A stretch of DNA of 64,000 bases from an uncultured Alphaproteobacteria bacterium (GTDB taxonomy: Bacteria > Pseudomonadota > Alphaproteobacteria > Rs-D84). The notes under the pieces were generated by a model that was given only the letters and a program-made list of their open reading frames with translations, was not told the origin of the DNA and ran no database searches. Position numbers and translations under genes: made by a program. Each line of letters begins with the position of its first letter. Within the stretch, counting starts at the first letter, position 1. Shown here in pieces: positions 1-64,000 of this stretch. Location: NCBI GenBank assembly GCA_944389515.1, contig CALXMQ010000006.1, forward strand, positions 1 through 64,000, in the 5' to 3' direction.

Positions 1-450
1 GATGATATTATAAATCAAAAGATTCCGCGTGCGGTTGCCGGGTGCACGGGTATTGCAAAAGTTTTCTGTAAATATGCTACAGATGCCGGATTGGATTGTG
101 TGGTATTGACCACGGCGCGTATAGAAAATTTGAATGGCGCATTGCAAGACATCAAAGAAGGCAAAAAAGAACGCGTAATCAGTGGTCATCAAATTATTGC
201 TGTGTATGATAAAAATGGCAAATTACACGCCTTTGACCCAGGCCAGAAAGAATTAAAATACATTAAATCAGAAATCGAAGTTGGTAATATAATAAACTTT
301 CGATTTGATGGGGCGGTTGTGCCGCATCTGATTACCGCCATTTTACCCCCAGCCGAATATAGCAAAATTGATACATATAAAAAACTGCGTGATGTATATG
401 TAAATGGCGTGGATAATAAAAAGCGCGGCTTTGTGCAGGGTAAAAAATAA
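1..450 (+). CDS. Transglutaminase-like protein, C-terminal part (5' end outside window)
   Basis: The reading frame is open from base 1 to a TAA at 448-450, so the N-terminus lies upstream. The visible 149 residues hold a spaced Cys-His-Asp set as in transglutaminase-like cysteine peptidases: Cys15 in GCTGIAKVF, His63 in GHQIIAVYD and Asp79 in AFDPG. This suggests an amidase or peptidase fold, but substrate and cellular location cannot be read from the fragment. A TTG at 91 is internal, not a start. Family assignment is inference from the three motifs. Confidence 0.6.
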   Translation, partial: DDIINQKIPRAVAGCTGIAKVFCKYATDAGLDCVVLTTARIENLNGALQDIKEGKKERVISGHQIIAVYDKNGKLHAFDPGQKELKYIKSEIEVGNIINFRFDGAVVPHLITAILPPAEYSKIDTYKKLRDVYVNGVDNKKRGFVQGKK

Positions 451-511
451 ATTAGGCATGTTCAGCAAACTTAAACAAATATTGACCGCCAAACAAAATG
501 ATTAAACAATC

Positions 512-538
512 ACCACCCCTGTGGTGGGTGGTTTTTTA
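512..538 (+). terminator. Intrinsic terminator
   Basis: ACCACCC (512-518) pairs with GGGTGGT (526-532) and is followed by a run of T. It ends the transcript of the first gene. Confidence 0.8.
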
Positions 539-591
539 TTGCTATATTTGTGAGAATTGATATCCTGGTCATGGCAAAGGGGGCACGTAAT

Positions 592-957
592 ATGAAAATT
601 TTTGCAAAATATTTTGATGAAAGTGGCGAAGTATATTTGTTTCGGCCGAACGAGATATATGATTCTGCCACAAATACGTTTAAGCCAACTGATGAAAAAA
701 CTTTTACTGTGGCGATGGAAAAATTCTCGCCATTGGGCAACAGTCATATTTTGCAGCATACCGTATATGATTTTGAAGAGGCCATAGATGAGTATCTTGC
801 GTACATAGATAAATTGCATGACCGTGTGCCTGCGCGTATGTGCGCGGCAAATCCGAAAGACCACCGTAAATGCAGCGCGGCAAATTGTCCAAAATCTTTG
901 GGTGGTGCGGCATTTTGGCAATTATTTCGTACATCTTGTATGAACAGAACAAAATAA
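592..957 (+). CDS. Hypothetical protein, 121 aa
   Basis: I do not recognise this protein. The start at 592 is chosen because GGGGGC lies seven bases upstream; an in-frame ATG at 571 is possible but has no ribosome site. The N-terminal half is acidic and soluble-looking (MKIFAKYFDESGEVYLF). The C-terminal third has four Cys (MCAANPKDHRKCSAANCPK and a later SCMN), which might bind metal. It ends 11 bases before the next gene, so the two are probably co-transcribed. No signal peptide or clear membrane segment is visible. Confidence 0.6.
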   Translation: MKIFAKYFDESGEVYLFRPNEIYDSATNTFKPTDEKTFTVAMEKFSPLGNSHILQHTVYDFEEAIDEYLAYIDKLHDRVPARMCAANPKDHRKCSAANCPKSLGGAAFWQLFRTSCMNRTK

Positions 958-968
958 AAGGGATTATA

Positions 969-1550
969 ATGGCCAATGCGATAATATGTCATGGTGTTAA
1001 ATTCAAAGAAGATTTTGATAAAATGGTTATACCTTTTTGTGCGTCATATTGGTATCCATGGCTGCAACAGAAATTGATTTTATCGGGTGTTCCGACCCAG
1101 GTTCCGTCATTTACAAATTCTTGGTTACCGGCACGTAATTATGCCGCGGATGTTGACATTTTATCACGCCAGCAAATTGATAGTGATACAATCATGATTG
1201 GCCATTCGTGTGGTGGTGGATTATTGGTTAAATATCTGTCTGAAAATCCAGATGTTAAAATTGGGCACTTGATATTGGTGGCGCCATGGATAGATGTGGC
1301 GCACATGTTTCCGCAGTATTTTAATAATTTTGACCCAGACCCCGATTTAATCAACCGCGTTGGCACAATGGATTTATTTTATTCAACCGATGATCATTTT
1401 GGCGACATGATTTTATCAGGATGCGAAAAACTGCAATCAATATATCCAAATATGCGTGTGCACAAATTTAATAATCGCAGTCATTTTTCTGGCGATATGC
1501 GCGAATTCCCAGAAATATGGGATTTATGCAAAGAATTTGCAGATAAATAA
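969..1550 (+). CDS. Alpha/beta serine hydrolase, RBBP9/YdeN-like
   Basis: This 193-aa protein has the layout of small RBBP9/YdeN-type hydrolases: an N-terminal IICHGV strand-turn, a WYPWLQQKL segment, the nucleophile elbow GHSCGG with Ser80, a later Asp (STDDHF) and a C-terminal His (NRSHFSGD) completing a Ser-Asp-His triad. The substrate is unknown for most of the family. The start at 969 has AAAGGGA just upstream; the frame is open further upstream but that would overlap the preceding gene. No signal peptide, so cytoplasmic. Confidence 0.8.
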   Translation: MANAIICHGVKFKEDFDKMVIPFCASYWYPWLQQKLILSGVPTQVPSFTNSWLPARNYAADVDILSRQQIDSDTIMIGHSCGGGLLVKYLSENPDVKIGHLILVAPWIDVAHMFPQYFNNFDPDPDLINRVGTMDLFYSTDDHFGDMILSGCEKLQSIYPNMRVHKFNNRSHFSGDMREFPEIWDLCKEFADK

Positions 1551-1571
1551 TTTATTTATAGTATCTTTTAG

Positions 1572-1599
1572 TTGACAAAAATATATTTTAGTGTATTAT
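1572..1599 (+). promoter_or_regulatory. Sigma70-type promoter
   Basis: TTGACA (1572-1577) and TATTAT (1594-1599) are 16 bp apart, about 20 bp before the start codon of the next gene. Confidence 0.7.
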
Positions 1600-1620
1600 T
1601 TTGTTCGTCAAGGATTTTAT

Positions 1621-2241
1621 ATGAAATTTTCAAATCGTCAGGTGGATTATATACTGCATACTGCGCGTCATAATGTACATGATGCGATTATCAAGGACGG
1701 CAATATTTTTATTGGCGATGTCGTTGTTATGTCAGATATTAAATATCAAAATTTATCCGTGACATATCGTGGTATGCCTGTGGATTTATCTGATGATGTC
1801 AAGCGGCATAATCGTGCAATGGAAATTGTACAGCGTGCGTATAATATCAATTATAAACGTCGTCGCACACGTGATTTTTTACAGCGTTTATCTGATAAAT
1901 TCACGCGCAATTATAAATTAGACACGATGACAGATTTGGAAATTGCCGCATGGTTTGCATTAGATAAGATTGACAGAAATATGCGAAAACTGAAAATATC
2001 GCGCGTTGGGTATATGTATAATATTCGTTTGGGAAATACTGTATTGTCGCATATTCCGGCATCTGAACCAGATCGTATATTTTTAATCATATTTAATGGC
2101 AACGATATTGTGAATATTTCATCCAAGCATTCAAATCCATATTTATATCGTCGTGCAACCGAAGTATTTTTTACTGTTTATGCAAATGTTATCCAACCAG
2201 CAATGAAGCGTGAACATGCGCAACAAGGCAAGGTCAGATAA
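1621..2241 (+). CDS. Hypothetical protein, 206 aa
   Basis: Unrecognised. The ATG at 1621 has AAGGA about nine bases upstream and lies just behind a strong promoter. The protein is basic and soluble-looking, with a central Arg/Lys patch (NYKRRRTRDFLQRLSDKF) and an N-terminal beta-like stretch. No signal peptide, membrane segment or catalytic motif is visible. It has its own promoter, and the next gene also has one, so the two are separate units with similar architecture. Confidence 0.65.
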   Translation: MKFSNRQVDYILHTARHNVHDAIIKDGNIFIGDVVVMSDIKYQNLSVTYRGMPVDLSDDVKRHNRAMEIVQRAYNINYKRRRTRDFLQRLSDKFTRNYKLDTMTDLEIAAWFALDKIDRNMRKLKISRVGYMYNIRLGNTVLSHIPASEPDRIFLIIFNGNDIVNISSKHSNPYLYRRATEVFFTVYANVIQPAMKREHAQQGKVR

Positions 2242-2251
2242 GTTATTTTAA

Positions 2252-2279
2252 TTGACTTGTATTGTTTATTTCATACAAT
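2252..2279 (+). promoter_or_regulatory. Sigma70-type promoter
   Basis: TTGACT (2252-2257) and TACAAT (2274-2279) are 16 bp apart, 30 bp before the next start codon. Confidence 0.65.
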
Positions 2280-2309
2280 TCATTGAATTTGAAAATCGGA
2301 GTTAAATGT

Positions 2310-2795
2310 ATGAATACATCAAATCTTGCAAATCAACAGCCAGAACCACGTATAATAATAAATTCTGATGGCGTGCATACAAATGACAAGCGCGGCAACA
2401 GATATTATCGTGGTCGTGCCCAGGCACGTATAGAAATGACGCGTGTATATTTTAATCAGGCACAAAATTTTTGGCGGAATCAGACATTAAATGGCGAACC
2501 GTTGGAATTGGTTGAAATTGTTGTGCAAACAGCCGCAAACAGCGCAATACCATATAATTCGCCGTCCCAGCGACGGGTTGCCCCAAAATCTGTGGCACGT
2601 CCAGAATCTAATCGTGTTGCATGGTATAATGTAAAGTTTTCAAATGCGGAAACTGGTTGGGTGTGTAACAGATTGTATCAAAGTGTAATAGATGCAGCCG
2701 AAGGTTTGGCCATAGATACCGTACATCAAATTTATAATGATAAAAAAGTAATTGCGTGTATTCGTGGCATATTGCAACAACAAAATCAAAGATAA
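2310..2795 (+). CDS. Hypothetical protein, 161 aa
   Basis: Unrecognised. The ATG at 2310 is preferred over an in-frame upstream codon because it follows the promoter and a weak CGGAG site. The N-terminal 25 residues look disordered (Asn/Gln/Pro-rich), followed by a basic helix (YYRGRAQARIEMTRVYF) and a more ordered C-terminal half (GWVCNRLYQSVIDAAEG). No signal peptide or membrane segment. It is bounded by its own promoter and terminator, so it is monocistronic. Confidence 0.6.
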   Translation: MNTSNLANQQPEPRIIINSDGVHTNDKRGNRYYRGRAQARIEMTRVYFNQAQNFWRNQTLNGEPLELVEIVVQTAANSAIPYNSPSQRRVAPKSVARPESNRVAWYNVKFSNAETGWVCNRLYQSVIDAAEGLAIDTVHQIYNDKKVIACIRGILQQQNQR

Positions 2796-2798
2796 TGT

Positions 2799-2824
2799 AC
2801 AGTGCCGTTTTGGCACTGTTTTTA
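2799..2824 (+). terminator. Intrinsic terminator
   Basis: ACAGTGCC (2799-2806) pairs with GGCACTGT (2812-2819), followed by T residues. It overlaps the stop codon of the convergent minus-strand gene. Confidence 0.85.
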
Positions 2825-3340
2825 TATGTTGATACCCAAACATTTATTTGCGCACCAACCGATTACAAATGCAATCAGTGATATACCAACGCATACAGAT
2901 AACATTTCTAAAAAATTTTTTATATATGGGCGGTGTTGTATGTGCCCCAGATAACAGTTAAATAAAAATATTTCAGATATTGCGATTGCAAACATGCATA
3001 TTATTTCAGTCAATCGATTTTCAAATATAAAAAATGGTAATATCAACAATACACACGTAATCATATATGCCCCACCAGTGTACAGTGCAGATATAATTGC
3101 GCCTGAATTATTATTTGCGCGTACCGCCAGGTAATTTGATGCACCCATAGATAAACTGGCTGTGATTGATGCGATAATACTGGTCAATATTATTGCGTAC
3201 CTGTCCGCCATCGCAACGGCCAGACCTGTTATCAATCCAGTCAAAGATACCAATGCATCATGCATCCCCAGAACTATTGCGCCGGCAAAACCAAAATTAT
3301 TCTTGCGTGTCATGGCGAATATTTTATCATTATGTGACAT
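2822..3340 (-). CDS. VIT/CCC1 family membrane protein
   Basis: About 172 aa with several hydrophobic helices. The first helix carries LGMHDALVSLTGLITGLA, resembling the GxNDGLVS signature of the VIT1/CCC1 iron/manganese transporter family, followed by a second helix ending in GASNYLAVRA. The protein probably moves divalent metal across the cytoplasmic membrane, but the metal is unknown. The ATG at 3340 is chosen; a GTG at 3364 would place the start one base from the divergent gene's start. Ribosome sites are weak for both, so the start is uncertain. Confidence 0.75.
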   Translation of the reverse strand: MSHNDKIFAMTRKNNFGFAGAIVLGMHDALVSLTGLITGLAVAMADRYAIILTSIIASITASLSMGASNYLAVRANNNSGAIISALYTGGAYMITCVLLILPFFIFENRLTEIICMFAIAISEIFLFNCYLGHIQHRPYIKNFLEMLSVCVGISLIAFVIGWCANKCLGINI

Positions 3341-3365
3341 TGGATTATCCAGGTACGTATTCACA

Positions 3366-3905
3366 ATGATATTGACACGCGAATTTTATTTGCAAAACCC
3401 AATGGATGCTGCGCGCGCATTGGTTGGGGCGTATTTATGTCGTGAAATGCCAAACGGTGAATTTATTCGTGCACGAATTTGTGAACTGGAATTGTATCTG
3501 GAAAATGACAAGGCATGTCATGCGTTTGGTGGACATTGTACACCGCGTAATGATGCGATGTTTATGATTGGTGGTCATGCGTATGTATATTTATGCTATG
3601 GTTTACATAATATGTTAAATATTGTACTGGGGCCAGTAAATCAGCCTGCGGCAGTATTGATACGTGCGCTGGAATATGATAATTGCAATGGCCCAGGTAA
3701 ATTATGTAAAACGTTAAATATTACACGCACAGATAACAAACATGATTTAACTGTGGGTAATGGCATATGGGTTGAATCACGTGATGTAACGCCAGAAATA
3801 AAAACAGGCACACGCATTGGGGTTGATTATGCTGGTGCAGACGCATATTTGCCATATCGATTTATAATCGCAGACAGTAAATATATCAGCAAACCGATTA
3901 AATAA
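3366..3905 (+). CDS. mpg: 3-methyladenine DNA glycosylase (AAG/MPG family)
   Basis: This 179-aa enzyme would excise alkylated purines in base excision repair. Family signatures are clear: an early ARALVGAYLC helix, the catalytic-region ICELELYLEND, then PRNDAMFMIGGHAYVYLCYG and LHNMLNIV, and a late NGPGKLCK segment. The length is slightly short for the family (usually 180-200). The start at 3366 is the last ATG before the conserved LTREFYLQNP. It is divergent from the VIT-like gene with almost no space between, so promoters must lie inside the opposing gene. Confidence 0.9.
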   Translation: MILTREFYLQNPMDAARALVGAYLCREMPNGEFIRARICELELYLENDKACHAFGGHCTPRNDAMFMIGGHAYVYLCYGLHNMLNIVLGPVNQPAAVLIRALEYDNCNGPGKLCKTLNITRTDNKHDLTVGNGIWVESRDVTPEIKTGTRIGVDYAGADAYLPYRFIIADSKYISKPIK

Positions 3906-3914
3906 TGCGTCTTT

Positions 3915-3948
3915 TATACTTGACAACGTGTAAAGTATAGTTTACAAT
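3915..3948 (+). promoter_or_regulatory. Promoter with overlapping inverted-repeat operator of the toxin-antitoxin operon
   Basis: TTGACA (3920-3925) and TACAAT (3943-3948) are 17 bp apart. TATACTT (3915-3921) and AAGTATA (3933-3939) form a perfect inverted repeat that straddles the -35 box. This is the expected place for autorepression by the antitoxin. Confidence 0.75.
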
Positions 3949-4004
3949 ACGTGCTGTATAACCAAAGGAGAGAATTTAGGATTGTATGTATACAGGAGTT
4001 TGAT

Positions 4005-4322
4005 ATGTATAAAATACAAAAAACTAATATATTTACTGATTGGTTTGAATCTTTAAAAGATTCAAAAGATCAGAAAAGAATAATGGCGCGTATTGACAGG
4101 GCAGAACTGGGGAATCTTGGTGATGTTAAATCTGTTGGTGGCGGCATAATGGAAATGCGGTTCTTTTTTGGGGCAGGTTATCGAATTTATTATACCATAC
4201 GTGACAATATTATAATCTTGCTATTATGTGGTGGTGACAAATCATCACAAAGCGCAGATATAAAGTATGCCAAGGAAATAATGCGAGAATTATTTGAATC
4301 AAACCAAAAGGATTCACAATGA
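4005..4322 (+). CDS. RelE/HigB-like toxin (addiction module killer protein)
   Basis: This 105-aa protein matches the small RelE/ParE-fold toxins often annotated as addiction module killer proteins: an N-terminal FTDWFESLKD helix, RIMARIDRAELGNLGD, then GIMEMRFFFGAGYRIYYTI and the strand IILLLCGGDKSSQ. Such toxins usually cleave mRNA at the ribosome. The ATG at 4005 has AGGAG nine bases upstream. The stop codon overlaps the antitoxin start (ATGA), giving translational coupling in toxin-first order. Confidence 0.85.
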   Translation: MYKIQKTNIFTDWFESLKDSKDQKRIMARIDRAELGNLGDVKSVGGGIMEMRFFFGAGYRIYYTIRDNIIILLLCGGDKSSQSADIKYAKEIMRELFESNQKDSQ

Positions 4323-4651
4323 CTGAAAAGAAAAAAATAATTATCAGTGATTGGGACAGCAGTTTATATTTAAAAACACAACGTGACATTTCTGAATATC
4401 TGGATGCAGTATTTGAACAAAACGACCCAGAATTGATAAAGCATGCGATTGATAAAATAGCGCGTGCGCGTGGCATGACAGATGTTGCAAAACAGGCCGG
4501 TGTTTCACGTCAAGGCTTGTATAATGCGTTGTCAGATTCTGGTAACCCCAGTATGCAAATTATAAGTAATATATTAAATACTTTTGGGGTACGTTTGGCG
4601 GTTGTTCCAATTACAGATAAAAAACATAAGGTAATTTCTGCAACAATGTAA
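4319..4651 (+). CDS. HigA-like antitoxin, XRE-type HTH
   Basis: This 110-aa partner has an acidic N-terminal part (SDWDSSLYLKTQRDISEY) typical of the HI1420-type antidote family, followed by a helix-turn-helix near residues 50-75 (MTDVAKQAGVSRQGLYNAL) and a C-terminal FGVRLAVVPI strand. It should bind and neutralise the upstream toxin and repress the operon at the inverted repeat around 3915-3939. It overlaps the toxin gene by four bases. Confidence 0.87.
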   Translation: MTEKKKIIISDWDSSLYLKTQRDISEYLDAVFEQNDPELIKHAIDKIARARGMTDVAKQAGVSRQGLYNALSDSGNPSMQIISNILNTFGVRLAVVPITDKKHKVISATM

Positions 4652-4680
4652 AAAAATCCACCGTTATGGTGGATTTTTAT
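4651..4680. terminator. Bidirectional intrinsic terminator
   Basis: AATCCACC pairs with GGTGGATT, with A residues on one side and T residues on the other, so it serves both the antitoxin gene and the convergent tsaC gene. Confidence 0.85.
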
Positions 4681-5246
4681 TTAATCACAACGGCGCCATT
4701 GCGAACGATGTTTATGTTATTGCCGTCCAATATTGCCACTGTGCTGGGGGCACCACCCATTGGTTCGAACGCGTTATCGATTACGATTATATTTGGAAAG
4801 GTTTTACGTATTTCATCGGCAGATTGTAACGTTGGTTGTCCAGAAATGTTTGCAGATGTTGTCGCCAAACAATGCCCATCAATTACACTGCATAATTCCA
4901 TGAGCGGTTTGTAGTTTGGAACACGCACACCACCAAACACCATGGAATCAGTCCCCACCACCGGCACACCAATGGTCAATGCGCCCGGCCAGTATTGTGC
5001 CGCCAATTCAAACGCACGTGCGGGATAATTTTCCATATATGGTTTAATATGGTCAAAGCAATCAGACATAATTATTAAATGTTTGTTTGCTGGGCGCTGC
5101 TTTATTTCAAACAATGCGTCTGCCCCGGCGCGTGTTGGTAATGCACCCAACCCCCACACCGTATCAGTTGGAAAAGCAATCACGCCACCTGATTTCAAAT
5201 GATTATTTAATTCAGCGACAAATGTCGCATCTTGTAAATTTGTCAT
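4677..5246 (-). CDS. tsaC: Threonylcarbamoyl-AMP synthase (YrdC/Sua5 family)
   Basis: This 189-aa enzyme makes threonylcarbamoyl-AMP from Thr, bicarbonate and ATP for t6A37 modification of ANN-decoding tRNAs. Family motifs are present: VIAFPTDTVWGLG near the N-terminus, a KQRPANKHL basic patch and LATTSANISGQP near residues 125-140. It is the short form without a C-terminal Sua5 domain. The ATG at 5246 with GGTAAG upstream is preferred to an upstream TTG at 5255. It stands alone and converges on the toxin-antitoxin pair. Confidence 0.92.
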   Translation of the reverse strand: MTNLQDATFVAELNNHLKSGGVIAFPTDTVWGLGALPTRAGADALFEIKQRPANKHLIIMSDCFDHIKPYMENYPARAFELAAQYWPGALTIGVPVVGTDSMVFGGVRVPNYKPLMELCSVIDGHCLATTSANISGQPTLQSADEIRKTFPNIIVIDNAFEPMGGAPSTVAILDGNNINIVRNGAVVIK

Positions 5247-5377
5247 ACTTACCAAAATAAATGTAAATTTGTGGATTGTAAAGTCAAAAGTTATGGATTT
5301 TTGATGCTTTTTTTACTTGCAATCATGTGATAATTCCCGCAAAATCGTTGGGCGTTTTAACATAAGGAGAAACCATA

Positions 5378-8038
5378 ATGAGTACAAAATGGGTTTATAA
5401 ATTTGGCGATGGTTCCGCCGAAGGTCGCGCAGATATGCGTAACCTGTTGGGGGGCAAAGGTGCCAATTTGGCCGAAATGAATTTGGTCGGTCTGCCTGTG
5501 CCGGCTGGCTTTACCGTTACAACAGAAGTATGCACGTATTATTATGAACATGATCACACATATCCGTCTGATTTAATGGATCAAGTTCGCGACGGTATTG
5601 CGCATATTGAAAATATTATGGGCAAAAAATTTGCAGATATGGAAAATCCATTATTGGTTTCTGTTCGTTCTGGGGCGCGTGTTTCTATGCCAGGTATGAT
5701 GGATACAGTGTTGAATTTGGGCTTGAACGATGAAACTGTTCAGGCATTGGCACGTCATTCTGGTGATGAACGTTTTGCATATGATTCATATCGTCGTTTT
5801 ATTATGATGTTTTCTGACGTTGTATTGGGCGCAGACATTGATTTGTTTGAACACACCCTGGAACGTATGAAGGAAGACAAAGGTTACAAGGTTGATACAG
5901 AACTGACGGCTGATGACTTAAAAGAATTGGTCGAAAAATTCAAAGAAATCGGCAACAATATTGGCAAAGTATTTCCACAAGATCCATGGGAACAACTGAA
6001 ATTGGGTATTGGCGCCGTATTTGGCAGCTGGATGAGCAAGAAAGCCATCACATATCGTAAATTGAATAATATTCCTGGCGATTGGGGAACTGCTGTCAAT
6101 GTCCAGGCAATGGTATTTGGTAATTCTGGTGATGATTCTGCAACTGGCGTATGTTTCAGTCGTGACCCAGCCACCGGTGAAAATAAATATTATGGCGAAT
6201 ATTTAATCAATGCCCAGGGCGAAGACGTCGTTGCAGGTATTCGTACCCCACAACCGATGAGCCGCGATAATTCTGGCCGTCTGTCACTGGAAGAAGCCAT
6301 GCCAGCAGTATATAAAGAATTGTGTGATGTTCGTGAAAAATTGGAAAAACATTACAAAGATATGCAGGACATGGAATTCACAATCGAACATGGAAAATTG
6401 TGGATGCTGCAATGTCGTAATGGTAAACGTACTGCGGCGGCGGCGGTTCGCATGGCGGTTGAAATGGTCGAAGAAGGTTTGTTGACCAAACAAGAAGCTA
6501 TCTTGCGCGTTGGTGCAGACCAGTTGGATCATCTGTTACATCCGATGCTGGACCCCAAGGCAGAAAAGAAAGTCATTGCAACTGGTTTGCCGGCATCCCC
6601 GGGTGCTGCTGTGGGCCAGGCCGTATTTAATGCCGAAGATGCAGAACGTTGGGCCAAAGAAGGCAAAAAAGTAATGTTGATTCGTGTTGAAACATCACCC
6701 GAAGATATCGCTGGTATGAACGCCGCCCAAGGTGTTATCACTGCGCGTGGTGGTATGACATCACATGCGGCGGTGGTTGCGCGTGGTATGGGAACGCCAT
6801 GTGTATCAGGTTCACCAGATATCAAGATTGATTACGATTCTAAAACAATGAAAACAACGTCTGGTGTTGTTATAAACGAAGGCGATTGGGTTTCTATTGA
6901 TGGTGCACGTGGTGAAATTATCGCAGGCCAGGTTCCGACCGTATCTGTGGAATTGACGGGTAACTTTGGCACATTGATGAAATGGGTTGATGAAATCAAA
7001 ACATTAAAGGTCAAAGCCAACGCCGAAACACCAAAAGATGCGAAACAAGCGCGTGACTTTGGTGCCGAAGGTATCGGTTTGGCACGTACAGAACACATGT
7101 TCTTTGACCCGGCACGTATCCAGGATATGCGTGAAATGATTTTGGCTGATGACGAAGATGGCCGTCGCGCTGCGCTGGCAAAATTATTGCCGTATCAAAA
7201 GGCTGACTTTGTTGAATTGTTCAAGATTATGGATGGTCTGCCGGTTACAATTCGTTTGATTGATCCACCATTGCATGAATTCTTGCCACATACTGATGCA
7301 GAAATTGCTGAATTGGCGGCACATATTGGCAAGACGGTTGAATTCGTCAAGGCGCGTGCCGATGCGTTGCATGAACAAAATCCGATGTTGGGTCATCGTG
7401 GTTGCCGTTTGGCGATTACATATCCAGAAATCTGTGAAATGCAAACGCGCGCGATTTTATCTGCTGCATTGGAATGCAAAAATGCTGGAATTCGCGTGTT
7501 CCCTGAAATCGAAGTTCCATTGGTTGGTTCCAAAAAAGAAGTCGATATTGTTAAATCAGTAATTGATGCAACGGCGGCGTCTTTGTTTGCAGAAACAGGT
7601 GACAGTATTGAATACAGTGTCGGTTCAATGATTGAATTGCCGCGTGCGGCCGTGTTGGCGGATCAAATCGCGGAAAGTTGCGAATTCTTTGAATTCGGTA
7701 CAAATGATTTGACACAAACAACGTTGGGTATGTCGCGTGACGATACCGGTAAAATCTTGGACGAATACCGCGCACGTGGCATTTATGTCGCAGACCCATT
7801 TGCGTCCGTCGATCAACAGGGCGTTGGAATCTTAATCGAAGATGCGGTTGCCAAGGCACGCAAAACCAAGGGTGATAAAATTCATCTGGGGGTATGCGGT
7901 GAACATGGTGGCGATCCTGCATCGGTTGAATATTTCCACCGCGTTGGATTTGATTCCGTATCGTGCAGTCCGTTCCGCGTGCCAATCGCACGTTTGGCGG
8001 CGGCCCAGGCGGCGGTCAAATTCCCACGTGACAAGTAA
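5378..8038 (+). CDS. ppdK: Pyruvate phosphate dikinase
   Basis: This 886-aa enzyme interconverts pyruvate, ATP and phosphate with PEP, AMP and pyrophosphate. Full-length architecture is visible: the N-terminal ATP-grasp region starting at GGKGANLAEM, the central swivel domain with the phosphorylated His463 in GGMTSHAAVVARGMG, and the C-terminal TIM barrel with Cys840 in CGEHGG. AAGGAGA lies nine bases before the ATG. A strong terminator follows, so it is monocistronic. A pyruvate kinase at 34.75 kb means both PEP/pyruvate enzymes coexist, so PPDK may run in the gluconeogenic or pyrophosphate-dependent direction. Confidence 0.97.
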   Translation: MSTKWVYKFGDGSAEGRADMRNLLGGKGANLAEMNLVGLPVPAGFTVTTEVCTYYYEHDHTYPSDLMDQVRDGIAHIENIMGKKFADMENPLLVSVRSGARVSMPGMMDTVLNLGLNDETVQALARHSGDERFAYDSYRRFIMMFSDVVLGADIDLFEHTLERMKEDKGYKVDTELTADDLKELVEKFKEIGNNIGKVFPQDPWEQLKLGIGAVFGSWMSKKAITYRKLNNIPGDWGTAVNVQAMVFGNSGDDSATGVCFSRDPATGENKYYGEYLINAQGEDVVAGIRTPQPMSRDNSGRLSLEEAMPAVYKELCDVREKLEKHYKDMQDMEFTIEHGKLWMLQCRNGKRTAAAAVRMAVEMVEEGLLTKQEAILRVGADQLDHLLHPMLDPKAEKKVIATGLPASPGAAVGQAVFNAEDAERWAKEGKKVMLIRVETSPEDIAGMNAAQGVITARGGMTSHAAVVARGMGTPCVSGSPDIKIDYDSKTMKTTSGVVINEGDWVSIDGARGEIIAGQVPTVSVELTGNFGTLMKWVDEIKTLKVKANAETPKDAKQARDFGAEGIGLARTEHMFFDPARIQDMREMILADDEDGRRAALAKLLPYQKADFVELFKIMDGLPVTIRLIDPPLHEFLPHTDAEIAELAAHIGKTVEFVKARADALHEQNPMLGHRGCRLAITYPEICEMQTRAILSAALECKNAGIRVFPEIEVPLVGSKKEVDIVKSVIDATAASLFAETGDSIEYSVGSMIELPRAAVLADQIAESCEFFEFGTNDLTQTTLGMSRDDTGKILDEYRARGIYVADPFASVDQQGVGILIEDAVAKARKTKGDKIHLGVCGEHGGDPASVEYFHRVGFDSVSCSPFRVPIARLAAAQAAVKFPRDK

Positions 8039-8040
8039 AA

Positions 8041-8066
8041 AAAACGCCCCATTGGGGCGTTTTTTA
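8041..8066 (+). terminator. Intrinsic terminator of ppdK
   Basis: AAAACGCCCC (8041-8050) pairs with GGGGCGTTTT (8054-8063), loop ATT, followed by T residues. Confidence 0.92.
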
Positions 8067-8069
8067 ATA

Positions 8070-8117
8070 GAACAGATAACAGACTACACATGATGCATAA
8101 ATGTCTGTTATCTGTTC
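8070..8117. repeat. 14-bp perfect inverted repeat after the PagL-like gene
   Basis: GAACAGATAACAGA (8070-8083) and TCTGTTATCTGTTC (8104-8117) are perfect complements around a 20-base loop. The right arm ends one base before the stop codon of the minus-strand gene. There is no T-run after it on either strand, so it is not a standard terminator; it might protect the 3' end of the mRNA. Confidence 0.75.
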
Positions 8118-8118
8118 A

Positions 8119-8682
8119 TTAGAAACTATAACTTACTGCCAAACCGGTAAAATTAAACCCACGATTTATATCTGTAAAATCGCCGTTTGAAAAATGTTGG
8201 GTAAATAATTCAATATGCCAATCGTTGCCGATATTCTTGCCGATAAAAACGCGTTCGCCAAATACCAATCGGCTTTCAACATATCTGTCACGTGAATCAC
8301 GCATATATGGACCAATTCCAATCCCGATATAAAAGCCGCGCCAATTTACCAATGCAATATCCCATGAAACACCAATGGCCATAAAAGACAATCCATGGTC
8401 GTGGTGATATCCAAAGTTTTGGACAAACGCCAAATTCATGCGTGATGGCAACCGGAAAATATTTATTGGTTGACTGTATTGCAACATCAGGTTCGTCATC
8501 GGTTCAAATTCCCATAAAAAAGGGTCAACCAATTTGAACAAAGAACCAGGCCCAGTACCCTGGGCAACATATATCGCGACCGCATTTTCGTTATCGTTGC
8601 CGAACATTGGATTAAAATCATCCGCCGCCGCAAATGCAGGTACCGATATCACAGATAAAAATATCGCGACAAGTTTTTTCAT
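8119..8682 (-). CDS. PagL-like outer-membrane protein (lipid A 3-O-deacylase family)
   Basis: This 187-aa protein has a signal peptide (KKLVAIFLSVISVPAFA) and ends in SYSF with a terminal Phe, as outer-membrane beta-barrels do. Alternating hydrophobic strands fill the rest. TQHFSNGDF carries the His163-x-Ser165-Asn motif of PagL enzymes, which remove the 3-O acyl chain of lipid A. The residue 12 after the Ser, where Pseudomonas PagL has its catalytic Glu, is Asn177 here, so activity is uncertain. It converges on ppdK. Confidence 0.75.
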   Translation of the reverse strand: MKKLVAIFLSVISVPAFAAADDFNPMFGNDNENAVAIYVAQGTGPGSLFKLVDPFLWEFEPMTNLMLQYSQPINIFRLPSRMNLAFVQNFGYHHDHGLSFMAIGVSWDIALVNWRGFYIGIGIGPYMRDSRDRYVESRLVFGERVFIGKNIGNDWHIELFTQHFSNGDFTDINRGFNFTGLAVSYSF

Positions 8683-8758
8683 GTCCGATTATTATACACG
8701 ATAATTGGTTATAAACAAATAATAAAAAATTCCGCATATATTATGCCTGGTTTTCTTA

Positions 8759-8787
8759 TTTACAGCGTGGCGCAAAAATGTTATAAT
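8759..8787 (+). promoter_or_regulatory. Sigma70-type promoter with extended -10
   Basis: TTTACA (8759-8764) and TATAAT (8782-8787) are 17 bp apart and a TG lies just before the -10. The predicted 5' leader is about 80 bases. Confidence 0.8.
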
Positions 8788-8873
8788 TAAAGAAACTTGA
8801 TGTATGGTGTTTGTGTCATCATACTGTCAAACGTCGGGTTTTCCGGGCATTTCCGGATTACAGGGAGAGTTTA

Positions 8874-11093
8874 ATGAAACGCCATAATTTCGCAGAAAAT
8901 TTCAAAAACGCGATGGGGACAGTATTTTTACTGGCGGGCGCATTTTTTGTATGTTCAACATTGGTTTCTATGCGTGCCGTGTTGGCTGATCCTATTGCGC
9001 CAACTGTTACAACGCCGGTGGCATCTGTTCAGTCGCCCCGTAACGGCAGCAGTGTCCGTTCATCCGCGCGGCCAACAACATCGCGTGGGAATTCTGCAAA
9101 TATTGTATCACGTGGTAATGGAACAACAACGGTTACATCATCGCGTGCGGTAACGTCACGTGCAAATGTTGCACGTACTGCAACTGCGACACCAACGGCA
9201 TCGCGCGCGGCAACAACCACATCCCGTGGTACAGTAACTGCGACGGCACGCCCCAGTACAACTGCATCACGTGGAACAACGGCAAATGTTGCATCCCGTG
9301 GGACGGTATCGCGTGGCAATACAACGCGTAATGTAATATCACGTGCAACAACAACCAATGCGGCAAATCCGTCACGTGCGGTGGTATCGCGGTCGACAAC
9401 ATCACCGTCACGCGTATCTTTACAGGGCAGTGCAATCCGTGGCAGTAAATCATCCATCAATTCAAATACTTATACATACTTGTCTAACAGATTGTACACT
9501 GGCAATTATTCAAACATAATTGATTCATCAACCGGCCTGATTTCAGCAGAGGCATATAATAACTGCAAAGAATCATATTATGCATGTATGGACGAAATCT
9601 GCACGGCACGTAACGCAGCCCAGCGTCGTTGCGCATGTGCCGGCCGTGTAAAGGCTTTTGCAGAGGCCGAAGCCGCCCTGGAACAGGCAAATGAAGAATT
9701 GATAAAGGTTTCTGGTGAATTAGCATTGTTGATTGCAACCAAGGGTAAAGATGTCAGCCAGGCTTTCCAACTGACTGATGCAGAAAAGGTTATGAACTGC
9801 GTTTCATGGAAAGATGTAACAGATCAATATGGTGAATCTTCGGACGAAGCGGTCGAATGGTGCAATAACCACGGTATTTATGGTTCTAATGGCAGTGCAT
9901 TGTCATCATGTTCAAAACCATCGTATTGCACTGAATCTGGGAATAATTTTGGTTTTGATATTTCCAGTATTGACGGCAACAGCAGTGATATCTTGGCGTC
10001 CCTGCAATCTTGGGCCAAGGCCAAAGAAAATACATTGACTATTTTGGCCGATGATACAGACAGTCTGACATCTGCATTTGATGATTTGACAAATGTCGTT
10101 GGCAGTTTGGCTGGTATCGATGGCGCCTTTGCAGACAGTGAAAATTTGAAAGATTCGCTGGCTGAAACATGGGGATACGAATTGTTTGAATATGCACACA
10201 ATAACGTATGTAACCGTGTGTTGGATTCCTGCTTTAACGGTATATACGAAGCGTGCGGTACACCACCGTCTGGCGGTACAAAATGCGGCAACGGTCGTTC
10301 CCAGTGCCCGTATAACTATAACAGTTATATATCTGTATCAAACACTGGTTCATATGAATTGGACTTTATAGAACCAAATACTGGGTATACTGCATCTAAT
10401 TCGGCGACATGCTTTGGTTATACATCTGCGTCTGGCGACCCGTATTCTGATTTGCGTGGACCAGTTGCTGATGCACGTCGCAGTATTATGCAGCAATATG
10501 CATTGGATGCAAATGCAGACTGTGATGCATATGGTGAACAACTGAGTGCAACTGCCCAAAATATCGGTTATCAAAAGGTTGCGGCACAACAGGCATTGCA
10601 ACAAAAACGTCTGGAATTCTATCAAGAAGAACAAGAAACAACGTTAAATGAAGCAACCGCCGCAGGTACAAACTTTAATGAATGTTTAAGTGAAATCTTT
10701 GATTGCTATGAAAGCACGGCAGATTCAGAAAATTGGACGACCGCACGTATTAAAACATACTGTGCCCAGGTTGCGAACGTTCCACATTGCTATGAAACGA
10801 TGATTTGTAACCCGTCAACATCGCAATTCCGTGCAATTATTGATGAACAAGATAACACGTCTTGCAATAACAGCCAGAATTACGAAGAAAACACATGCCG
10901 TAACGTTGTGACACTGAACGAAATCTTGAACGGCGTAAATGGCGCAACGGTTACCGATGTGGATACACCACTGTGCATTGGCGAAGATGCGTCTAAGTGT
11001 AATTCCGCCAATCTGCGTGAACAGTGCTTGTTGAATAATTGGGTCAGTGAAATCCGTAATTGGGAAAGACCCAAAGAAGATGAAGGAAACTAA
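8874..11093 (+). CDS. Secreted Ser/Thr/Arg-rich and Cys-rich protein (paralogue 1), 739 aa
   Basis: Unrecognised family. In order: a signal peptide or anchor (hydrophobic 15-32, VLAD cleavage-like site); a low-complexity region of about 150 residues made of Ser, Thr, Ala, Val and many SRG or SRA units; then a Cys-rich domain opening with C-x3-SYYACMDEIC (Cys238) and RCACAGR, followed by a helical segment (AEAEAALEQANEEL); two further Cys-rich stretches; and a long Gln/Glu helix (VAAQQALQQKRLEFYQEEQ). The second copy at 12.6 kb shares this order. GGGAGAG precedes the ATG at 8874. Even Cys spacing suggests disulfides in the periplasm or at the surface. Confidence 0.75.
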   Translation: MKRHNFAENFKNAMGTVFLLAGAFFVCSTLVSMRAVLADPIAPTVTTPVASVQSPRNGSSVRSSARPTTSRGNSANIVSRGNGTTTVTSSRAVTSRANVARTATATPTASRAATTTSRGTVTATARPSTTASRGTTANVASRGTVSRGNTTRNVISRATTTNAANPSRAVVSRSTTSPSRVSLQGSAIRGSKSSINSNTYTYLSNRLYTGNYSNIIDSSTGLISAEAYNNCKESYYACMDEICTARNAAQRRCACAGRVKAFAEAEAALEQANEELIKVSGELALLIATKGKDVSQAFQLTDAEKVMNCVSWKDVTDQYGESSDEAVEWCNNHGIYGSNGSALSSCSKPSYCTESGNNFGFDISSIDGNSSDILASLQSWAKAKENTLTILADDTDSLTSAFDDLTNVVGSLAGIDGAFADSENLKDSLAETWGYELFEYAHNNVCNRVLDSCFNGIYEACGTPPSGGTKCGNGRSQCPYNYNSYISVSNTGSYELDFIEPNTGYTASNSATCFGYTSASGDPYSDLRGPVADARRSIMQQYALDANADCDAYGEQLSATAQNIGYQKVAAQQALQQKRLEFYQEEQETTLNEATAAGTNFNECLSEIFDCYESTADSENWTTARIKTYCAQVANVPHCYETMICNPSTSQFRAIIDEQDNTSCNNSQNYEENTCRNVVTLNEILNGVNGATVTDVDTPLCIGEDASKCNSANLREQCLLNNWVSEIRNWERPKEDEGN

Positions 11094-11094
11094 T

Positions 11095-11120
11095 AAAAAC
11101 GCCCCATCGGGGCGTTTTTA
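11095..11120 (+). terminator. Intrinsic terminator
   Basis: AAAAACGCCCC pairs with GGGGCGTTTTT around loop ATC, right after the stop codon. Confidence 0.92.
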
Positions 11121-11273
11121 TTAGGGTGACTGCCGACAATGATAAGGGTGGCTGTGACATGGTTCAATATTTTTAACATCAAAATCACTGTGTTATTTTT
11201 TTACCACCCCGTCGCTAATCATCAACAAAAGTTGCATTTTCGTGAATAATTAGTCGGCATCGCCCCTGGATAA

Positions 11274-11419
11274 GGAACTTTGCTATTGCCCCATTGCGGA
11301 ACAAGTTACTCTTTGCGATAGGGGAATTATTTCGCGACAGGACGAAAGCAAAGTTCCCCTCTGCGGAGGGGTGGCACGCAGTGTCGGGGTGGTCAGAGAG
11401 TTCGAGAATATACACTTGC
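11274..11419 (+). repeat. Palindromic intergenic element, copy 1
   Basis: About 146 bp that match 12304-12449 closely, best in the segment from 11334 to 11400. Internal pairing is strong: GGAACTTTGC (11274-11283) with GCAAAGTTCC (11348-11357), and CCCCTC with GAGGGG around TGCG. Only a 9-base remnant of the outer left arm (ACCACCCCG, near 11208) is seen. Small open frames across it are not convincing genes. The 465-bp gap before rplU holds nothing else that I recognise. Confidence 0.8.
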
Positions 11420-11558
11420 CCACCTTTCCTTGTTATTGGCGCGCAGTGTGTTTTGTTGAAAAAATTATGCAAAACACTTGACTTTTTATAAAAAAATGAT
11501 AATTTTGTAGAAAACTTTGAACAAAACAGAACAAGAACAATATAAAAGAGAAAGACAT

Positions 11559-11858
11559 ATGAGCAACATTGCAATCTTTCAAACCGGCGGCAAACAATAT
11601 CGCGTGAAAACTGGTGATATTGTAAAGGTTGAACGCCTGAACGTCGACGGTACGGTCGAATTTGACCAGGTTTTAATGCTGGACGATAAGGTTGGCACAC
11701 CGTTTGTTGATGGTGCACGCGTCGTGGCCCAGGTTGTAGAACAAAAACGCGGTGACAAAGTTTTGGTGTTCAAGAAAAAACGTCGTCAAAACTATCGTCG
11801 TACTCGCGGCCATCGCCAGTATATCACTGTGTTAAAAATTACGGAAATCAAGGGATAA
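11559..11858 (+). CDS. rplU: Ribosomal protein L21
   Basis: This 99-aa large-subunit protein begins MSNIAIFQTGGKQYRVKTGD and has the family's C-terminal basic block (KKKRRQNYRRTRGHRQ). The ATG at 11559 is chosen over an upstream in-frame ATG because it matches the conserved L21 N-terminus and follows AAAGAGAAAG. It forms an operon with rpmA 24 bases downstream. The usual neighbour obg is not here; instead the pair is bracketed by the palindromic element and by two paralogous secreted-protein genes. Confidence 0.97.
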   Translation: MSNIAIFQTGGKQYRVKTGDIVKVERLNVDGTVEFDQVLMLDDKVGTPFVDGARVVAQVVEQKRGDKVLVFKKKRRQNYRRTRGHRQYITVLKITEIKG

Positions 11859-11882
11859 TCCCCGGATATAAGGAGTTTAGTT

Positions 11883-12149
11883 ATGGCACATAAGAAAGCA
11901 GGTTCGGCAACCACCAACGGACGCGATTCCGCGGGACGTCGTTTGGGCGTTAAAAAATCTGGTGGCAGTCGTGTTATTGCCGGCAACATCATTGTTCGTC
12001 AGCGTGGTACATCGGTTCATCCCGGCCTGAACGTCGGTATGGGCAAAGATCACACATTGTTTGCGAAAATCGCAGGCATTGTGAAATTCAAGCGCGGTCT
12101 GGGTGATAGAAAAACTGTTTCTGTTATCCCAGCAGACGAAGCAAAATAA
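11883..12149 (+). CDS. rpmA: Ribosomal protein L27
   Basis: 88 aa with the conserved N-terminus [16 protein letters not shown], whose tail reaches the peptidyl transferase centre, and the [10 protein letters not shown] and [10 protein letters not shown] motifs. AAGGAG lies just upstream. The N-terminus has no Firmicutes-type cleavable extension. Second gene of the rplU-rpmA operon, followed by a strong terminator. Confidence 0.97.
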
Positions 12150-12177
12150 AAAACGGGGCATTCGCCCCGTTTTTTAT
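12150..12177 (+). terminator. Intrinsic terminator of rplU-rpmA
   Basis: AAAACGGGGC (12150-12159) pairs with GCCCCGTTTT (12164-12173), followed by T residues. Confidence 0.92.
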
Positions 12178-12263
12178 TGGGGTGCAGCAGTTGTCCATAC
12201 CCATATCTGGTATAACAACCAGCGCCGCACCAAAATGCCCATTGCACCATTTTTTGTGGGACA

Positions 12264-12449
12264 CTGACCACCCCGGCACTGCGTGCCATCAATCCAATGG
12301 ATGGGAAATTTGCTATTGTCCCATTGCGAAACAAATTCTAATCTGTGATAGGGAACTGGTTCTGCGACAGGACGAAAGCAAAGTTCCCCTCTGCGGAGGG
12401 GTGGCACGCAGTGCCGGGGTGGTCAGAGAATTCGAAAATATCTACTTGC
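12264..12449 (+). repeat. Palindromic intergenic element, copy 2, with 25-bp inverted ends
   Basis: The core 12304-12449 matches 11274-11419. In addition 12264-12288 (starting CTGACCACCCCGG) is the exact reverse complement of 12402-12426 (ending CCGGGGTGGTCAG), a perfect 25-bp inverted repeat. The interior is also imperfectly self-complementary, so a transcript would fold into one long hairpin with a CCCCTC-TGCG-GAGGGG side stem. No transposase is nearby; it looks like a MITE-like or REP-like element. Confidence 0.8.
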
Positions 12450-12559
12450 TGTCTTTACCCATTATTTCCGCCTTGTTCGTCCATGCAAACACGTGCGTGT
12501 TTGCGTGGGTGGATTGGCAATGCCGTATATATTATTGGTGGTTGTCGCACATTTTCATC

Positions 12560-12588
12560 TTTTCACACGCAACCAGTTGTGATATAAT
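12560..12588 (+). promoter_or_regulatory. Promoter placed for a very short leader
   Basis: TATAAT (12583-12588) lies only 13 bases before the ATG at 12602, with a weak TTTTCA 17 bp further upstream. No Shine-Dalgarno sequence is present. Transcription would begin about 6 bases before the start codon, so the mRNA would be nearly leaderless. Confidence 0.55.
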
Positions 12589-12601
12589 TATTTAATAAAT
12601 T

Positions 12602-15001
12602 ATGAGAAGATTGCCCCTGTGCTTTTTCTTGATTGCGTTTTCTGCGCCGTTGGCCTTTGCCGACGGTACATCTATATCGCGTGTAATTCCGACGGATAAT
12701 GCATCGTCGGGTACGGGACAAACATCGCGCAGTACGGCCACAAATGTGTCGCGTGGTAATCCATCACGCGCAACGGCAACATTGCCGTCCACCGTGACCC
12801 AGGTACCATCAGCGTCGTCAAATGCCAGTGAATCTGACGCGTCAAACGTGACGCGCAGTGTGGTAAATCGTGCCGCCACCACAAATGCGGCAACAAAATC
12901 AGATACTGTGCGTGTGGGGGCGCGTGTTTTAGATTTGGGTAATTCAACCACGGCCACGGGCACAACCGCACGTGGGACCAGTACCACGATACGTACCGGT
13001 AATGCGTCGCGCGCAGATGTGTCACAAACGGCGGATACATCGGCACGTGCAAATTTGACGGCCACGGTAAATACGGTGGGACGTAACGCGCGTGTTGAAT
13101 CCGCAGGAATAAACAATAATCCGGCGGTTCGTCGTGCTGGGCTGACATTGCGCCCATCCACGGCCGAGGTTGGCGGTCGTGCCACCATCGCAGGTACAGA
13201 TATTCAAACGGGTTCAAATATTGATGAAGAAATTCGTGGGGTCAGATCACGTGCTGCCACGTCTGTGCCAACCGCAGAATCTATTGCAGAGGCCACAGAA
13301 CGTCTGAATCTGACATCGGATTTGAATGCATCATGTCAACAGCAATATAACGATTGTATGGATCAGTTTTGTAATGTTATTGACGCGAACCAGGGGCGTT
13401 GTTCATGTTCTGCGAATTTGTCTGATTATACAGATGTAGAAGAAGCCGTAACCGACGCCAATAATCAATTAAATGAAGTGGCCCAGCGTATTCGTTATGT
13501 TGGATTGTCTGCGGATGAAATTCGCGCCATCATGAACGAGACCGAGGCAGAAGAAGCATTATCCGGTGCCAAAGATACATCTGAAACGCGTAATATGCTG
13601 GAAGAAATCGAAGAATTGATTCGCGACCCTGTGTCAAGTGTTTCGTATTCTTCAAATTCGACATCGTTTGGTCTGGATATGGATTTAAGTTTTTCTTCGA
13701 ACGTGGCGGATATATTCAGTTTAGATTTCTTGAACACCGGCACAACCAGTTTTTCAAATCTGCGTGGGACTGATTTGTACAATGCGGCCAAGAATCGTTG
13801 TCGTGTTGTTTTGAATCAGTGCGAAGAAGCCGGCGCAAACATTGATCAAATCACTGCGAATTACGATTTGGCGATTGATAAAGATTGCATTGCGTACGAA
13901 CAGGGATTGACCAAGATGAACGAAACATTGATATCAAATGTACGCAGTGCGAATTTAATGCTGCAAAAGGCACGGTTGGCTGTGATGCAGAATAAAAATC
14001 AATATGATGCCAAGGGTTGTATCGCGGCATTGGATACATGCATGACGGATGAAATGGTGTGTGGTGCAGATTATACCAAATGCCTGGATCCGACCAAGCG
14101 TTATATTGATGAAAATGGTGACGTTGTATTGGGGCAAGATATCACTGATATTCGTGATTTTATGACAACATATGATAATTCACAAATAGATTCTGGATTT
14201 TTGCAAAGTTCATATAATATGCCGATTGGCATAGAAAGTTGCAAGGCCACGCCCAATGGCGAAGATGATGTTGGTAACAATGGTGCGTGCATTGTAAAAT
14301 ATCTGTTGCAAAAAATTGGTACAAAGCAAGAAGTTACAGACGAAGGGCTGTGCCGTGCGGTTCTGGATAAATGCCAGGCATACACATACGACGATCGTGG
14401 TAATTACAAGGCGTACAATGATGTCGTTGTAAATTATATTCAACGTGCCATGGTGAATATCCAGGCTGAACAACGCCAGATTATATCAGATTACGCATCA
14501 AGTTGTATGCTGGATGTTGCAAATTGTTATAATCAACAAGTAACCCAGGTAAACGCATGGTCAACCAGTGCCAGTGTAAACAGCATATTTAATGTTATGA
14601 ACGGTGCGTGCCGTAATGTTGCATTGACATGCGCATATGCGGTGTTTGATGGTGATACAGACCTGTGTTCTGCAACAAATCAAACCAGTTGCATACAAAA
14701 TATATCTGAAATGTTTTATCAATCATTGTTATGTCCGGATAATTCAATATATGATGCTAGTTGCGCAAGCAATGCTGAAAACTGTGTCAATGAAAAGTGC
14801 AAATGTTTGGATAATTATGAAAAATGGGGTACACAATGTTTGGCGGCGTGTGGTGACCATGCACAACGTAATTCATATGGTTCATGTACGTGTATCAATG
14901 GGTTTGAAATGAAAAATGGTTTGTGCATTTGCCCCGAAGACAAGGTTATATCTGGTGACAGTTGCGTCAATATAGACGACAGGGACGATGGTACGCAATA
15001 A
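12602..15001 (+). CDS. Secreted Ser/Thr/Arg-rich and Cys-rich protein (paralogue 2), 799 aa
   Basis: Paralogue of the gene at 8874. It has a cleaner signal peptide (RRLPLCFFLIAFSAPLAFA), then about 200 residues of Ser/Thr/Ala/Asn with scattered SRG, SRA and TRS units, then the same Cys block: QQYNDCMDQFC (Cys252) and RCSCSANL followed by a helical stretch with ANNQLNEVAQ. Later blocks share a C-x-AYEQ...LQKARL pattern with paralogue 1. The C-terminal 90 residues are an extra EGF-like Cys-rich region (CVNEKCKCLDNYEKWGTQC, CTCINGFEMKNGLCICPEDK). Probably exported and disulfide-bonded; function unknown. The start has no ribosome site. Confidence 0.75.
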   Translation: MRRLPLCFFLIAFSAPLAFADGTSISRVIPTDNASSGTGQTSRSTATNVSRGNPSRATATLPSTVTQVPSASSNASESDASNVTRSVVNRAATTNAATKSDTVRVGARVLDLGNSTTATGTTARGTSTTIRTGNASRADVSQTADTSARANLTATVNTVGRNARVESAGINNNPAVRRAGLTLRPSTAEVGGRATIAGTDIQTGSNIDEEIRGVRSRAATSVPTAESIAEATERLNLTSDLNASCQQQYNDCMDQFCNVIDANQGRCSCSANLSDYTDVEEAVTDANNQLNEVAQRIRYVGLSADEIRAIMNETEAEEALSGAKDTSETRNMLEEIEELIRDPVSSVSYSSNSTSFGLDMDLSFSSNVADIFSLDFLNTGTTSFSNLRGTDLYNAAKNRCRVVLNQCEEAGANIDQITANYDLAIDKDCIAYEQGLTKMNETLISNVRSANLMLQKARLAVMQNKNQYDAKGCIAALDTCMTDEMVCGADYTKCLDPTKRYIDENGDVVLGQDITDIRDFMTTYDNSQIDSGFLQSSYNMPIGIESCKATPNGEDDVGNNGACIVKYLLQKIGTKQEVTDEGLCRAVLDKCQAYTYDDRGNYKAYNDVVVNYIQRAMVNIQAEQRQIISDYASSCMLDVANCYNQQVTQVNAWSTSASVNSIFNVMNGACRNVALTCAYAVFDGDTDLCSATNQTSCIQNISEMFYQSLLCPDNSIYDASCASNAENCVNEKCKCLDNYEKWGTQCLAACGDHAQRNSYGSCTCINGFEMKNGLCICPEDKVISGDSCVNIDDRDDGTQ

Positions 15002-15002
15002 T

Positions 15003-15029
15003 AAAACGGGGCATTTGCCCCGTTTTATT
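15003..15029 (+). terminator. Intrinsic terminator
   Basis: AAAACGGGGC (15003-15012) pairs with GCCCCGTTTT (15017-15026) around loop ATTT. Confidence 0.9.
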
Positions 15030-15071
15030 ATTGCCCCGGTATAATGGCGCCGGGGTGTTTTATTAAATCCG

Positions 15072-15100
15072 TTGCAAAGTTAAACATGCTGTGTAATAAT
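15072..15100 (+). promoter_or_regulatory. Promoter of the structured RNA
   Basis: TTGCAA (15072-15077) and AATAAT (15095-15100) are 17 bp apart, with a TGT just before the -10. Transcription would start near 15107, ahead of the folded region. Confidence 0.6.
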
Positions 15101-15107
15101 TACTGTG

Positions 15108-15257
15108 CATTGGTTGATTACCAATGTGGGGCTTACAAACCTCGTAAAGAAAAAAACTCCAACATCGGTTGGAGGGCTGCGAATATTCAATAAGCAGCGC
15201 TATTTTCTTTAATAGTTTGTAACCTCCAACCGCCCTTCATCACGGCGGTATTTTTTA
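15108..15257 (+). ncRNA. Structured non-coding RNA or leader of unknown family
   Basis: About 150 bases with nested perfect pairings: a 5' hairpin CATTGGT/ACCAATG; a closing stem TTACAAAC (15133-15140) with GTTTGTAA (15215-15222); a second stem TAAAGAAAA (15145-15153) with TTTTCTTTA (15203-15211); two inner hairpins, CTCCAAC-ATCG-GTTGGAG (15157-15174) and GCTGC/GCAGC (15176-15198); and a terminator ACCGCC (15229-15234) with GGCGGT (15244-15249) plus T-run. GGTTGGAGG can also pair with CCTCCAACC (15223-15231), an alternative fold touching the terminator. It could be a free small RNA or an attenuator for the XRE gene. I do not recognise it as 6S, tmRNA, SRP or RNase P RNA. Confidence 0.7.
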
Positions 15258-15278
15258 ATAAAAAAATGGGGGAATATT

Positions 15279-15530
15279 ATGAAGGTAGTATTAGTAGATT
15301 CTGCATACTTTGGTGATGCATTGTCACATGCACGACAAAACGCACGAATAAATCGTCGTGATGCAGCACGCATGCTGGGTACAACAACAAAATATATTGG
15401 TAAATACGAAAGTGGAAAAATGCTGATACCAGCCCAGGTATTAGAGAGAATATTTCAAAATGGATTTATGATGTTATTGGCACGTAATTATAACAAGTAC
15501 CGCCCAATTCGGGATAAAGGTGATGATTAG
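15279..15530 (+). CDS. Small XRE-type DNA-binding protein
   Basis: This 83-aa protein is essentially one helix-turn-helix domain: ALSHARQNARINRRDAARML then TTTKYIGKYESGKMLIPAQVLE, as in Cro/C1-type regulators. The C-terminus is basic (NKYRPIRDKGDD). GGGGGA lies eight bases before the ATG. It starts 22 bases after the terminator of the structured RNA, so it may depend on read-through. Its target is unknown. The N-terminal strand MKVVLVDSAYF is unusual for a plain XRE domain. Confidence 0.8.
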   Translation: MKVVLVDSAYFGDALSHARQNARINRRDAARMLGTTTKYIGKYESGKMLIPAQVLERIFQNGFMMLLARNYNKYRPIRDKGDD

Positions 15531-15544
15531 TTATGTGCAATAAA

Positions 15545-15568
15545 AAAATCGCCAATCGGCGATTTTTT
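15545..15568. terminator. Bidirectional intrinsic terminator
   Basis: AAAATCGCC (15545-15553) pairs with GGCGATTTT (15558-15566), with A and T runs on both sides. It ends both the XRE gene and the convergent rpmH gene, whose stop codon overlaps it. Confidence 0.88.
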
Positions 15569-15719
15569 AGTTTGCTGCATTTACAGCCAATCTTTTACGA
15601 CCAGCGGCGCGACGACGGCTTAAAACCGCGCGGCCAGATTTAGTCGCCATCCGTTCACGAAAACCGTGTGTACGCACGCGGCGTGTTTTAGATGGTTGAT
15701 ATGTACGTTTTGTTGCCAT
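15567..15719 (-). CDS. rpmH: Ribosomal protein L34
   Basis: 50 aa, [20 protein letters not shown] followed by [20 protein letters not shown], the highly conserved L34 sequence. AAGGA precedes the ATG. In most bacteria rpmH is followed by rnpA and yidC. Here it is the last gene before a terminator, preceded by two tiny genes, and yidC is 25 kb away. It is too short to stand out in simple gene calls. Confidence 0.97.
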
Positions 15720-15775
15720 AATAAAATCCTTTTGTGCCCATATTTAATCATACGTTTTGTAAAAACGCAACATTT

Positions 15776-15871
15776 TTATTTAGATTTTACCAAACCCAAT
15801 GATTTTAAGCCTTCTAACATTAAATAGTATATAAATAATGCTGTAAACAGGCGCCAAAATGGTAAAAACAT
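15776..15871 (-). CDS. Very small membrane protein, 31 aa (35 aa with alternative start)
   Basis: The frame reads MFLPFWRLFTALFIYYLMLE then GLKSLGLVKSK, a single hydrophobic helix with a basic tail. GGGGGC lies six bases before the chosen ATG at 15871. An in-frame ATG at 15883 overlaps the stop codon of the preceding small gene (TAATG), so translation is likely coupled to it. No known family; a single-span inner-membrane peptide is the simplest reading. Confidence 0.5.
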   Translation of the reverse strand: MFLPFWRLFTALFIYYLMLEGLKSLGLVKSK

Positions 15872-15882
15872 ATTTGCCCCCA

Positions 15883-16059
15883 TTATTTTATGCGGTTACG
15901 TATTTTTGAAAATAAATTTGCAATATCAATCATACGTTTCATGTTCCATAACATCAAAGATAATTCAGCACGTACCAAAATATCTTTGTCGTCACAATTT
16001 TTTAACATATCTTCTGCTTCTTGGTGCGCGATATGCAGCGCGTCTTTTATCACGGACAT
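15883..16059 (-). CDS. Small soluble protein, 58 aa
   Basis: Reads MSVIKDALHIAHQEAEDMLK, continuing with an acidic-then-basic helical sequence (DDKDILVRAELSLMLWNMKR). No known family and no signal peptide. It heads a three-gene minus-strand unit (this gene, the 31-aa gene, rpmH). There is no clear ribosome site; a GATAAT at 16071-16076 and TTGACA at 16092-16097 (minus strand) suggest a nearby promoter and a short leader, though their 15-bp spacing is tight. Confidence 0.5.
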   Translation of the reverse strand: MSVIKDALHIAHQEAEDMLKNCDDKDILVRAELSLMLWNMKRMIDIANLFSKIRNRIK

Positions 16060-16118
16060 AGTAATAAAACATTATCACAAAGTTTGAATTTGTCAATGCG
16101 TTTTTTGGGGTTTATTTC

Positions 16119-16148
16119 TTGACCAAAAGTCTAAAAATTTGCTATTCT
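16119..16148 (+). promoter_or_regulatory. gyrA promoter
   Basis: TTGACC (16119-16124) and TATTCT (16143-16148) are 18 bp apart, about 30 bp before the gyrA start. Confidence 0.6.
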
Positions 16149-16179
16149 TTATTTGTTAAAAAGCAAGGGATTTCTAAGT

Positions 16180-18930
16180 ATGTCAGAAACAAATAATATC
16201 AACGAAGTAAATGAAATAAAAATTCCGCAATCATCGCTGGAACATGAAATGCGAACCAGTTTCTTGGACTATGCGATGTCGGTGATTGTTGACCGCGCGT
16301 TACCAGATGTTCGCGATGGATGCAAACCGGTGCATCGGCGTATTTTGTATGTTATGAACGATGTTGCGCCGGCAACAAAACCGACGGTTAAATCTGCCCG
16401 TATTGTGGGTGATGTTATGGGTAAATATCATCCCCATGGTGACAGTTCTATATATGAAGCCATGGTACGTATGGGCCAAGATTTTTCTATGGGTGAAATG
16501 TTGGTCCAAGGCCAAGGTAACTTTGGTTCACGTGACGGTGATAAAGCCGCCGCCATGCGTTATACCGAAGCGCGCCTGTCAAAACTGGGCGCATCAATGA
16601 TGGATGATTTGGACAAAGATACCGTTGATTGGCAACCAAATTTTGATGGTACGTTACAAGAACCGATTGTATTGCCGACTAAGTTTCCAAATTTCTTGGT
16701 AAATGGTGGGTCGGGGATTGCTGTTGGTATGGCAACAAATGTGCCAACGTATAACTTAGGTGAAATTTGTAACGGTATTCTGGCAATTTTGGATAACCCA
16801 GATTTATCTGATGATGAATTATTTGGAATAATCCCAGGGCCCGATTTCCCCACAGGTGCGGTTATTATGGGGCGCGCTGGCGCGTACAAGGCACATACCA
16901 CAGGACGTGGTTCAATTATCGTGCGTGCCAAAACACATATGGAAACGTTTCATGATCATCCTGCAATCGTTGTTGATGAAATACCGTACCAGGTGAATAA
17001 AGCGCAACTGATTATGAAAATCGCGGAACTAAGCAAGGATAAACGTATCGAAGGTATTTCTGAAATCCGCGATGAATCGTCAAAAGAAGGTTTGCGTATC
17101 GTTATTGAATTAAAGCGTGATGCGATTCCTGATGTTGTGCTGAATCATTTGTTTCAGTATACAGAAATGCAAACGAATTTCCCTGTGAACATGATGGCGC
17201 TGAATCGTGGTCGGCCGATGCTGTTCAATATTCGTGGGGTGCTGGATGCGTTTATTGATTTCAGATGCGAAGTTATCCGCCGCCGTACGATTTTTGATTT
17301 GAATCGTGCGCGTAATCGTGCGCATACTTTGTTGGGATTATCGGTTGCGGTCGGTAATTTGGATGAAGTAATCGAACTGATTAAATCCAGTGCGAATCCG
17401 GACGCTGCACGCGAAGCGTTGGTATCACGTGGGTGGCGTGCATCAGATATTGAAAATTATATTCAACTGATTGATGACCCAAATACAGAATACAAAGATG
17501 GCATGTTTTATATGTCCGAAGACCAGGCACGTGCAATTTTGGAATTACAGTTGCATCGTTTAACAGGACTGGAACGTGATAAATTGCATGCAGATTTGGT
17601 TGATTTGGGTGCACAAATCAAAGATTTATTAGATATTTTAGGCAGTCACGCGCGCATCATCCAGATTATACGTGATGAAACAACCATGGTTCGTGACAGT
17701 TGGGCCAGTCCGCGTCGTACTGAAATTTCTGATGCAGAAATTGATATCGATGTCGAAGATTTAATTGCACGCGAAGATATGGTTATCACTGTATCAAATA
17801 CAGGATATATCAAACGTGTGTCGCTGGATACATATCGTGCACAAAAACGTGGGGGCAAGGGACGCAATGCCATGACCACCAAAGACGACGATTATGTGGT
17901 TCAGGTATTTGTTGCAAATACGCATACGCCGTTGTTGTTCTTTTCATCGCGTGGATTGTGCTATAAATTAAAAACTTATAAGTTGCCAGAGGCTGCGGCC
18001 GCGGCCAAGGGACGCCCACTGGTAAACTTGTTGCCATTGGAAAATGGTGAAACAATAACTGCTATCTTACCAGTTCCCGAAGAAGATGTGGTTGCGGCAC
18101 GTGAATCAGGCGTTGAACGTTATTTGATGTTTGCAACTGCATCTGGGACGGTGCGCCGCAATCGTACGTCTGATTTTGATTCAATTCGTGCAAATGGTAA
18201 AATCGCAATGAAGCTAGACGAAGGTGACAGTTTGATTTCTGTTTTGCCATGTACCGAAGATCAAGATGTATTCTTGGCCACATATCGTGGACGTTGTATA
18301 CGATTCCCGGTATCTGAAATTCGTGTATTTGCCGGCCGTAATTCAACCGGTGTTCGTGGCATGACATTGGGTGCAGACGACCGTATTATCGGTATGGCAA
18401 TGTTGACGCATGGTGAATCTGATGCCGCGGTGCGCGCCGCGTATATAAAACAATCGCGTGCGGCGCGTCGTGCCGCCACTGGCATCGAAGAAGAATCGTC
18501 TGATGACGAAGAAGAAACAACAAATCTGACCCTGACAGATGAACAAATGTCCAAAATGGCGTCTGTGGAACAGTTTATATTGACTGTGTCTGAAAACGGT
18601 TTTGGTAAACGTACCAGTTCGTATGAATACCGTACCACACATCGCGGCGGCGGCGGATTTGCAAATATAAAACTGGGTGGTAAAAATACCGCTGTGGCTG
18701 GGTCTTTCCCGGTGGATGATAATAATGATATTATCATGGTAACAGATGGCGGCAAGATAATCCGCACACCTGTGCGTGATGTTCGTATTGCAGGTCGCGC
18801 GACTGCGGGGGTAACATTGTTCCGTACGGCTGAAAATGAAAAGGTTGTGTCCGCTATATCAATCCTTAGTGACGAAGGCGAACAGGCCGAAGTTGAAACC
18901 GAAGCACACGAACAAGAAAATAACCAATAA
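16180..18930 (+). CDS. gyrA: DNA gyrase subunit A
   Basis: This 916-aa protein is GyrA rather than ParC because it carries the GyrA box QKRGGKG at residues 555-561. The N-terminal domain has the catalytic Tyr128 in RYTEARL. The quinolone-determining region reads [15 protein letters not shown]: the Ser equivalent to E. coli Ser83 is kept and the Asp87 position is Glu93. The C-terminal beta-pinwheel is interrupted near residues 770-782 by an acidic insert ([12 protein letters not shown]). The ATG at 16180 has AAGGGA ten bases upstream. The MerR gene follows after 12 bases. Confidence 0.96.
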
Positions 18931-18942
18931 ACGGGGGACGGC

Positions 18943-19344
18943 ATGGATAACGAATATTTTGCATCTATAAACGAAGTGTCAAAGCGTTTGTCTGTGCCGG
19001 CACACACGCTGCGTTATTGGGAAAAGCAGTTTCCTGTGGCAATTCGACCAACAACTGGGGCTGGGGGACGTCGTTATTATCGTACAGAAACGGTTGACAG
19101 ATTGGTTGTTATTCGTGATTTATTGTATAAGCACGGATTGACAATCGCCGGTGTCAAAAAATTATTGCGTGATGGGAATTTTCCATCTTCGGCGGATGAA
19201 TTTGTGAAAAATGTTGATGCTGGTGATATGGGATGCACATCTGCGGTATCTGATACATCAACGTCGCAACCAGATGCGTCACAAATTGACGCGGCCATAT
19301 CTGTGTTGGAACGTGCGCGCAGTTTATTAGAAACAGTACAATAA
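18943..19344 (+). CDS. MerR-family transcriptional regulator
   Basis: 133 aa. The N-terminal winged helix is clear: ASINEVSKRLSVPAHTLRYW, then GGRRYYRTETVDRL and HGLTIAGVKKLLRDG. It lacks the Cys ligands of metal-sensing MerR proteins. The C-terminus has a Ser/Thr/Asp-rich linker and a short dimerisation helix (AAISVLERARSLLETV). This form resembles the alphaproteobacterial MerR protein usually found beside ihfA; here it follows gyrA with a 12-base gap and shares its transcript. Effector unknown. Confidence 0.88.
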   Translation: MDNEYFASINEVSKRLSVPAHTLRYWEKQFPVAIRPTTGAGGRRYYRTETVDRLVVIRDLLYKHGLTIAGVKKLLRDGNFPSSADEFVKNVDAGDMGCTSAVSDTSTSQPDASQIDAAISVLERARSLLETVQ

Positions 19345-19373
19345 ATAAACGCGCCAATGGCGCGTTTATTTAT
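19343..19373. terminator. Bidirectional intrinsic terminator
   Basis: AAATAAACGCGCC (19343-19355) and GGCGCGTTTATTT (19359-19371) form a perfect 13-bp stem around AAT. It serves the gyrA-merR unit and the convergent minus-strand gene. Confidence 0.92.
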
Positions 19374-19969
19374 TTTTCATTTTGGATTTTTTTCAAATTT
19401 TGTTCCAGACGATTTAATCTGTGTTGATGATATTTAATCAGCGCTTGATTCATGTCTGTACGAAAATGATTGTAATTGCTTTTTACGCGAACTTTTAATG
19501 GCAATGCTTTGATTGCAGCAATATCAGCGCTGTCTTGACGCATTTTTTCAATTTCGCCATAAACATATCTTAAATGTCTGTCGGCGACGGCAAACGCGCT
19601 GTCTTTATCAAACAAGTCATTGATTACTTCGCTTTCGATTGAATCACGACGTGAATACAGTTTTTGAACCGTTTCATCGGAATAATCGTATACTTGTTCC
19701 ATTTTTTCAATTTCTTTGGTCAGTTGTTGATATTGTGCTGTGCGTGCAGCGCTGTCGCGACCATTTACAACAACATTTCTGTGGGCGATGCCGTATGCCT
19801 GTTCCGCCTCTGGCTGAGAAAAATAACGCCATTGGTTTAATTTTTCTTGGTCAAAGGTTGGTTCGCCATATGTTGCGATAAATACACCTGTAATCAGTGC
19901 CAACACCAATGCCGCAGACGCAGTAATTCCACCACGAACCAGCAATTTGTTTAATGTCGATTTTTTCAT
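19370..19969 (-). CDS. Membrane-anchored coiled-coil protein, 199 aa
   Basis: Unrecognised. A basic N-terminus (MKKSTLNKLLVRGG) leads into one membrane helix (residues about 15-33, ITASAALVLALITGVFIATY). The rest is charged and strongly helical (LTKEIEKMEQVYDYSDETVQ, HRLNRLEQNLKKIQNEK), probably a coiled coil in the periplasm. The ATG at 19969 is chosen for the AAGGGA upstream. It stands alone between a terminator and tRNA-Glu. Confidence 0.7.
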   Translation of the reverse strand: MKKSTLNKLLVRGGITASAALVLALITGVFIATYGEPTFDQEKLNQWRYFSQPEAEQAYGIAHRNVVVNGRDSAARTAQYQQLTKEIEKMEQVYDYSDETVQKLYSRRDSIESEVINDLFDKDSAFAVADRHLRYVYGEIEKMRQDSADIAAIKALPLKVRVKSNYNHFRTDMNQALIKYHQHRLNRLEQNLKKIQNEK

Positions 19970-20044
19970 AAGAATCCCTTTGTTGTTTTGATATATTATA
20001 GTACAAAAATATAAATTGTCAACAATAATATAAGGATAATATTT

Positions 20045-20119
20045 TGGCAGTCCCAACGGGAATCGAACCCGTGTTACCGGAATGAGAATCCGATGTCCTG
20101 ACCGCTAGACGATGGGACC
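20045..20119 (-). tRNA. tRNA-Glu (CUC)
   Basis: On the minus strand the sequence folds as a full cloverleaf: acceptor GGTCCCA with TGGGACT, a D arm TCTAGCGGTCAGGA, anticodon loop TTCTCAT giving anticodon CTC, T arm ACGGGTTCGATTCCCGT, discriminator G and encoded CCA. The first acceptor pair is G-U. Confidence 0.93.
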
Positions 20120-20174
20120 AGTGTCAAATATATTATCAATTATTTAATCCGTTGCAAATGGTAATTGTGATATT

Positions 20175-20184
20175 TGGTTGGGGC
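20175..20184 (-). repeat. Short copy of the tRNA-Gln 3' end (outer)
   Basis: TGGTTGGGGC is identical to the first ten bases of the tRNA-Gln gene as read on the plus strand (20561-20570); with its flank, ATTTGGTTGGGGC, 13 bases match. A GTTCGAACC T-loop-like string follows at about 20200, but no cloverleaf can be drawn. Confidence 0.5.
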
Positions 20185-20255
20185 TTGTGACAGCTGCTTG
20201 TGTTCGAACCGGCAACCGTTGGTTGCAGATTGCGCCGCGAACGAACCAAAAACAA

Positions 20256-20278
20256 AAAACGCCACAGGGGCGTTTTAA
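20256..20278. terminator. Terminator-like hairpin
   Basis: AAAACGCC (20256-20263) pairs with GGCGTTTT (20269-20276). T-rich on both strands; it could end minus-strand transcripts coming from the tRNA-Gln side. Confidence 0.65.
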
Positions 20279-20285
20279 TATTATG

Positions 20286-20508
20286 TGCGTCTGTCACACT
20301 TCGTTAAAACTTCGTGTGGCACTCCTTCGCGTGAACTGTTCCGCTCCGGCTTGCCACCCGAAGCGTCACAGACGCGAAGGGTGGTTGGGGCGCACACGGG
20401 GGGATGGGGGTGTTCCCCCATTTCCATTTTGGGAAATCTGTGATTTTCCGAAATGGTTACAAAACATTGATAATGTTTTGCGGCACAAATACGTAAGTCT
20501 ATTTGTGC
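20286..20508. repeat. Run of adjacent hairpins between two tRNA genes
   Basis: Successive inverted repeats fill this stretch: GCGTCTGT/ACAGACGC (20286, 20369) enclosing CCTTCGCGT/ACGCGAAGG; ATGGGGG-TGTT-CCCCCAT (20404-20421); a 15-bp stem with triloop TGT (20424-20456, two G-U pairs); CAAAACATT-GAT-AATGTTTTG (20460-20480); and GCACAAATA/TATTTGTGC (20483-20508). A copy of the tRNA-Gln end (TGGTTGGGGCGCAC) sits at 20382-20395. No credible gene spans it. Confidence 0.75.
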
Positions 20509-20531
20509 AATCCGTGCGAATACCAAATAAA

Positions 20532-20558
20532 AAATACCCCTGTGGGGTGTTTTTTTTA
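20532..20558. terminator. Bidirectional terminator beside tRNA-Gln
   Basis: ATACCCC and GGGGTGT pair around TGT, with A-rich and T-rich flanks, so it can end the minus-strand tRNA-Gln transcript. Confidence 0.8.
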
Positions 20559-20560
20559 TT

Positions 20561-20634
20561 TGGTTGGGGCGCACGGATTCGAACCATGATAAAGAGAACC
20601 AAAATCTCTTGTCCTACCATTAGACGACACCCCA
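20561..20634 (-). tRNA. tRNA-Gln (UUG)
   Basis: On the minus strand: acceptor TGGGGTG with CGCCCCA, anticodon loop TTTTGGT between AGAGA and TCTCT giving anticodon TTG, T arm with GGTTCGAAT, and encoded CCA. The U1-A72 end pair is typical of tRNA-Gln. Confidence 0.93.
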
Positions 20635-20736
20635 AAAGCAACACTGATTATAAATATCTTTTATGTTTTTGCAATAACAATTTTATATAATAGTTTAATT
20701 GTGGAAAAAATTTTTTTATTTTTTTAATTTTTCTAC

Positions 20737-20784
20737 TTGCATTTTGTTTATTAAAACATATAATCATTAAAGTTTTTAATGATT
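20737..20784 (+). promoter_or_regulatory. Promoter and MarR operator of the efflux operon
   Basis: TTGCAT (20737-20742) and TATAAT (20759-20764) are 16 bp apart. AATCATTAAA (20762-20771) and TTTAATGATT (20775-20784) form a perfect inverted repeat over the end of the -10 and the start site, the expected place for autorepression by MarR. Confidence 0.8.
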
Positions 20785-20818
20785 AAACGTCTATGTTTTA
20801 CAATAAAAGGAATTCAAA

Positions 20819-21268
20819 ATGGCGCACAAAGAATTTGTAAAACTGTTTGAATCAAATATTTTATTATTTGACAAATTGGCCGATAAATTAAAGCGCGAAC
20901 CGTCTTTTTTAGCAGGATATCCGCGTCAACAGCTTAGCATTTTGGTACGTTTGCACATTGGTGGGCCGGCACGGTTAAAGGATATTGCGCGGCGTGAAAT
21001 GGTTACAACGCCGAATTTATGCGCGGCATTTAGAAAACTGGAACGTGATGGATTTGTATTGCGCAAGATTGACGAACAAGATCGTCGTAATACTTGGTAT
21101 TCTGTGACCAAGGCTGGTGAACAGGTTGCAGCCCAGGCGATGGATGCCATGCGTAATGCGATTGACAGATTGTTTTCAAAATTGTCACGCGAAGATGAAT
21201 CTGCGTTGACCAACGCGATGAAGACAATAAACAATATTTTAACGCGGATGGAGATTACAAATGCATAA
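20819..21268 (+). CDS. MarR-family repressor
   Basis: 149 aa with the MarR winged-helix order: PRQQLSILVRLHIGGPARLK, recognition-helix region TTPNLCAAFRKLERDGFVLR and the wing DEQDRRNTWYSVTKAG, closed by a C-terminal dimerisation helix. It is the first gene of a marR-tolC-adaptor-RND operon and overlaps tolC by eight bases, so it very probably controls the pump through the palindrome at 20762-20784. Inducer unknown. AAAGGA lies upstream of the ATG. Confidence 0.92.
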   Translation: MAHKEFVKLFESNILLFDKLADKLKREPSFLAGYPRQQLSILVRLHIGGPARLKDIARREMVTTPNLCAAFRKLERDGFVLRKIDEQDRRNTWYSVTKAGEQVAAQAMDAMRNAIDRLFSKLSREDESALTNAMKTINNILTRMEITNA

Positions 21269-22595
21269 ATTAAAAATTGCCGCAATAGTATTGTGTGCGG
21301 CTGGGGCGGTAACGCCGTCGTTTGCCATGGATTTATCGCTGGATGATGCGGTGAATATGATTTTGGATGAATCACAAGACTTGAAAAAGGCCGAAGCCAA
21401 CCTGAAAAAAGCAGAGGCATCATTAGATGTTGCCAATGCAAATCGCTGGTTCAAGATAGATGGCACAGCAACATATATGAACTTGATTGACATGAAAAAT
21501 CCGACAAAGTCATACAGTGTTGATATTCCGCCTGAAATTAGTGGTATGTTGTCACAATATTTGGACAAGCCTGTTCAATTACCGCAATCTTTGGATATCC
21601 CAGACAGTATGTTTATGGCTGGTGTATCAATTACCCAGCCGATTTACACGTTTGGTAAAATTGGTAATGCGGTAAAGTCGGTAAAATCTGCAATAAAAAT
21701 GGCAGAGGCATCACGTGAAATAACCCTGCGCGAGGTTAAATATAGTGCTGTTGATATGTATTGGACAGCAAAAATGACAGATGAAATTGTTGATATTTCA
21801 CGGGCTGATTTACAGGCGGCGCGTGATGCACGGCGCAGTTTAACATCGGCTGGTCGTGCCAACCGCAGTAATCTGGTTAAAATTGAATCTGATATTGCGA
21901 CCAAAGAAATCAATTTATCAAATGCAGAATTTAATCGTGATACCGCGCATCGTATGTTAAAGATTCTGGCTGGGATTGATGTTGATACAGAATTAAATTT
22001 AACAGACGAATTCCCAGATACGTTTGCGGACTTAAATGCTGGTGAATTAAAATCGACCCCACAATGGGATGCGTTGCGTGAACAGGTTCAAATGTATGAA
22101 CGTAACGCCAAATCTAAACGTGCAGGCGCATTACCGACTTTGGCGGCAACGGCATCGTATAACTATATTGCGTATGGGCCAAATATGCCTAATATGTTTG
22201 GACATGATAATATGCAATCTGCATATTGGGGGTTGGCGTTACAGGTACCAATTTTCAGTGGTGGTGCCAATATGGCCAATGCCACAATAGAGGCCATGAA
22301 TGCTGAATCTGCCCGTCAAGATTTAGACAAAGCAAAAAAATTGACCAGCGAAGAATATACACGTGCCATTGACCAGTACAATCATTTGCGTGGAAATTTG
22401 AAAACATTAAAAAATGCGCGTGATTTGGCGGCCAAGGCATACGAATTTTCCAGTGGTCGTTTTGCATCTGGTCAAACGTCGGCGGTTGAATTAGCCGAAG
22501 TATCTGCGGGGTTATACCAGCTGGATATGGCGTTATTAAATGCAAAATACAATATTTTAATGTCTGCGGAATCTGTAAAAAAATTGGGTGAATAA
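21261..22595 (+). CDS. TolC-family outer-membrane efflux protein
   Basis: This 444-aa protein has a signal peptide (KIAAIVLCAAGAVTPSFA) and two TolC repeats with long helices (LSLDDAVNMILDESQDLKKA early; LRGNLKTLKNARDLAAKAYE late) and Tyr/Phe-rich outer-membrane strands (SYNYIAYGPNMPNMF). It should form the trimeric exit duct for the RND pump encoded two genes downstream. It is coupled to marR by overlap and is followed after three bases by the adaptor-like gene. Confidence 0.93.
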   Translation: MHKLKIAAIVLCAAGAVTPSFAMDLSLDDAVNMILDESQDLKKAEANLKKAEASLDVANANRWFKIDGTATYMNLIDMKNPTKSYSVDIPPEISGMLSQYLDKPVQLPQSLDIPDSMFMAGVSITQPIYTFGKIGNAVKSVKSAIKMAEASREITLREVKYSAVDMYWTAKMTDEIVDISRADLQAARDARRSLTSAGRANRSNLVKIESDIATKEINLSNAEFNRDTAHRMLKILAGIDVDTELNLTDEFPDTFADLNAGELKSTPQWDALREQVQMYERNAKSKRAGALPTLAATASYNYIAYGPNMPNMFGHDNMQSAYWGLALQVPIFSGGANMANATIEAMNAESARQDLDKAKKLTSEEYTRAIDQYNHLRGNLKTLKNARDLAAKAYEFSSGRFASGQTSAVELAEVSAGLYQLDMALLNAKYNILMSAESVKKLGE

Positions 22596-22598
22596 AAA

Positions 22599-23195
22599 AT
22601 GGAAAAGATAGCAATAAAATTAAAATCAGAACAGGTTAAAAAGGCACTGTATGGTGCGTGTATAATTGCGCTGGTTGGTTGGGTTGTGTTTCGGTTTGCT
22701 GCGATTGGCGCCGAAAATGCACGTGCAGTATTTAATCCGGCACGTTATGCGGCAGATGTTGGTGCACCAGTGTACGCCATGACCATTACGCACCAAGACG
22801 GGGTATTGCGTGAACCGATTGAAGTAAAAAATAATCGTGCGTTGGTGTCGTCTGTGCGTGTTGGAAAATTACAACCCGGGCAACGTGTTGGCGATGGTGA
22901 AATTATATCTGTGTCACATGATGTTGATTTGAACACCGGCATGCATATTGTTCGTACGCGTAATGTTGCAGATGGTCTGCAATACGCAGAATTTGAATCA
23001 GACGGGTATTTTGTGCCTTTGTATGCAATAAACAACGGTGTTGTTATGTTGAACGTGGACGGCGTTGCCACCCCACGCAGCATAGATGTTTTACGTTCAG
23101 ATACACAAAATGCGATGGTGGCCGGATTAAACGATGGTGATGTTGTAATTTTATCGCATGTGGATTCAGGTGCCAAGGTTCAAATTGTCAAATAA
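22599..23195 (+). CDS. Short membrane-fusion (adaptor-like) protein, 198 aa
   Basis: It sits where a periplasmic adaptor belongs, between tolC and the RND gene. One N-terminal membrane helix (YGACIIALVGWVVFRFAAI) precedes a periplasmic part with lipoyl/barrel-like text (VSSVRVGKLQPGQRVGDGEI) and an adaptor-type C-terminus (AMVAGLNDGDVVILSHV). Normal RND adaptors have about 350-400 residues. The helical hairpin that docks with TolC seems to be missing, so this is either a reduced adaptor or a related barrel protein. Assignment relies largely on position. Confidence 0.65.
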   Translation: MEKIAIKLKSEQVKKALYGACIIALVGWVVFRFAAIGAENARAVFNPARYAADVGAPVYAMTITHQDGVLREPIEVKNNRALVSSVRVGKLQPGQRVGDGEIISVSHDVDLNTGMHIVRTRNVADGLQYAEFESDGYFVPLYAINNGVVMLNVDGVATPRSIDVLRSDTQNAMVAGLNDGDVVILSHVDSGAKVQIVK

Positions 23196-23234
23196 TACGA
23201 TAATACGTACGTATAATAACAGGGGGATTTCATT

Positions 23235-26200
23235 ATGTTAAAGTTTTTCGTTCGCAGACCCGTTACAACGGTTATGTTTGTTTTGTTTTGGGTTGTATTG
23301 GGTTTTGTGTCTTTCCCAAAAATGAATATAGAACGTACACCGTCGGTTGAATTGCCAATGGTGACAGCAACATTTATATACCCTGGGGCGGCGCCGTCTG
23401 AAATCGAATCCCAGGTTATTAAACGTGCCGAAGATGCAATTTCCGAAGTGTCTGAAATTAAAAAAATCACATCCCAGGCATTTGAAAACGGTGGCTTTGT
23501 TATGGCCGAATTTAACATCGGTGTTGATGTAAATGATAAAGCAACCGAAGTAAAAACAAAACTGGATGCGTTGGTATCTGAATTTCCAACAGATATGGAA
23601 CAGCCCGTTGTTGAAAAATTAAATCCTTTGGAACAACCAGTCGTAGATATTATGGTAACTGGTGGAAATCTGCGTGATTTACAAGAATACGTTGATGATA
23701 CTTTGTCAAACAAGATAACCGCAATCCCAGGTGTTGCGAACGTTGATGTGTTTGGTGGTGAAACGCGCGCTGTACGTATAGAAATGAATCCAGAAAGTTT
23801 GGCGGCACGTGGCGCAACAGTTATGGATGTTGTAACCGCATTGGGTCAGCGCAATTTGAACGTCCCAGGTGGTAAAATTGAATTTGGTACAAATTCTTCA
23901 AACGTTCGTTTTGTTGGTGAATTTTCCAGTGTTGATGAAATTGCAAATTTGCAACTGACCACGATGGAAGGCCAACGTTTCAAATTATCTGAAATTGCAA
24001 CAGTAACAGATGCCGCACGTGATATTGAAAATGGCGCGCGTTATGATGGAAACGAAGTTATAATTGCATCTGTGATTAAATCATCTGATGGTAATGCAAT
24101 CAATGTATCGCGTGCGTTGCATAAACAAATGCCAGAATTGTTGGCTGATTTGAAAACAGAATTCCCAGATGCACAAATGGAAATAATTTCTGATTCATCA
24201 ACCGCGATTGCAGATGAAACATATGGTACAATCGAAGGTATTATATTAGGGGTTATTTTCACAGTATTGGTATTATTGGTATTCACACGTAATTGGCGTT
24301 CAACAATTATCGCAGGTGTTGTTATACCGGCATCATTGATTGCAGGATTCTTTTTCATGGATGCCAGTAACTTTACAATCAATGCATTGACGTTGTTGGC
24401 GTATTCGTCTGCATTAGGGACATTGGTATCAAATGCAATTATTTTGATTGAATCTGCATTGCAAGAAATGCGTCGTGGCAAATCACCCGAAGATGCCGCA
24501 ATCGACGGAACAAAGAAAGTATGGGTATCTGTATTGGCCGGTGTTGGAACAAACGTCGTGGTGTTCTTGCCGTTGGCGTTTATGGGGGGAATTGCCGGAC
24601 AATTTATGAATCAATTTGGTTTGACGGTTGTGTATTTGACATTGTTGTCTTTGTTGTTCTCGTTCACATTGACACCAATGATGATTGCAAAGTTCTTGCG
24701 TTTAACAGATAATAAAAAATCTAAAAAAATACAAAATGCAAAAACAGTTCGTGCCACGGTTGTGTCTGAAAAGCAAAGTGCGCCGAAAAAAGAATCCCGG
24801 ATGCGCCGTTGGTATAATTATCAGCATGCACATCCATGGCGCGTTGTTGTGATGGCGGTTGCGACGTTGGCGGCGTCTGCGATGCTGATGCAATTTGTTG
24901 GTAATGAATTTGCCCCATCCACAGATACAAATGAAATCAACATAACGGCACGTGCACCAATGGGGGCCACATATGAAAAATCATCATATATTGCCGAACA
25001 GATAGAAGAAAAATTGGCACAATTTGATGATATAACAAATGTATCTGTCAAAATTGGTGACCGCGGATTGCAAAATATCGCTGTGAAATTGACATTAAAA
25101 GATGTTGATGAACGCAATAAATCTGACCAAGAAATTGCACGTGATATTATGCCTGTTTTGTCTGAAATTCCCGATGTAGAAATCCAAGTAAATGCCGGTA
25201 TGGCAATATCTGCTGGGACATCCAGTGCAGATATTGTGATGAACGTATACGGGCCTGATGATGCCAAACGTACGGCATATGCAAACCAGGTTCTGGATAT
25301 GGTAAATCAAATACCAGAAGTGCAATCTGCGGTGTTGGCACAACAAAAGCCAGCCACAGAAACACAATTCGTTCCAGATGAAAATAAAATGAATTCTTGG
25401 GGTATCAATAATTCGTATGCTGGTATCACTTTGCGTACAGCACTGTACGGAAACGATGATTATAAGTATAAAGAAAATGGCGAAGAATATCCGATTATTT
25501 TGGAATTTGCAGAACCGTTCAAAGGCATGGGCATGTTTGATAATGTGTTTGTAAATTCACAACGTGGTATGGTGCCATTATCTGAATTAGGTGAAATTCG
25601 TACGGTTGATGCGACACCAGATATTATGCGTATTGATAAAAACCGTATCACAGAAATAGACGTCAATATCGGTAAATCAACAATGGGACCAGTCCAGAAG
25701 AAAATCGAAGCCGCAATCGCCAAGGTTGATTGGGAATCTGGATATGGCGTTGATTTTGGTGGGATGTCTGAAATCCAAGGTGAAACAACCACCGAAATTG
25801 GTAATGCGTTTATGTTGGCCATCATATTGACTTATATGTTATTGGCGGCAATATTAAATTCATTGGCGCATCCGTTTACCATTGCGACATCTATTGTCAC
25901 CAGTTTTGTTGGTGTATTTGCGTTGATGTTTTTATCTGGGGCGTCAATGAACGTTGGTGCGATGTTGGCGTGCGTTATGTTGGTTGGATTGGTGGTAAAT
26001 AATAATATTTTGGTTTTGGAACCAACCGTTGGCCGTATTGCAAATGGTGAAAGGCCATATGATGCACTGTGGACTGAATTAAAAGATAAACAGTCTATGA
26101 TTTTAATGACATCAATCGCTGTTATTACAGGTATGGTGCCCCAGTTATGGAGTGCCGATGGTATGAAGGTTGCCATGGCTGCGGTAATGATTGGTGGTAT

Positions 26201-26294
26201 GTTTGCCAGTATGATATTTACGTTTGTCTTGACGCCTGCGTTGTTCTTTTTGGTGGAACGCGGACGCCAAAAATTAAAACGTAACCAGAAATAA
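23235..26294 (+). CDS. RND efflux pump inner-membrane protein, atypical
   Basis: 1019 aa, with RND duplication: TM1 (RRPVTTVMFVLFWVVLGFV), large periplasmic loops, a TM block near residues 335-470 and its repeat near 860-1010. It is of the hydrophobe/amphiphile efflux (AcrB-like) type. TM4 reads GTLVSNAIILIE, so the paired Asp of AcrB (Asp407-Asp408) are Ser399-Asn400, and TM10 reads LVVNNNILVLE with Asn922 at the Lys940 position. The known proton relay is therefore absent. GGGGGA precedes the ATG; a terminator follows the stop. Confidence 0.92.
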   Translation: MLKFFVRRPVTTVMFVLFWVVLGFVSFPKMNIERTPSVELPMVTATFIYPGAAPSEIESQVIKRAEDAISEVSEIKKITSQAFENGGFVMAEFNIGVDVNDKATEVKTKLDALVSEFPTDMEQPVVEKLNPLEQPVVDIMVTGGNLRDLQEYVDDTLSNKITAIPGVANVDVFGGETRAVRIEMNPESLAARGATVMDVVTALGQRNLNVPGGKIEFGTNSSNVRFVGEFSSVDEIANLQLTTMEGQRFKLSEIATVTDAARDIENGARYDGNEVIIASVIKSSDGNAINVSRALHKQMPELLADLKTEFPDAQMEIISDSSTAIADETYGTIEGIILGVIFTVLVLLVFTRNWRSTIIAGVVIPASLIAGFFFMDASNFTINALTLLAYSSALGTLVSNAIILIESALQEMRRGKSPEDAAIDGTKKVWVSVLAGVGTNVVVFLPLAFMGGIAGQFMNQFGLTVVYLTLLSLLFSFTLTPMMIAKFLRLTDNKKSKKIQNAKTVRATVVSEKQSAPKKESRMRRWYNYQHAHPWRVVVMAVATLAASAMLMQFVGNEFAPSTDTNEINITARAPMGATYEKSSYIAEQIEEKLAQFDDITNVSVKIGDRGLQNIAVKLTLKDVDERNKSDQEIARDIMPVLSEIPDVEIQVNAGMAISAGTSSADIVMNVYGPDDAKRTAYANQVLDMVNQIPEVQSAVLAQQKPATETQFVPDENKMNSWGINNSYAGITLRTALYGNDDYKYKENGEEYPIILEFAEPFKGMGMFDNVFVNSQRGMVPLSELGEIRTVDATPDIMRIDKNRITEIDVNIGKSTMGPVQKKIEAAIAKVDWESGYGVDFGGMSEIQGETTTEIGNAFMLAIILTYMLLAAILNSLAHPFTIATSIVTSFVGVFALMFLSGASMNVGAMLACVMLVGLVVNNNILVLEPTVGRIANGERPYDALWTELKDKQSMILMTSIAVITGMVPQLWSADGMKVAMAAVMIGGMFASMIFTFVLTPALFFLVERGRQKLKRNQK

Positions 26295-26320
26295 AAATGG
26301 GGCACACGCCCCATTTTTAT
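26294..26320 (+). terminator. Intrinsic terminator of the efflux operon
   Basis: AAAATGGGGC (26294-26303) pairs with GCCCCATTTT (26308-26317), followed by T residues. Confidence 0.9.
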
Positions 26321-26349
26321 TGCAAAACTGCAAAAAACATTGTTATAAT
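26320..26349 (+). promoter_or_regulatory. Promoter of the HAD gene
   Basis: TTGCAA (26320-26325) and TATAAT (26344-26349) are 18 bp apart with a TG just before the -10. The -35 overlaps the end of the previous terminator. Confidence 0.72.
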
Positions 26350-26376
26350 TTTGCTGTATTATGTAAAGGATTGTAT

Positions 26377-26979
26377 ATGTTAAAAAAGGAAGATGTTGTC
26401 GTTTTTGATTTTGATGGGACTTTATCTGGATTGGATACGAATATAGAATTTGCCAAGTATTGTTTTCGTCATTCTGTGCGTCCATGGTTGTTTTTGCCAT
26501 TGGTCGCGGTTGGGGCGATTGGGCGTTATTTTAACCCTGGGGGAATTTGGTGGCGTCAAACAATTCGTCGATTCCAAACGGCTGATATGGTAAAAAAATT
26601 CGCACCGTCGTTTATTAAACAACATATGCGCGAACGGTTTGGGTGGTCACGTGACCAGGTTGCCAAAGAACGCGCCGATGGTCGCACTGTTATTTTAATT
26701 TCTGCCAGTGCTGATTATTTAATACCGCATCTGGTGCGTGATATGAAATTTGATGCAGTTTTATGTTCACGTATGGATGAACAAAAACCGTGGAAATATG
26801 AATTTTTATGTTGGGGTAAAAATAAAGTTATCGCCATGGACGATTGGGCAAAAAAGAATAAAATAATTCCAAATGTTGTGCGTGCGTATTCGGACAGTAA
26901 ATCTGATATGCCCATAATGGAAATTGCTGATGACCAGGTTTGGGTTGACAGAAAAACAGGGCTAAGAAAATCTGCCTAG
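26377..26979 (+). CDS. HAD-IB family phosphatase
   Basis: 200 aa with the HAD motifs: VFDFDGTLSGLD (nucleophile and acid Asp near residues 9-11), the Ser motif ILISAS, a Lys-containing KPWKYE stretch and AYSDSKSDMPIM with acidic metal ligands. A hydrophobic cap segment (VRPWLFLPLVAVGAIGRYF) could contact membrane, as in SerB-like or PgpP-like members of this subfamily. Substrate is not decidable. The ATG at 26377 has AAAGGA upstream and a good promoter. Confidence 0.87.
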   Translation: MLKKEDVVVFDFDGTLSGLDTNIEFAKYCFRHSVRPWLFLPLVAVGAIGRYFNPGGIWWRQTIRRFQTADMVKKFAPSFIKQHMRERFGWSRDQVAKERADGRTVILISASADYLIPHLVRDMKFDAVLCSRMDEQKPWKYEFLCWGKNKVIAMDDWAKKNKIIPNVVRAYSDSKSDMPIMEIADDQVWVDRKTGLRKSA

Positions 26980-26995
26980 TGCAAATAAATTATAT

Positions 26996-27028
26996 ATCCG
27001 TTATAGTCAATATATGGTTATAACGGAT
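26996..27028. promoter_or_regulatory. 10-bp inverted repeat enclosing a start codon
   Basis: ATCCGTTATA (26996-27005) and TATAACGGAT (27019-27028) are perfect complements. The ATG of the next gene (27014) lies in the loop. TATAGT (27002-27007) with GTGCAA 17 bp upstream could be a promoter that starts transcription at the ATG. Confidence 0.6.
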
Positions 27029-27253
27029 GTTTTATATGATTTAACAGTCGGTGTTGCCGGTGCAGTAATTGGTGCACTGATAATGTTGGTGTTTAACCGC
27101 AAAAAGACCCGGCGATTATCAAACGAGATATTAGTCAATCGCCAAGATTTAGAAAAATTACGATTAGAAAATAACCAGCTGATAGAAACAATCAAAGACC
27201 GCGAAAATCAAATCTTGGAATTACAGAAAAAAATATTAAAGCGCAAGGTATAA
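27014..27253 (+). CDS. Small membrane-anchored coiled-coil protein, 79 aa
   Basis: One N-terminal membrane helix (VGVAGAVIGALIMLVF) is followed by a basic patch (NRKKTRR) and a coiled coil to the end (QDLEKLRLENNQLIETIKD). The design resembles YhcB/DUF1043-type or LapA-type small proteins, but I cannot assign it. There is no Shine-Dalgarno sequence; the start codon lies inside an inverted repeat. The next gene, rmuC, is convergent. Confidence 0.65.
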   Translation: MVITDVLYDLTVGVAGAVIGALIMLVFNRKKTRRLSNEILVNRQDLEKLRLENNQLIETIKDRENQILELQKKILKRKV

Positions 27254-27279
27254 AGGCAAATATATCCTTGGTCGCTGGC

Positions 27280-28158
27280 TTATTCTTCTGAACCAAAATC
27301 CATATCGCGCAATTTTTCTGCACGTGGCGTTATTTTCCCAATAGATGTTTGCAGTTGTTCAATATCTGTTGTTGCCAATGAAAAGTGTTGTTGCACTTTG
27401 TTGGCACGGTCGGCCAGACGTGATAAATCGGTCAGTAAATAGTCTAATTCCCGTTTTATTTTATCTGCCACACGTTTAATTTTTATATCCGATAATACTG
27501 CACGAATTGTATTCAGTGTTGCCCATAATGTTGACGGCGATACAATAAATACCTTTCGTCGTGCCGCATAATCGATTATGGATGGAAAATCACGATGCAG
27601 TGTTTCAAATATCGATTCAGACGCAATAAACATCATTGCTGTTTCTGCTGTTTTGCCTGGTATAATATATTTTTCTGCAATCGCGTCAATATGTTTGCGT
27701 ACGTCTAATTCGAATTGTTTGCGTGCACCTTCTTCTTTTTGTTCGGTCATGCGGTTATAACTTTCCAGTGGAAATTTACTGTCAATTACCATGTCGCCCG
27801 GTGGGTATGGTAATCTGATAATACAATCAGGGCGAACACCTGTATCCAAAACTGTTTGAAACGAATAAGATTCTGGTGGCATGATATCGGCAACCAAATC
27901 TGCCAGTTGGCGTTCGCCAAATGTGCCACGTGCTTGTTTATTGCCCATCAGTATATTTTTGAAATTTGCGATATCTGCACTGATGTTTTTTAATTCAATC
28001 GCATTTTGACTCAGTGCGCCCAAACGTTCTGCTAATCTTTCGCGCAGACGTGCATTGTCTTCGCGTAATCCAGATATATCAACCGTTGGGCGGCGCATTA
28101 AAACAGCAATCAGTAAAACTATTATTATAAACAGTAACACAAAAATATAAGTTGTCAT
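27280..28158 (-). CDS. rmuC: RmuC-family DNA recombination protein
   Basis: 292 aa: an N-terminal membrane helix (IFVLLFIIIVLLIAVL), a coiled coil and the RmuC core, with ARGTFGERQLADLV, VRPDCIIRLPYPPGDMVIDS and the FIASESIFE segment ahead of KVFIVSPSTLWATLNTIR. RmuC proteins limit inversions at repeats and resemble a restriction-type nuclease fold. It is shorter than E. coli RmuC (about 475 aa), mostly through a shorter coiled coil. AAGGA lies upstream; it is divergent from def. Confidence 0.93.
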   Translation of the reverse strand: MTTYIFVLLFIIIVLLIAVLMRRPTVDISGLREDNARLRERLAERLGALSQNAIELKNISADIANFKNILMGNKQARGTFGERQLADLVADIMPPESYSFQTVLDTGVRPDCIIRLPYPPGDMVIDSKFPLESYNRMTEQKEEGARKQFELDVRKHIDAIAEKYIIPGKTAETAMMFIASESIFETLHRDFPSIIDYAARRKVFIVSPSTLWATLNTIRAVLSDIKIKRVADKIKRELDYLLTDLSRLADRANKVQQHFSLATTDIEQLQTSIGKITPRAEKLRDMDFGSEE

Positions 28159-28200
28159 TTTCCAATCCTTTGCTAAAATCCATTATAAAAGGATTTATAT

Positions 28201-28701
28201 ATGTTGCAAATGAAACTTTGCGGTGATTTGATTTTGCGTGAAAAATGTGCGCCTGTTACCGAAATCACGCCGGATGTATTGGATATAATGGATGAAATGG
28301 TTGGTATGATGCGTGACCAAAATGGGGTTGGGCTGGCGGCCCCCCAGGTGGGACAACTGAAACGTTTTTTGGTTATGATGGATCCAGACACTGAAACAGT
28401 ATTCAAAATGATAAACCCAAAAATCATCACGCGCAGTGCGGATGTATGCACAATGGAAGAAGGGTGTTTATCTGTTCTGGGGGCGGATGATTTACCGGTA
28501 TACGCCAATGTCACGCGCCCACAATCAGTGGATGTCACATGGACAGATGAAAATGGAAATCAGGTTGGGGCAACAATGTCTGGATTACCAGCACGAATTG
28601 TTCAACATGAAACAGACCACTTGGATGGCATACTGTTTATTGATTACTTGTCCCCAGTGCGTCGTGAAATGGTTATGCGCAAGGTTCGAAAACACAAATG
28701 A
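28201..28701 (+). CDS. def: Peptide deformylase
   Basis: 166 aa. It removes the formyl group from nascent N-terminal Met. All three active-site motifs are intact: GVGLAAPQVG (residues 42-51), EEGCLS (86-91, Cys metal ligand) and HETDH (136-140, two His ligands and the catalytic Glu). AAAGGA precedes the ATG. The stop overlaps the fmt start (ATGA), pairing formylation and deformylation genes. Confidence 0.97.
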   Translation: MLQMKLCGDLILREKCAPVTEITPDVLDIMDEMVGMMRDQNGVGLAAPQVGQLKRFLVMMDPDTETVFKMINPKIITRSADVCTMEEGCLSVLGADDLPVYANVTRPQSVDVTWTDENGNQVGATMSGLPARIVQHETDHLDGILFIDYLSPVRREMVMRKVRKHK

Positions 28702-29504
28702 AAATTGTATTGATGGGCACAAATGATTTTGTTGTGCCAATGTTTGATTCTGTATTAAATGCTGGTCATGAAATATTGGCGGTGTTTACACGTGCGCCAA
28801 AGCCGGTTGGACGGAAACAAATTTTAACCCCGTCACCAGTGCATGATTGGGCACTGGCACATAATTTGCCGGTATATACCAATATCAACGATTATAATTT
28901 TTCGCCTGATATGGTGGTTGTTGTATCATATGGGGTGATATTGCGTGATAATGTTTTGTCATCTGCACCATGTGTGAATATTCACCCCAGTTATCTGCCA
29001 CAATATCGTGGGCCATCACCAATACGCACGGCAATATATAACGGTGATGAAAAATCCGCGGTGTGTTTAATGCAAATAACCAGCGACATGGATGCAGGTG
29101 ATATTTATATGTGTCGTGAATTTAGTATTGGTGAAAATGATACGAATTCAGATGTTGAACGCACTGTATCCAAAATTGGTGCAGATATGTTGGTGGAATA
29201 TTTATCAAATCCATCTGCATATACACCCACGCCCCAGGTTGGCACGCCAACATATACGCATAAATTTTCAGGTGCCGATGAAATCATAGATTGGTCGCGT
29301 GGTGCACGTGCGATACACAATCAAATTCGTGCGCTGGGGGCTGGGCGGACGAAAATAAATGGCATTGATGTCAAGGTATTGGAAACTTGTGTTGAAAACA
29401 ATGAATTAAAAATTTTACGTATCCAGCCTGTGGGTAAAAAACCGATGGATTGGAAAAGTTTTGTAAATGGTCTGCATGGTGCAGAAATAAAATTTGGTGA
29501 ATAA
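28698..29504 (+). CDS. fmt: Methionyl-tRNA formyltransferase
   Basis: 268 aa, shorter than the usual 310 or so. The N-terminal Rossmann domain begins MKIVLMGTNDFVVPMFDSVL and contains NIHPSYLPQYRGPSPIRTAI, which carries the catalytic Asn-His, with the later Asp in TSDMDAGDI. The C-terminal anticodon-side domain is abbreviated (IHNQIRALG, GTPTYTHKFSG present). It formylates initiator Met-tRNA using 10-formyl-THF. It overlaps def by four bases. Confidence 0.94.
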   Translation: MKIVLMGTNDFVVPMFDSVLNAGHEILAVFTRAPKPVGRKQILTPSPVHDWALAHNLPVYTNINDYNFSPDMVVVVSYGVILRDNVLSSAPCVNIHPSYLPQYRGPSPIRTAIYNGDEKSAVCLMQITSDMDAGDIYMCREFSIGENDTNSDVERTVSKIGADMLVEYLSNPSAYTPTPQVGTPTYTHKFSGADEIIDWSRGARAIHNQIRALGAGRTKINGIDVKVLETCVENNELKILRIQPVGKKPMDWKSFVNGLHGAEIKFGE

Positions 29505-29505
29505 A

Positions 29506-29754
29506 ATGTATGTTGAAAAATATTGTAAATATAAAAATGAAAAAATTACATTAAATGAAAGCAGCACTTGTTGCATATGTGCAAATTGCGAACACGAACG
29601 TTGTATGGTGCGCAATGATGCTGGCACGCATTATGCATATCGTATATGTTCAGAATATGCCACTGCAAAACTAGACCCAGATTATGCGTATGAAAAAGAA
29701 CGCATGTGTCGTATATGTTTAGATATCACACACAGATTACAAAATTCCAGATAA
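29506..29754 (+). CDS. Small Cys-rich protein, 82 aa
   Basis: Unrecognised. Ten Cys lie in clusters (STCCICANCEHERC, then RICSEY, and MCRICLD near the end), a pattern suited to one or two zinc sites. No signal peptide, so probably a cytoplasmic metal-binding protein. It sits between fmt and truA with one-base and four-base gaps, inside a translation-related operon. The ribosome site GGTGA lies in the end of fmt. A role in translation is only suggested by context. Confidence 0.65.
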   Translation: MYVEKYCKYKNEKITLNESSTCCICANCEHERCMVRNDAGTHYAYRICSEYATAKLDPDYAYEKERMCRICLDITHRLQNSR

Positions 29755-29758
29755 TATA

Positions 29759-30517
29759 ATGACGCGATATAAAATTGTTCTTGAATACGATGGCACGAAT
29801 TTAATTGGCTGGCAAGAAAACCGCCAAGGTCCGTCTGTGCAATCATTGTGTGCAGATGCGATTGAACAGTTTTGTGGTACGCGGCCTGATATTGTGGCGG
29901 CCGGTCGTACGGATGCCGGCGTGCATGCGATTGCTATGGTGGCGCATTTTGATTTGCCAAACGCACCATGTGCAGAAACTGTTATGCGCGCAATGAATTT
30001 TTATTTGGCATCTGCCCCAGTGTCTGTACTGGATTGTGAAATTGTATCAGATGATTTTAATGCGCGATTTTCATGTACTGCGCGTCATTACAAATATATT
30101 GTATTAAATCGCAGTGCACCGCCGACATTGGATAATAACCGCGTATGGTGGGTTCCACGTCGATTGAATATTGCATCTATGCGTCGCGCCGCCGCCCAGT
30201 TGGTTGGCAATCATGATTTTACCAGTTTTCGTGCCACCCAGTGCCAGGCAAAAAGCCCAATTAAAACCTTGGACGTATGTAAAATCACCAAACGTGGTGA
30301 TTTGATTGTTTTTGAATTTTCTGCACGGTCTTTTTTACATCACCAGGTTCGTAATATGGTTGGTACATTGATTGAAATTGGTTTGGGTAAACCGTATGAT
30401 GTCAATGAAATTTTTGCCGCACGTAATCGCAGTGCGGCTGGACCGACGGCGCCTGCATCTGGTTTATATTTTATTCGTGCGGATTATGCCATGGACGGCG
30501 ATGATAAACGTAATTGA
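29759..30517 (+). CDS. truA: tRNA pseudouridine synthase A
   Basis: 252 aa. It makes pseudouridine at positions 38-40 of the tRNA anticodon arm. The catalytic Asp52 is in AAGRTDAGVHA; EYDGTNLIGWQ at the N-terminus and SFLHHQVRNMVGTLIEIG near residues 190-210 are also standard. Last gene of the def-fmt-(Cys-rich)-truA unit. Its 3' end overlaps the convergent comEC-like gene by 47 bp. Confidence 0.96.
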   Translation: MTRYKIVLEYDGTNLIGWQENRQGPSVQSLCADAIEQFCGTRPDIVAAGRTDAGVHAIAMVAHFDLPNAPCAETVMRAMNFYLASAPVSVLDCEIVSDDFNARFSCTARHYKYIVLNRSAPPTLDNNRVWWVPRRLNIASMRRAAAQLVGNHDFTSFRATQCQAKSPIKTLDVCKITKRGDLIVFEFSARSFLHHQVRNMVGTLIEIGLGKPYDVNEIFAARNRSAAGPTAPASGLYFIRADYAMDGDDKRN

Positions 30518-32411
30518 TTGTGCCAGACGGATAAATCACTAATCCATTACGCAGAATTTTATTGTCGCACATTGGGGCGTCGATATCAAAATACGATATA
30601 ATATAATCAATATCTTTATCATTACATAACCGTGCAATATTGTTCATCAGTGGTACGAATTTTTGAATATACGCCAATGTAAAATTTTTGGTTTCATATA
30701 TCCATATTCCGTCAACTGGTTTGCGTCGAATATTGACAGTATCCGTTTGTTCGCCGTTTAATTGTTTCCATGTGTTAAATGTAAAATAGTGATTTGATGC
30801 GCGTGATTTGCTGAATTCTAAATTTCCATTATCGCCAACAAACGCGGCCAGTTCATGGTCTGATGTAATGTAAAATAATGGACGTGGTTGCACAATGATG
30901 ATAATTATCCCGATTACAAAAAATATACTGCTCAATATATAATTTATTTTTATGCGTATATTACGAATAAACATTACTGACATAAATCCCAGAATTATAA
31001 ACATCATCGCAATATTAGGAATATGTGGCAAAGTAATCGTTGCCCATGGTAATCCATCAATCCAATTTCCAATCCCCAGACACCATGTATAAATATTTTC
31101 TGCCATATCAATCGGCCATGTAAAATTGAAAAATACCAGAACAGTCCCAATTATAACCAGTGGCATAATTGCAAAAGAAAACACAGGCAACAGAACTAAA
31201 TTCCCAATCAATCCATACACAGGCAAATCGTAAAAATGCATCACAACAAATGGTGCAGTAAATGCAGTTGCCACCCCAGATGTTAAAACAGACGCATAGA
31301 TTATTTTCAAAATTTTATTATGCGGCATGCCAGGATTGATATCGTTCCATAACCAGACTAATCCAAATATTGCGGCAAAAGATAATTGAAATCCGGGCTG
31401 CATTACAAAATGAGGATTCATTAAAAATAATGCCAGAAATGCAATACATACGTTTCGCATTGACACAGCGTTGCGCCCAAATATAAATGCGGCAAATATC
31501 AGTGTTGCCATAATAAATGCGCGAATTGTTGCAACATCACTGCCGGACAGAATTACATAAAATAATAATCCAAACCATGCGCATATTATCGCAGGTATTC
31601 GTGCCGGTATACGCTTTGTAATCGGGCTGATTGTGCGAAATATAAAAAAGAATATTGCAAACAACCACGCTGAAACCAATGTGATATGAAATCCACTGAT
31701 TGACCAAACGTGACCAACACCGGTTGATGTCCATATTGGTGCATCGTTTGATGGTACTGCGTTTTTATATCCCAGAACCAATGTATCAACTAAAAAAGAA
31801 TCTGAACGTCGATGAATATAATCGCGTAATGTGGCAATCGTGCCGTCAGATGCAGGCGTGATAACATCAAAATTATTCATATATCCTGTGGCGGTCACTC
31901 CATTAAAATATGCCCACCGTGCATAATCAAAAGATTCTGGGGCGTCTGGACCATCAGGACAAAACAACCCGATATTTGCAGATATGTTATCGCCAATATG
32001 TGGTGGCGTGATGTCTGATTTTAATGATACGCGAATAATTGCACTGTTGCCATTGGCACCAATTTTACCTGCATCTGTTTTTATATAAATTCTGGATTTA
32101 TTGTTGGTATAGTCAATATGTTCGACCATGCCGACAATATCAATGTTATGTAATTCATGTGGAATTTGTGGTGTTGCGATAATATGTGTGAACACGCATG
32201 CATAACAAAAACCAAATACAAATAATGCCGTTGCGCGAATCAGTTTTGGTAAATTGCATACAAATAAAATAAATGTAATGATTGCGCCAATTACGCAAAG
32301 AATAAAATTCGGTTCTGTGGGGATGTTAAAATACAACGCCGCACCAAATGCCATAAAAAATGGCACCCACAAAAACCAGTTACGTGATTGATTTTGCCAT
32401 AAATCCCACAT
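30471..32411 (-). CDS. ComEC/Rec2-family membrane protein without the nuclease domain
   Basis: 646 aa with about ten membrane helices. The N-terminal part has an OB-fold-like DUF4131 region (NIDIVGMVEHIDYTNNKSR) and the competence core carries GVGHVWSISGFHITLVSAWL. ComEC forms the inner-membrane channel for single-stranded DNA in natural transformation. The metallo-beta-lactamase-like C-terminal domain with HxHxDH is not visible. The ATG at 32411 has no ribosome site; TATACT ends seven bases before it on the minus strand, so a leaderless message is possible. Overlaps truA at its 3' end. Confidence 0.85.
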   Translation of the reverse strand: MWDLWQNQSRNWFLWVPFFMAFGAALYFNIPTEPNFILCVIGAIITFILFVCNLPKLIRATALFVFGFCYACVFTHIIATPQIPHELHNIDIVGMVEHIDYTNNKSRIYIKTDAGKIGANGNSAIIRVSLKSDITPPHIGDNISANIGLFCPDGPDAPESFDYARWAYFNGVTATGYMNNFDVITPASDGTIATLRDYIHRRSDSFLVDTLVLGYKNAVPSNDAPIWTSTGVGHVWSISGFHITLVSAWLFAIFFFIFRTISPITKRIPARIPAIICAWFGLLFYVILSGSDVATIRAFIMATLIFAAFIFGRNAVSMRNVCIAFLALFLMNPHFVMQPGFQLSFAAIFGLVWLWNDINPGMPHNKILKIIYASVLTSGVATAFTAPFVVMHFYDLPVYGLIGNLVLLPVFSFAIMPLVIIGTVLVFFNFTWPIDMAENIYTWCLGIGNWIDGLPWATITLPHIPNIAMMFIILGFMSVMFIRNIRIKINYILSSIFFVIGIIIIIVQPRPLFYITSDHELAAFVGDNGNLEFSKSRASNHYFTFNTWKQLNGEQTDTVNIRRKPVDGIWIYETKNFTLAYIQKFVPLMNNIARLCNDKDIDYIISYFDIDAPMCDNKILRNGLVIYPSGTINYVYHRRPWHNPHE

Positions 32412-32431
32412 GTAAAAAGTATAGGAATTTA

Positions 32432-32477
32432 TTTCATTGCGCCGCAATGAAAAATTTCGTATTATGGAATTCCATAA
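32432..32477. promoter_or_regulatory. Two palindromes in the comEC-pyrG divergent promoter region
   Basis: TTTCATTGCG and CGCAATGAAA form a perfect palindrome around base 32442. A second, TTATGGAATTCCATAA, covers 32462-32477. For pyrG, TTGCGC (32438-32443) and TATTAT (32460-32465) are 16 bp apart. For the comEC-like gene, TTGCGG and TATACT are 18 bp apart on the minus strand. Both -35 boxes sit in the first palindrome. Confidence 0.65.
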
Positions 32478-32490
32478 GGGGGCATTTCTT

Positions 32491-34068
32491 ATGGCAAAAT
32501 ATATATTTATTACCGGTGGTGTTGTTTCCAGTTTGGGCAAGGGCGTCGCAGCGGCAAGTTGTGGCGCCCTTCTTCAATCGCGTGGGTACAGTGTGCATGC
32601 GCGCAAATTTGACCCATATTTGAACATTGATCCTGGGACAATGTCGCCATTTCAACATGGTGAAGTATACGTTACAAATGATGGATTTGAAACAGACTTG
32701 GATTTGGGATATTACGAACGTTTTTTGGGTATCCAGTTATCACGTAATGATTCTGTATCAGGTGGGCGAATTTATTGGGATGTATTAAATGCAGAACGTC
32801 ATGGTGATTATCTGGGGGCGACTGTTCAAATGATTCCACATGTTAGTAACAAGATAAAAGAATATATTTCTGCGCCAACCAATACAGATTTTGTTGTATG
32901 TGAAATTGGCGGCACAGTTGGTGATATCGAAGGAAAAATATTCTTGGAATCAATTCGTCAATTTGCAAATGATGTTGGTCGTAAAAATGTAATGTTTGTG
33001 CATTTAACGTTGGCACCATATTTGGAAAAAAGCGGTGAATTAAAAACCAAACCAACACAAATGTCTGTGCGCGAATTGCTGGAAAATGGAATTCAGGCAG
33101 ATATGTTGATTGTGCGTACACCGCGTATTTTGACCGCAGATGAACGGGCAAAAATCGGGATGTTCTGTAATTTGCCGGCTAAAAATGTTATCAGTGGTAT
33201 TGATGTTGATAACATTTATAAAATTCCATTGGCATATGATGATCAACATGTGTTTGATATAATTGCAGACTATTTTGATTTGCCAAATGCTGCTGGGAAT
33301 ATGGACAAATTTAATCGTATTGAACATTATTTAGACGCTGACTTACCACATGTAAAAATCGGTATTGTTGGAAAATATTTTGATGTACCTGATGCATATA
33401 AATCTTTGAACGAGGCGTTATTTCATGCTGGAATTCAAAACAATGTGCACGTTGATATTGAAAAAATAAATGCAGAACATTTTTCTGCTGATACGGCGGC
33501 TGGTTTGGATGGTATATTGGTGCCGGGCGGATTTGGTACACGTGGTGTTGCCGGCAAAATCGCAGCGGCCGGTTATGCCCGTGAATCAGGTACGCCATAT
33601 ATGGGCATTTGTTTAGGGATGCAGGTTGCGGTTATCGACTTTGCACGTAATGTGTTGGGTATATCAGATGCAGATTCAACAGAATTTGCTAAAAATTGTA
33701 CGCCTGTTATAAACATTATGTCAGACCATGATTCTGAAAATATGGGTGGAACATTACGTCTGGGGGCATATCCGTGCGTTATTACGCCAGATACATTGGC
33801 ATATCGCATATATGGGACAGATAAAATATCTGAACGCCACCGCCACAGATATGAAATGGATATTGCGTTTGCCGATAAATTTGAATCTGCTGGTATGATA
33901 ATATCTGGACGCAGTCCCGATGGCAGATTGCCAGAAATTGTGGAATTGAAAAATCACCCGTTCTTTATCGCAGGGCAATTTCATCCAGAATTTCAATCCA
34001 GTCCATATACGGGTCATCCAATGTTTAATGCGTTTATTGCAGCCGCAGCGCGGCATACGCATAAATAA
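32491..34068 (+). CDS. pyrG: CTP synthase
   Basis: 525 aa. It aminates UTP to CTP with glutamine and ATP. The synthetase half starts YIFITGGVVSSLGKGVAAAS with the P-loop, followed by KFDPYLNIDPGTMSPFQHGE and EIGGTVGDIE. The glutaminase half has GGFGTRG, the nucleophile Cys in GICLGMQ and the His-Glu pair in FHPEFQSSP. The ATG at 32491 is the conserved start, with AAGGGGG about eight bases upstream. Slightly short for the family (usually about 540). Terminator follows. Confidence 0.97.
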   Translation: MAKYIFITGGVVSSLGKGVAAASCGALLQSRGYSVHARKFDPYLNIDPGTMSPFQHGEVYVTNDGFETDLDLGYYERFLGIQLSRNDSVSGGRIYWDVLNAERHGDYLGATVQMIPHVSNKIKEYISAPTNTDFVVCEIGGTVGDIEGKIFLESIRQFANDVGRKNVMFVHLTLAPYLEKSGELKTKPTQMSVRELLENGIQADMLIVRTPRILTADERAKIGMFCNLPAKNVISGIDVDNIYKIPLAYDDQHVFDIIADYFDLPNAAGNMDKFNRIEHYLDADLPHVKIGIVGKYFDVPDAYKSLNEALFHAGIQNNVHVDIEKINAEHFSADTAAGLDGILVPGGFGTRGVAGKIAAAGYARESGTPYMGICLGMQVAVIDFARNVLGISDADSTEFAKNCTPVINIMSDHDSENMGGTLRLGAYPCVITPDTLAYRIYGTDKISERHRHRYEMDIAFADKFESAGMIISGRSPDGRLPEIVELKNHPFFIAGQFHPEFQSSPYTGHPMFNAFIAAAARHTHK

Positions 34069-34070
34069 TA

Positions 34071-34096
34071 AAAATCCCCAATTATTGGGGATTTTT
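34071..34096. terminator. Bidirectional intrinsic terminator
   Basis: AAAATCCCCA and TGGGGATTTT pair around ATTAT, serving pyrG and the convergent minus-strand pair. Confidence 0.9.
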
Positions 34097-34409
34097 ATTT
34101 TCCAAAAATAAAATCATTATCGACCGACAATTTAATTATTTCATCCATATTATCGTTATCAGATGCATGTTGTCGAATTGTTTTGCCACATTTTTCACAT
34201 TTATGCGTGATAATAAAACTGGTACCTGATTTTTCAATCATAACTGGGCGCATCATACCACCACATGTTGCCGCACGATCACCAGGTGAATTGTCAACAT
34301 GACGTGACCATAAACAATTCGGGCAATGGTTTGTGTATCCATTGCCCTGAACATTTGCGCCACAATGTGCGCATGTAAAATCTTCGACCTGGCGTGTAAA
34401 TTTTTTCAT
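34095..34409 (-). CDS. RNHCP-domain zinc-ribbon protein
   Basis: 104 aa with the diagnostic YTNHCPNCLWSRHVD followed by PGDRAATCGG, plus flanking CAHC and CEKC pairs that would bind zinc. Function of the RNHCP family is unknown. The start overlaps the gapR stop by one base (TAATG), so the two are translationally coupled. Confidence 0.87.
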   Translation of the reverse strand: MKKFTRQVEDFTCAHCGANVQGNGYTNHCPNCLWSRHVDNSPGDRAATCGGMMRPVMIEKSGTSFIITHKCEKCGKTIRQHASDNDNMDEIIKLSVDNDFIFGK

Positions 34410-34657
34410 TACAATCCCAACGCGTTTCGATACATTTGGGTCAGTTCATCTGCTTCGTCCAATTCATCAGGATCCAGTTTGCGTAAACGTATCATTTGGC
34501 GAATATATTTTGGGTCAAAGCCGGCAGATTTTGCCTCGCTATAAATCTCTTTGATGTCCGCGGCAATGGCGGCGGCATCTTCGTTTAATTTTTCGATTCT
34601 TTCAATGACACTCAATAATTGCTGATTGTCGATTGCACCGTGATTTGCGTTTTTCAT
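34409..34657 (-). CDS. gapR: GapR-like nucleoid-associated protein (DUF2312)
   Basis: 82 aa, all helical: QQLLSVIERIEKLNEDAAAI, ADIKEIYSEAKSAGFDPKYI and RQMIRLRKLDPDELDE, closely matching alphaproteobacterial GapR, which binds overtwisted AT-rich DNA ahead of replication forks and RNA polymerase. The ATG at 34657 is chosen for AAGGGGA upstream; a longer hydrophobic N-terminus in the same frame is not part of the family. It is first in a two-gene unit with the RNHCP gene. It supports placement in Alphaproteobacteria. Confidence 0.9.
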   Translation of the reverse strand: MKNANHGAIDNQQLLSVIERIEKLNEDAAAIAADIKEIYSEAKSAGFDPKYIRQMIRLRKLDPDELDEADELTQMYRNALGL

Positions 34658-34749
34658 TGCAGATTTCCCCTTGTTTTTTGATGAACTATATGATATATCA
34701 TAAATCGCAAAAATCAAGAAAAACAAAAGTATAAAAAACAAGGTTTATT

Positions 34750-36117
34750 ATGAGGTTTACAAAAATTACTGCGTCCATTGGACCAAAATGCGAAGATAAA
34801 GAAACACTGGCTAAAATGATTTCTGCCGGGGTAAATATGTGTCGTTTGAATTTCAGTCATGATACAGGTGATGTCCAGGGTAAAAAAATTGATTTAATCC
34901 GCAAAGTATCAGAAGAATTACATACACCTGTTGCGGTAATGATTGATTTACAAGGCCCAAAACATCGTATTGGAAATTTTGAAACCGAAGAAAAATATCC
35001 GTTAAAAATTGGTCAAAAATTCACATTTGATTCTGATGCGACACCAGGTGATGGTACACGTGTCCAGTTGCCAGATGCCGATGTTATGAAATCTTTGAAC
35101 GTTGGCGACAGAATTTTGTTAAACGATGGCAAAATTGAAATGACGGTTGATTCTGTGTCATCTGATAAAATTGTCGCGACGGTTATACGTGGTGATGAAA
35201 TTTGGTCGCGTCGTGGTTTTAATTTACCAGATACAGAAATTGATACATCGGTATTGACAGATAAAGATAAATCTGATTTAGAATATGCCATTACTAAAAA
35301 TCCAGATTGGGTTGCAATTTCTTTTGTTCAAAAACCCGAAGATATTGCCGAAGTGCGCGATTTTATCACTGCACGTACATCGCACCCGATAAAAATTATT
35401 GCGAAAATAGAACGCCCCAATGCGGTTGCGCGTATTACTGATATTGCGGCGGCAGCCGATGGTATTATGATTGCACGTGGTGATTTGGCGGTCGAAGTTC
35501 CGTTTGAACAAGTTCCTGCGATTTCTCGGCATATAATTCGCGAATGTCGCAAAATGAACAAGCCTGTGATTATGGCAACACAAATGTTGGGGACAATGGT
35601 AAACAGTGAATTCCCAACACGTGCTGAAATTACAGACGTTGCGAACGCGGCATATTTGCGTGCTGATTCGACCATGACATCCGAAGAAACAACCATTGGT
35701 ATAAATCCAGTAAACGTTATAAATACAATGGATAAAATATTGTCGTATTCTGACAATGATGCGATTGCCAACCCGTATGATTGGTCACGTGTGGAAAATA
35801 TTCCTGAAAATGATTGGTCACGCAGTGTGGCGTCAATGGCATATTTGAACCGTGCATCTGCGATTGTTGTGTTTGCGCGTGATACAAATATTGCGATGCA
35901 GATTTCTTGTCGCAAACCCGATATTCCAATTATCGCAGTATGCAGTGAACGCGTCATCGCGAACCAGTTGTGTTTGCTGCGTGGTGTGTTCCCAGTGTTT
36001 GACACAGATTTATTTGCCAAACGTGATGCGTTTAATTCTGCGCGCAAATTTGGTGTAAATTCTGGCAAATTGGTTATCGTTGACGATGATAAAATCAGTT
36101 TGCGCACATTGGATTAA
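34750..36117 (+). CDS. pyk: Pyruvate kinase
   Basis: 455 aa. It converts PEP and ADP to pyruvate and ATP. The N-terminus KITASIGPKCEDKETLAKMI, the substrate segment MCRLNFSHD, the barrel motif IIAKIERPNA and MIARGDLAVEVP are standard; the catalytic Lys and metal-binding Glu lie in KIER. MNKPVIMATQML is also conserved. The C-terminal regulatory domain is complete but short. It coexists with PPDK at 5.4 kb. AAGG precedes the ATG; a terminator follows. Confidence 0.96.
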   Translation: MRFTKITASIGPKCEDKETLAKMISAGVNMCRLNFSHDTGDVQGKKIDLIRKVSEELHTPVAVMIDLQGPKHRIGNFETEEKYPLKIGQKFTFDSDATPGDGTRVQLPDADVMKSLNVGDRILLNDGKIEMTVDSVSSDKIVATVIRGDEIWSRRGFNLPDTEIDTSVLTDKDKSDLEYAITKNPDWVAISFVQKPEDIAEVRDFITARTSHPIKIIAKIERPNAVARITDIAAAADGIMIARGDLAVEVPFEQVPAISRHIIRECRKMNKPVIMATQMLGTMVNSEFPTRAEITDVANAAYLRADSTMTSEETTIGINPVNVINTMDKILSYSDNDAIANPYDWSRVENIPENDWSRSVASMAYLNRASAIVVFARDTNIAMQISCRKPDIPIIAVCSERVIANQLCLLRGVFPVFDTDLFAKRDAFNSARKFGVNSGKLVIVDDDKISLRTLD

Positions 36118-36138
36118 AAATATATAAATCTTTGTGTA

Positions 36139-36178
36139 ACGGTGGTGGGTTTTGTATTGACCGCCACCGTGTTTTTTT
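36139..36178 (+). terminator. Intrinsic terminator of pyk
   Basis: ACGGTGG (36139-36145) pairs with CCACCGT (36164-36170), followed by seven T residues. Confidence 0.85.
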
Positions 36179-36196
36179 ACTAAAATCAAAATTGAT

Positions 36197-37402
36197 ATGA
36201 AAGGAATTTTGGGGATACTTTTTGCATGTTTTGTGTTCATTATGCCGGCATGCGGTGGTCAATACCGTGCCGCATTGGTGGCTGACATGGACACTGGTCT
36301 GGTTTTATACAAAGAAAATGCCGATGTTCAAAATTATCCGGCCAGTTTGACCAAAATAATGACATTGTATTTAACGTTTGATGCGTTGGAACATGGTCGG
36401 TTGCGTTTGGATGATTATCTGATTGTGTCAAAATCTGCGGCGGCGGCAGAACCGGTGAAATTGGGCTTGGCCGCAGGCAGCAAGATAAAGGTCGAAGACG
36501 CGATAAAGGCATTGACAGTGCTTAGTGCAAATGATGTCGCACGTGTTTTGGCCGAAAACTTAAAAGGTGGGATGGAAGGGAACTTTGCAGGTTTAATGAC
36601 ACGCGTCGCCAAAGAAATTGGCTTGTCTGGAACAAATTTTGAAAATTCATCTGGATTACCAGATGATGACCATATGTCAACTGCGCGTGATATTGCATTG
36701 TTGTCTATTGGTTTGTACAGACGTTTTCCACAGTATTGGAAATACTTTTCAATAAAAACATGGACGTATAATGGAAAAACATATACAAACGGGAATCGTT
36801 TGTTGGGAACATATCCTGGGTGTGATGGTATGAAAACAGGATATACGCGTAAATCGCGATATTCTTTGGTGGCCACAGCTAAACGTGATAATCGGCATTT
36901 GATTGCGGTTGTGTTGGGGGCTGAAAATAAAGATGTGCGTGCAAATGTTGCAACAAATTTGTTAAATCGTGGTTTTGAATTGGCGGCTGGGACACCGACT
37001 GGTACGGTCGTTACGTACAGTGCCGCGCCAACACAAAATGCGCCCCAGGTTGCACCAGCAACGCCATCGGCCACGTATTCACCACAAACTGTAACATATT
37101 CAACACCCACGTCAACGTTCCAGGCGGCATATACTGCGGCAACAACACAAAGTGCACCACGTGCAGACGTATCAAATAATGCACCTGGTAATGCTGGGGT
37201 GCAATTTGGGGCGTTTTCATCTCGTGCTGCCGCCCAGACCCAGGTGGACAACGTTCGAAATTCTGTTGGGGTTACGGCTGTTATTGAAACTGCGCCAAAT
37301 GGTATGTTCCGTGTGCGTGCAAACAATTTGTCTGAATCTGCGGCACAAAATATTCGCAGTCGTGCACAAAATGCCGGAATTGATTGTTATGTTTTTCATT
37401 AA
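36197..37402 (+). CDS. D-alanyl-D-alanine carboxypeptidase with SPOR domain
   Basis: 401 aa. A signal peptide (GILGILFACFVFIMPA, possibly lipidated at Cys19) leads to a penicillin-binding fold with Ser50-x-x-Lys53 (ASLTK), Ser110-x-Asn112 (SAN) and Lys213-Thr-Gly (KTGYT). It would trim stem peptides of peptidoglycan in the periplasm. A Thr/Ala/Pro-rich linker leads to a C-terminal SPOR domain (about 325-401, VQFGAFSSRAAAQTQVDNVR) that binds denuded glycan at the septum. AAAGGA lies upstream. recR follows after 18 bases. Confidence 0.93.
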   Translation: MKGILGILFACFVFIMPACGGQYRAALVADMDTGLVLYKENADVQNYPASLTKIMTLYLTFDALEHGRLRLDDYLIVSKSAAAAEPVKLGLAAGSKIKVEDAIKALTVLSANDVARVLAENLKGGMEGNFAGLMTRVAKEIGLSGTNFENSSGLPDDDHMSTARDIALLSIGLYRRFPQYWKYFSIKTWTYNGKTYTNGNRLLGTYPGCDGMKTGYTRKSRYSLVATAKRDNRHLIAVVLGAENKDVRANVATNLLNRGFELAAGTPTGTVVTYSAAPTQNAPQVAPATPSATYSPQTVTYSTPTSTFQAAYTAATTQSAPRADVSNNAPGNAGVQFGAFSSRAAAQTQVDNVRNSVGVTAVIETAPNGMFRVRANNLSESAAQNIRSRAQNAGIDCYVFH

Positions 37403-37420
37403 AAGGTTTATTGTAATATT

Positions 37421-38020
37421 ATGAATTCTAAAATAGAACGTTTGATAAAACAATTTGCGCGTCTGCCACGTTTGGGAACGCGCGCAGGTCAACGTATTGT
37501 ATTGGCATTGTTGCAAGATAAAACAGGGCGTGCTGAAAATTTGGCAAATGCGTTGTTGGACGCCGCGGCAACAATTCGGCCATGTCCGATATGCGGTATA
37601 TTGACAGATGCGGATATGCCAATGTGTGAATTTTGTCGTGATACGGCGCGTTGTAATGGACAACTGTGCATTGTGCGCGATTTGTCAGACGTGTGGACGT
37701 TGGAAAAATCTGCGGTGTTTCACGGCCGATATCATATCTTAGGTGGTTTGTTATCCGGTGTATCTGGGATAACGCCGGGTGATTTGAATATTTCAAATTT
37801 ACCAGAACGAATAAAAAATGAAAATATTTCTGAAATTATTTTTGCATTGCCTAATACTGTCGAAGGAAAAACAACCCAACATTATGTAATGTCTGTGATT
37901 GGTGATGTTGTAGGATTGCGGTTTTCAGAATTGGCATCTGGGGTACCGTTGGGTGGGGATTTAGATTATCTGGACGATGGTACATTGTCGTTGGCGTTTG
38001 ATGGGCGTCGGGGGTTGTGA
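37421..38020 (+). CDS. recR: Recombination protein RecR
   Basis: 199 aa. It works with RecO/RecF to load RecA at gaps. The N-terminal helix-hairpin-helix (LIKQFARLPRLGTRAGQRI), zinc finger Cys55/58/69/72 and Toprim domain (LCIVRDLSDVW, then HYHILGG-like GRYHILGGLLSG) are complete. The stop overlaps the start of rsmA. The usual neighbour dnaX is not here. Confidence 0.96.
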   Translation: MNSKIERLIKQFARLPRLGTRAGQRIVLALLQDKTGRAENLANALLDAAATIRPCPICGILTDADMPMCEFCRDTARCNGQLCIVRDLSDVWTLEKSAVFHGRYHILGGLLSGVSGITPGDLNISNLPERIKNENISEIIFALPNTVEGKTTQHYVMSVIGDVVGLRFSELASGVPLGGDLDYLDDGTLSLAFDGRRGL

Positions 38021-38844
38021 TGACGAATAAAATACAATCTTTGCCACCTGTATCTGCAATGATGCGTGCGTCGGGTTTGGAACCGAAAAAGCAGTTTGGT
38101 CAAAATTTTTTATTTGATTTGAATTTGACTGGACGTATTGCACGCAGTGTCCCAGATATTGAAAATTCAGATGTTATCGAAATTGGACCAGGGCCTGGTG
38201 GTTTAACGCGTGCATTATTGTTGGCTGGGGCGCGGCGCGTAATTGCGATTGAAAAAGATAAATCAACCATGCCGATATTAGATGAAATTATCGCGGCGTC
38301 TGATGGTCGATTAAATGTTATATATGATGATGCGCTGCGTGTTGATTTTGGTGCGCTGGGTGTATCAGAATATGCAATTTGTTCAAATTTACCGTATAAT
38401 GTTGGTACAGAACTGTTTACTGTTTGGTTGACACGTGTGGCACGTGGTGAACCAATAAAGTCAATGACATTGATGTTTCAACGCGAAGTGGCACAACGTA
38501 TCACTGCGAAATGTGGTGATACACAATACGGACGATTATCTGTGTTGACGTCATTGATTGCAGATGCGCGAATATTGTTTGATGTTCCAAATACTGCGTT
38601 TGTGCCACGTCCACGTGTGCAAAGTGCAGTTGTGCAAGTTATCCCGAACGCGACAAAAATCGCCACAATGCCAGATGTTTCACGTATCGAAAAAATTACG
38701 GCATTATTGTTTGGACATCGTCGCAAGATGATACGTGGAATAATTCCAAATATTGATTGGGGCAAATATGGATTATCTGGTACAGAACGCGCCGAAGATT
38801 TACCCCCAGAAACATTTGCGTTATTGGCACGTGATTTGATATAA
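38020..38844 (+). CDS. rsmA: 16S rRNA dimethyladenosine transferase
   Basis: 274 aa. It dimethylates two adjacent adenines near the 3' end of 16S rRNA using SAM. KKQFGQNFLFDLNL, the SAM motif VIEIGPGPGGLTRALL and the catalytic NLPYNVGTEL are all present. The ATG at 38020 overlaps the recR stop (TGATG); a GTG one codon earlier is also possible. Kasugamycin sensitivity would depend on this gene in other bacteria. Confidence 0.95.
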   Translation: MTNKIQSLPPVSAMMRASGLEPKKQFGQNFLFDLNLTGRIARSVPDIENSDVIEIGPGPGGLTRALLLAGARRVIAIEKDKSTMPILDEIIAASDGRLNVIYDDALRVDFGALGVSEYAICSNLPYNVGTELFTVWLTRVARGEPIKSMTLMFQREVAQRITAKCGDTQYGRLSVLTSLIADARILFDVPNTAFVPRPRVQSAVVQVIPNATKIATMPDVSRIEKITALLFGHRRKMIRGIIPNIDWGKYGLSGTERAEDLPPETFALLARDLI

Positions 38845-38870
38845 TATATTCATAACGGGAAAAGAGAGAG

Positions 38871-40577
38871 ATGACAGTATCCCTGTTGATATTTTTTGCA
38901 ATATTATTTGTATTGGTGTGCGTATTGCGCGTTGCGCGCATTGGTGCGCTGGTTGCATTTTTATTGGTCGGTGTTTTATCCGGTCCATATGTTTTAGATT
39001 TATTCAAATTGACCGATACATGGACATTTTTGGGTGATTTAGGGATTATATTTTTGTGGTTTACATTGGGGTTGGAAATAAATATGCGCCGTTTATGGGA
39101 TATGCGCCGTACTATTTTTGGTTTTGGCGCGGCCCAGGTTTTAATGGTTGCATTTATGATGTTTCCGATATTGATGGGAATCACGCCTTGGTCTGTATTG
39201 GGATGCATAATGGTGGCTTTGTTATTAGCAATGTCCAGTACATCCGAAGATATGCAATTACTGACCGACAGAAACCAGTTAAATACAAATATGGGGCGGC
39301 AAACATTTTCTATATTATTGTTCCAAGATTTATTATCAATTCCACTGTTGGCAATGTTACCTGTATTCGCAGGGAAAAGTTTTAATTTAGGTGCCACTGC
39401 AATCGATATTTTGGTTTTATCTGTGGCGTTGGTTGTTGGTGTGGTTGTTGTTGGGCGCTTTGTTTTGAATCCGTTGATGCGCTTGGTTGCAAAATTAAAA
39501 TCACGCGAAGCATTTTTGCTGACAATTATGTTGAACATAATTGTATGGGCGCTGGTTATGAATTGGATGGGACTGCCACCTGGGTTGGGCGCTTTTTTAG
39601 CAGGTATGTTACTATCAGAAACAATTTATCGGCACCAGGTCAGTGCAGAAATATCCCCATATTCGATGTTATTTTTGGCGTTCTTTTTCATTGCGCTGGG
39701 GATGGGATTAAATTTACCGTTGCTGGGCGAAAATTGGTATGTGATTTTGGCCGGGGTTATTGGACTGGTTGTAATAAAATTTGCGGCTATATTTATAGTT
39801 GCACGTGTGCGGCATGTATCTGTTCCTGATGCATCAATGATTGCGCTGATTTTGGCCCAAGGCGGCGAATTCGGATTATTGATGCTGCAAACGATGAAGG
39901 CGTCTGGTATTGATGCATTACCGGTTGCGCACCAAGAAATATTGACGGCGATAATAATTATATCAATTATGCTGACCCCAATATTGATGGCGGTATTTGA
40001 TATTATGCGTCGTCGGGGTTGGATTTTATCAAAATATCCAATGCGTACAATCGAAGATATTGATAAAAGTATCAGACCTGTTGTGATTATTTGTGGTTTT
40101 GGTCGTGTTGGTCAAATTGTTGCGCAAATGTTGGCGGCAGAAAATATTCCATATATTGCGATTGATTTAGATGCAAATGCGGTTATGATGGGACGCGAAC
40201 GTGGTTTTAATGTTATGTATGGCAATACATGCAGTGATGCCGTATTGCGTGATTTTGGTTTGTCGCCACGTCGTACCCGTGCGGTTGTGGTTGCATTGGA
40301 TAATATTGCCACTGCACGAAATACAATATCAACGGTTCGAAATATTGCGCCACGGGTAAAAATATTTGCACGTGCGCGTAACTTGGCGGATACACATGAA
40401 TTATTAAAGCAGGGCGTAACCCAGGCGTTACCAGAAACTATCGAATCATCATTTTTCTTGGGATATGGGGTATTATCACACCTGGGGATATCAGATGCCA
40501 AGATTGAACATTTGTTGGATAACTTGCGCGCTGATAATTATTCTGGGATTGAACAAACAATCGCGGACCGTGCATAG
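38871..40577 (+). CDS. Kef-type cation:proton antiporter (CPA2) with RCK domain
   Basis: 568 aa. About 12 membrane helices form a Na/H exchanger-type domain (GDLGIIFLWFTLGLEINMRR, LLFQDLLSIPLLAM, ALILAQGGEFGLLML), followed from about residue 400 by a TrkA-N/RCK domain with the Rossmann motif CGFGRVGQIVAQMLA. It probably exports potassium in exchange for protons under nucleotide or glutathione-adduct control, as KefB/KefC do. AGAGAGAG precedes the ATG. The RCK end is short, lacking a TrkA-C domain. Confidence 0.92.
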   Translation: MTVSLLIFFAILFVLVCVLRVARIGALVAFLLVGVLSGPYVLDLFKLTDTWTFLGDLGIIFLWFTLGLEINMRRLWDMRRTIFGFGAAQVLMVAFMMFPILMGITPWSVLGCIMVALLLAMSSTSEDMQLLTDRNQLNTNMGRQTFSILLFQDLLSIPLLAMLPVFAGKSFNLGATAIDILVLSVALVVGVVVVGRFVLNPLMRLVAKLKSREAFLLTIMLNIIVWALVMNWMGLPPGLGAFLAGMLLSETIYRHQVSAEISPYSMLFLAFFFIALGMGLNLPLLGENWYVILAGVIGLVVIKFAAIFIVARVRHVSVPDASMIALILAQGGEFGLLMLQTMKASGIDALPVAHQEILTAIIIISIMLTPILMAVFDIMRRRGWILSKYPMRTIEDIDKSIRPVVIICGFGRVGQIVAQMLAAENIPYIAIDLDANAVMMGRERGFNVMYGNTCSDAVLRDFGLSPRRTRAVVVALDNIATARNTISTVRNIAPRVKIFARARNLADTHELLKQGVTQALPETIESSFFLGYGVLSHLGISDAKIEHLLDNLRADNYSGIEQTIADRA

Positions 40578-40603
40578 TTATCGTATAAACAAATATCTTA
40601 TAT

Positions 40604-40630
40604 TGTCCCAACATTTGGGACATTTTATTT
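40604..40630 (+). terminator. Intrinsic terminator
   Basis: TGTCCCAA (40604-40611) pairs with TTGGGACA (40615-40622), loop CAT, followed by T-rich sequence. Confidence 0.88.
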
Positions 40631-40657
40631 GATTTTATATGCGCGTATTGTTATATT
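40629..40657 (+). promoter_or_regulatory. Promoter of lspA-yidC
   Basis: TTGATT (40629-40634) and TATATT (40652-40657) are 17 bp apart with a TG before the -10. Confidence 0.7.
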
Positions 40658-40679
40658 GCCTTAGACAAGGAAACACACA

Positions 40680-41228
40680 ATGAAAAACAATATTTGGAAA
40701 TATATCGCAATAATATTGGCTGCAATCATCGTTGACCAGTTGACCAAGGGCATTTTATTATACTTGATAACTGGTACTGTGCCGTTATTTGGTGCGGCAT
40801 GGGATATTGTGCCGGTGCCATATTTAATGACCCAGGTATGCAATTTCTTTAATATCGTATTCACATGGAATCCGGGTGCGTCTTTTTCAATGCTGCGTGG
40901 GTTGGGCGAATCTGCACCATTGATAATAATTATTGCGACCGGATTTATTATAGGTTTTATTACATATTATTTATTTGCACGTGCACCAAAATACGAACGT
41001 GCGCCATTGGCATTGATTGTTGGCGGTGCGGTTGGAAATATAATTGACCGTGTTCGTTTTGGTGCCGTGGTTGATTTCTTGGACTTTCATATTGGTGGGT
41101 GGCATTGGCCAGCATTTAATGTTGCCGATATGTGTATTGTAATTGGTGTGGCATGGCTTATATTAAACTTTATATTGGCGCGTCGTCGTTGTATTCGCGC
41201 AGTTAAATCAGAACAAAATGGAAAATAG
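40680..41228 (+). CDS. lspA: Lipoprotein signal peptidase
   Basis: 182 aa with four membrane helices. This aspartyl protease cuts prolipoproteins before the lipidated Cys. Catalytic Asp motifs are present: GGAVGNIIDRVRFGAVVDF and FNVADMCIVIGV; FTWNPGASFSM is the conserved loop. AAGGA lies upstream. Only two bases separate it from yidC, so both envelope-biogenesis genes share one message. Confidence 0.96.
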   Translation: MKNNIWKYIAIILAAIIVDQLTKGILLYLITGTVPLFGAAWDIVPVPYLMTQVCNFFNIVFTWNPGASFSMLRGLGESAPLIIIIATGFIIGFITYYLFARAPKYERAPLALIVGGAVGNIIDRVRFGAVVDFLDFHIGGWHWPAFNVADMCIVIGVAWLILNFILARRRCIRAVKSEQNGK

Positions 41229-41230
41229 AA

Positions 41231-42811
41231 ATGGTTAAATATATCAATAATAATTCAGGTTTTCAGCAATGGAATGCTGCACGTGACGCCAGTGGCAATA
41301 AATCGCGCCTGGGCGGTATTTTGTGGTGGTTTATATTGTTCTTGGCGGCATGGTGGTTGTTATCGTGGTGGATGGCACCAAACAGCGCACAAACAGACAC
41401 TGGTGAAACACCGGTGGAAATGGTTGATTTGTCTGGTGTGCCTGTATCAGAAATAAAATCAGAAAACATAACCGCAAATGTCCAAGGATTACGTATATCA
41501 AACATAAAATTGCTGGATTATACCGCCGATGCGGCTGATGATAACACTGGTCCTGTTGTATTGTTGAGCGCCGAAAATACATACGCATTGGTTGGGATAA
41601 ATGCAAATGGCACAGATGCACCGACACAAACAACAGTATGGACACAAAACGGTGATACATATACATGGCGTAATTATGATGGTGTTGATTTTTCACGCCA
41701 GATATTGGTTGATGGATATGTAATATCTGTGACAGATACGGTAAACAACGCGTCTGATACAGAAATTTCAATCGCGCCATATGCAGAAATTTTACGTGCA
41801 AACGATATGGAATCTTCGGCTGGTGTTTATACTGGGGCTGTGGCGTTTGTAAATAATGATTTAGAACACGAAGATTGGCCACGTATTGCGGACAAATCTT
41901 TTGCATATACCACAACAAATGGTTTTATTGGATTCGTAGATCAATATTGGGAAACAGTATTATCTGTATCCAGTCCTGATCAAACAATGCGTGTACGCCC
42001 AGTTGGCGATTTGTTCAGTGTTGATACCATATCTGCACCGGTCCAGATTGCCCCAGGTGAAACACATACAATGACAACGCATTTATACATGGGACCACGC
42101 GATCACAGAATTTTACAAGGTGCCGATACACTGATTTCTGGCATTGACCAAACAGTAGATTATGGTTGGTTTTGGTTCTTTGTGCGGCCAATTTTATGGT
42201 TGTTGCATGTGTTAAATTCATTTGTGATGAATTATGGCGTGGCGATTATTATCATGACATTGTTGCTGCGTTTGGCCATGTGGCCATTGACACGTAAATC
42301 ATACGTATCAATGATGGCAATGCAGAAAATGCAACCAGAAATGGCACGTATTCAAAAATTATACGCCAATGACAAGGCGCGTATGCAAATGGAAATGATG
42401 CGTTTGTATCAAACACATAAAACATCGCCCATGTCTGGATGTTTACCAATGTTGATTCAGATACCAATATTTTTTGCGTTGTATAAAGCGTTATTGATAT
42501 CTGTTCAAATGCGCAGTGCACATTTCTTGTGGATATCTGATTTGGCGTCAATGGATCCATATTTCATATTGCCAATATTGATGGGGTTGACAATGTGGTT
42601 GCAACAACATCTGCAAACAGTGACCAACAATAAAAATGCGGCATCAAACGATGTGACCGCCCAAACCCAGAAAATGATGAAATGGATGCCACTGTTATTT
42701 ACTGTAATGTTTGCATGGATGCCCGCAGGATTGGTTCTGTATTGGACTGTTTCGAATATATTTGGCATTGGGCAAATGTATTATATTAAAAAGGTAACCC
42801 GTAACTTGTAA
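41231..42811 (+). CDS. yidC: Membrane protein insertase YidC
   Basis: 526 aa. It inserts and folds inner-membrane proteins alone or with SecYEG. There is an N-terminal anchor (LGGILWWFILFLAAWWLL), a periplasmic beta-sandwich of about 250 residues and the C-terminal core with VMNYGVAIIIMTLLLRLAMW, KMQPEMARIQKLYANDK and FTVMFAWMPAGLVLYWTVSN. The gram-negative layout is complete. Downstream of lspA rather than of rpmH-rnpA, so the usual cluster is broken. Terminator follows. Confidence 0.96.
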   Translation: MVKYINNNSGFQQWNAARDASGNKSRLGGILWWFILFLAAWWLLSWWMAPNSAQTDTGETPVEMVDLSGVPVSEIKSENITANVQGLRISNIKLLDYTADAADDNTGPVVLLSAENTYALVGINANGTDAPTQTTVWTQNGDTYTWRNYDGVDFSRQILVDGYVISVTDTVNNASDTEISIAPYAEILRANDMESSAGVYTGAVAFVNNDLEHEDWPRIADKSFAYTTTNGFIGFVDQYWETVLSVSSPDQTMRVRPVGDLFSVDTISAPVQIAPGETHTMTTHLYMGPRDHRILQGADTLISGIDQTVDYGWFWFFVRPILWLLHVLNSFVMNYGVAIIIMTLLLRLAMWPLTRKSYVSMMAMQKMQPEMARIQKLYANDKARMQMEMMRLYQTHKTSPMSGCLPMLIQIPIFFALYKALLISVQMRSAHFLWISDLASMDPYFILPILMGLTMWLQQHLQTVTNNKNAASNDVTAQTQKMMKWMPLLFTVMFAWMPAGLVLYWTVSNIFGIGQMYYIKKVTRNL

Positions 42812-42815
42812 TTCA

Positions 42816-43199
42816 TTATGCGTTACGTGTGCGCGCCGATGGCGCGCATTTTTTTAATAACAGCCTTTTGTACATACACAACGGTGTAATAACGCATGGG
42901 GCATGCATATCAATCGCCAATTTGCATAATTCAACACATGAACGACAACATATACGCGCACGTCGCATAAAATCATATGGGGGCATGCCTGGAATTGATA
43001 TAAATCGCCATCCGTGTATTCCCAATAATTTTATTGCACGCGTATTCAAATATATTTGTGCAATATGCCCATGCCGCACAAATTGATACATAATATATCG
43101 ATTGGGTGCGATATATATAATCGGCGCACAATGCCGTATTTTACGGCAAAATATACGTGGTATAATTCGTGATGTGTTTGGTGAAAAAGCAATAATCAT
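42816..43199 (-). CDS. Conserved-looking Cys-rich hypothetical protein, 127 aa
   Basis: Unrecognised. The sequence is basic with several hydrophobic stretches (HCAPIIYIAPNRYIMYQFVR) and a Cys cluster (RARICCRSCVELCKLAI). The last 17 codons run through the yidC terminator. Composition and Ile/Arg pattern look coding rather than random. The ATG at 43199 has no clear ribosome site. It lies just downstream of another unknown minus-strand gene and of the T4SS operon, but a terminator separates them. Real gene status is likely, function unknown. Confidence 0.55.
   Translation of the reverse strand: MIIAFSPNTSRIIPRIFCRKIRHCAPIIYIAPNRYIMYQFVRHGHIAQIYLNTRAIKLLGIHGWRFISIPGMPPYDFMRRARICCRSCVELCKLAIDMHAPCVITPLCMYKRLLLKKCAPSARTRNA
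42830..42855 (+). terminator. Intrinsic terminator of yidC
   Basis: TGCGCGCC (42830-42837) pairs with GGCGCGCA (42841-42848), followed by seven T residues. It lies inside the 3' end of the convergent gene. Confidence 0.9.
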
Positions 43200-43280
43200 A
43201 ATATTTGTTTCTGGTTATAAGTTGTTATTTGACGCGCGCCAGTGACGTTTTATCTGAAAATTGTTGTTGCCACATATATA

Positions 43281-43303
43281 AAAAAATCCGCATGGCGCGC
43301 GGA
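43281..43303 (-). terminator. Intrinsic terminator (minus strand)
   Basis: TCCGC and GCGGA arms (43287-43303), followed on the minus strand by seven T residues. It ends the 115-aa gene. Confidence 0.78.
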
Positions 43304-43338
43304 CATTATGCGATGCCAATGATGCACCCGACACATGC

Positions 43339-43686
43339 TTATTCTATCCAGCCGCGTGCTGTGGCCGCGTTTTCCAGCGTTTTCATTGCGTCGTTCCATA
43401 ATGCTGCGGCACGATTTTCTGCCCAGATATATTGGTGTGGGGCACGTCGACGATCGCCGAATTTTTTCATTACATCCAGTTGAGAATCTGATAATTGTCC
43501 TGATAAATATAATTTTGTTATCAATGTTTCTACATCTAACAATTCGCATACGCGCCGCCGACATCCATGATTTCTGATGATTCCATTTTGCACAGATTTT
43601 GAATACAAGAACCAAAACCATAATTGTTCTGCGCTTTGGAATTTTTCCGTATTTATTGGTGTGTTTGATATATTTTGTGTTTTCAT
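43339..43686 (-). CDS. Hypothetical protein, 115 aa
   Basis: Unrecognised, soluble and well formed: EKFQSAEQLWFWFLYSKSVQ, a Cys/Arg segment (HGCRRRVCELLDVETLITKL), QLDVMKKFGDRRRAPHQYIW and AALWNDAMKTLENAATARGW. The order suggests a compact helical fold. The ATG at 43686 has AGGGAGAAGAG upstream, one of the best ribosome sites in this region. It is downstream of the virB10-like gene on the same strand but separated by a terminator, so it has its own promoter. Confidence 0.7.
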   Translation of the reverse strand: MKTQNISNTPINTEKFQSAEQLWFWFLYSKSVQNGIIRNHGCRRRVCELLDVETLITKLYLSGQLSDSQLDVMKKFGDRRRAPHQYIWAENRAAALWNDAMKTLENAATARGWIE

Positions 43687-43995
43687 TTTCTCTTCTCCCT
43701 TTTGATGTTTGTGAACAGATATATAATCAAATAAATCGAACATGTAAAATATTACAACCAACGGTTGAACAACGAATCAGAAAAGCAAAAAGTTTTAAGA
43801 TTTTGTCTGATACCATCGAATCGAATTATTTGATGTATTTTGATTTTTTGTATAAATAAAAATGCGCGCCATTGCGCGCACAATTTTAATATCAAATTTA
43901 TTTATAGTGCACATATCATATACGTCAAGCATTGTTATAAAAAAAATCCGTGGCATATTACCCACGGACATATTTATATCCCATAATTTGTGGTT
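43687..43995. other. Intergenic stretch with two terminators
   Basis: Between the 115-aa gene and virB10. TGCGCGC (43863-43869) pairs with GCGCGCA (43874-43880), T-rich after it on the plus strand. TCCGTGG (43947-43953) pairs with CCACGGA (43962-43968) and, read on the minus strand, is followed by eight T residues: this is the terminator of the T4SS operon. A plus-strand frame to 43859 lacks a credible start. Nothing else is seen. Confidence 0.7.
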
Positions 43996-46485
43996 TTAGA
44001 GTATTGGTGGGAAACAATCGCCACCGGCCTCTGGACAACAGTTAAAACCTTGTTCGCCCATATCTGTATATATTTCACCTGGACAACATCCGTATTCATC
44101 GGGTAATGCGCCACCTTCGCAGGTTATAACGGCCTCGGTCGTGGCGGCATCTGTGGCAGGTGCATCAACAAATGGATTTTGTATTGCGCCACTGTCATCA
44201 TACGTCAGACCCAATATATCTTCATTATACGCCTGATTCCCACTGATACCGGTCAATCCACCCAGTTGATTGTTTTTTCCAACAGACGATGTTACATTAT
44301 AACTATTTTTGAATTGCTCCTGCTGGTTTTGATATAACGCATCCTGTTGGGCATTGCTGATTGCCTGGTAATTCATTGATTGACAATACGCCAACACTGT
44401 TCTGTAATCGTATCTAGATTCATTAATTGCTGTGGTTTTTGTCGGGTCTATATCCCATAAACCATCATCTGTGTTATTTGTACAGAACTGTTCTAAATTA
44501 AATGACCGAACCTGACCAACCCAAGAAGGATCAGAATAATCTATAATCGGTTTTTGTGTGACCCAATCGTCATATCTTATATTTCGACTTTTATCATCGG
44601 CGGCAAAACCAGATGCTGCTTGTACCTTAGAAACTGCGCATTCTTTGGAATTATCATTACCGCATGTAATTACCAAATCCATTGGTGAATATACAGTTAT
44701 ACGTGTACCTGCGGCAATAGAGAACGGTGGCACCGTGTTATCCATCGCATCAACCAGTAATTTTTGTGCAACCTGGTTCCATGCAGAAATAACTTCTTGT
44801 TTGGCCAGTTCCGAAGAACGCACCGTACCACTTTGTACAACAGTATTGTTATCTAAATCAATTTGATTGATAAAAGTATCCGCGATTGGCGCAATCATGT
44901 TTACCGCCGCCGGTACAATCGCGGTCAACATTGGCATAACCAACTGTTCAACATAATCTGTACTGCCATGACCAGGTACACCCGCACGCCCCTGGGAATC
45001 GCCAGAAAAAGGCGCATTTTTGTCAGTGAAATTAAACTCTACACCACTGGGTAATATAAATTGATACCACTTTATTTCCATACGCCCGATTGTTTGATAT
45101 GGACCCGGCAAATCACCCGTAACATACCCCAGCATCAATGTACCAGTTGGTATTACAACCGTTCGTCCATCATCAGAATAAACATTGCGATCAACAGTGG
45201 CGCGTACTGGCAAAGATTGACCTTGGGAATATATTTGCGGATCTGCGCGAACTTCGGACACTATGGTCGCAGGAATTGGTTTATATTGACGCAATACAAA
45301 TTTTCTGTCATACGGGTCTGATGAAAATACCGCTGTACCAGTTGTCCCTATTTTTATATCTGGTTCTGGTGCTGGATTCAGTGCGATTCTTGCAACTTTT
45401 CCTGTTGTACCGGTTGGGTATTGTAAAGCATTTAATTCTGCGGCGGTCAGTTGTGTTGCGCGGTTTTCTGTGCGTGTTGTCGCCGGATTAGACAGTTGCG
45501 GCAATGAACCATTTTGTATTGTTGTATATCCAATATGTTCCGCATCTGTACCAATTTTTTGCCCAGGATTCTTGATGTCTGTGATAATGCCGTTATCCGG
45601 GTTATATGTTCCGGTTGGATTATCGCATTCTGTATCAGAAAAAGGATGATAATAATATGCGCCACCACTGGGGCGTATCCATCCACTTTGCACACCAGAT
45701 AAATTATATGCCGGCATGGCAAAGTCAGAACATGCCTCTGGCGGACGAACATAATCTGGGGTATCCGATGCCGTAACCGATGTGGTTGTTGTGGTATCTT
45801 TGAACAAGAAATCATCATCTGGTGCGATTGCATCTAAATCATTTTTTATTTCTTGCTGATATGTTGGCTTTACCGGTTCTGGCTTTGCAATATCTGAAAT
45901 TTCAGGTTCAGATACGGGTTCTAAATCCACTGGCGCGACCGGGGTCGGTTCTGGTTCTGGTAACGGTTCTGGTTCCGGTAACACCAATCCTTTGGCGCCC
46001 AATACCAATACGATTTTATTTGTATTTTTCATGGCGTCGGGCATATCAATCCCACGCCAGTCAATATAAATTGCCGACGCTGTTGCATCTGTGGGTTGGG
46101 GGGGATTGTATGTTACACGCACAGAACAAGATGTGCTGGTATCTATTTGTCCCAATGCGGTACATGTATTTTGATAACTGAATCCCGGGACATTATCTGC
46201 CATGCGTATATCCAGAATTTTTACAGGTGCACTGGCAGATATTTTGATGGTTTCTGTTTCACCGCCGTCACCAACAATAACCGCGCCCCAATCAATCGTT
46301 TCTGGGGATACGTTCAGTGTTATTTTTTCGTCGTCTGTGTTTTCCAGTTTTTCTTCTTCACGTCCCGTCATCAGCAACGTAATCAGTATCAGTACGACAA
46401 CAAATGCCGCCGCCAATAACAACCATTGAATATGCTTTGGTGTGCTTTTACGTAAATCAGAAAATTGCTTTTTTAACTTGTTCAT
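43996..46485 (-). CDS. VirB10/TrbI-like type IV secretion protein with Ig-like insert
   Basis: 829 aa. In order: a membrane helix (20-40, WLLLAAAFVVVLILITLLM); a beta-rich Ig-like domain (about 50-150, TLNVSPETIDWGAVIVGDGG) of the ASPM/choice-of-anchor kind; a Pro/Glu-rich span (PEPEPLPEPEPTP); and a TrbI-type core with IPTGTLMLGYVTGDLPGPYQ, GRMEIKWYQFILPSG and DSQGRAGVPGHGSTDYVEQL. It ends in a Cys-rich tail (YGCCPGEIY, GFNCCPEAGGDC). VirB10 spans both membranes and links ATPase energy to the outer-membrane pore. Last gene of virB8-virB9-virB10. A GTG at 46494 is an alternative start. Confidence 0.88.
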   Translation of the reverse strand: MNKLKKQFSDLRKSTPKHIQWLLLAAAFVVVLILITLLMTGREEEKLENTDDEKITLNVSPETIDWGAVIVGDGGETETIKISASAPVKILDIRMADNVPGFSYQNTCTALGQIDTSTSCSVRVTYNPPQPTDATASAIYIDWRGIDMPDAMKNTNKIVLVLGAKGLVLPEPEPLPEPEPTPVAPVDLEPVSEPEISDIAKPEPVKPTYQQEIKNDLDAIAPDDDFLFKDTTTTTSVTASDTPDYVRPPEACSDFAMPAYNLSGVQSGWIRPSGGAYYYHPFSDTECDNPTGTYNPDNGIITDIKNPGQKIGTDAEHIGYTTIQNGSLPQLSNPATTRTENRATQLTAAELNALQYPTGTTGKVARIALNPAPEPDIKIGTTGTAVFSSDPYDRKFVLRQYKPIPATIVSEVRADPQIYSQGQSLPVRATVDRNVYSDDGRTVVIPTGTLMLGYVTGDLPGPYQTIGRMEIKWYQFILPSGVEFNFTDKNAPFSGDSQGRAGVPGHGSTDYVEQLVMPMLTAIVPAAVNMIAPIADTFINQIDLDNNTVVQSGTVRSSELAKQEVISAWNQVAQKLLVDAMDNTVPPFSIAAGTRITVYSPMDLVITCGNDNSKECAVSKVQAASGFAADDKSRNIRYDDWVTQKPIIDYSDPSWVGQVRSFNLEQFCTNNTDDGLWDIDPTKTTAINESRYDYRTVLAYCQSMNYQAISNAQQDALYQNQQEQFKNSYNVTSSVGKNNQLGGLTGISGNQAYNEDILGLTYDDSGAIQNPFVDAPATDAATTEAVITCEGGALPDEYGCCPGEIYTDMGEQGFNCCPEAGGDCFPPIL

Positions 46486-46531
46486 AACGACCACTGTTCC
46501 TTAGCCAACACAATCCCCCATAACAACACGT

Positions 46532-46557
46532 GTAACCAGTTACAAGTAACCGGTTAC
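46532..46557. promoter_or_regulatory. Two tandem GTAAC-type palindromes upstream of virB10
   Basis: GTAACCAGTTAC (46532-46543) and GTAACCGGTTAC (46546-46557) lie two bases apart, between the virB9 stop and the virB10 start. The same 12-mer occurs once upstream of virB8. Confidence 0.65.
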
Positions 46558-46561
46558 AATA

Positions 46562-48097
46562 TTATTGTATGCGTACAACACTGCAACTGGTGCCACTGAA
46601 TTCCAATAATTTATTGCACAAATCTTGGGCCACAGTGACATCAGATAATGGACCAATGCGTAAACGATACAAACGTGCCGCTGATGATTCAGAACCCAAA
46701 TCACCAACACCTTGTTCATCAACCGCAAAGAACACCATATCTTTATACGGGGTCAATATACCTTGACCATCCGCACCACTGAATTTTGCCAACAAATTCG
46801 CCCAATAATCATCCAGTGCCTTGACAGATGTGTCTGATTTTAATTCAACCGCAACACCAGTTTGATTGCTGGTAATCAATGGAATATTTGATTGTGGTAA
46901 AAATGAACCAGCTGTTAAACGTTCTGTTGGTATCATATTTACCCCAGATGTTCCCGATGATGTGCCATATGTTGCTGTTGGTATTGCATAACCAGCCGGC
47001 GCATAATACCCCGTGGTTGTGCCCCCCATCTGCATATTACCAATCATCATTGGTGTTGTCGTATATCCGTTCGCAGACGCATTTATTGCATTTACATCCG
47101 CCGTATATGCAATATTATTCAACGATTGACCAGACATAATACTTTGTGCAACATTGGCTTCTGCCAAAGCCATAACCGATGCCGTATCAGCAATCAAGAA
47201 CGGCTTATCACGCTTTTTAATACATACAATGCGTTGACCACTGCGCAAAACCATGTCACCAACGGCTTCGACTATCAATAAACGTCCATCTTCGCCATCT
47301 GTGCGGAAACCAACCGGGGATTCACCACCTTCGATAAGTAATGATACCACTGGGCGTTGGGTCATAGAAATAACCTTGTCCCCAAAGTCAATATATGTAA
47401 ATATTTTATCGCGCCATACACGTTCTGGGGCAATTACATAATCGTCTGGGTTTGGAACAAAAATATCCAAATCAAACCGGAATTCAGACGGATCTATTTT
47501 CATAGATTTAATCCACCCATAATCTTCGCCATCAACACCAACAGTGCTGGATGCATTGGATACTTTTTTGAATATGGATGAAGAACCACCAACAGCCGCT
47601 GTTGCGCCGGCGGCATTGGGCAGATTTGAATTTCCATCTAATGAAACATCAACCTGGGAATATGTAATTTCACTGGAATTAGACGGTTCACTGCGCAGAT
47701 AAAATGTGTACACATTACCAGATTCACCCGTCACAATCAGATTTGTATCAGAACCCTGGTTACTGGCAACCGGGGTTATAAACATTGTACTGCCCCCTTG
47801 GGTTGCATCGATTGAAAACAAACCATCATTACCAATAACCGCATCTGCAATTTTTTCACCATTGGGCAAAGTTATCAATGTTGTCATGCCATTACGCAAT
47901 TTGACGGGTAAAACACTGCCCTTGGTCCAGGTCAGTTGTGCGTATCCGGGTTTTAAGCTGCCTGCGGCCATATTCGCGGTCGGATTGTCCCACGCACTTT
48001 GCACACCGTAATTAGTGGCAGCACCCATTGCGCCACTGCATGCCATTGCCAGACATAATACGGATACATTTAACTTTAACGCCTTTGCAAATGTCAT
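46562..48097 (-). CDS. VirB9-like type IV secretion protein fused to a SPOR domain
   Basis: 511 aa. A signal peptide (LNVSVLCLAMACSGAMGA) is followed by a VirB9/DotH-type N-terminal part (VLPVKLRNGMTTLITLPNGE, IADAVIGNDGLFSID, TNLIVTGESGNVYTFYLRS) and a second beta domain (ERVWRDKIFTYIDFG). The last 70 residues read FAVDEQGVGDLGSES, RLYRLRIGPLSDVTVAQDL and SCSVVRIQ, a SPOR peptidoglycan-binding domain, which ordinary VirB9 proteins lack. A Gly/Thr/Asn-rich linker joins them. It should form the outer-membrane ring with VirB10. AAGGAAAG precedes the ATG. Confidence 0.85.
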   Translation of the reverse strand: MTFAKALKLNVSVLCLAMACSGAMGAATNYGVQSAWDNPTANMAAGSLKPGYAQLTWTKGSVLPVKLRNGMTTLITLPNGEKIADAVIGNDGLFSIDATQGGSTMFITPVASNQGSDTNLIVTGESGNVYTFYLRSEPSNSSEITYSQVDVSLDGNSNLPNAAGATAAVGGSSSIFKKVSNASSTVGVDGEDYGWIKSMKIDPSEFRFDLDIFVPNPDDYVIAPERVWRDKIFTYIDFGDKVISMTQRPVVSLLIEGGESPVGFRTDGEDGRLLIVEAVGDMVLRSGQRIVCIKKRDKPFLIADTASVMALAEANVAQSIMSGQSLNNIAYTADVNAINASANGYTTTPMMIGNMQMGGTTTGYYAPAGYAIPTATYGTSSGTSGVNMIPTERLTAGSFLPQSNIPLITSNQTGVAVELKSDTSVKALDDYWANLLAKFSGADGQGILTPYKDMVFFAVDEQGVGDLGSESSAARLYRLRIGPLSDVTVAQDLCNKLLEFSGTSCSVVRIQ

Positions 48098-48131
48098 AAT
48101 AACTTTCCTTCCGTTTTTTGTATTTATTCTT

Positions 48132-48830
48132 TTATATTTCACCGTCATCGGTCAAATATCCTGTATCCAAAGGATCGCCATTTCCAGATTCAACCGTGTA
48201 TTCAGAAACGCGGATTCCCAATGGATTATTCATACGGTCAGACCATTTTATTTCTGGGGTATCTGCCATATCTAGTTTTATTCTTATTTTATAATCTTTT
48301 TTATCCATCTGTCTATTACTATCTTCACAGAAATATTTGAAATTTACAGAATATTCATTGTTTTCTGTATTTATTGGTTCAATCGCCAATGTATTGGTGG
48401 TATCAAATTCCACAGAACAAGAAAATTCAAAGTCTGGGACGCCACTCATCCACGCGTTCCACATATTTGTTTGTGTAAATGCACTGTATACATCTGGCGC
48501 AGACCATGCATACACAACGCCGTCAACATCGTTGTTCCATTTTGTACGCATTTCACGGGCGTTTGGCACAATTTCATTTCTGGCGCGGATATATTCACGG
48601 ATAAATGTTCGTTTATATATATCCAGATTTTCATCACTGGGCACCATTTCACGCAAAACAATTTCTAAATCATTTTTTGGTGCAGACATTAAAAAGAAGA
48701 CCTGGGGACGGTTTAATGGATACATGTTATACAGCGTTATACCCAATACCCCCAGCACCACCAACATTGCGGCGAACACAAATGTCATCAACCTGGACAG
48801 TAAAATTGGCGGTTCAACACGGGTTTGCAA
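48132..48830 (-). CDS. VirB8-like type IV secretion protein
   Basis: About 232 aa. A short cytoplasmic tail and one membrane helix (LMTFVFAAMLVVLGVLGITL) precede a periplasmic NTF2-like domain with KRTFIREYIRARNEIVPNAR and VYSAFTQTNMWNAWM, matching VirB8/TrbF/DotI-type proteins that assemble the inner-membrane complex. I choose a TTG start at 48830 because AAGGAG lies nine bases upstream; the frame stays open to 48887 but without a ribosome site. First gene of the operon, 34 bases before virB9. No VirB4, VirB6 or VirB11 genes are in the window. Confidence 0.82.
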   Translation of the reverse strand: MQTRVEPPILLSRLMTFVFAAMLVVLGVLGITLYNMYPLNRPQVFFLMSAPKNDLEIVLREMVPSDENLDIYKRTFIREYIRARNEIVPNAREMRTKWNNDVDGVVYAWSAPDVYSAFTQTNMWNAWMSGVPDFEFSCSVEFDTTNTLAIEPINTENNEYSVNFKYFCEDSNRQMDKKDYKIRIKLDMADTPEIKWSDRMNNPLGIRVSEYTVESGNGDPLDTGYLTDDGEI

Positions 48831-48857
48831 AGTGTTTCTCTCCTTCTTATTAAATAG

Positions 48858-48907
48858 ATTGTAGAAAAAAGTCAGACAGTTACGCAAGCAAAAAAGTAAC
48901 CAGTTAC
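48858..48907 (-). promoter_or_regulatory. T4SS operon promoter with upstream palindrome
   Basis: Read on the minus strand, TTGCGT (48887-48882) and TACAAT (48863-48858) are 18 bp apart. GTAACCAGTTAC (48896-48907) lies eight bases upstream of the -35, and a half site GTAACTG follows the -35. The geometry suits an activator. Confidence 0.65.
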
Positions 48908-48988
48908 CTGTTATTCATAACTGATGTACAACCAGGGTGTTGTGGATAATGGTGGTGTTGGTGACAAATGCCCGGCGTAACTTTTTGC

Positions 48989-49017
48989 TTGCAGTGACAA
49001 AATTAAAAAAGTATAAT
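48989..49017 (+). promoter_or_regulatory. Promoter of tRNA-Trp-secE-nusG
   Basis: TTGCAG (48989-48994) and TATAAT (49012-49017) are 17 bp apart. A second candidate, TTGATT (49027) and TATCTT (49049) at 16 bp, is nearer to the tRNA. Confidence 0.65.
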
Positions 49018-49107
49018 AATTTCCGCTTGATTTTCTGTATGTTTGTGCTATCTTTACCCGGACTATGGGGTCAGACGGTACAACAGACGGGTAATTTTAC
49101 AGGTTCC

Positions 49108-49181
49108 AGGGGCATAGTTCAACGGTAGAATATCGGTCTCCAAAACCGCGGATGAGGGTTCGATTCCTTCTGCCCCTGCCA
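49108..49181 (+). tRNA. tRNA-Trp (CCA)
   Basis: AGGGGCA acceptor strand, D arm with AGTTCAACGGTAGAA, anticodon loop CTCCAAA giving anticodon CCA, T arm with GGTTCGATTCC, and encoded CCA after TGCCCCTG. tRNA-Trp directly ahead of secE-nusG is the common bacterial order. Confidence 0.95.
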
Positions 49182-49190
49182 CAAAATTCA

Positions 49191-49215
49191 CCAAAATATG
49201 CTTGTCATATTTTGG
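49191..49215 (+). terminator. Strong hairpin after tRNA-Trp
   Basis: CCAAAATATG and CATATTTTGG are perfect 10-bp arms around CTTGT, extended outward by AAAATTC/GAATTTT. It could trim or end the tRNA transcript; the T-run is weak. Confidence 0.6.
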
Positions 49216-49344
49216 GGAATTTTAAGTCATGGTGTGGGTAAAGGAAACGAACCCGAATACATAAAATGCTGGGTTCGCATACGAGTTAGATTTTGCAAGC
49301 GCAGCGCAGCGAAATCTGTACGAGTGGTGAGGCAATGCCGAACT

Positions 49345-49363
49345 TTCCTTCTGCCCCTGCCAC
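49345..49363 (+). repeat. Duplicate of the tRNA-Trp 3' end
   Basis: The 19-mer TTCCTTCTGCCCCTGCCAC is identical to 49164-49182, the end of tRNA-Trp plus one base. The copies are 181 bp apart. The second copy is also followed by a hairpin (GAAATTT/AAATTTC enclosing ATTGGC/GCCAAT). Between the copies lie CGAACCC/GGGTTCG and AGATTT/AAATCT pairings but no gene. This has the look of an attachment-site scar. Confidence 0.75.
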
Positions 49364-49459
49364 GAAATTTCGTTATTGGCAGCGCCAATTAAGAAATTTC
49401 AGTGCCCACCGAAGCATTTTGCGAAGGCGGGCGATTGTGAAGTGTTTGGGATTGTTTAT

Positions 49460-49639
49460 ATGAAGAAAATACTGGATTATATTAAATCGGTGCGCAGTGA
49501 ATGGTTCAAAATTGTATGGCCGTCACGCGACACTGTTATTCGTGCAACAATTATGATTCTGGTGTTTTCCGGATTGGCGGCGTTGTTCTTTTTTGTGGTT
49601 GACAGTGTTTTGAACGCGCTGATGGGCTGGATTTTCTAA
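49460..49639 (+). CDS. secE: Preprotein translocase subunit SecE
   Basis: 59 aa, one membrane helix (TIMILVFSGLAALFFFVVD) after the conserved amphipathic helix KSVRSEWFKIVWPSRDTVIR. It is the short single-span SecE typical of Alphaproteobacteria. The ATG at 49460 is the conserved start; no strong ribosome site is visible. nusG follows after 20 bases. Confidence 0.95.
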   Translation: MKKILDYIKSVRSEWFKIVWPSRDTVIRATIMILVFSGLAALFFFVVDSVLNALMGWIF

Positions 49640-49659
49640 ACGGGCGAAGGGGATTTATA

Positions 49660-50193
49660 ATGGAAGACAAAATGCAATGGTTCGTTGTGAACGTTCATAC
49701 CGGATGTGAAGACAAGGTTGCACGTGGTCTGCGTGAACAAATTGATAAACGTCGTCTGAACGCGTATTTCGGTGAAATTTTGGTTCCAACACGCGAAATT
49801 ACTGAAATCAAGGCTGGCAAGCGCGTTAAAACAGAAAAAAAGTTTTTCCCAGGTTATATCGTTGTTCAAATGATTATGAATAACGAAACGTTTTCTTTGG
49901 TAAAATTGATGCCCCAGGTTGTAATGTTTTTGGGTGCGAAAAATAAACCAATCGCTGTCAGCGAAGAAGAAGCGCGCCGCTTGCTGAAACAAGTAGAAGA
50001 GGGCAGTGTTGTTACCGAAGATGTTACGTATGATGTTGGCCAAGAAGTACATGTTATCGATGGGCCTTTTTCTGGGTTCAACGGCGTTGTGGCCGAAGTG
50101 GATAATGTAAAACAAAAAATGACCGCCACAATTTTGGTGTTTGGTCGTGAAACCAGTGTTGAACTGGATTTTGAACAGGTAGAAAGGGTATAA
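49660..50193 (+). CDS. nusG: Transcription factor NusG
   Basis: 177 aa. The NGN domain (MQWFVVNVHTGCEDKVARGL, FFPGYIVVQMIMNNETFSLV) contacts RNA polymerase and the C-terminal KOW domain (VHVIDGPFSGFNGVVAEVD) contacts Rho or ribosomal S10. GAAGGGG precedes the ATG. Full length for the family. Confidence 0.96.
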   Translation: MEDKMQWFVVNVHTGCEDKVARGLREQIDKRRLNAYFGEILVPTREITEIKAGKRVKTEKKFFPGYIVVQMIMNNETFSLVKLMPQVVMFLGAKNKPIAVSEEEARRLLKQVEEGSVVTEDVTYDVGQEVHVIDGPFSGFNGVVAEVDNVKQKMTATILVFGRETSVELDFEQVERV

Positions 50194-50194
50194 A

Positions 50195-50377
50195 TTGGCT
50201 GTATACAGGGATTTAACTGGCGAAATTCGGGTAACAATATCACGTGATGAATTGATGGATTTGTTGCAAAAATGGCGTGAAAAGCCCGAAACAAAACAAC
50301 TGGTTGCCAAATTAAATGCCGAACGTCGCGAATTTATTGATAGAATTATGTCTGAGATAAATACACGACAAAAATAA
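50195..50377 (+). CDS. Hypothetical protein between nusG and rplK, 60 aa
   Basis: Unrecognised. It starts with TTG two bases after the nusG stop, with AGAAAGGG at a proper distance. The sequence VYRDLTGEIRVTISRDELMD continues into a charged helix (LLQKWREKPETKQLVAKLNA, ERREFIDRIMSEI). Soluble, no Cys. nusG and rplK are usually adjacent, so a gene here is uncommon. Co-transcription with nusG is near certain. Confidence 0.6.
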   Translation: MAVYRDLTGEIRVTISRDELMDLLQKWREKPETKQLVAKLNAERREFIDRIMSEINTRQK

Positions 50378-50418
50378 GTTTTGGATTTTTTGTGACATGT
50401 GCCAATAAAAAATCCGCC

Positions 50419-50446
50419 CGTGGTAGATGCGCCACATCGTACCACG
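50419..50446 (+). promoter_or_regulatory. Leader hairpin before rplK
   Basis: CGTGGTA (50419-50425) pairs with TACCACG (50440-50446), with GATG/CATC extending the stem inside. In many bacteria L1 binds a leader at this place to repress L11-L1 synthesis; that role is inferred. Confidence 0.55.
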
Positions 50447-50475
50447 AACACTAACCAAAAAATGGAGTGAATAAA

Positions 50476-50910
50476 ATGGCAGCAAAAAAAGAAGTAAAGG
50501 GAGTGGTCAAACTGGTCGTTCCCGCAAAACAGGCGAATCCTGCGCCACCGATTGGGCCGGCGTTGGGTGCGGCTGGTGTTAATATCGCAGAATTCTGCAA
50601 ACAGTTTAACGACAAAACCGCTGATAAAGAACCGGGTATGCCGATTCCATGTATTATCACTGTTTATACAGACCGCAGTTTTGAATTTATTATGAAACTG
50701 CCGCCGGTGTCTTATTATATTAAAAAGGCGCTGAAACTGAAAATCGGTTCACATAAACCGGGACGCGATTTTGTTGGCACAATTACAAAAGATCAAATTC
50801 GCGAAATTGCAGAAAACAAAATGCCGGACTTGAATTGCTCTACCATTGAATCCGCGATGAATATTGTTGCGGGTCAATGCCGTTCAATGGGCGTAAAGGT
50901 GGAGGAATAA
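50476..50910 (+). CDS. rplK: Ribosomal protein L11
   Basis: 144 aa. The N-terminal domain ([20 protein letters not shown]) and C-terminal rRNA-binding domain ([19 protein letters not shown]) are standard; L11 forms the GTPase-associated region of 23S rRNA. The ATG at 50476 is the conserved start (MAAKKEVKG). rplA follows after three bases. Confidence 0.97.
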
Positions 50911-50913
50911 GAC

Positions 50914-51588
50914 ATGAAAGTTACAAAAAGACAACAAACATGGTCAAAATTGGACAAAGAAAAAGTCTATTCCGTGGCCGAAGCAATCGATGTATTGCGT
51001 GAATATGCGTCTAAAAAGTTCGACGAAAGTGTTGAAATTGCAATTCGTTTAGGTGTTGATATTACCAAGGCCGATCAAAATATTCGCGGCATGGTATCTT
51101 TGCCAAATGGTACTGGTAAAACTGTCCGCGTTGCGGTGTTCACTGTCAATGCTGCGGACGAAGCCAAAAAGGCCGGGGCAGATATCGTTGGTGGCGAAGA
51201 TTTGATTGAACGTGTTGCCGCCGGTGAAATCAATTTTGACCGCGTTATTGCAACACCAGATATGATGCCAAAGATGTCTAAGATTGCACGTGTTTTGGGA
51301 CCAAAAGGTTTAATGCCGAACCCGAAACTGGGCACTGTTACAAATAACGTTGCGGATGCTGTTGCCACCGCCAAGGCAGGACAAATTGAATACCGTGCGG
51401 AAAAGAACGGTATTATCCACGCCGGTGTTGGTAAAATGTCATTTGCAACTGACAAATTGGTTGAAAACGTAAATGCGTTGGTTGACCAGTTGAAAAAGGT
51501 AAAACCTGCATCTGTCAAAGGGCAATATATATTGGGTGCGGCCATCGCCACAACCCAGGGCCCGGGTGTCAAGGTTGATATAAAATAA
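50914..51588 (+). CDS. rplA: Ribosomal protein L1
   Basis: 224 aa. Typical L1 motifs: SVEIAIRLGVDITKADQNIR, VRVAVFTVNAADEAKKAGAD, KIARVLGPKGLMPNPKLGTV. L1 shapes the L1 stalk and is the usual translational repressor of rplK-rplA. Three-base gap after rplK gives coupling. Confidence 0.97.
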   Translation: MKVTKRQQTWSKLDKEKVYSVAEAIDVLREYASKKFDESVEIAIRLGVDITKADQNIRGMVSLPNGTGKTVRVAVFTVNAADEAKKAGADIVGGEDLIERVAAGEINFDRVIATPDMMPKMSKIARVLGPKGLMPNPKLGTVTNNVADAVATAKAGQIEYRAEKNGIIHAGVGKMSFATDKLVENVNALVDQLKKVKPASVKGQYILGAAIATTQGPGVKVDIK

Positions 51589-51593
51589 TAAAT

Positions 51594-51787
51594 CGTGGCG
51601 TGAAACATTGTGATGTTTTGCGCCACGTACGGATTTCTGTCCAAGACTGATGGTGCCCGGAAAACGGACTTAATTGCCATCATAGACAAAGAAAATTTCT
51701 TTGGGGCAGGAACAAAGGCCCCACCCAACGGGAACGTTGGATGGAAAGTTTAACAACACAGGGATTTTGAAATCAAATTTCAAAATC
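51594..51787 (+). promoter_or_regulatory. L10 leader-type structured region before rplJ
   Basis: The 219-bp gap holds successive hairpins: CGTGGCG/CGCCACG with AAACAT/ATGTTT inside (51594-51627); a GTCCAAGACTGATGGTGCCC segment with a later GGACTTAATTGCC, as in known L10 leaders; GGGGC/GCCCC (near 51702-51722); CCAACG/CGTTGG; and a perfect 11-bp stem GATTTTGAAAT/ATTTCAAAATC (51763-51787). L10-L7/L12 autoregulation is the known role of such leaders. Confidence 0.7.
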
Positions 51788-51807
51788 TTGCAGATAAGGG
51801 TAAAGAT

Positions 51808-52284
51808 ATGAGACGCGAAGAAAAATCAGATTTGATTTCAGCGTTGCAATCGTCCTTGAAGGAAGCAAACGGTGTTTTCGTTATTGAAAACCATGGTTTG
51901 ACTGTGCGTGAATTTGAAACATTGCGTAATGAATTACGTCCATTGGTTTCTGTATTCAAAGTTGTCAAAAACCGTTTGATGAAATTGGCGTTAAAAGACA
52001 CCGATTTCGAACCTGTATCCGAAATGATGAAACGTCCAACTGCGGTTGCGGTTGCAACTGATGGATTGGCGGTTACCAAGGTTTTGGCCAAATTCGCAGA
52101 TGAACATCCGAATTTGACAATTATCGGTGGTAAAATGGACGCAGGGATTTTAAGCAAAGACGATATTTTGCAATTATCCAAACTGCCGTCACTGTTGGAA
52201 ATTCGTGGCAAAATTGCGCGTATTTTGGTCGAACCAGCGTCGCGCTTGGCTCGCGTTTCCGCAGAGTATGGAAAAAAGAATTAA
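51808..52284 (+). CDS. rplJ: Ribosomal protein L10
   Basis: 158 aa, slightly short. The N-terminal rRNA-binding part (MRREEKSDLISALQSSLKEA) and VFVIENHGLTVREFETLRNE, FKVVKNRLMKLAL are conserved; the C-terminal helix that holds L7/L12 dimers (PASRLARVSAEYGKK) is brief, suggesting few dimer-binding sites. AAGGG precedes the ATG. Confidence 0.96.
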   Translation: MRREEKSDLISALQSSLKEANGVFVIENHGLTVREFETLRNELRPLVSVFKVVKNRLMKLALKDTDFEPVSEMMKRPTAVAVATDGLAVTKVLAKFADEHPNLTIIGGKMDAGILSKDDILQLSKLPSLLEIRGKIARILVEPASRLARVSAEYGKKN

Positions 52285-52328
52285 AACAAACCAGAATACA
52301 TGTATTCTGATTATATAGGAGCAAAAAA

Positions 52329-52694
52329 ATGGCAGACATTCAAAAATTAGTTGAAGAATTGTCAAAATTGACTGTTATGGAAGCAGTCGAATTGTCCAAA
52401 GCATTGGAAGAAACATGGGGCGTCAGTGCCGCTGCCGCAGTTGCAGTTGCCGCTGGCCCAGCTGCTGCCGCAGCCGAAGAAAAATCGGAATTCGATGTTG
52501 TTTTATCCGATGTTGGTGCAAATAAATTAGCGGTTATCAAAGCCGTTAAAGATATCACAGGTTTGGGTCTGGGCGAAGCCAAAGCATTGGTTGAATCCGC
52601 ACCAAAGGCTGTGAAAGAAGGCGTTGCCAAAGATGAAGCCGAAAAAATGAAGGCTACATTAGAAGCCGCCGGTGCCAAGGTTGAATTGAAATAA
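52329..52694 (+). CDS. rplL: Ribosomal protein L7/L12
   Basis: 121 aa. N-terminal dimerisation helices ([20 protein letters not shown]), an Ala-rich hinge ([20 protein letters not shown]) and the factor-binding C-terminal domain ([20 protein letters not shown]). TAGGAG lies before the ATG. Abundant stalk protein that recruits translation factors. Confidence 0.97.
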
Positions 52695-52701
52695 TTTAAC
52701 C

Positions 52702-52779
52702 TGCGCATATTGCGCAAAATAAAAGTCGCGGAAAATTCCGCGCCGTCCGTCACCCATCCGTGGGAAAATTCCCCGGGTG
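52702..52779 (+). promoter_or_regulatory. Hairpins between rplL and rpoB
   Basis: TGCGCA-TAT-TGCGCA (52702-52716), CGCGGAA-AA-TTCCGCG (52727-52742) and CACCC/GGGTG (52751-52779) follow one another with no T-run. Position matches the partial attenuator or RNA-processing site known between rplL and rpoB in other bacteria. Confidence 0.55.
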
Positions 52780-52849
52780 GGTTTGGGGCGTATAAGACAT
52801 ATAAGAACAGTTTTGTTTGCAAAACGCACAAAAAAAAGGATTGATACCA

Positions 52850-55800
52850 ATGGCAGTTATCCAGAAATTCAGAAAATCTTTTGGAAAAAGTTTTTTGCAA
52901 ACTCCGCTTCCTGATCTTGTTGAAATTCAATATAATTCTTACAAAGACTTCTTGCAGGCAGATGTTGATCCGCAAAACAGAAAAAATATTGGTCTGCAAA
53001 ATGTGTTTTCATCTATGTTCCCGATTCATGATTATGCGGGAATTGCTGATTTGGAATTTGTTGAATACAATCTGGACAAGCCGGTGTACAACGTCAAAGA
53101 ATGCATGTTGCGTAATTTGACATATTCCAGCAAATTGAAACTGAAACTAAGATTGATTCTGTGGGATATCGCAGAAGACGGCAAAAAAACGCTGCGCGAT
53201 ATCAAAGAACAAGAAATCTTTATGGGCGAAGTCCCATTGATGACAAACCGGGGCAGCTTTATTGCCGCTGGGGTTGAACGTGTTATCGTTTCTCAGATGC
53301 ATCGCGCCCAAGGTGTCGTGTTCGCCACAACCAAAGAAGCAAAAATTGCAGGCAATCCGATTACATATACTGCGCGTATTATCCCAGAACATGGGTCTTG
53401 GATTGATTTCGAAGAATCCAAGGGTGTAATATATGTCCGCATTGACCGTCGCCGCAAAATTCCTGCAACTGTTTTGTTACGTTGCTTGCCATGCGCCGAA
53501 GATGAAAAGAAATGGATTGCAGATCCACGAAAACCAACAATTCGTGGCATGGATGATGCGGAAATATTGGGCGTATTTTATAAACGTATTCCGTTAAAAT
53601 TTGACGGCAATATGTGGATTGGTCAAACATCTACGTTTGATGGTTTGGATAAATATCGCCTGAATTACGATTTAATAAATCCAAAGGATAAAAAGCCTTT
53701 GGCGTCCAAGGGCGATCGTATGAACGCCAAACGCGTAAAACGCGTAATGGATACGTCCAAAGAATTTGGCATTGTGCCAGATGCAATGATTGGCGAATAT
53801 TTATTTGATCCAATTTTGGATTCAGACGGCAATGTTGTATATCGTGCAGGTACAGAAATCACCCCAGATGTTATGGCGGATTTAGAAAAAATGAATATCC
53901 GCGAAATATCTTTAATCGCCATTGATAATACAACAATCACTGCGCATATGCGTAATACATTGATTGCTGATAAAACCGTCAATCGCGAAGAAGCACTGAT
54001 TGAAATTTATAATATCATCCGTCCGGGTGAACGTCCAACATTAGAAGCAGCAATAAATCTGTTTATGCGTCAAGGTTTTGATTCTGCATATTATGATTTG
54101 TCCGCGGTTGGTCGTTTCAAAATGAACAAGCGTTTGAAAATAGATTCTGGTAAAAAACCCGAAGATGAACGTTTGTTGACGAAATCAGATTTCTTGGCAG
54201 TATTAAAGACGCTGACAAATATTATTGACCATAAAGATACGGTTGATGATATTGATAATTTGTCAAACCGTCGTGTTCGTACAGTTGGCGAATTATTAGA
54301 ACAGAATTTCCGCACCGGTATGGTTCGTATTGAACGTTTGGTTCGCGAAAGTTTGTCTTCTCCGAATATTGCAAATATGCAACCCCAAGATGTTATCAAT
54401 GTAAAACCGTTGATGTCTTTGGTATCTGAATTTTTGGGCACGTCCCAGTTATCACAGTTTATGGATGCATATAATCCATTATCAGAACTGGAACACAAAC
54501 GTCGCATTTCTGCATTGGGGCCTGGTGGGTTAAATCGTGACCGTGCCGGCATTGATGTCCGCGACGTTCATCCAACACATTATGGACGTTTATGCCCCAT
54601 CAATACACCCGAAGGTGCAAATATCGGATTGATAAACCATTTGGCAACATATGCGCGTGTAAATCCGTATGGATTTATTGAAACGCCATACTATGTTGTC
54701 GAAAACAGCAAAATCACCGATAAAATGGTATACCTGACGGCTGATGAAGAATTGGGACACAAAATTGCCCAGGGTAACACCCCGACAACCGCAAACGGTG
54801 TTTTGGCCGAAGATATAGTAACGGCGCGTGTTGACGGTGAATTTACCATGGTGCCCAAAGAAGAAATCGATTTAATCGACGTTGAACCACGCCAGGTGGT
54901 ATCCATTGCAACTGGTTTGATTCCGTTCGTTGAAAACGACGACGCGAACCGTGCATTGATGGGATCCAACATGCAACGCCAGGCAATTCCGCTGTTGCGT
55001 GTCCAGGCGCCATTAGTTGGTACGGGTATTGAACGCGAAGTGGCGCGTGATTCACGTACTGGTGTCGCAGCCAAGCACAGTGGTGTTGTGGAATCTGTGG
55101 ATGCAAACCGTATCGTGGTTAAATGTATGAACAGCCGCAACGTCGTAACCGGTGTTGATATTTATAACCTGGAAAAATTTGAACGCAGCAACAGTGAAAC
55201 TTTGATTCATCAAAAACCATTGGTCAAGGTTGGCGATCGTGTGTCTGCTGGTGACATTATCGCAGATGGTTCATCAATGAACTATGGCGAATTGGCACTG
55301 GGGCGCAATGTATTGGTGGCGTTTGTTCCATGGCGTGGATATAACTATGAAGATTCCATCGTTATTTCTGAACGTATTTCACGTGATGACGTTTTCACAT
55401 CTGTAAAGATTGTGGAAAAAGAATTCAAAGTAAAAGATACTCAGTTGGGACCAGAAAGTCTGACACGCGATATCCCGAACGTCAGCGAAGAAGCGTTAAA
55501 GAATCTGGACGAATCTGGTATTATTTACGTTGGTGCACGTGTAAAGCAGGGTGATATCTTGGTTGGTCGTGTTTCGCCAAAATCTGAAACATTATTGACA
55601 CCCGAAGAAGCATTGTTGCGTAATATCTTTGGTGAAAAGGCATTAAATGTCAAAGATACATCACTGCGCGTTGGACCAAACGAAGAAGGTACTGTTATCG
55701 GGGTGAACGTTTTGACACGTCACGGTGTTAAAAAAGACGAACGCACCCAGATGATTGAACTGCAAAAAATTGAAAAGATAAATCGTGACCGCGAAGAAGA

Positions 55801-56989
55801 AACGTCCATTATGGAACGTGGTTTCGCAGACCAGATTTTCCAAATCGCCGAAGGATTGATTATTGATTCTGGCACAGGCAGCTTAAAACCATTTGTTGGT
55901 AAAAAGTTGACCCAAGAAGTGTTCGAAGGTATTCGCCCAAGCGATGTTAAAAAATTGGTCGTTCGCAACAAAGAAGCCCAGGCAAAAATTGATGAACTGC
56001 GTGAACAACACGTGGCGAAATTAAAGGCATTAAATGAAAAAGCAGATGCTGAAATTGCCAAGGCAACAGAAACGAATTCTTTGGGCGCAGGTGTATTAAA
56101 AGAAGTCAAAGTATACATCGCACACAAGATGAAGTTACAGCCAGGTGATAAAATGGCTGGGCGTCACGGAAACAAGGGTATTGTGTCCAAGGTTGTTCCA
56201 ATCGAAGATATGCCATATATGGAAGATGGAACCCCAGTTGATTTAGTATTAAATCCGTTGGGTGTGCCGTCACGTATGAACCTGGGGCAGATTTTGGAAA
56301 CTCACCTGGGGATGGCGGCGCGTACATTGGGTCAGCAAATTGGTGCGGTTTTGGACGAAGTGAAACAAAAACGTGCTGTGACTGACGATTTGCGCACAAC
56401 CATCGGCAAGATTTATGGCAAAGACGTTACGGAAAAATTGGAAAAAATGACCGACACAGACGTTCGTGCCGAAGCGGCATTGTTGCGTGACGGTGTTCCA
56501 ATGGCGACACCGACATTTGACGGTGCAACATCCGAAGATATTCGTCGTATGTTAAAAATGGCTAAATTACCAGAAACAGGTCAATTTACGCTGTACGATG
56601 GTATGACGGGTGAAAAGTTTGCACGCCCAGTAACGGTCGGTGTTATGTACATGCTGAAACTGCATCACTTGGTTGATGAAAAGATTCATGCACGTTCGAT
56701 TGGTAATTATTCTTTGGTTACACAACAGCCATTATCTGGTAAAGCCCACATGGGTGGCCAGCGTTTGGGTGAAATGGAAGTGTGGGCATTGGAAGCACAC
56801 GGTGCCGCACATCTGTTGCGCGAAATGTTGACTGTGAAATCGGATGATATTATCGGACGTACAAAAATGTACGAAGCAATCATATCCGGCAGCAACGATT
56901 TCCAAACCGGCACACCCGAAGCGTTCAATGTATTTGTACGTGAATTGCGTGGGTTGGGATTGGCGTTGACACCAAAGAAAATAGATTAA
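52850..56989 (+). CDS. rpoB: RNA polymerase beta subunit
   Basis: 1379 aa, full length. The N-terminus MAVIQKFRKSFGKSFLQTPL is typical of Alphaproteobacteria. The rifampicin region reads GTSQLSQFMDAYNPLSELEH and KRRISALGPGG, with the Asp, His and Ser at the main resistance positions unchanged. KMAGRHGNKGIVSKVVP and GGQRLGEMEVWALEAHGA are the active-site and C-terminal signatures. The ATG at 52850 has AAAAAGGA nine bases upstream. Confidence 0.98.
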   Translation: MAVIQKFRKSFGKSFLQTPLPDLVEIQYNSYKDFLQADVDPQNRKNIGLQNVFSSMFPIHDYAGIADLEFVEYNLDKPVYNVKECMLRNLTYSSKLKLKLRLILWDIAEDGKKTLRDIKEQEIFMGEVPLMTNRGSFIAAGVERVIVSQMHRAQGVVFATTKEAKIAGNPITYTARIIPEHGSWIDFEESKGVIYVRIDRRRKIPATVLLRCLPCAEDEKKWIADPRKPTIRGMDDAEILGVFYKRIPLKFDGNMWIGQTSTFDGLDKYRLNYDLINPKDKKPLASKGDRMNAKRVKRVMDTSKEFGIVPDAMIGEYLFDPILDSDGNVVYRAGTEITPDVMADLEKMNIREISLIAIDNTTITAHMRNTLIADKTVNREEALIEIYNIIRPGERPTLEAAINLFMRQGFDSAYYDLSAVGRFKMNKRLKIDSGKKPEDERLLTKSDFLAVLKTLTNIIDHKDTVDDIDNLSNRRVRTVGELLEQNFRTGMVRIERLVRESLSSPNIANMQPQDVINVKPLMSLVSEFLGTSQLSQFMDAYNPLSELEHKRRISALGPGGLNRDRAGIDVRDVHPTHYGRLCPINTPEGANIGLINHLATYARVNPYGFIETPYYVVENSKITDKMVYLTADEELGHKIAQGNTPTTANGVLAEDIVTARVDGEFTMVPKEEIDLIDVEPRQVVSIATGLIPFVENDDANRALMGSNMQRQAIPLLRVQAPLVGTGIEREVARDSRTGVAAKHSGVVESVDANRIVVKCMNSRNVVTGVDIYNLEKFERSNSETLIHQKPLVKVGDRVSAGDIIADGSSMNYGELALGRNVLVAFVPWRGYNYEDSIVISERISRDDVFTSVKIVEKEFKVKDTQLGPESLTRDIPNVSEEALKNLDESGIIYVGARVKQGDILVGRVSPKSETLLTPEEALLRNIFGEKALNVKDTSLRVGPNEEGTVIGVNVLTRHGVKKDERTQMIELQKIEKINRDREEETSIMERGFADQIFQIAEGLIIDSGTGSLKPFVGKKLTQEVFEGIRPSDVKKLVVRNKEAQAKIDELREQHVAKLKALNEKADAEIAKATETNSLGAGVLKEVKVYIAHKMKLQPGDKMAGRHGNKGIVSKVVPIEDMPYMEDGTPVDLVLNPLGVPSRMNLGQILETHLGMAARTLGQQIGAVLDEVKQKRAVTDDLRTTIGKIYGKDVTEKLEKMTDTDVRAEAALLRDGVPMATPTFDGATSEDIRRMLKMAKLPETGQFTLYDGMTGEKFARPVTVGVMYMLKLHHLVDEKIHARSIGNYSLVTQQPLSGKAHMGGQRLGEMEVWALEAHGAAHLLREMLTVKSDDIIGRTKMYEAIISGSNDFQTGTPEAFNVFVRELRGLGLALTPKKID

Positions 56990-57062
56990 AAAACCGCGTC
57001 GACCGGCATTGTAATGATGTCGGTCCGACAACACTTTTAGCGACTGAAAGGAGCAAAATATA

Positions 57063-60000
57063 ATGACCAATATGTTGCAGAAGATATTTGGACAAATCGA
57101 AACCAAGGAACAATTCGAAGCGTTACGCATCACCATTGCGTCACCCGAAGAAATACTGTCTTGGTCGCATGGCGAAGTGAAAAAGCCGGAAACAATCAAT
57201 TACCACTCGTTAAAACCAGAACCCGAGGGATTGTTTTGCCAGCAAATTTTTGGCCCTGTCAAAGATTATGAATGTGCATGCGGAAAATATAAAAGAATAA
57301 AATTCCGTGGTGTTGTTTGCGAACGCTGTGGTGTCGAAGTTGGCCCATCCAGCGTGCGCCGTGAACGTATGGGGCACATTAAATTGGCGATGCCGGTTGC
57401 GCATACATGGTTTCTGCGCGAAGGAAAAATTGCCACGTTGTTAAACAATTTACCCCAGAAAAAATTAGAACAGGTTATTTCATATGATGCGTATATTGTC
57501 ATTGAACCTGGTTTAACCAGTTTGAAACAATATGATGTAATCAGTGAAGATGAATATCAAAAGGCCGTCGAAGAATTCGGCGCAGATGCGTTCCATGTCG
57601 GTATTGGTGCCGAAGGTGTTCGCAGCATTATCGCAAACCTGGATATGGGCGATGAACGCACACGTCTGCGTGCAGAATTGGCCGAAACAAAATCTGATGC
57701 GAAACGCAAAGGTTTGATTAAACAATTAAAACTGGTCGAAGCGTTCTTGGAATCCAAAACAGATCCAGCGTGGATGTTGCCAGATGTTATACCGGTTATT
57801 CCACCAGATATGCGTCCATTGGTAACATTGGATGCTGGACATGTTGCGGCATCTGATTTGAACGATTTATATCGTCGTGTTATTATTCGTAATAACCGTT
57901 TGAAACGCTTTATTGAAATGCATGCACCTGAAATCATTGTTCGCAATGAAAAGCGCATGTTACAAGAAGCGGTTGATTCTTTGTTTGATAATGGTCACAA
58001 GGCGCGCCCGATGGTGTCACAAAACCGTCGTCCGTTGAAATCTTTGTCTGATTCATTGCGTGGTAAATCTGGTCGTTTCCGTATGAACATGTTGGGTAAA
58101 CGTGTGGATTATTCTGGGCGCAGTGTGATTGTGTCTGGGCCATCACTGAAATTGCACCAGGTCGGATTACCAAAGGTAATGGCGTTGGATTTGTTCAAAC
58201 CGTTTGTGTATGCGCGTTTGATGGCTGGCGATTATGCCAACACAATCAAAACTGCACGTAAAATGGTTGAAAACGGCGAAGATATTGTATGGGAAATTTT
58301 GGAACAGGTTATCCATCAGCATCCTGTATTGTTGAACCGTCAACCAACATTGCACAGATTATCTATGCTGGCATTTGAACCAGTGTTGATAGAAGGCAAG
58401 GCAATTCGTCTGCATCCATTGGTATGTAAAGGATTTAATGCTGACTTTGACGGTGACCAGATGGCGGTGCATGTTCCAATTTCATTAGAAGCACAACTGG
58501 AAGCGCGCACACTGATGTTATCTTCTAATAACATTTTATCGCCGGCAAATGGTGAACCAATGATTGTACCGTCCCAAGACATGGTGTTGGGTGTTTACTA
58601 TATATCTTTGATAAATGGCGAACATACTGATAAATCACCGCGTTTTGCCAATATGGACGAAGTAAAAATGGCATTGGAAAATAAATCTATCACATTGCAT
58701 ACGCCAATCGTTGCGCGTATCAATGGCAAGATTTATAAAACAACAGCCGGTCGTATGATTCTGGGTGAACTGTTGCCGAAATCTGAAAATATGCCATTTG
58801 ATTTGGTGAACAAGGTTATGCCGGTTGGCGAAATCAAGGCGTTGTTGGCGACAACATATGAACGTTGTGGGGACAAGGCCACAATTCTGTTGGCAGACGC
58901 ATTGAAAGATACCGGATTTGAACAGGCCGCACGCAGTGGTATTTCCATTGGTTACGATGATATTGTTATTCCAGAAGAAAAGAAAACAATTATCGCGGAA
59001 ACAGAAAAATCTGCCGAAGAAATTGAACAGCAATATCAAAACGGTTTGCTGTCTGGCGGTGAAAAACATAATAAACTGATTGACCTGTGGCAGAATACAA
59101 CCGATAAAATTGGTGACTTGGCATATGCTGCGCTGGGTAAAACAACGGGTGACAACTGGAATTCAGTTCTGATGATGGCATTGTCTGGTGCCCGTGGTTC
59201 TAAACGTCAGATTCAACAGGTTGCTGGTATGCGTGGTATGATGCAGAAGCCCGACGGTTCGATTATCGAAGTTCCAATTATTTCGAACTTTAAGGAAGGT
59301 TTAACAATGGCGGAATACTTTACATCCACCCACGGTGCACGTAAAGGTATGTCCGACACGGCGTTAAAGACCGCAGACGCAGGTTATTTGACACGTCGTT
59401 TGGTTGAATTGGCGCAAAACACGGTTATTACCGAACATGATTGTGGTACAACTGAATACATCACTGCAAAACCTGTATACCAAGGCAGTACATTGGCCGT
59501 TAAATTGGGCGATGTTGTTTTGGGACGTACTGCGGCGCATGATATTGTGCACCCAATTACCAAAGAAGTTATTGTGCCGGCTGGTGAATTGATTACCAAG
59601 GCAGCCGCACGCCAGATAAATGAATCTGGGTTGCCATCTGTTGATGTGCGCAGTGTTTTAACATGCCACAGTGATGGTTTGTGCGCAAAATGCTATGGTA
59701 TGGATTTGTCACGCCAGGCATTGGTACATGTTGGTGAAGCAGTTGGTGTTATTGCTGGTCAATCTATTGGTGAACCTGGTACCCAGTTGACGTTGCGTAC
59801 GTTCCACATTGGTGGGGTTGCGTCTGGTGGTGCAGAAAGCCATTATATAGAGGTTCCTGTGGCTGGTAAAATCAAACTGACGGGTGTGAATACAATTACA
59901 AATTCTGCTGGTCGTGTTGTGGTGTTGTCACGCAATGGCGAATTATCTGTTGTTGATGACAAGGGTGAACAACTGTTCACAACCAAATTACCGTATGCCG

Positions 60001-61172
60001 CAATGATGATTGTCAGCGACGGCGATATGGTTGACAAAGGGGCCAAGGTCGCAGAATGGGATCCGTATTCAAATACAATAATCGCGGAAAAAGACGGTAT
60101 CGTTCAATTCCAAGATTTGATTGAAAACGTTTCTTACCAAGAAGAAGTTGATTCCACAACAGGTATCACATCGCGCAAGGTTATAAATTGGAAGGCAAAT
60201 ACCAAGAAAGCCTTGAATCCTGCGATTACGTTGGTCAATGATCGCGGTGAAGTTATATCGTTGGGTGGTAAAAAGATTGCCGAATATCTGTTGCCGATGT
60301 ATTCAATTCTGAACGTATCAAATGGTGCAACTGTTACCGCAGGTGATATTTTGGCACGTATCCCGGTTCAAACCAAACGTACAGGCGATATTACCGGTGG
60401 TTTGCCACGTGTAAACGAATTATTAGAAGTTCGTCGTCCGTCTAATCCGGCATTGCTGGCTGAAATTGACGGTACCATTGAATTGGAAGATGCGAAATCC
60501 AAAATCATTATTCGCATTATGCCAGATGATGGTACGGCACCTGTTGAATACGCTGTGCCAAAGGGAACAAATCTGTTGGTGCGCAGTGGCGACGTTGTTA
60601 AAAAGGCTGATAAACTGGTCGATGGTGACCCAGTACCCCAGGATATTTTACGTATCTTGGGTCAGAAAGCCTTGGCAACATTTATGGTTGAACAAATTCA
60701 GCAGGTTTATCGCTTGCAGGGTGTGTCAATCAACGACAAGCATATTGAAATTCTGATACGTGAAATGACGCGTCGTGTTGAAATTACAAATCCTGGTGAC
60801 ACAGGCTTCTTGATGGGCCAGGTTGTTGACCGTGTTGATTTCGAAGAAGAAAATGCACGCGTTGTACATGATGGTGGAAAACCAGCCGAAGCATCCCAGG
60901 TATTGGTTGGTTTAACACGCGCATCATTGACATCACGTTCATTTATTTCCAATGCGTCGTTCCAACAAACAACCAAGGTATTAGTTGATGCCGCAATCAG
61001 TGGCGCAACCGATAAATTGGTTGGTATAAACGAAAACTTGATTGTTGGTCGTCTGATTCCGGTCGGAACAGGTGCGTATGTTCGCCGTGTTCGTGAAATC
61101 GCCCGTGAAGAAGAACGCGCTGAAAAATTGGCGCGCGAAGGTAACGCCCAACAGCAGTTGTTGGATATATAA
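57063..61172 (+). CDS. rpoC: RNA polymerase beta-prime subunit
   Basis: 1369 aa. The zinc ribbon ([20 protein letters not shown]), the lid/rudder region and the catalytic [12 protein letters not shown] with three Mg-binding Asp are intact, as are the bridge-helix part ([18 protein letters not shown]) and [27 protein letters not shown] precedes the ATG. It follows rpoB by 73 bases that contain a small hairpin near 57000-57030. Confidence 0.98.
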   Translation: [1369 protein letters not shown]

Positions 61173-61194
61173 TTGGATAATAAAACAACAAAAA

Positions 61195-61225
61195 CGCCCG
61201 GTTGTCCATTTATGGGCACCGGGCG
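61195..61225 (+). other. Stable hairpin after rpoC
   Basis: CGCCCGGT (61195-61202) pairs with ACCGGGCG (61218-61225), with CCAT/ATGG continuing the stem inside. No T-run follows, so it is not a classical terminator; it ends 12 bases before the next start codon and may limit its translation. Confidence 0.65.
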
Positions 61226-61236
61226 CAGGTGTGTAA

Positions 61237-61635
61237 ATGACTGAAATCCCTGCTATATTTTGTGACATAGATGGTGTTGTAAATAAAAAGTTTGCGATTG
61301 CAAACTATGACCGCTTTGGTGAACCAAACGACAACATGATACGCGTTTTGGAAACATTAGGGCGTGATTTTACAATCGTCTTTATCACAGGACGTTGGGC
61401 AATCGGTCAAGAAAAGGTTGAACAACATATACACAATATGTTGCCAAATATTAAAAAGCGTGTATTTTGCAAGCCGCATGATTATCCTGGCACAACCGCA
61501 GAATACAAATTGGCAACAGTATCAGATTTAGAACGCCAAGGATATAAGTTTTATTTGGGCCTGGACGATCACAGTGCGGTGATTGGGTTATTACATAATC
61601 ACGGTATGTTTGTTGCCCGGGTTATATCTGAATAA
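61237..61635 (+). CDS. Small HAD-superfamily phosphatase
   Basis: 132 aa with minimal HAD motifs: FCDIDGVVN (two Asp), VFITGR and the late acidic LGLDDH. There is no cap domain, as in polynucleotide-kinase-type phosphatases, so a macromolecular or phosphoprotein substrate is possible but unproven. AGGTG lies upstream of the ATG, just after the hairpin at 61195-61225. Confidence 0.72.
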   Translation: MTEIPAIFCDIDGVVNKKFAIANYDRFGEPNDNMIRVLETLGRDFTIVFITGRWAIGQEKVEQHIHNMLPNIKKRVFCKPHDYPGTTAEYKLATVSDLERQGYKFYLGLDDHSAVIGLLHNHGMFVARVISE

Positions 61636-61702
61636 TAAACTTTTCCTTGCAAATGCGTCAGATTTTAATAAAATACCTAACTGTAAATAAAAGGATAGTA
61701 AA

Positions 61703-61852
61703 ATGGCAACGCCAAAAAGTAAAACAAGTAAAGCACGTTCCGCCCAGCGTCGTTCGCATGATGCATTGTCTGTAATGCCATGCACAGTATGCAAAACATG
61801 CGGTGAAAAAAAACGTCCGCATCATGTATGCCCGGCGTGTGGTGCGAAATAA
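61703..61852 (+). CDS. rpmF: Ribosomal protein L32
   Basis: 49 aa, MATPKSKTSKARSAQRRSHD then VMPCTVCKTCGEKKRPHHVC and PACGAK. Four Cys form the zinc ribbon (C+ type). AAAGGA precedes the ATG. rpmF ahead of plsX is the classic order linking translation and phospholipid synthesis. Confidence 0.96.
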   Translation: MATPKSKTSKARSAQRRSHDALSVMPCTVCKTCGEKKRPHHVCPACGAK

Positions 61853-61874
61853 TTTACACCCAGGGGGATTAAAG

Positions 61875-61918
61875 GCAGAACATGGCGCATGTGAAATTCG
61901 TGCCGTTCTGCTTTTTTA
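61875..61918 (+). terminator. Terminator-like stem-loop between rpmF and plsX
   Basis: GCAGAAC (61875-61881) pairs with GTTCTGC (61905-61911), with TGGC/GCC pairing inside, followed by six T residues. plsX begins 11 bases after the T-run. Confidence 0.75.
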
Positions 61919-61928
61919 ATGTGATACA

Positions 61929-62993
61929 ATGTCAGCAGTAAAAAAAATCATAGCGATTGATGCAATGGGGGGCGATAAAGGCCCAAATGCCGTATTGGGC
62001 GGCATGAACCAGTTTTTGTATCAAAATGGCGAAGATAAAGTTTTTTTCCGTCTGTTTGGGCAAACAAAAAAATTAAACCCATTGTTGGCAAAATATCCAC
62101 GTGTTGCCCGTAACTGCGAAGTTATTGATGCGCCCGGGGTTATCCATGGCACGGACAAGGTTCGTGATGTTATTCGCCATGCCCAAGATACATCTATGTA
62201 CATGGCGATTATGGATGTACGCCAGGGAAATTCTGCCGCAGTGGTCAGTGCCGGTAATACAGGTATTTTAATGTCTTTATCTAAATTGGCATTAAAAACG
62301 ATTGACGGGATTTCACGTCCAGCCATTACCACGATGTTGCCATCTGGGGGTGGTGATTCACGTGTGGTTGTTCTGGATTTGGGTGCAAATGTTCATTGTG
62401 ATGAACGCGATTTATTTGACTTTGCAATATTGGGCAGTGTTTATGCCGAAATTATTGGGCATATGCCGCGACCAAAGGTTGGGGTTTTGAACATTGGTTC
62501 CGAAGAAACCAAGGGTAACGAGGTTCTGCAAAAATTAAACAAAATTTTAACAGAACACAAAGATGAATTACCATACGAATATATTGGATTCGTAGAAGGT
62601 AATGATATCGGCGGTGGTAATGTCCAGGTCGTTGTAACAGATGGATTTACTGGCAATATCGTATTAAAAACTGTCGAAGGTACCGCGAAATTGATTAAAC
62701 GTGTTTTGGTTGATAATCTGAAAAAATCGATATTGGCAATCATTGGTGCGTTTTTCTTGGTTCATGTGTTCAAACGTTTGAAAAATAAAATTGATCCGCG
62801 TTCATATGCTGGTGCAACATTTTTAGGGTTAAAGGGCTTTGCCGTAAAAACCCATGGTAACAGTGATGCGTTGGCGTTTGCGAATTCTATTAAATACGCA
62901 TCTGATTTAACGGGGGCAAATTTGAACGATGTTATTGCGGCGCGTGCATCATCTGTTTCAAAAATTCGTGAAGAAATAACAAACCAAGAATAA
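61929..62993 (+). CDS. plsX: Phosphate acyltransferase PlsX
   Basis: 354 aa. It converts acyl-ACP to acyl-phosphate for phosphatidic acid synthesis. IAIDAMGGDKGPNAVLGG, VSAGNTGILMSLSKLAL and VEGNDIGGGNVQVVVTDGF are conserved. The ATG at 61929 is preferred although it has no ribosome site and sits right behind a terminator-like hairpin. The usual partner fabH is not in the next kilobase. Confidence 0.95.
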   Translation: MSAVKKIIAIDAMGGDKGPNAVLGGMNQFLYQNGEDKVFFRLFGQTKKLNPLLAKYPRVARNCEVIDAPGVIHGTDKVRDVIRHAQDTSMYMAIMDVRQGNSAAVVSAGNTGILMSLSKLALKTIDGISRPAITTMLPSGGGDSRVVVLDLGANVHCDERDLFDFAILGSVYAEIIGHMPRPKVGVLNIGSEETKGNEVLQKLNKILTEHKDELPYEYIGFVEGNDIGGGNVQVVVTDGFTGNIVLKTVEGTAKLIKRVLVDNLKKSILAIIGAFFLVHVFKRLKNKIDPRSYAGATFLGLKGFAVKTHGNSDALAFANSIKYASDLTGANLNDVIAARASSVSKIREEITNQE

Positions 62994-62995
62994 TA

Positions 62996-63018
62996 AAGCC
63001 CACATTTGTGGGTTTTTT
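62996..63018 (+). terminator. Intrinsic terminator of plsX
   Basis: CCCAC and GTGGG pair around ATTT, followed by six T residues. Confidence 0.8.
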
Positions 63019-63093
63019 ATTTGGGAAAACGTCCGTATTGATATTATCTGTATTTTTTCTGACCCTGATTTATATAAAACCAGGGGGAATAAA

Positions 63094-64000
63094 ATGCGTA
63101 AACAAACATCATTGATTGCAGTATTATGTGTGTGCTGGGCAACATCAGCCTTCGCCACAGACGCACCAGATTTCAACACTTTTTACAGTTTATATAAAAC
63201 CGCCACATCACAAAATGATATAACCGTGACAAATGATTTAGTTGCCACGCGTTTATTGAGTGTCCCAGGGGCAGAAACAACCGTTATCAATGGCGGTGGA
63301 TTTGCGTTTAACGGTGGTGCGTTTGACGGTTTTACCATATCGCGTGATTATACATTTTCGATATCAAATGCCGGCACATTTAATGTAACAGATGAATCTG
63401 TGCAAATTGAAAAGTCGTATAATAACTTTGCACGTACCCCCCAAGGCGGTGTAATCGCAAACCTGGGCGGCAGTGTCAATATTGTAAATTCTGCATTTTC
63501 TGACAACGTGTCGTCATATGGTGGTGGGGTTTTATATCAAAACGATAATGGTAATGCCAACATTTCAAATTCTGTATTTGATTCAAATCGTGCCACGCGT
63601 GGTGACGGCGGCGTTTTGTATAATGAATATGAAACAACATCAACATTTACCAACACTGTTTTTCAAAATAATTCTGCGCCAAATGGGTATGGTGGTGTGG
63701 CATTTAATGACGGTACATTAAATATTTCTGACAGTTTAATTGCGTCAAACAGTGCATCTGGCGGTGGCGCAGGACTGTATAATTCAAACACAATGAATTT
63801 GACCAATGTCCGATTTATAAATAATACATCAACAGAAAGTGCCGGTGCGGTATACAGCACTGGTATGATGAATTTAACCGCCGGTATATTTGAAAATAAT
63901 TCTGGTGATACAGGTGGTGCAATCGGCAATTATGGCATAATTGGTGATACTTTGTTTGCGCAAATATCAGATTCTCGATTTTCTGGTAACAGTGCAACAT
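63094..64000 (+). CDS. Pmp-like beta-helix surface protein, N-terminal part (3' end outside window)
   Basis: The frame is open from the ATG at 63094 to the window end (302 codons). A signal peptide (RKQTSLIAVLCVCWATSAFA) precedes repeats built of a GG-A/V-h-Y turn and an F-x-x-N strand: SYGGGVLYQ, VFDSNRATRGDGGVLYN, VFQNNSAPNGYGGVAFN, FINNTSTESAGAVYS, IFENNSGDTGGAIGN. This resembles chlamydial polymorphic membrane proteins and other right-handed beta-helix autotransporters, so a surface adhesin is likely. A C-terminal beta-barrel would confirm it. AGGGGGA lies upstream, partly in a CCCTG/CAGGG hairpin. Confidence 0.8.
   Translation, partial: MRKQTSLIAVLCVCWATSAFATDAPDFNTFYSLYKTATSQNDITVTNDLVATRLLSVPGAETTVINGGGFAFNGGAFDGFTISRDYTFSISNAGTFNVTDESVQIEKSYNNFARTPQGGVIANLGGSVNIVNSAFSDNVSSYGGGVLYQNDNGNANISNSVFDSNRATRGDGGVLYNEYETTSTFTNTVFQNNSAPNGYGGVAFNDGTLNISDSLIASNSASGGGAGLYNSNTMNLTNVRFINNTSTESAGAVYSTGMMNLTAGIFENNSGDTGGAIGNYGIIGDTLFAQISDSRFSGNSAT

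Follow-up and report, generated by a model that had tools for sequence, protein, structure and literature searches.

A family of probable C4-type antisense leaders with copy-specific pairing segments precedes XRE and surface-protein genes in gut Alphaproteobacteria

The C4 antisense RNA of phages P1 and P7 is processed by RNase P at the motif GGW; its segment b' occludes the ribosome binding site (RBS), while a' confers specificity (PMC5320573). Relatives of C4 act in trans, and 21 C4-like sRNAs are described for A. baumannii (PMC5320573). In a listing of RNA motifs, c4 is assigned to Proteobacteria and phages, and c4-a1b1 to Gammaproteobacteria and phages (PMC2864571). A further RNA, sRNA-Xcc1, is about 88 nt long (PMC2996969) and is located upstream of symE in integron cassettes (PMC12444791). 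The phage P1 record annotates a1, b1, C4, a2 and b2. According to sequence and folding, the loop of leader hairpin 2 bears a1, b1 comes next, b' occupies the third loop of C4, and a' is placed between the third and the closing stem. The HTH-XRE RNA motif is a Clostridiales motif found upstream of XRE genes.

The window, a stretch of 64,000 nucleotides, belongs to a Candidatus Enterousia-type gut alphaproteobacterium, whose genome (G000) comprises 947 kb (0.95 Mb) on 14 contigs. The window is predicted to encode a genuine structured RNA of approximately 150 nt in front of a gene for a small DNA-binding protein (Table 1). The segment 15110-15257 folds at -52.1 kcal/mol (z -5.8), a value equalled by 0 of 200 shuffles. 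The original prediction, made from the letters of the sequence, had listed a promoter (TTGCAA-17-AATAAT, 15072-15100), nested stems of 8 bp (15133-15140/15215-15222) and 9 bp (15145-15153/15203-15211), two inner hairpins, an intrinsic terminator and a small XRE gene downstream. All of these are present, the terminator with its stem at 15229-15249 and a T-run, the XRE gene with its start at 15279. The RNA was also said to be unrecognised, and indeed the window gave no Rfam match even at E 10, save chance matches to upstream terminators.

Table 1. Positions of the RNA element and of adjoining features in the window.
Feature	Position	Strand	Remarks
Promoter	15072-15100	+	-35 box TTGCAA 15072-15077, -10 box AATAAT 15095-15100; transcription start expected at about 15107
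H1, 5' hairpin (GCATTGG..CCAATGT)	15107-15127	+	first hairpin of the c4-a1b1-like 5' domain
H2 hairpin	15128-15143	+	loop side bears target a1 (15133-15140); partner a' at 15215-15222
Target b1	15145-15153	+	partner b' (15203-15211) in the loop of the third stem
Competitor strand (CTCCAAC)	15157-15163	+	pairs with 15168-15174 (P3), excluding the closing stem of the C4-like domain
Candidate RNase P cut before GGU	15166-15167	+	proposed from sequence signs and the published motif GGW (PMC5320573)
C4-like domain, three stems	15167-15231	+	closing stem 15167-15175/15223-15231
C4-like second stem	15176-15180/15194-15198	+	loop AAUAU..CAAUAA
C4-like third stem (CTAT/ATAG)	15200-15203/15212-15215	+	covariation
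Antisense segments	15203-15222	+	b' 15203-15211 (third loop), a' 15215-15222 (junction), then CCTCC 15223-15227
Intrinsic terminator	15229-15257	+	stem ACCGCC/GGCGGT 15229-15249, then T-run
Shine-Dalgarno sequence of the XRE gene (GGGGG)	15268-15272	+	can pair with CCUCC 15223-15227
XRE/Cro-type HTH gene, 83 aa	15279-15530	+	Pfam HTH_3 25.6 bits (cut-off 23)

Related copies were collected with R1, a covariance model based on 39 copies that all stem from the order of the window (Enterousia-type) and include no distant sequences. A sequence search detected four more copies in the own genome at 81-86% identity, and R1 detected 19 at E < 1e-5, which brings the genome to about 19 in all. The element is present in 184 of 201 genomes of this order, which includes Candidatus Enterousia and gut MAGs of ruminants and other animals. 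Among 385 genomes sampled from the class, a broader model, R2, matched 33, of which 29 lie outside the genus of the window; in a phylum sample of 398 genomes a single match (G847) fell outside the class. No description of the family in Alphaproteobacteria was found in the open-access literature searched. Three IMG/VR contigs classed as viral (L200, L201, L202) also bear the element. At seven loci (L102, L094, L114, L115, L120, L136, L245) two or three elements stand in tandem before one gene. A 58-nt remnant in the own genome (L221, G000:C3:8435-8492) has kept H2, a short stretch and the terminator and is without the C4-like domain.

The family also clarified the flanking signals. Taken alone, the window promoter does not exceed chance, with four promoter-like sites found in the region and 3.0 expected. 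Across the family, 90 of 110 copies have a promoter-like site upstream, compared with 42 in shuffles, and its spacing is fixed, the -10 box lying a median of 27 nt upstream of hairpin 2 (interquartile range 27-29). A stem of at least 5 bp occupies the H1 position in 97 of 111 copies, compared to 22 shuffled ones, and H1 aligns with hairpin 1 of RF03163 in the distant locus L253. In 100 of 112 copies, the 8 nt after the terminator stem include at least five U residues. An ATG within the element, considered as the start of a leader peptide, occurs in one copy and is not conserved in the alignment; this candidate was discarded.

Covariation was analysed in an alignment of 113 distinct copies, A5, which was fitted to R1. 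Across the A5 structure (H2, a1-a', b1-b' and the closing, second and third stems) 95.0% of the cells are paired, and 29 of 33 pairs changed on both sides. The covariation score was 0.595, versus 0.177 in shuffles and less than 0.08 when the structure was slid along the alignment. Because A5 was fitted to R1, the counts favour the model for those helices that R1 contains, namely a1-a' (97.6% paired, double changes in 6/6 pairs), b1-b' (95.3%, 5/5), P3 (15157-15163 with 15168-15174; 92.0%, 6/7), the second stem (99.1%) and the terminator (95.7%, 5/5). H2 (84.7%, 3/4), the third stem (94.2%) and the closing stem (about 95%, 7/8 aligned pairs) are absent from R1 and covary nonetheless. A MAFFT alignment of 39 copies, fitted to no structure, yielded an equal result, which none of 500 shuffles reached. 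In some copies the closing stem was swapped as a unit, GGTTGGAGG/CCTCCAACC being replaced by GGTCAGGAGG/CCTCCTGACC or GGCAGGAAG/CTTCCTGCC. The check on relatives that accompanied the original prediction, covariation or conservation of the stems, thus came out strongly positive.

The reading of the two nested stems was modified, although the pairing itself holds. An interpretation in which GGGG/CCTC prolongs a1-a' into one simple nested stem was rejected: distant copies keep GGGG/CCTC solely as the local hairpin H2, and the structural model was therefore revised to two pseudoknots. The 8-bp stem is better described as target a1 with a', and the 9-bp stem as target b1 with the b' loop. Two features of a C4 leader were found. 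All three stems of the C4-like domain covary and form the same fold as P1 C4, and the segments in its third loop (b') and junction (a') are complementary to b1 and a1 in the leader.

The sequence GGTTGGAGG (15167-15175) has two partners, either the upstream strand CTCCAAC (15157-15163) or the downstream strand CCTCCAACC (15223-15231). As the original prediction had proposed, two mutually exclusive folds exist, and both alternatives covary in relatives. Because the closing stem has a competitor in 15157-15163, a transcript would adopt either the complete C4-like fold or the P3-plus-terminator fold. Family-wide, the strand 15223-15231 has four possible partners: the side of H2 (via a1-a'), the 5' arm of the closing stem, the base of the terminator and the RBS. 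Its overlap with the terminator base in the window copy amounts to three bases, the ACC at 15229-15231 that the 5' arm of the terminator has in common with the closing stem. In the window copy the P3-plus-terminator fold reaches -55.8 kcal/mol and the fold with a forced closing stem -44.4 kcal/mol, a comparison that omits both pseudoknots of the closing-stem state. This greater stability and the competition of P3, closing stem, terminator and RBS pairing for the same strands are what an attenuator working in cis only would display. Such a leader would set termination and Shine-Dalgarno access by its folds during transcription, tuned by translation, temperature or transcription speed, and the copy-specific pairs would be mere intramolecular stems without action in trans.

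Whether the pairs are more than that can be judged from their specificity. Segments were exchanged computationally among 94 copies with a clear start codon. Duplexes of a' plus CCUCC with the copy's own H2 lay at -10.66 kcal/mol compared to -6.39 kcal/mol after swapping (z -22.8), and b' likewise preferred its own b1 (z -30.7). The match of a' plus CCUCC to the own RBS was also specific (-9.22 versus -7.73 kcal/mol, z -8.7). The controls were flat (H2 with RBS, z 0.0; closing strand with RBS, z -0.5; b' with H2, z 0.3). These permutation tests ignore relatedness, so that the z values do not come from independent samples; the controls have equal relatedness. For 17 of 17 tested copies of the own genome, the best pairing partner was the copy itself. 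In the window copy CCUCC (15223-15227) forms a duplex of about -9 kcal/mol with the Shine-Dalgarno sequence, where the match ends. Many other copies have a clear target a2 beside the RBS, for example L136, L218, L220 and L243.

Between recent paralogues the pairing segments differ by 48%, the conserved core by 11% and the downstream 210 nt by 7%, and still the segments remain complementary. L011 and L031 have an identical core and differ by 2% in the downstream 210 nt, yet half of their pairing bases have been replaced, with matching changes on the partner strand. Divergence of this kind is not required of intramolecular stems: double changes should be slower than changes in the surroundings, whereas 48% is opposed to 7%. 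Relatives of C4, moreover, act in trans (PMC5320573), and we regard an attenuator confined to cis as unlikely. The rapid divergence together with the self-specific pairing therefore leads us to prefer a trans-acting, self-specific antisense RNA over both this reading and a riboswitch. Such divergence would be expected if copies must avoid interference in trans, and a private pairing code in each copy suggests a set of non-interfering, self-silencing switches. At one copy of the XRE cassette (L005, G000:C1:131149-131324) a1 no longer fits a', while the C4-like domain and the XRE gene are retained; it is perhaps a decaying copy.

A riboswitch had been implied by the original prediction. In a new riboswitch class, binding of a small molecule to the fold with two pseudoknots (a1-a', b1-b', closing stem) would decide between this fold and the P3-plus-terminator fold. 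The location in a 5' leader with a terminator and mutually exclusive helices would suit this, as would the conserved unpaired bases of the second stem (GAAUAU..GAAUAA), the variety of downstream genes within one genome and the tandem copies, which some riboswitches also show. However, neither the window nor any tested family locus matched a known riboswitch aptamer family in Rfam, and the downstream genes share no common pathway. The strongest signals are paired segments that vary among copies and are matched within each copy; these copy-specific segments are the fastest-diverging part among paralogues, a change that no ligand pocket needs. The layout, in addition, is that of the C4 antisense leader of phage P1. 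A riboswitch is thus improbable. As a particular ligand, c-di-GMP is unlikely because GGDEF is absent from the own genome and five congeners; GGDEF is present in distant hosts.

Genes downstream of the element are positioned consistently. A same-strand ORF of at least 60 aa starts no more than 90 nt downstream in 90 of 116 copies, versus 30 of 116 on the opposite side, which served as control. The genes encode XRE regulators, secreted and lipoprotein-like proteins and an outer-membrane beta-barrel (Pfam OMP_b-brl), and some of the proteins look like pilins at their N-terminus. Behind five copies of the RNA the XRE gene is near-identical, and promoter, RNA and XRE gene were duplicated as a unit (window approximately 15001-15535 versus L002, L003, L004 and L005). 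The right end of this cassette is constant, just past the XRE stop codon, while the left end varies; comparable duplications occur in congeners. One might thus consider a mobile or selfish repeat that spreads as a promoter-RNA-XRE cassette and whose RNA serves movement or maintenance rather than regulation. The five copies in differing contexts, with homology ending just past the stop codon, and the similar duplications in congeners agree with this. Most copies of the RNA, however, precede unrelated genes, such as those for secreted or outer-membrane proteins, and no transposase was seen by eye beside the copies, which makes a mainly selfish role very improbable.

The surroundings of the window copy have further features. 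Directly upstream of the RNA lies a large ORF (12602-15001) with a secretion-signal-like start, SRGN-rich N-terminal repeats and a later cysteine-rich part, and a second large ORF of the same type is located at 8811-11093. A direct repeat of 146 nt (11274-11419 and 12304-12449, 86% identical, 1030 nt apart) flanks genes resembling rplU and rpmA.

Rfam was used to relate the family to described RNAs. Apart from tRNAs, 14 related loci showed no match at the cut-offs. Two distant members exceeded the cut-off of RF02221 (sRNA-Xcc1), L269 with 76.6 bits and L261 with 66.2 bits; bridging members reached 44-45 bits and weaker ones 27-36 bits, the matched part being the three stems of the C4-like domain. 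L252, L253, L255 and L256 matched RF02221 below its cut-off. R1 detects L252 and L253 at E of about 5e-11, in stretches to which RF02221 also matches (E 2e-5 to 4e-5), a bridge that points to common ancestry of sRNA-Xcc1 and the family of the window. As the window itself is without a match, L269 and L261 lie above the cut-off and the others below it, the window can be no more than a remote relative of sRNA-Xcc1. The 5' domain of L253 scores 26.5 bits against RF03163 (c4-a1b1), whose cut-off is 46.7. RF03163 found nothing in the own genome, RF01695 (C4) matched no family locus tested, and R2 gave no match on phage P1 C4, so that neither R2 nor RF01695 bridges P1 C4 and the family. The link to C4 proper therefore consists of the layout and the partial Rfam matches of distant members, some of which precede genes whose products look like phage BRO-N or KilA-N proteins.

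Sequence signs of possible RNase P processing were also observed. A GG..CC closing stem occurs in 93 copies, of which 88 begin with GGU or GGC. In a fixed stem register, the stem is followed on its 3' side by RCC in 52 of the 93 copies and by RCN in 83.

Taken together, the element is probably a C4-type antisense leader that is locus-specific and would silence its own gene. From the promoter at 15072-15100 a short RNA ending mostly near 15257 would be transcribed. Its 3' part (15167-15231) would adopt the three-stem C4-like fold, in which b' is exposed by the third loop and a' plus CCUCC by the junction. The matching targets for both segments, b1 and the a1 of the hairpin 2 loop, are located in the 5' part and would hold the antisense segments within one transcript. 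We infer that the short RNA is released, perhaps by an RNase P cut before the GGU at 15167. The freed segments may then bind in trans to the leader of read-through mRNAs from the same locus, and in many copies also to the RBS, which would keep expression of the gene low. With an own pairing code at each locus, copies should not cross-regulate. A more far-reaching proposal, to which we give somewhat less than even credence, is that about 19 mutually orthogonal, self-coded C4-type switches act genome-wide on XRE regulators and surface proteins in these reduced-genome gut alphaproteobacteria. Their codes would be under diversifying selection, so that duplicated loci avoid mutual silencing, in the manner of an immunity-like RNA system of self and non-self.

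One architecture would thereby tie the phage C4 antisense RNA and sRNA-Xcc1 to chromosomal leaders that form a large, hitherto unrecognised family throughout the Alphaproteobacteria. With many natural, matched antisense-target pairs that have orthogonal codes, the evolution of antisense specificity after gene duplication becomes directly testable. For uncultured gut bacteria, about whose regulation hardly anything is known, the family also suggests a candidate regulator of XRE genes and surface proteins.

In comparison with known systems, the HTH-XRE motif likewise lies upstream of XRE genes but belongs to another phylum; no copy here had an Rfam match to it, the literature yielded only a general microbiome screen, and this identity was rejected. 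Akin to the present family, Group 1 of the A. baumannii C4-like sRNAs has many chromosomal copies in one genome, a variable a' and apparent GGW processing (PMC5320573). It belongs to another class, however, its 5' Region 1 has little likeness to P1/P7, and the Group 1 section of that paper gives no matched leader targets. sRNA-Xcc1 resembles the element in its three stems and AAUA-rich second stem. The RF02221 model, however, represents the 87-nt 3' part alone, without the targets a1 and b1, the competitor strand and the terminator, and the RNA is described as a trans-acting sRNA of Xanthomonas and other proteobacteria. The window copy does not match RF02221.

P1 C4 differs from the element in several respects. 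No profile match links the window to it, and its second stem has a UUCG loop in place of the AAUAU/AAUAA internal loop. An intrinsic terminator directly follows the C4-like domain here, whereas P1 is without a terminator between C4 and the gene. On the RBS side, P1 uses b2 for the match, whereas here a' and the closing stem's 3' arm take part in it. Unlike P1 C4, the element is chromosomal, and its approximately 19 copies precede genes for XRE regulators and surface proteins. In the order of its parts, by contrast, it is identical to P1/P7 C4 (RF01695, RF03163). In both, the closing stem starts with GG, the RNA sits before the regulated gene, and the targets are copy-specific, differing between P1 and P7. 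Moreover, the 5' arm of C4 in P1 has a possible pairing partner in a strand just upstream of C4 (L304 196-240, P1 record approximately 48315-48359; duplex -23.9 kcal/mol, equalled by 5 of 1000 shuffled spacers). This strand is the counterpart of the competitor at 15157-15163, and is possibly an unremarked switch in the classic system.
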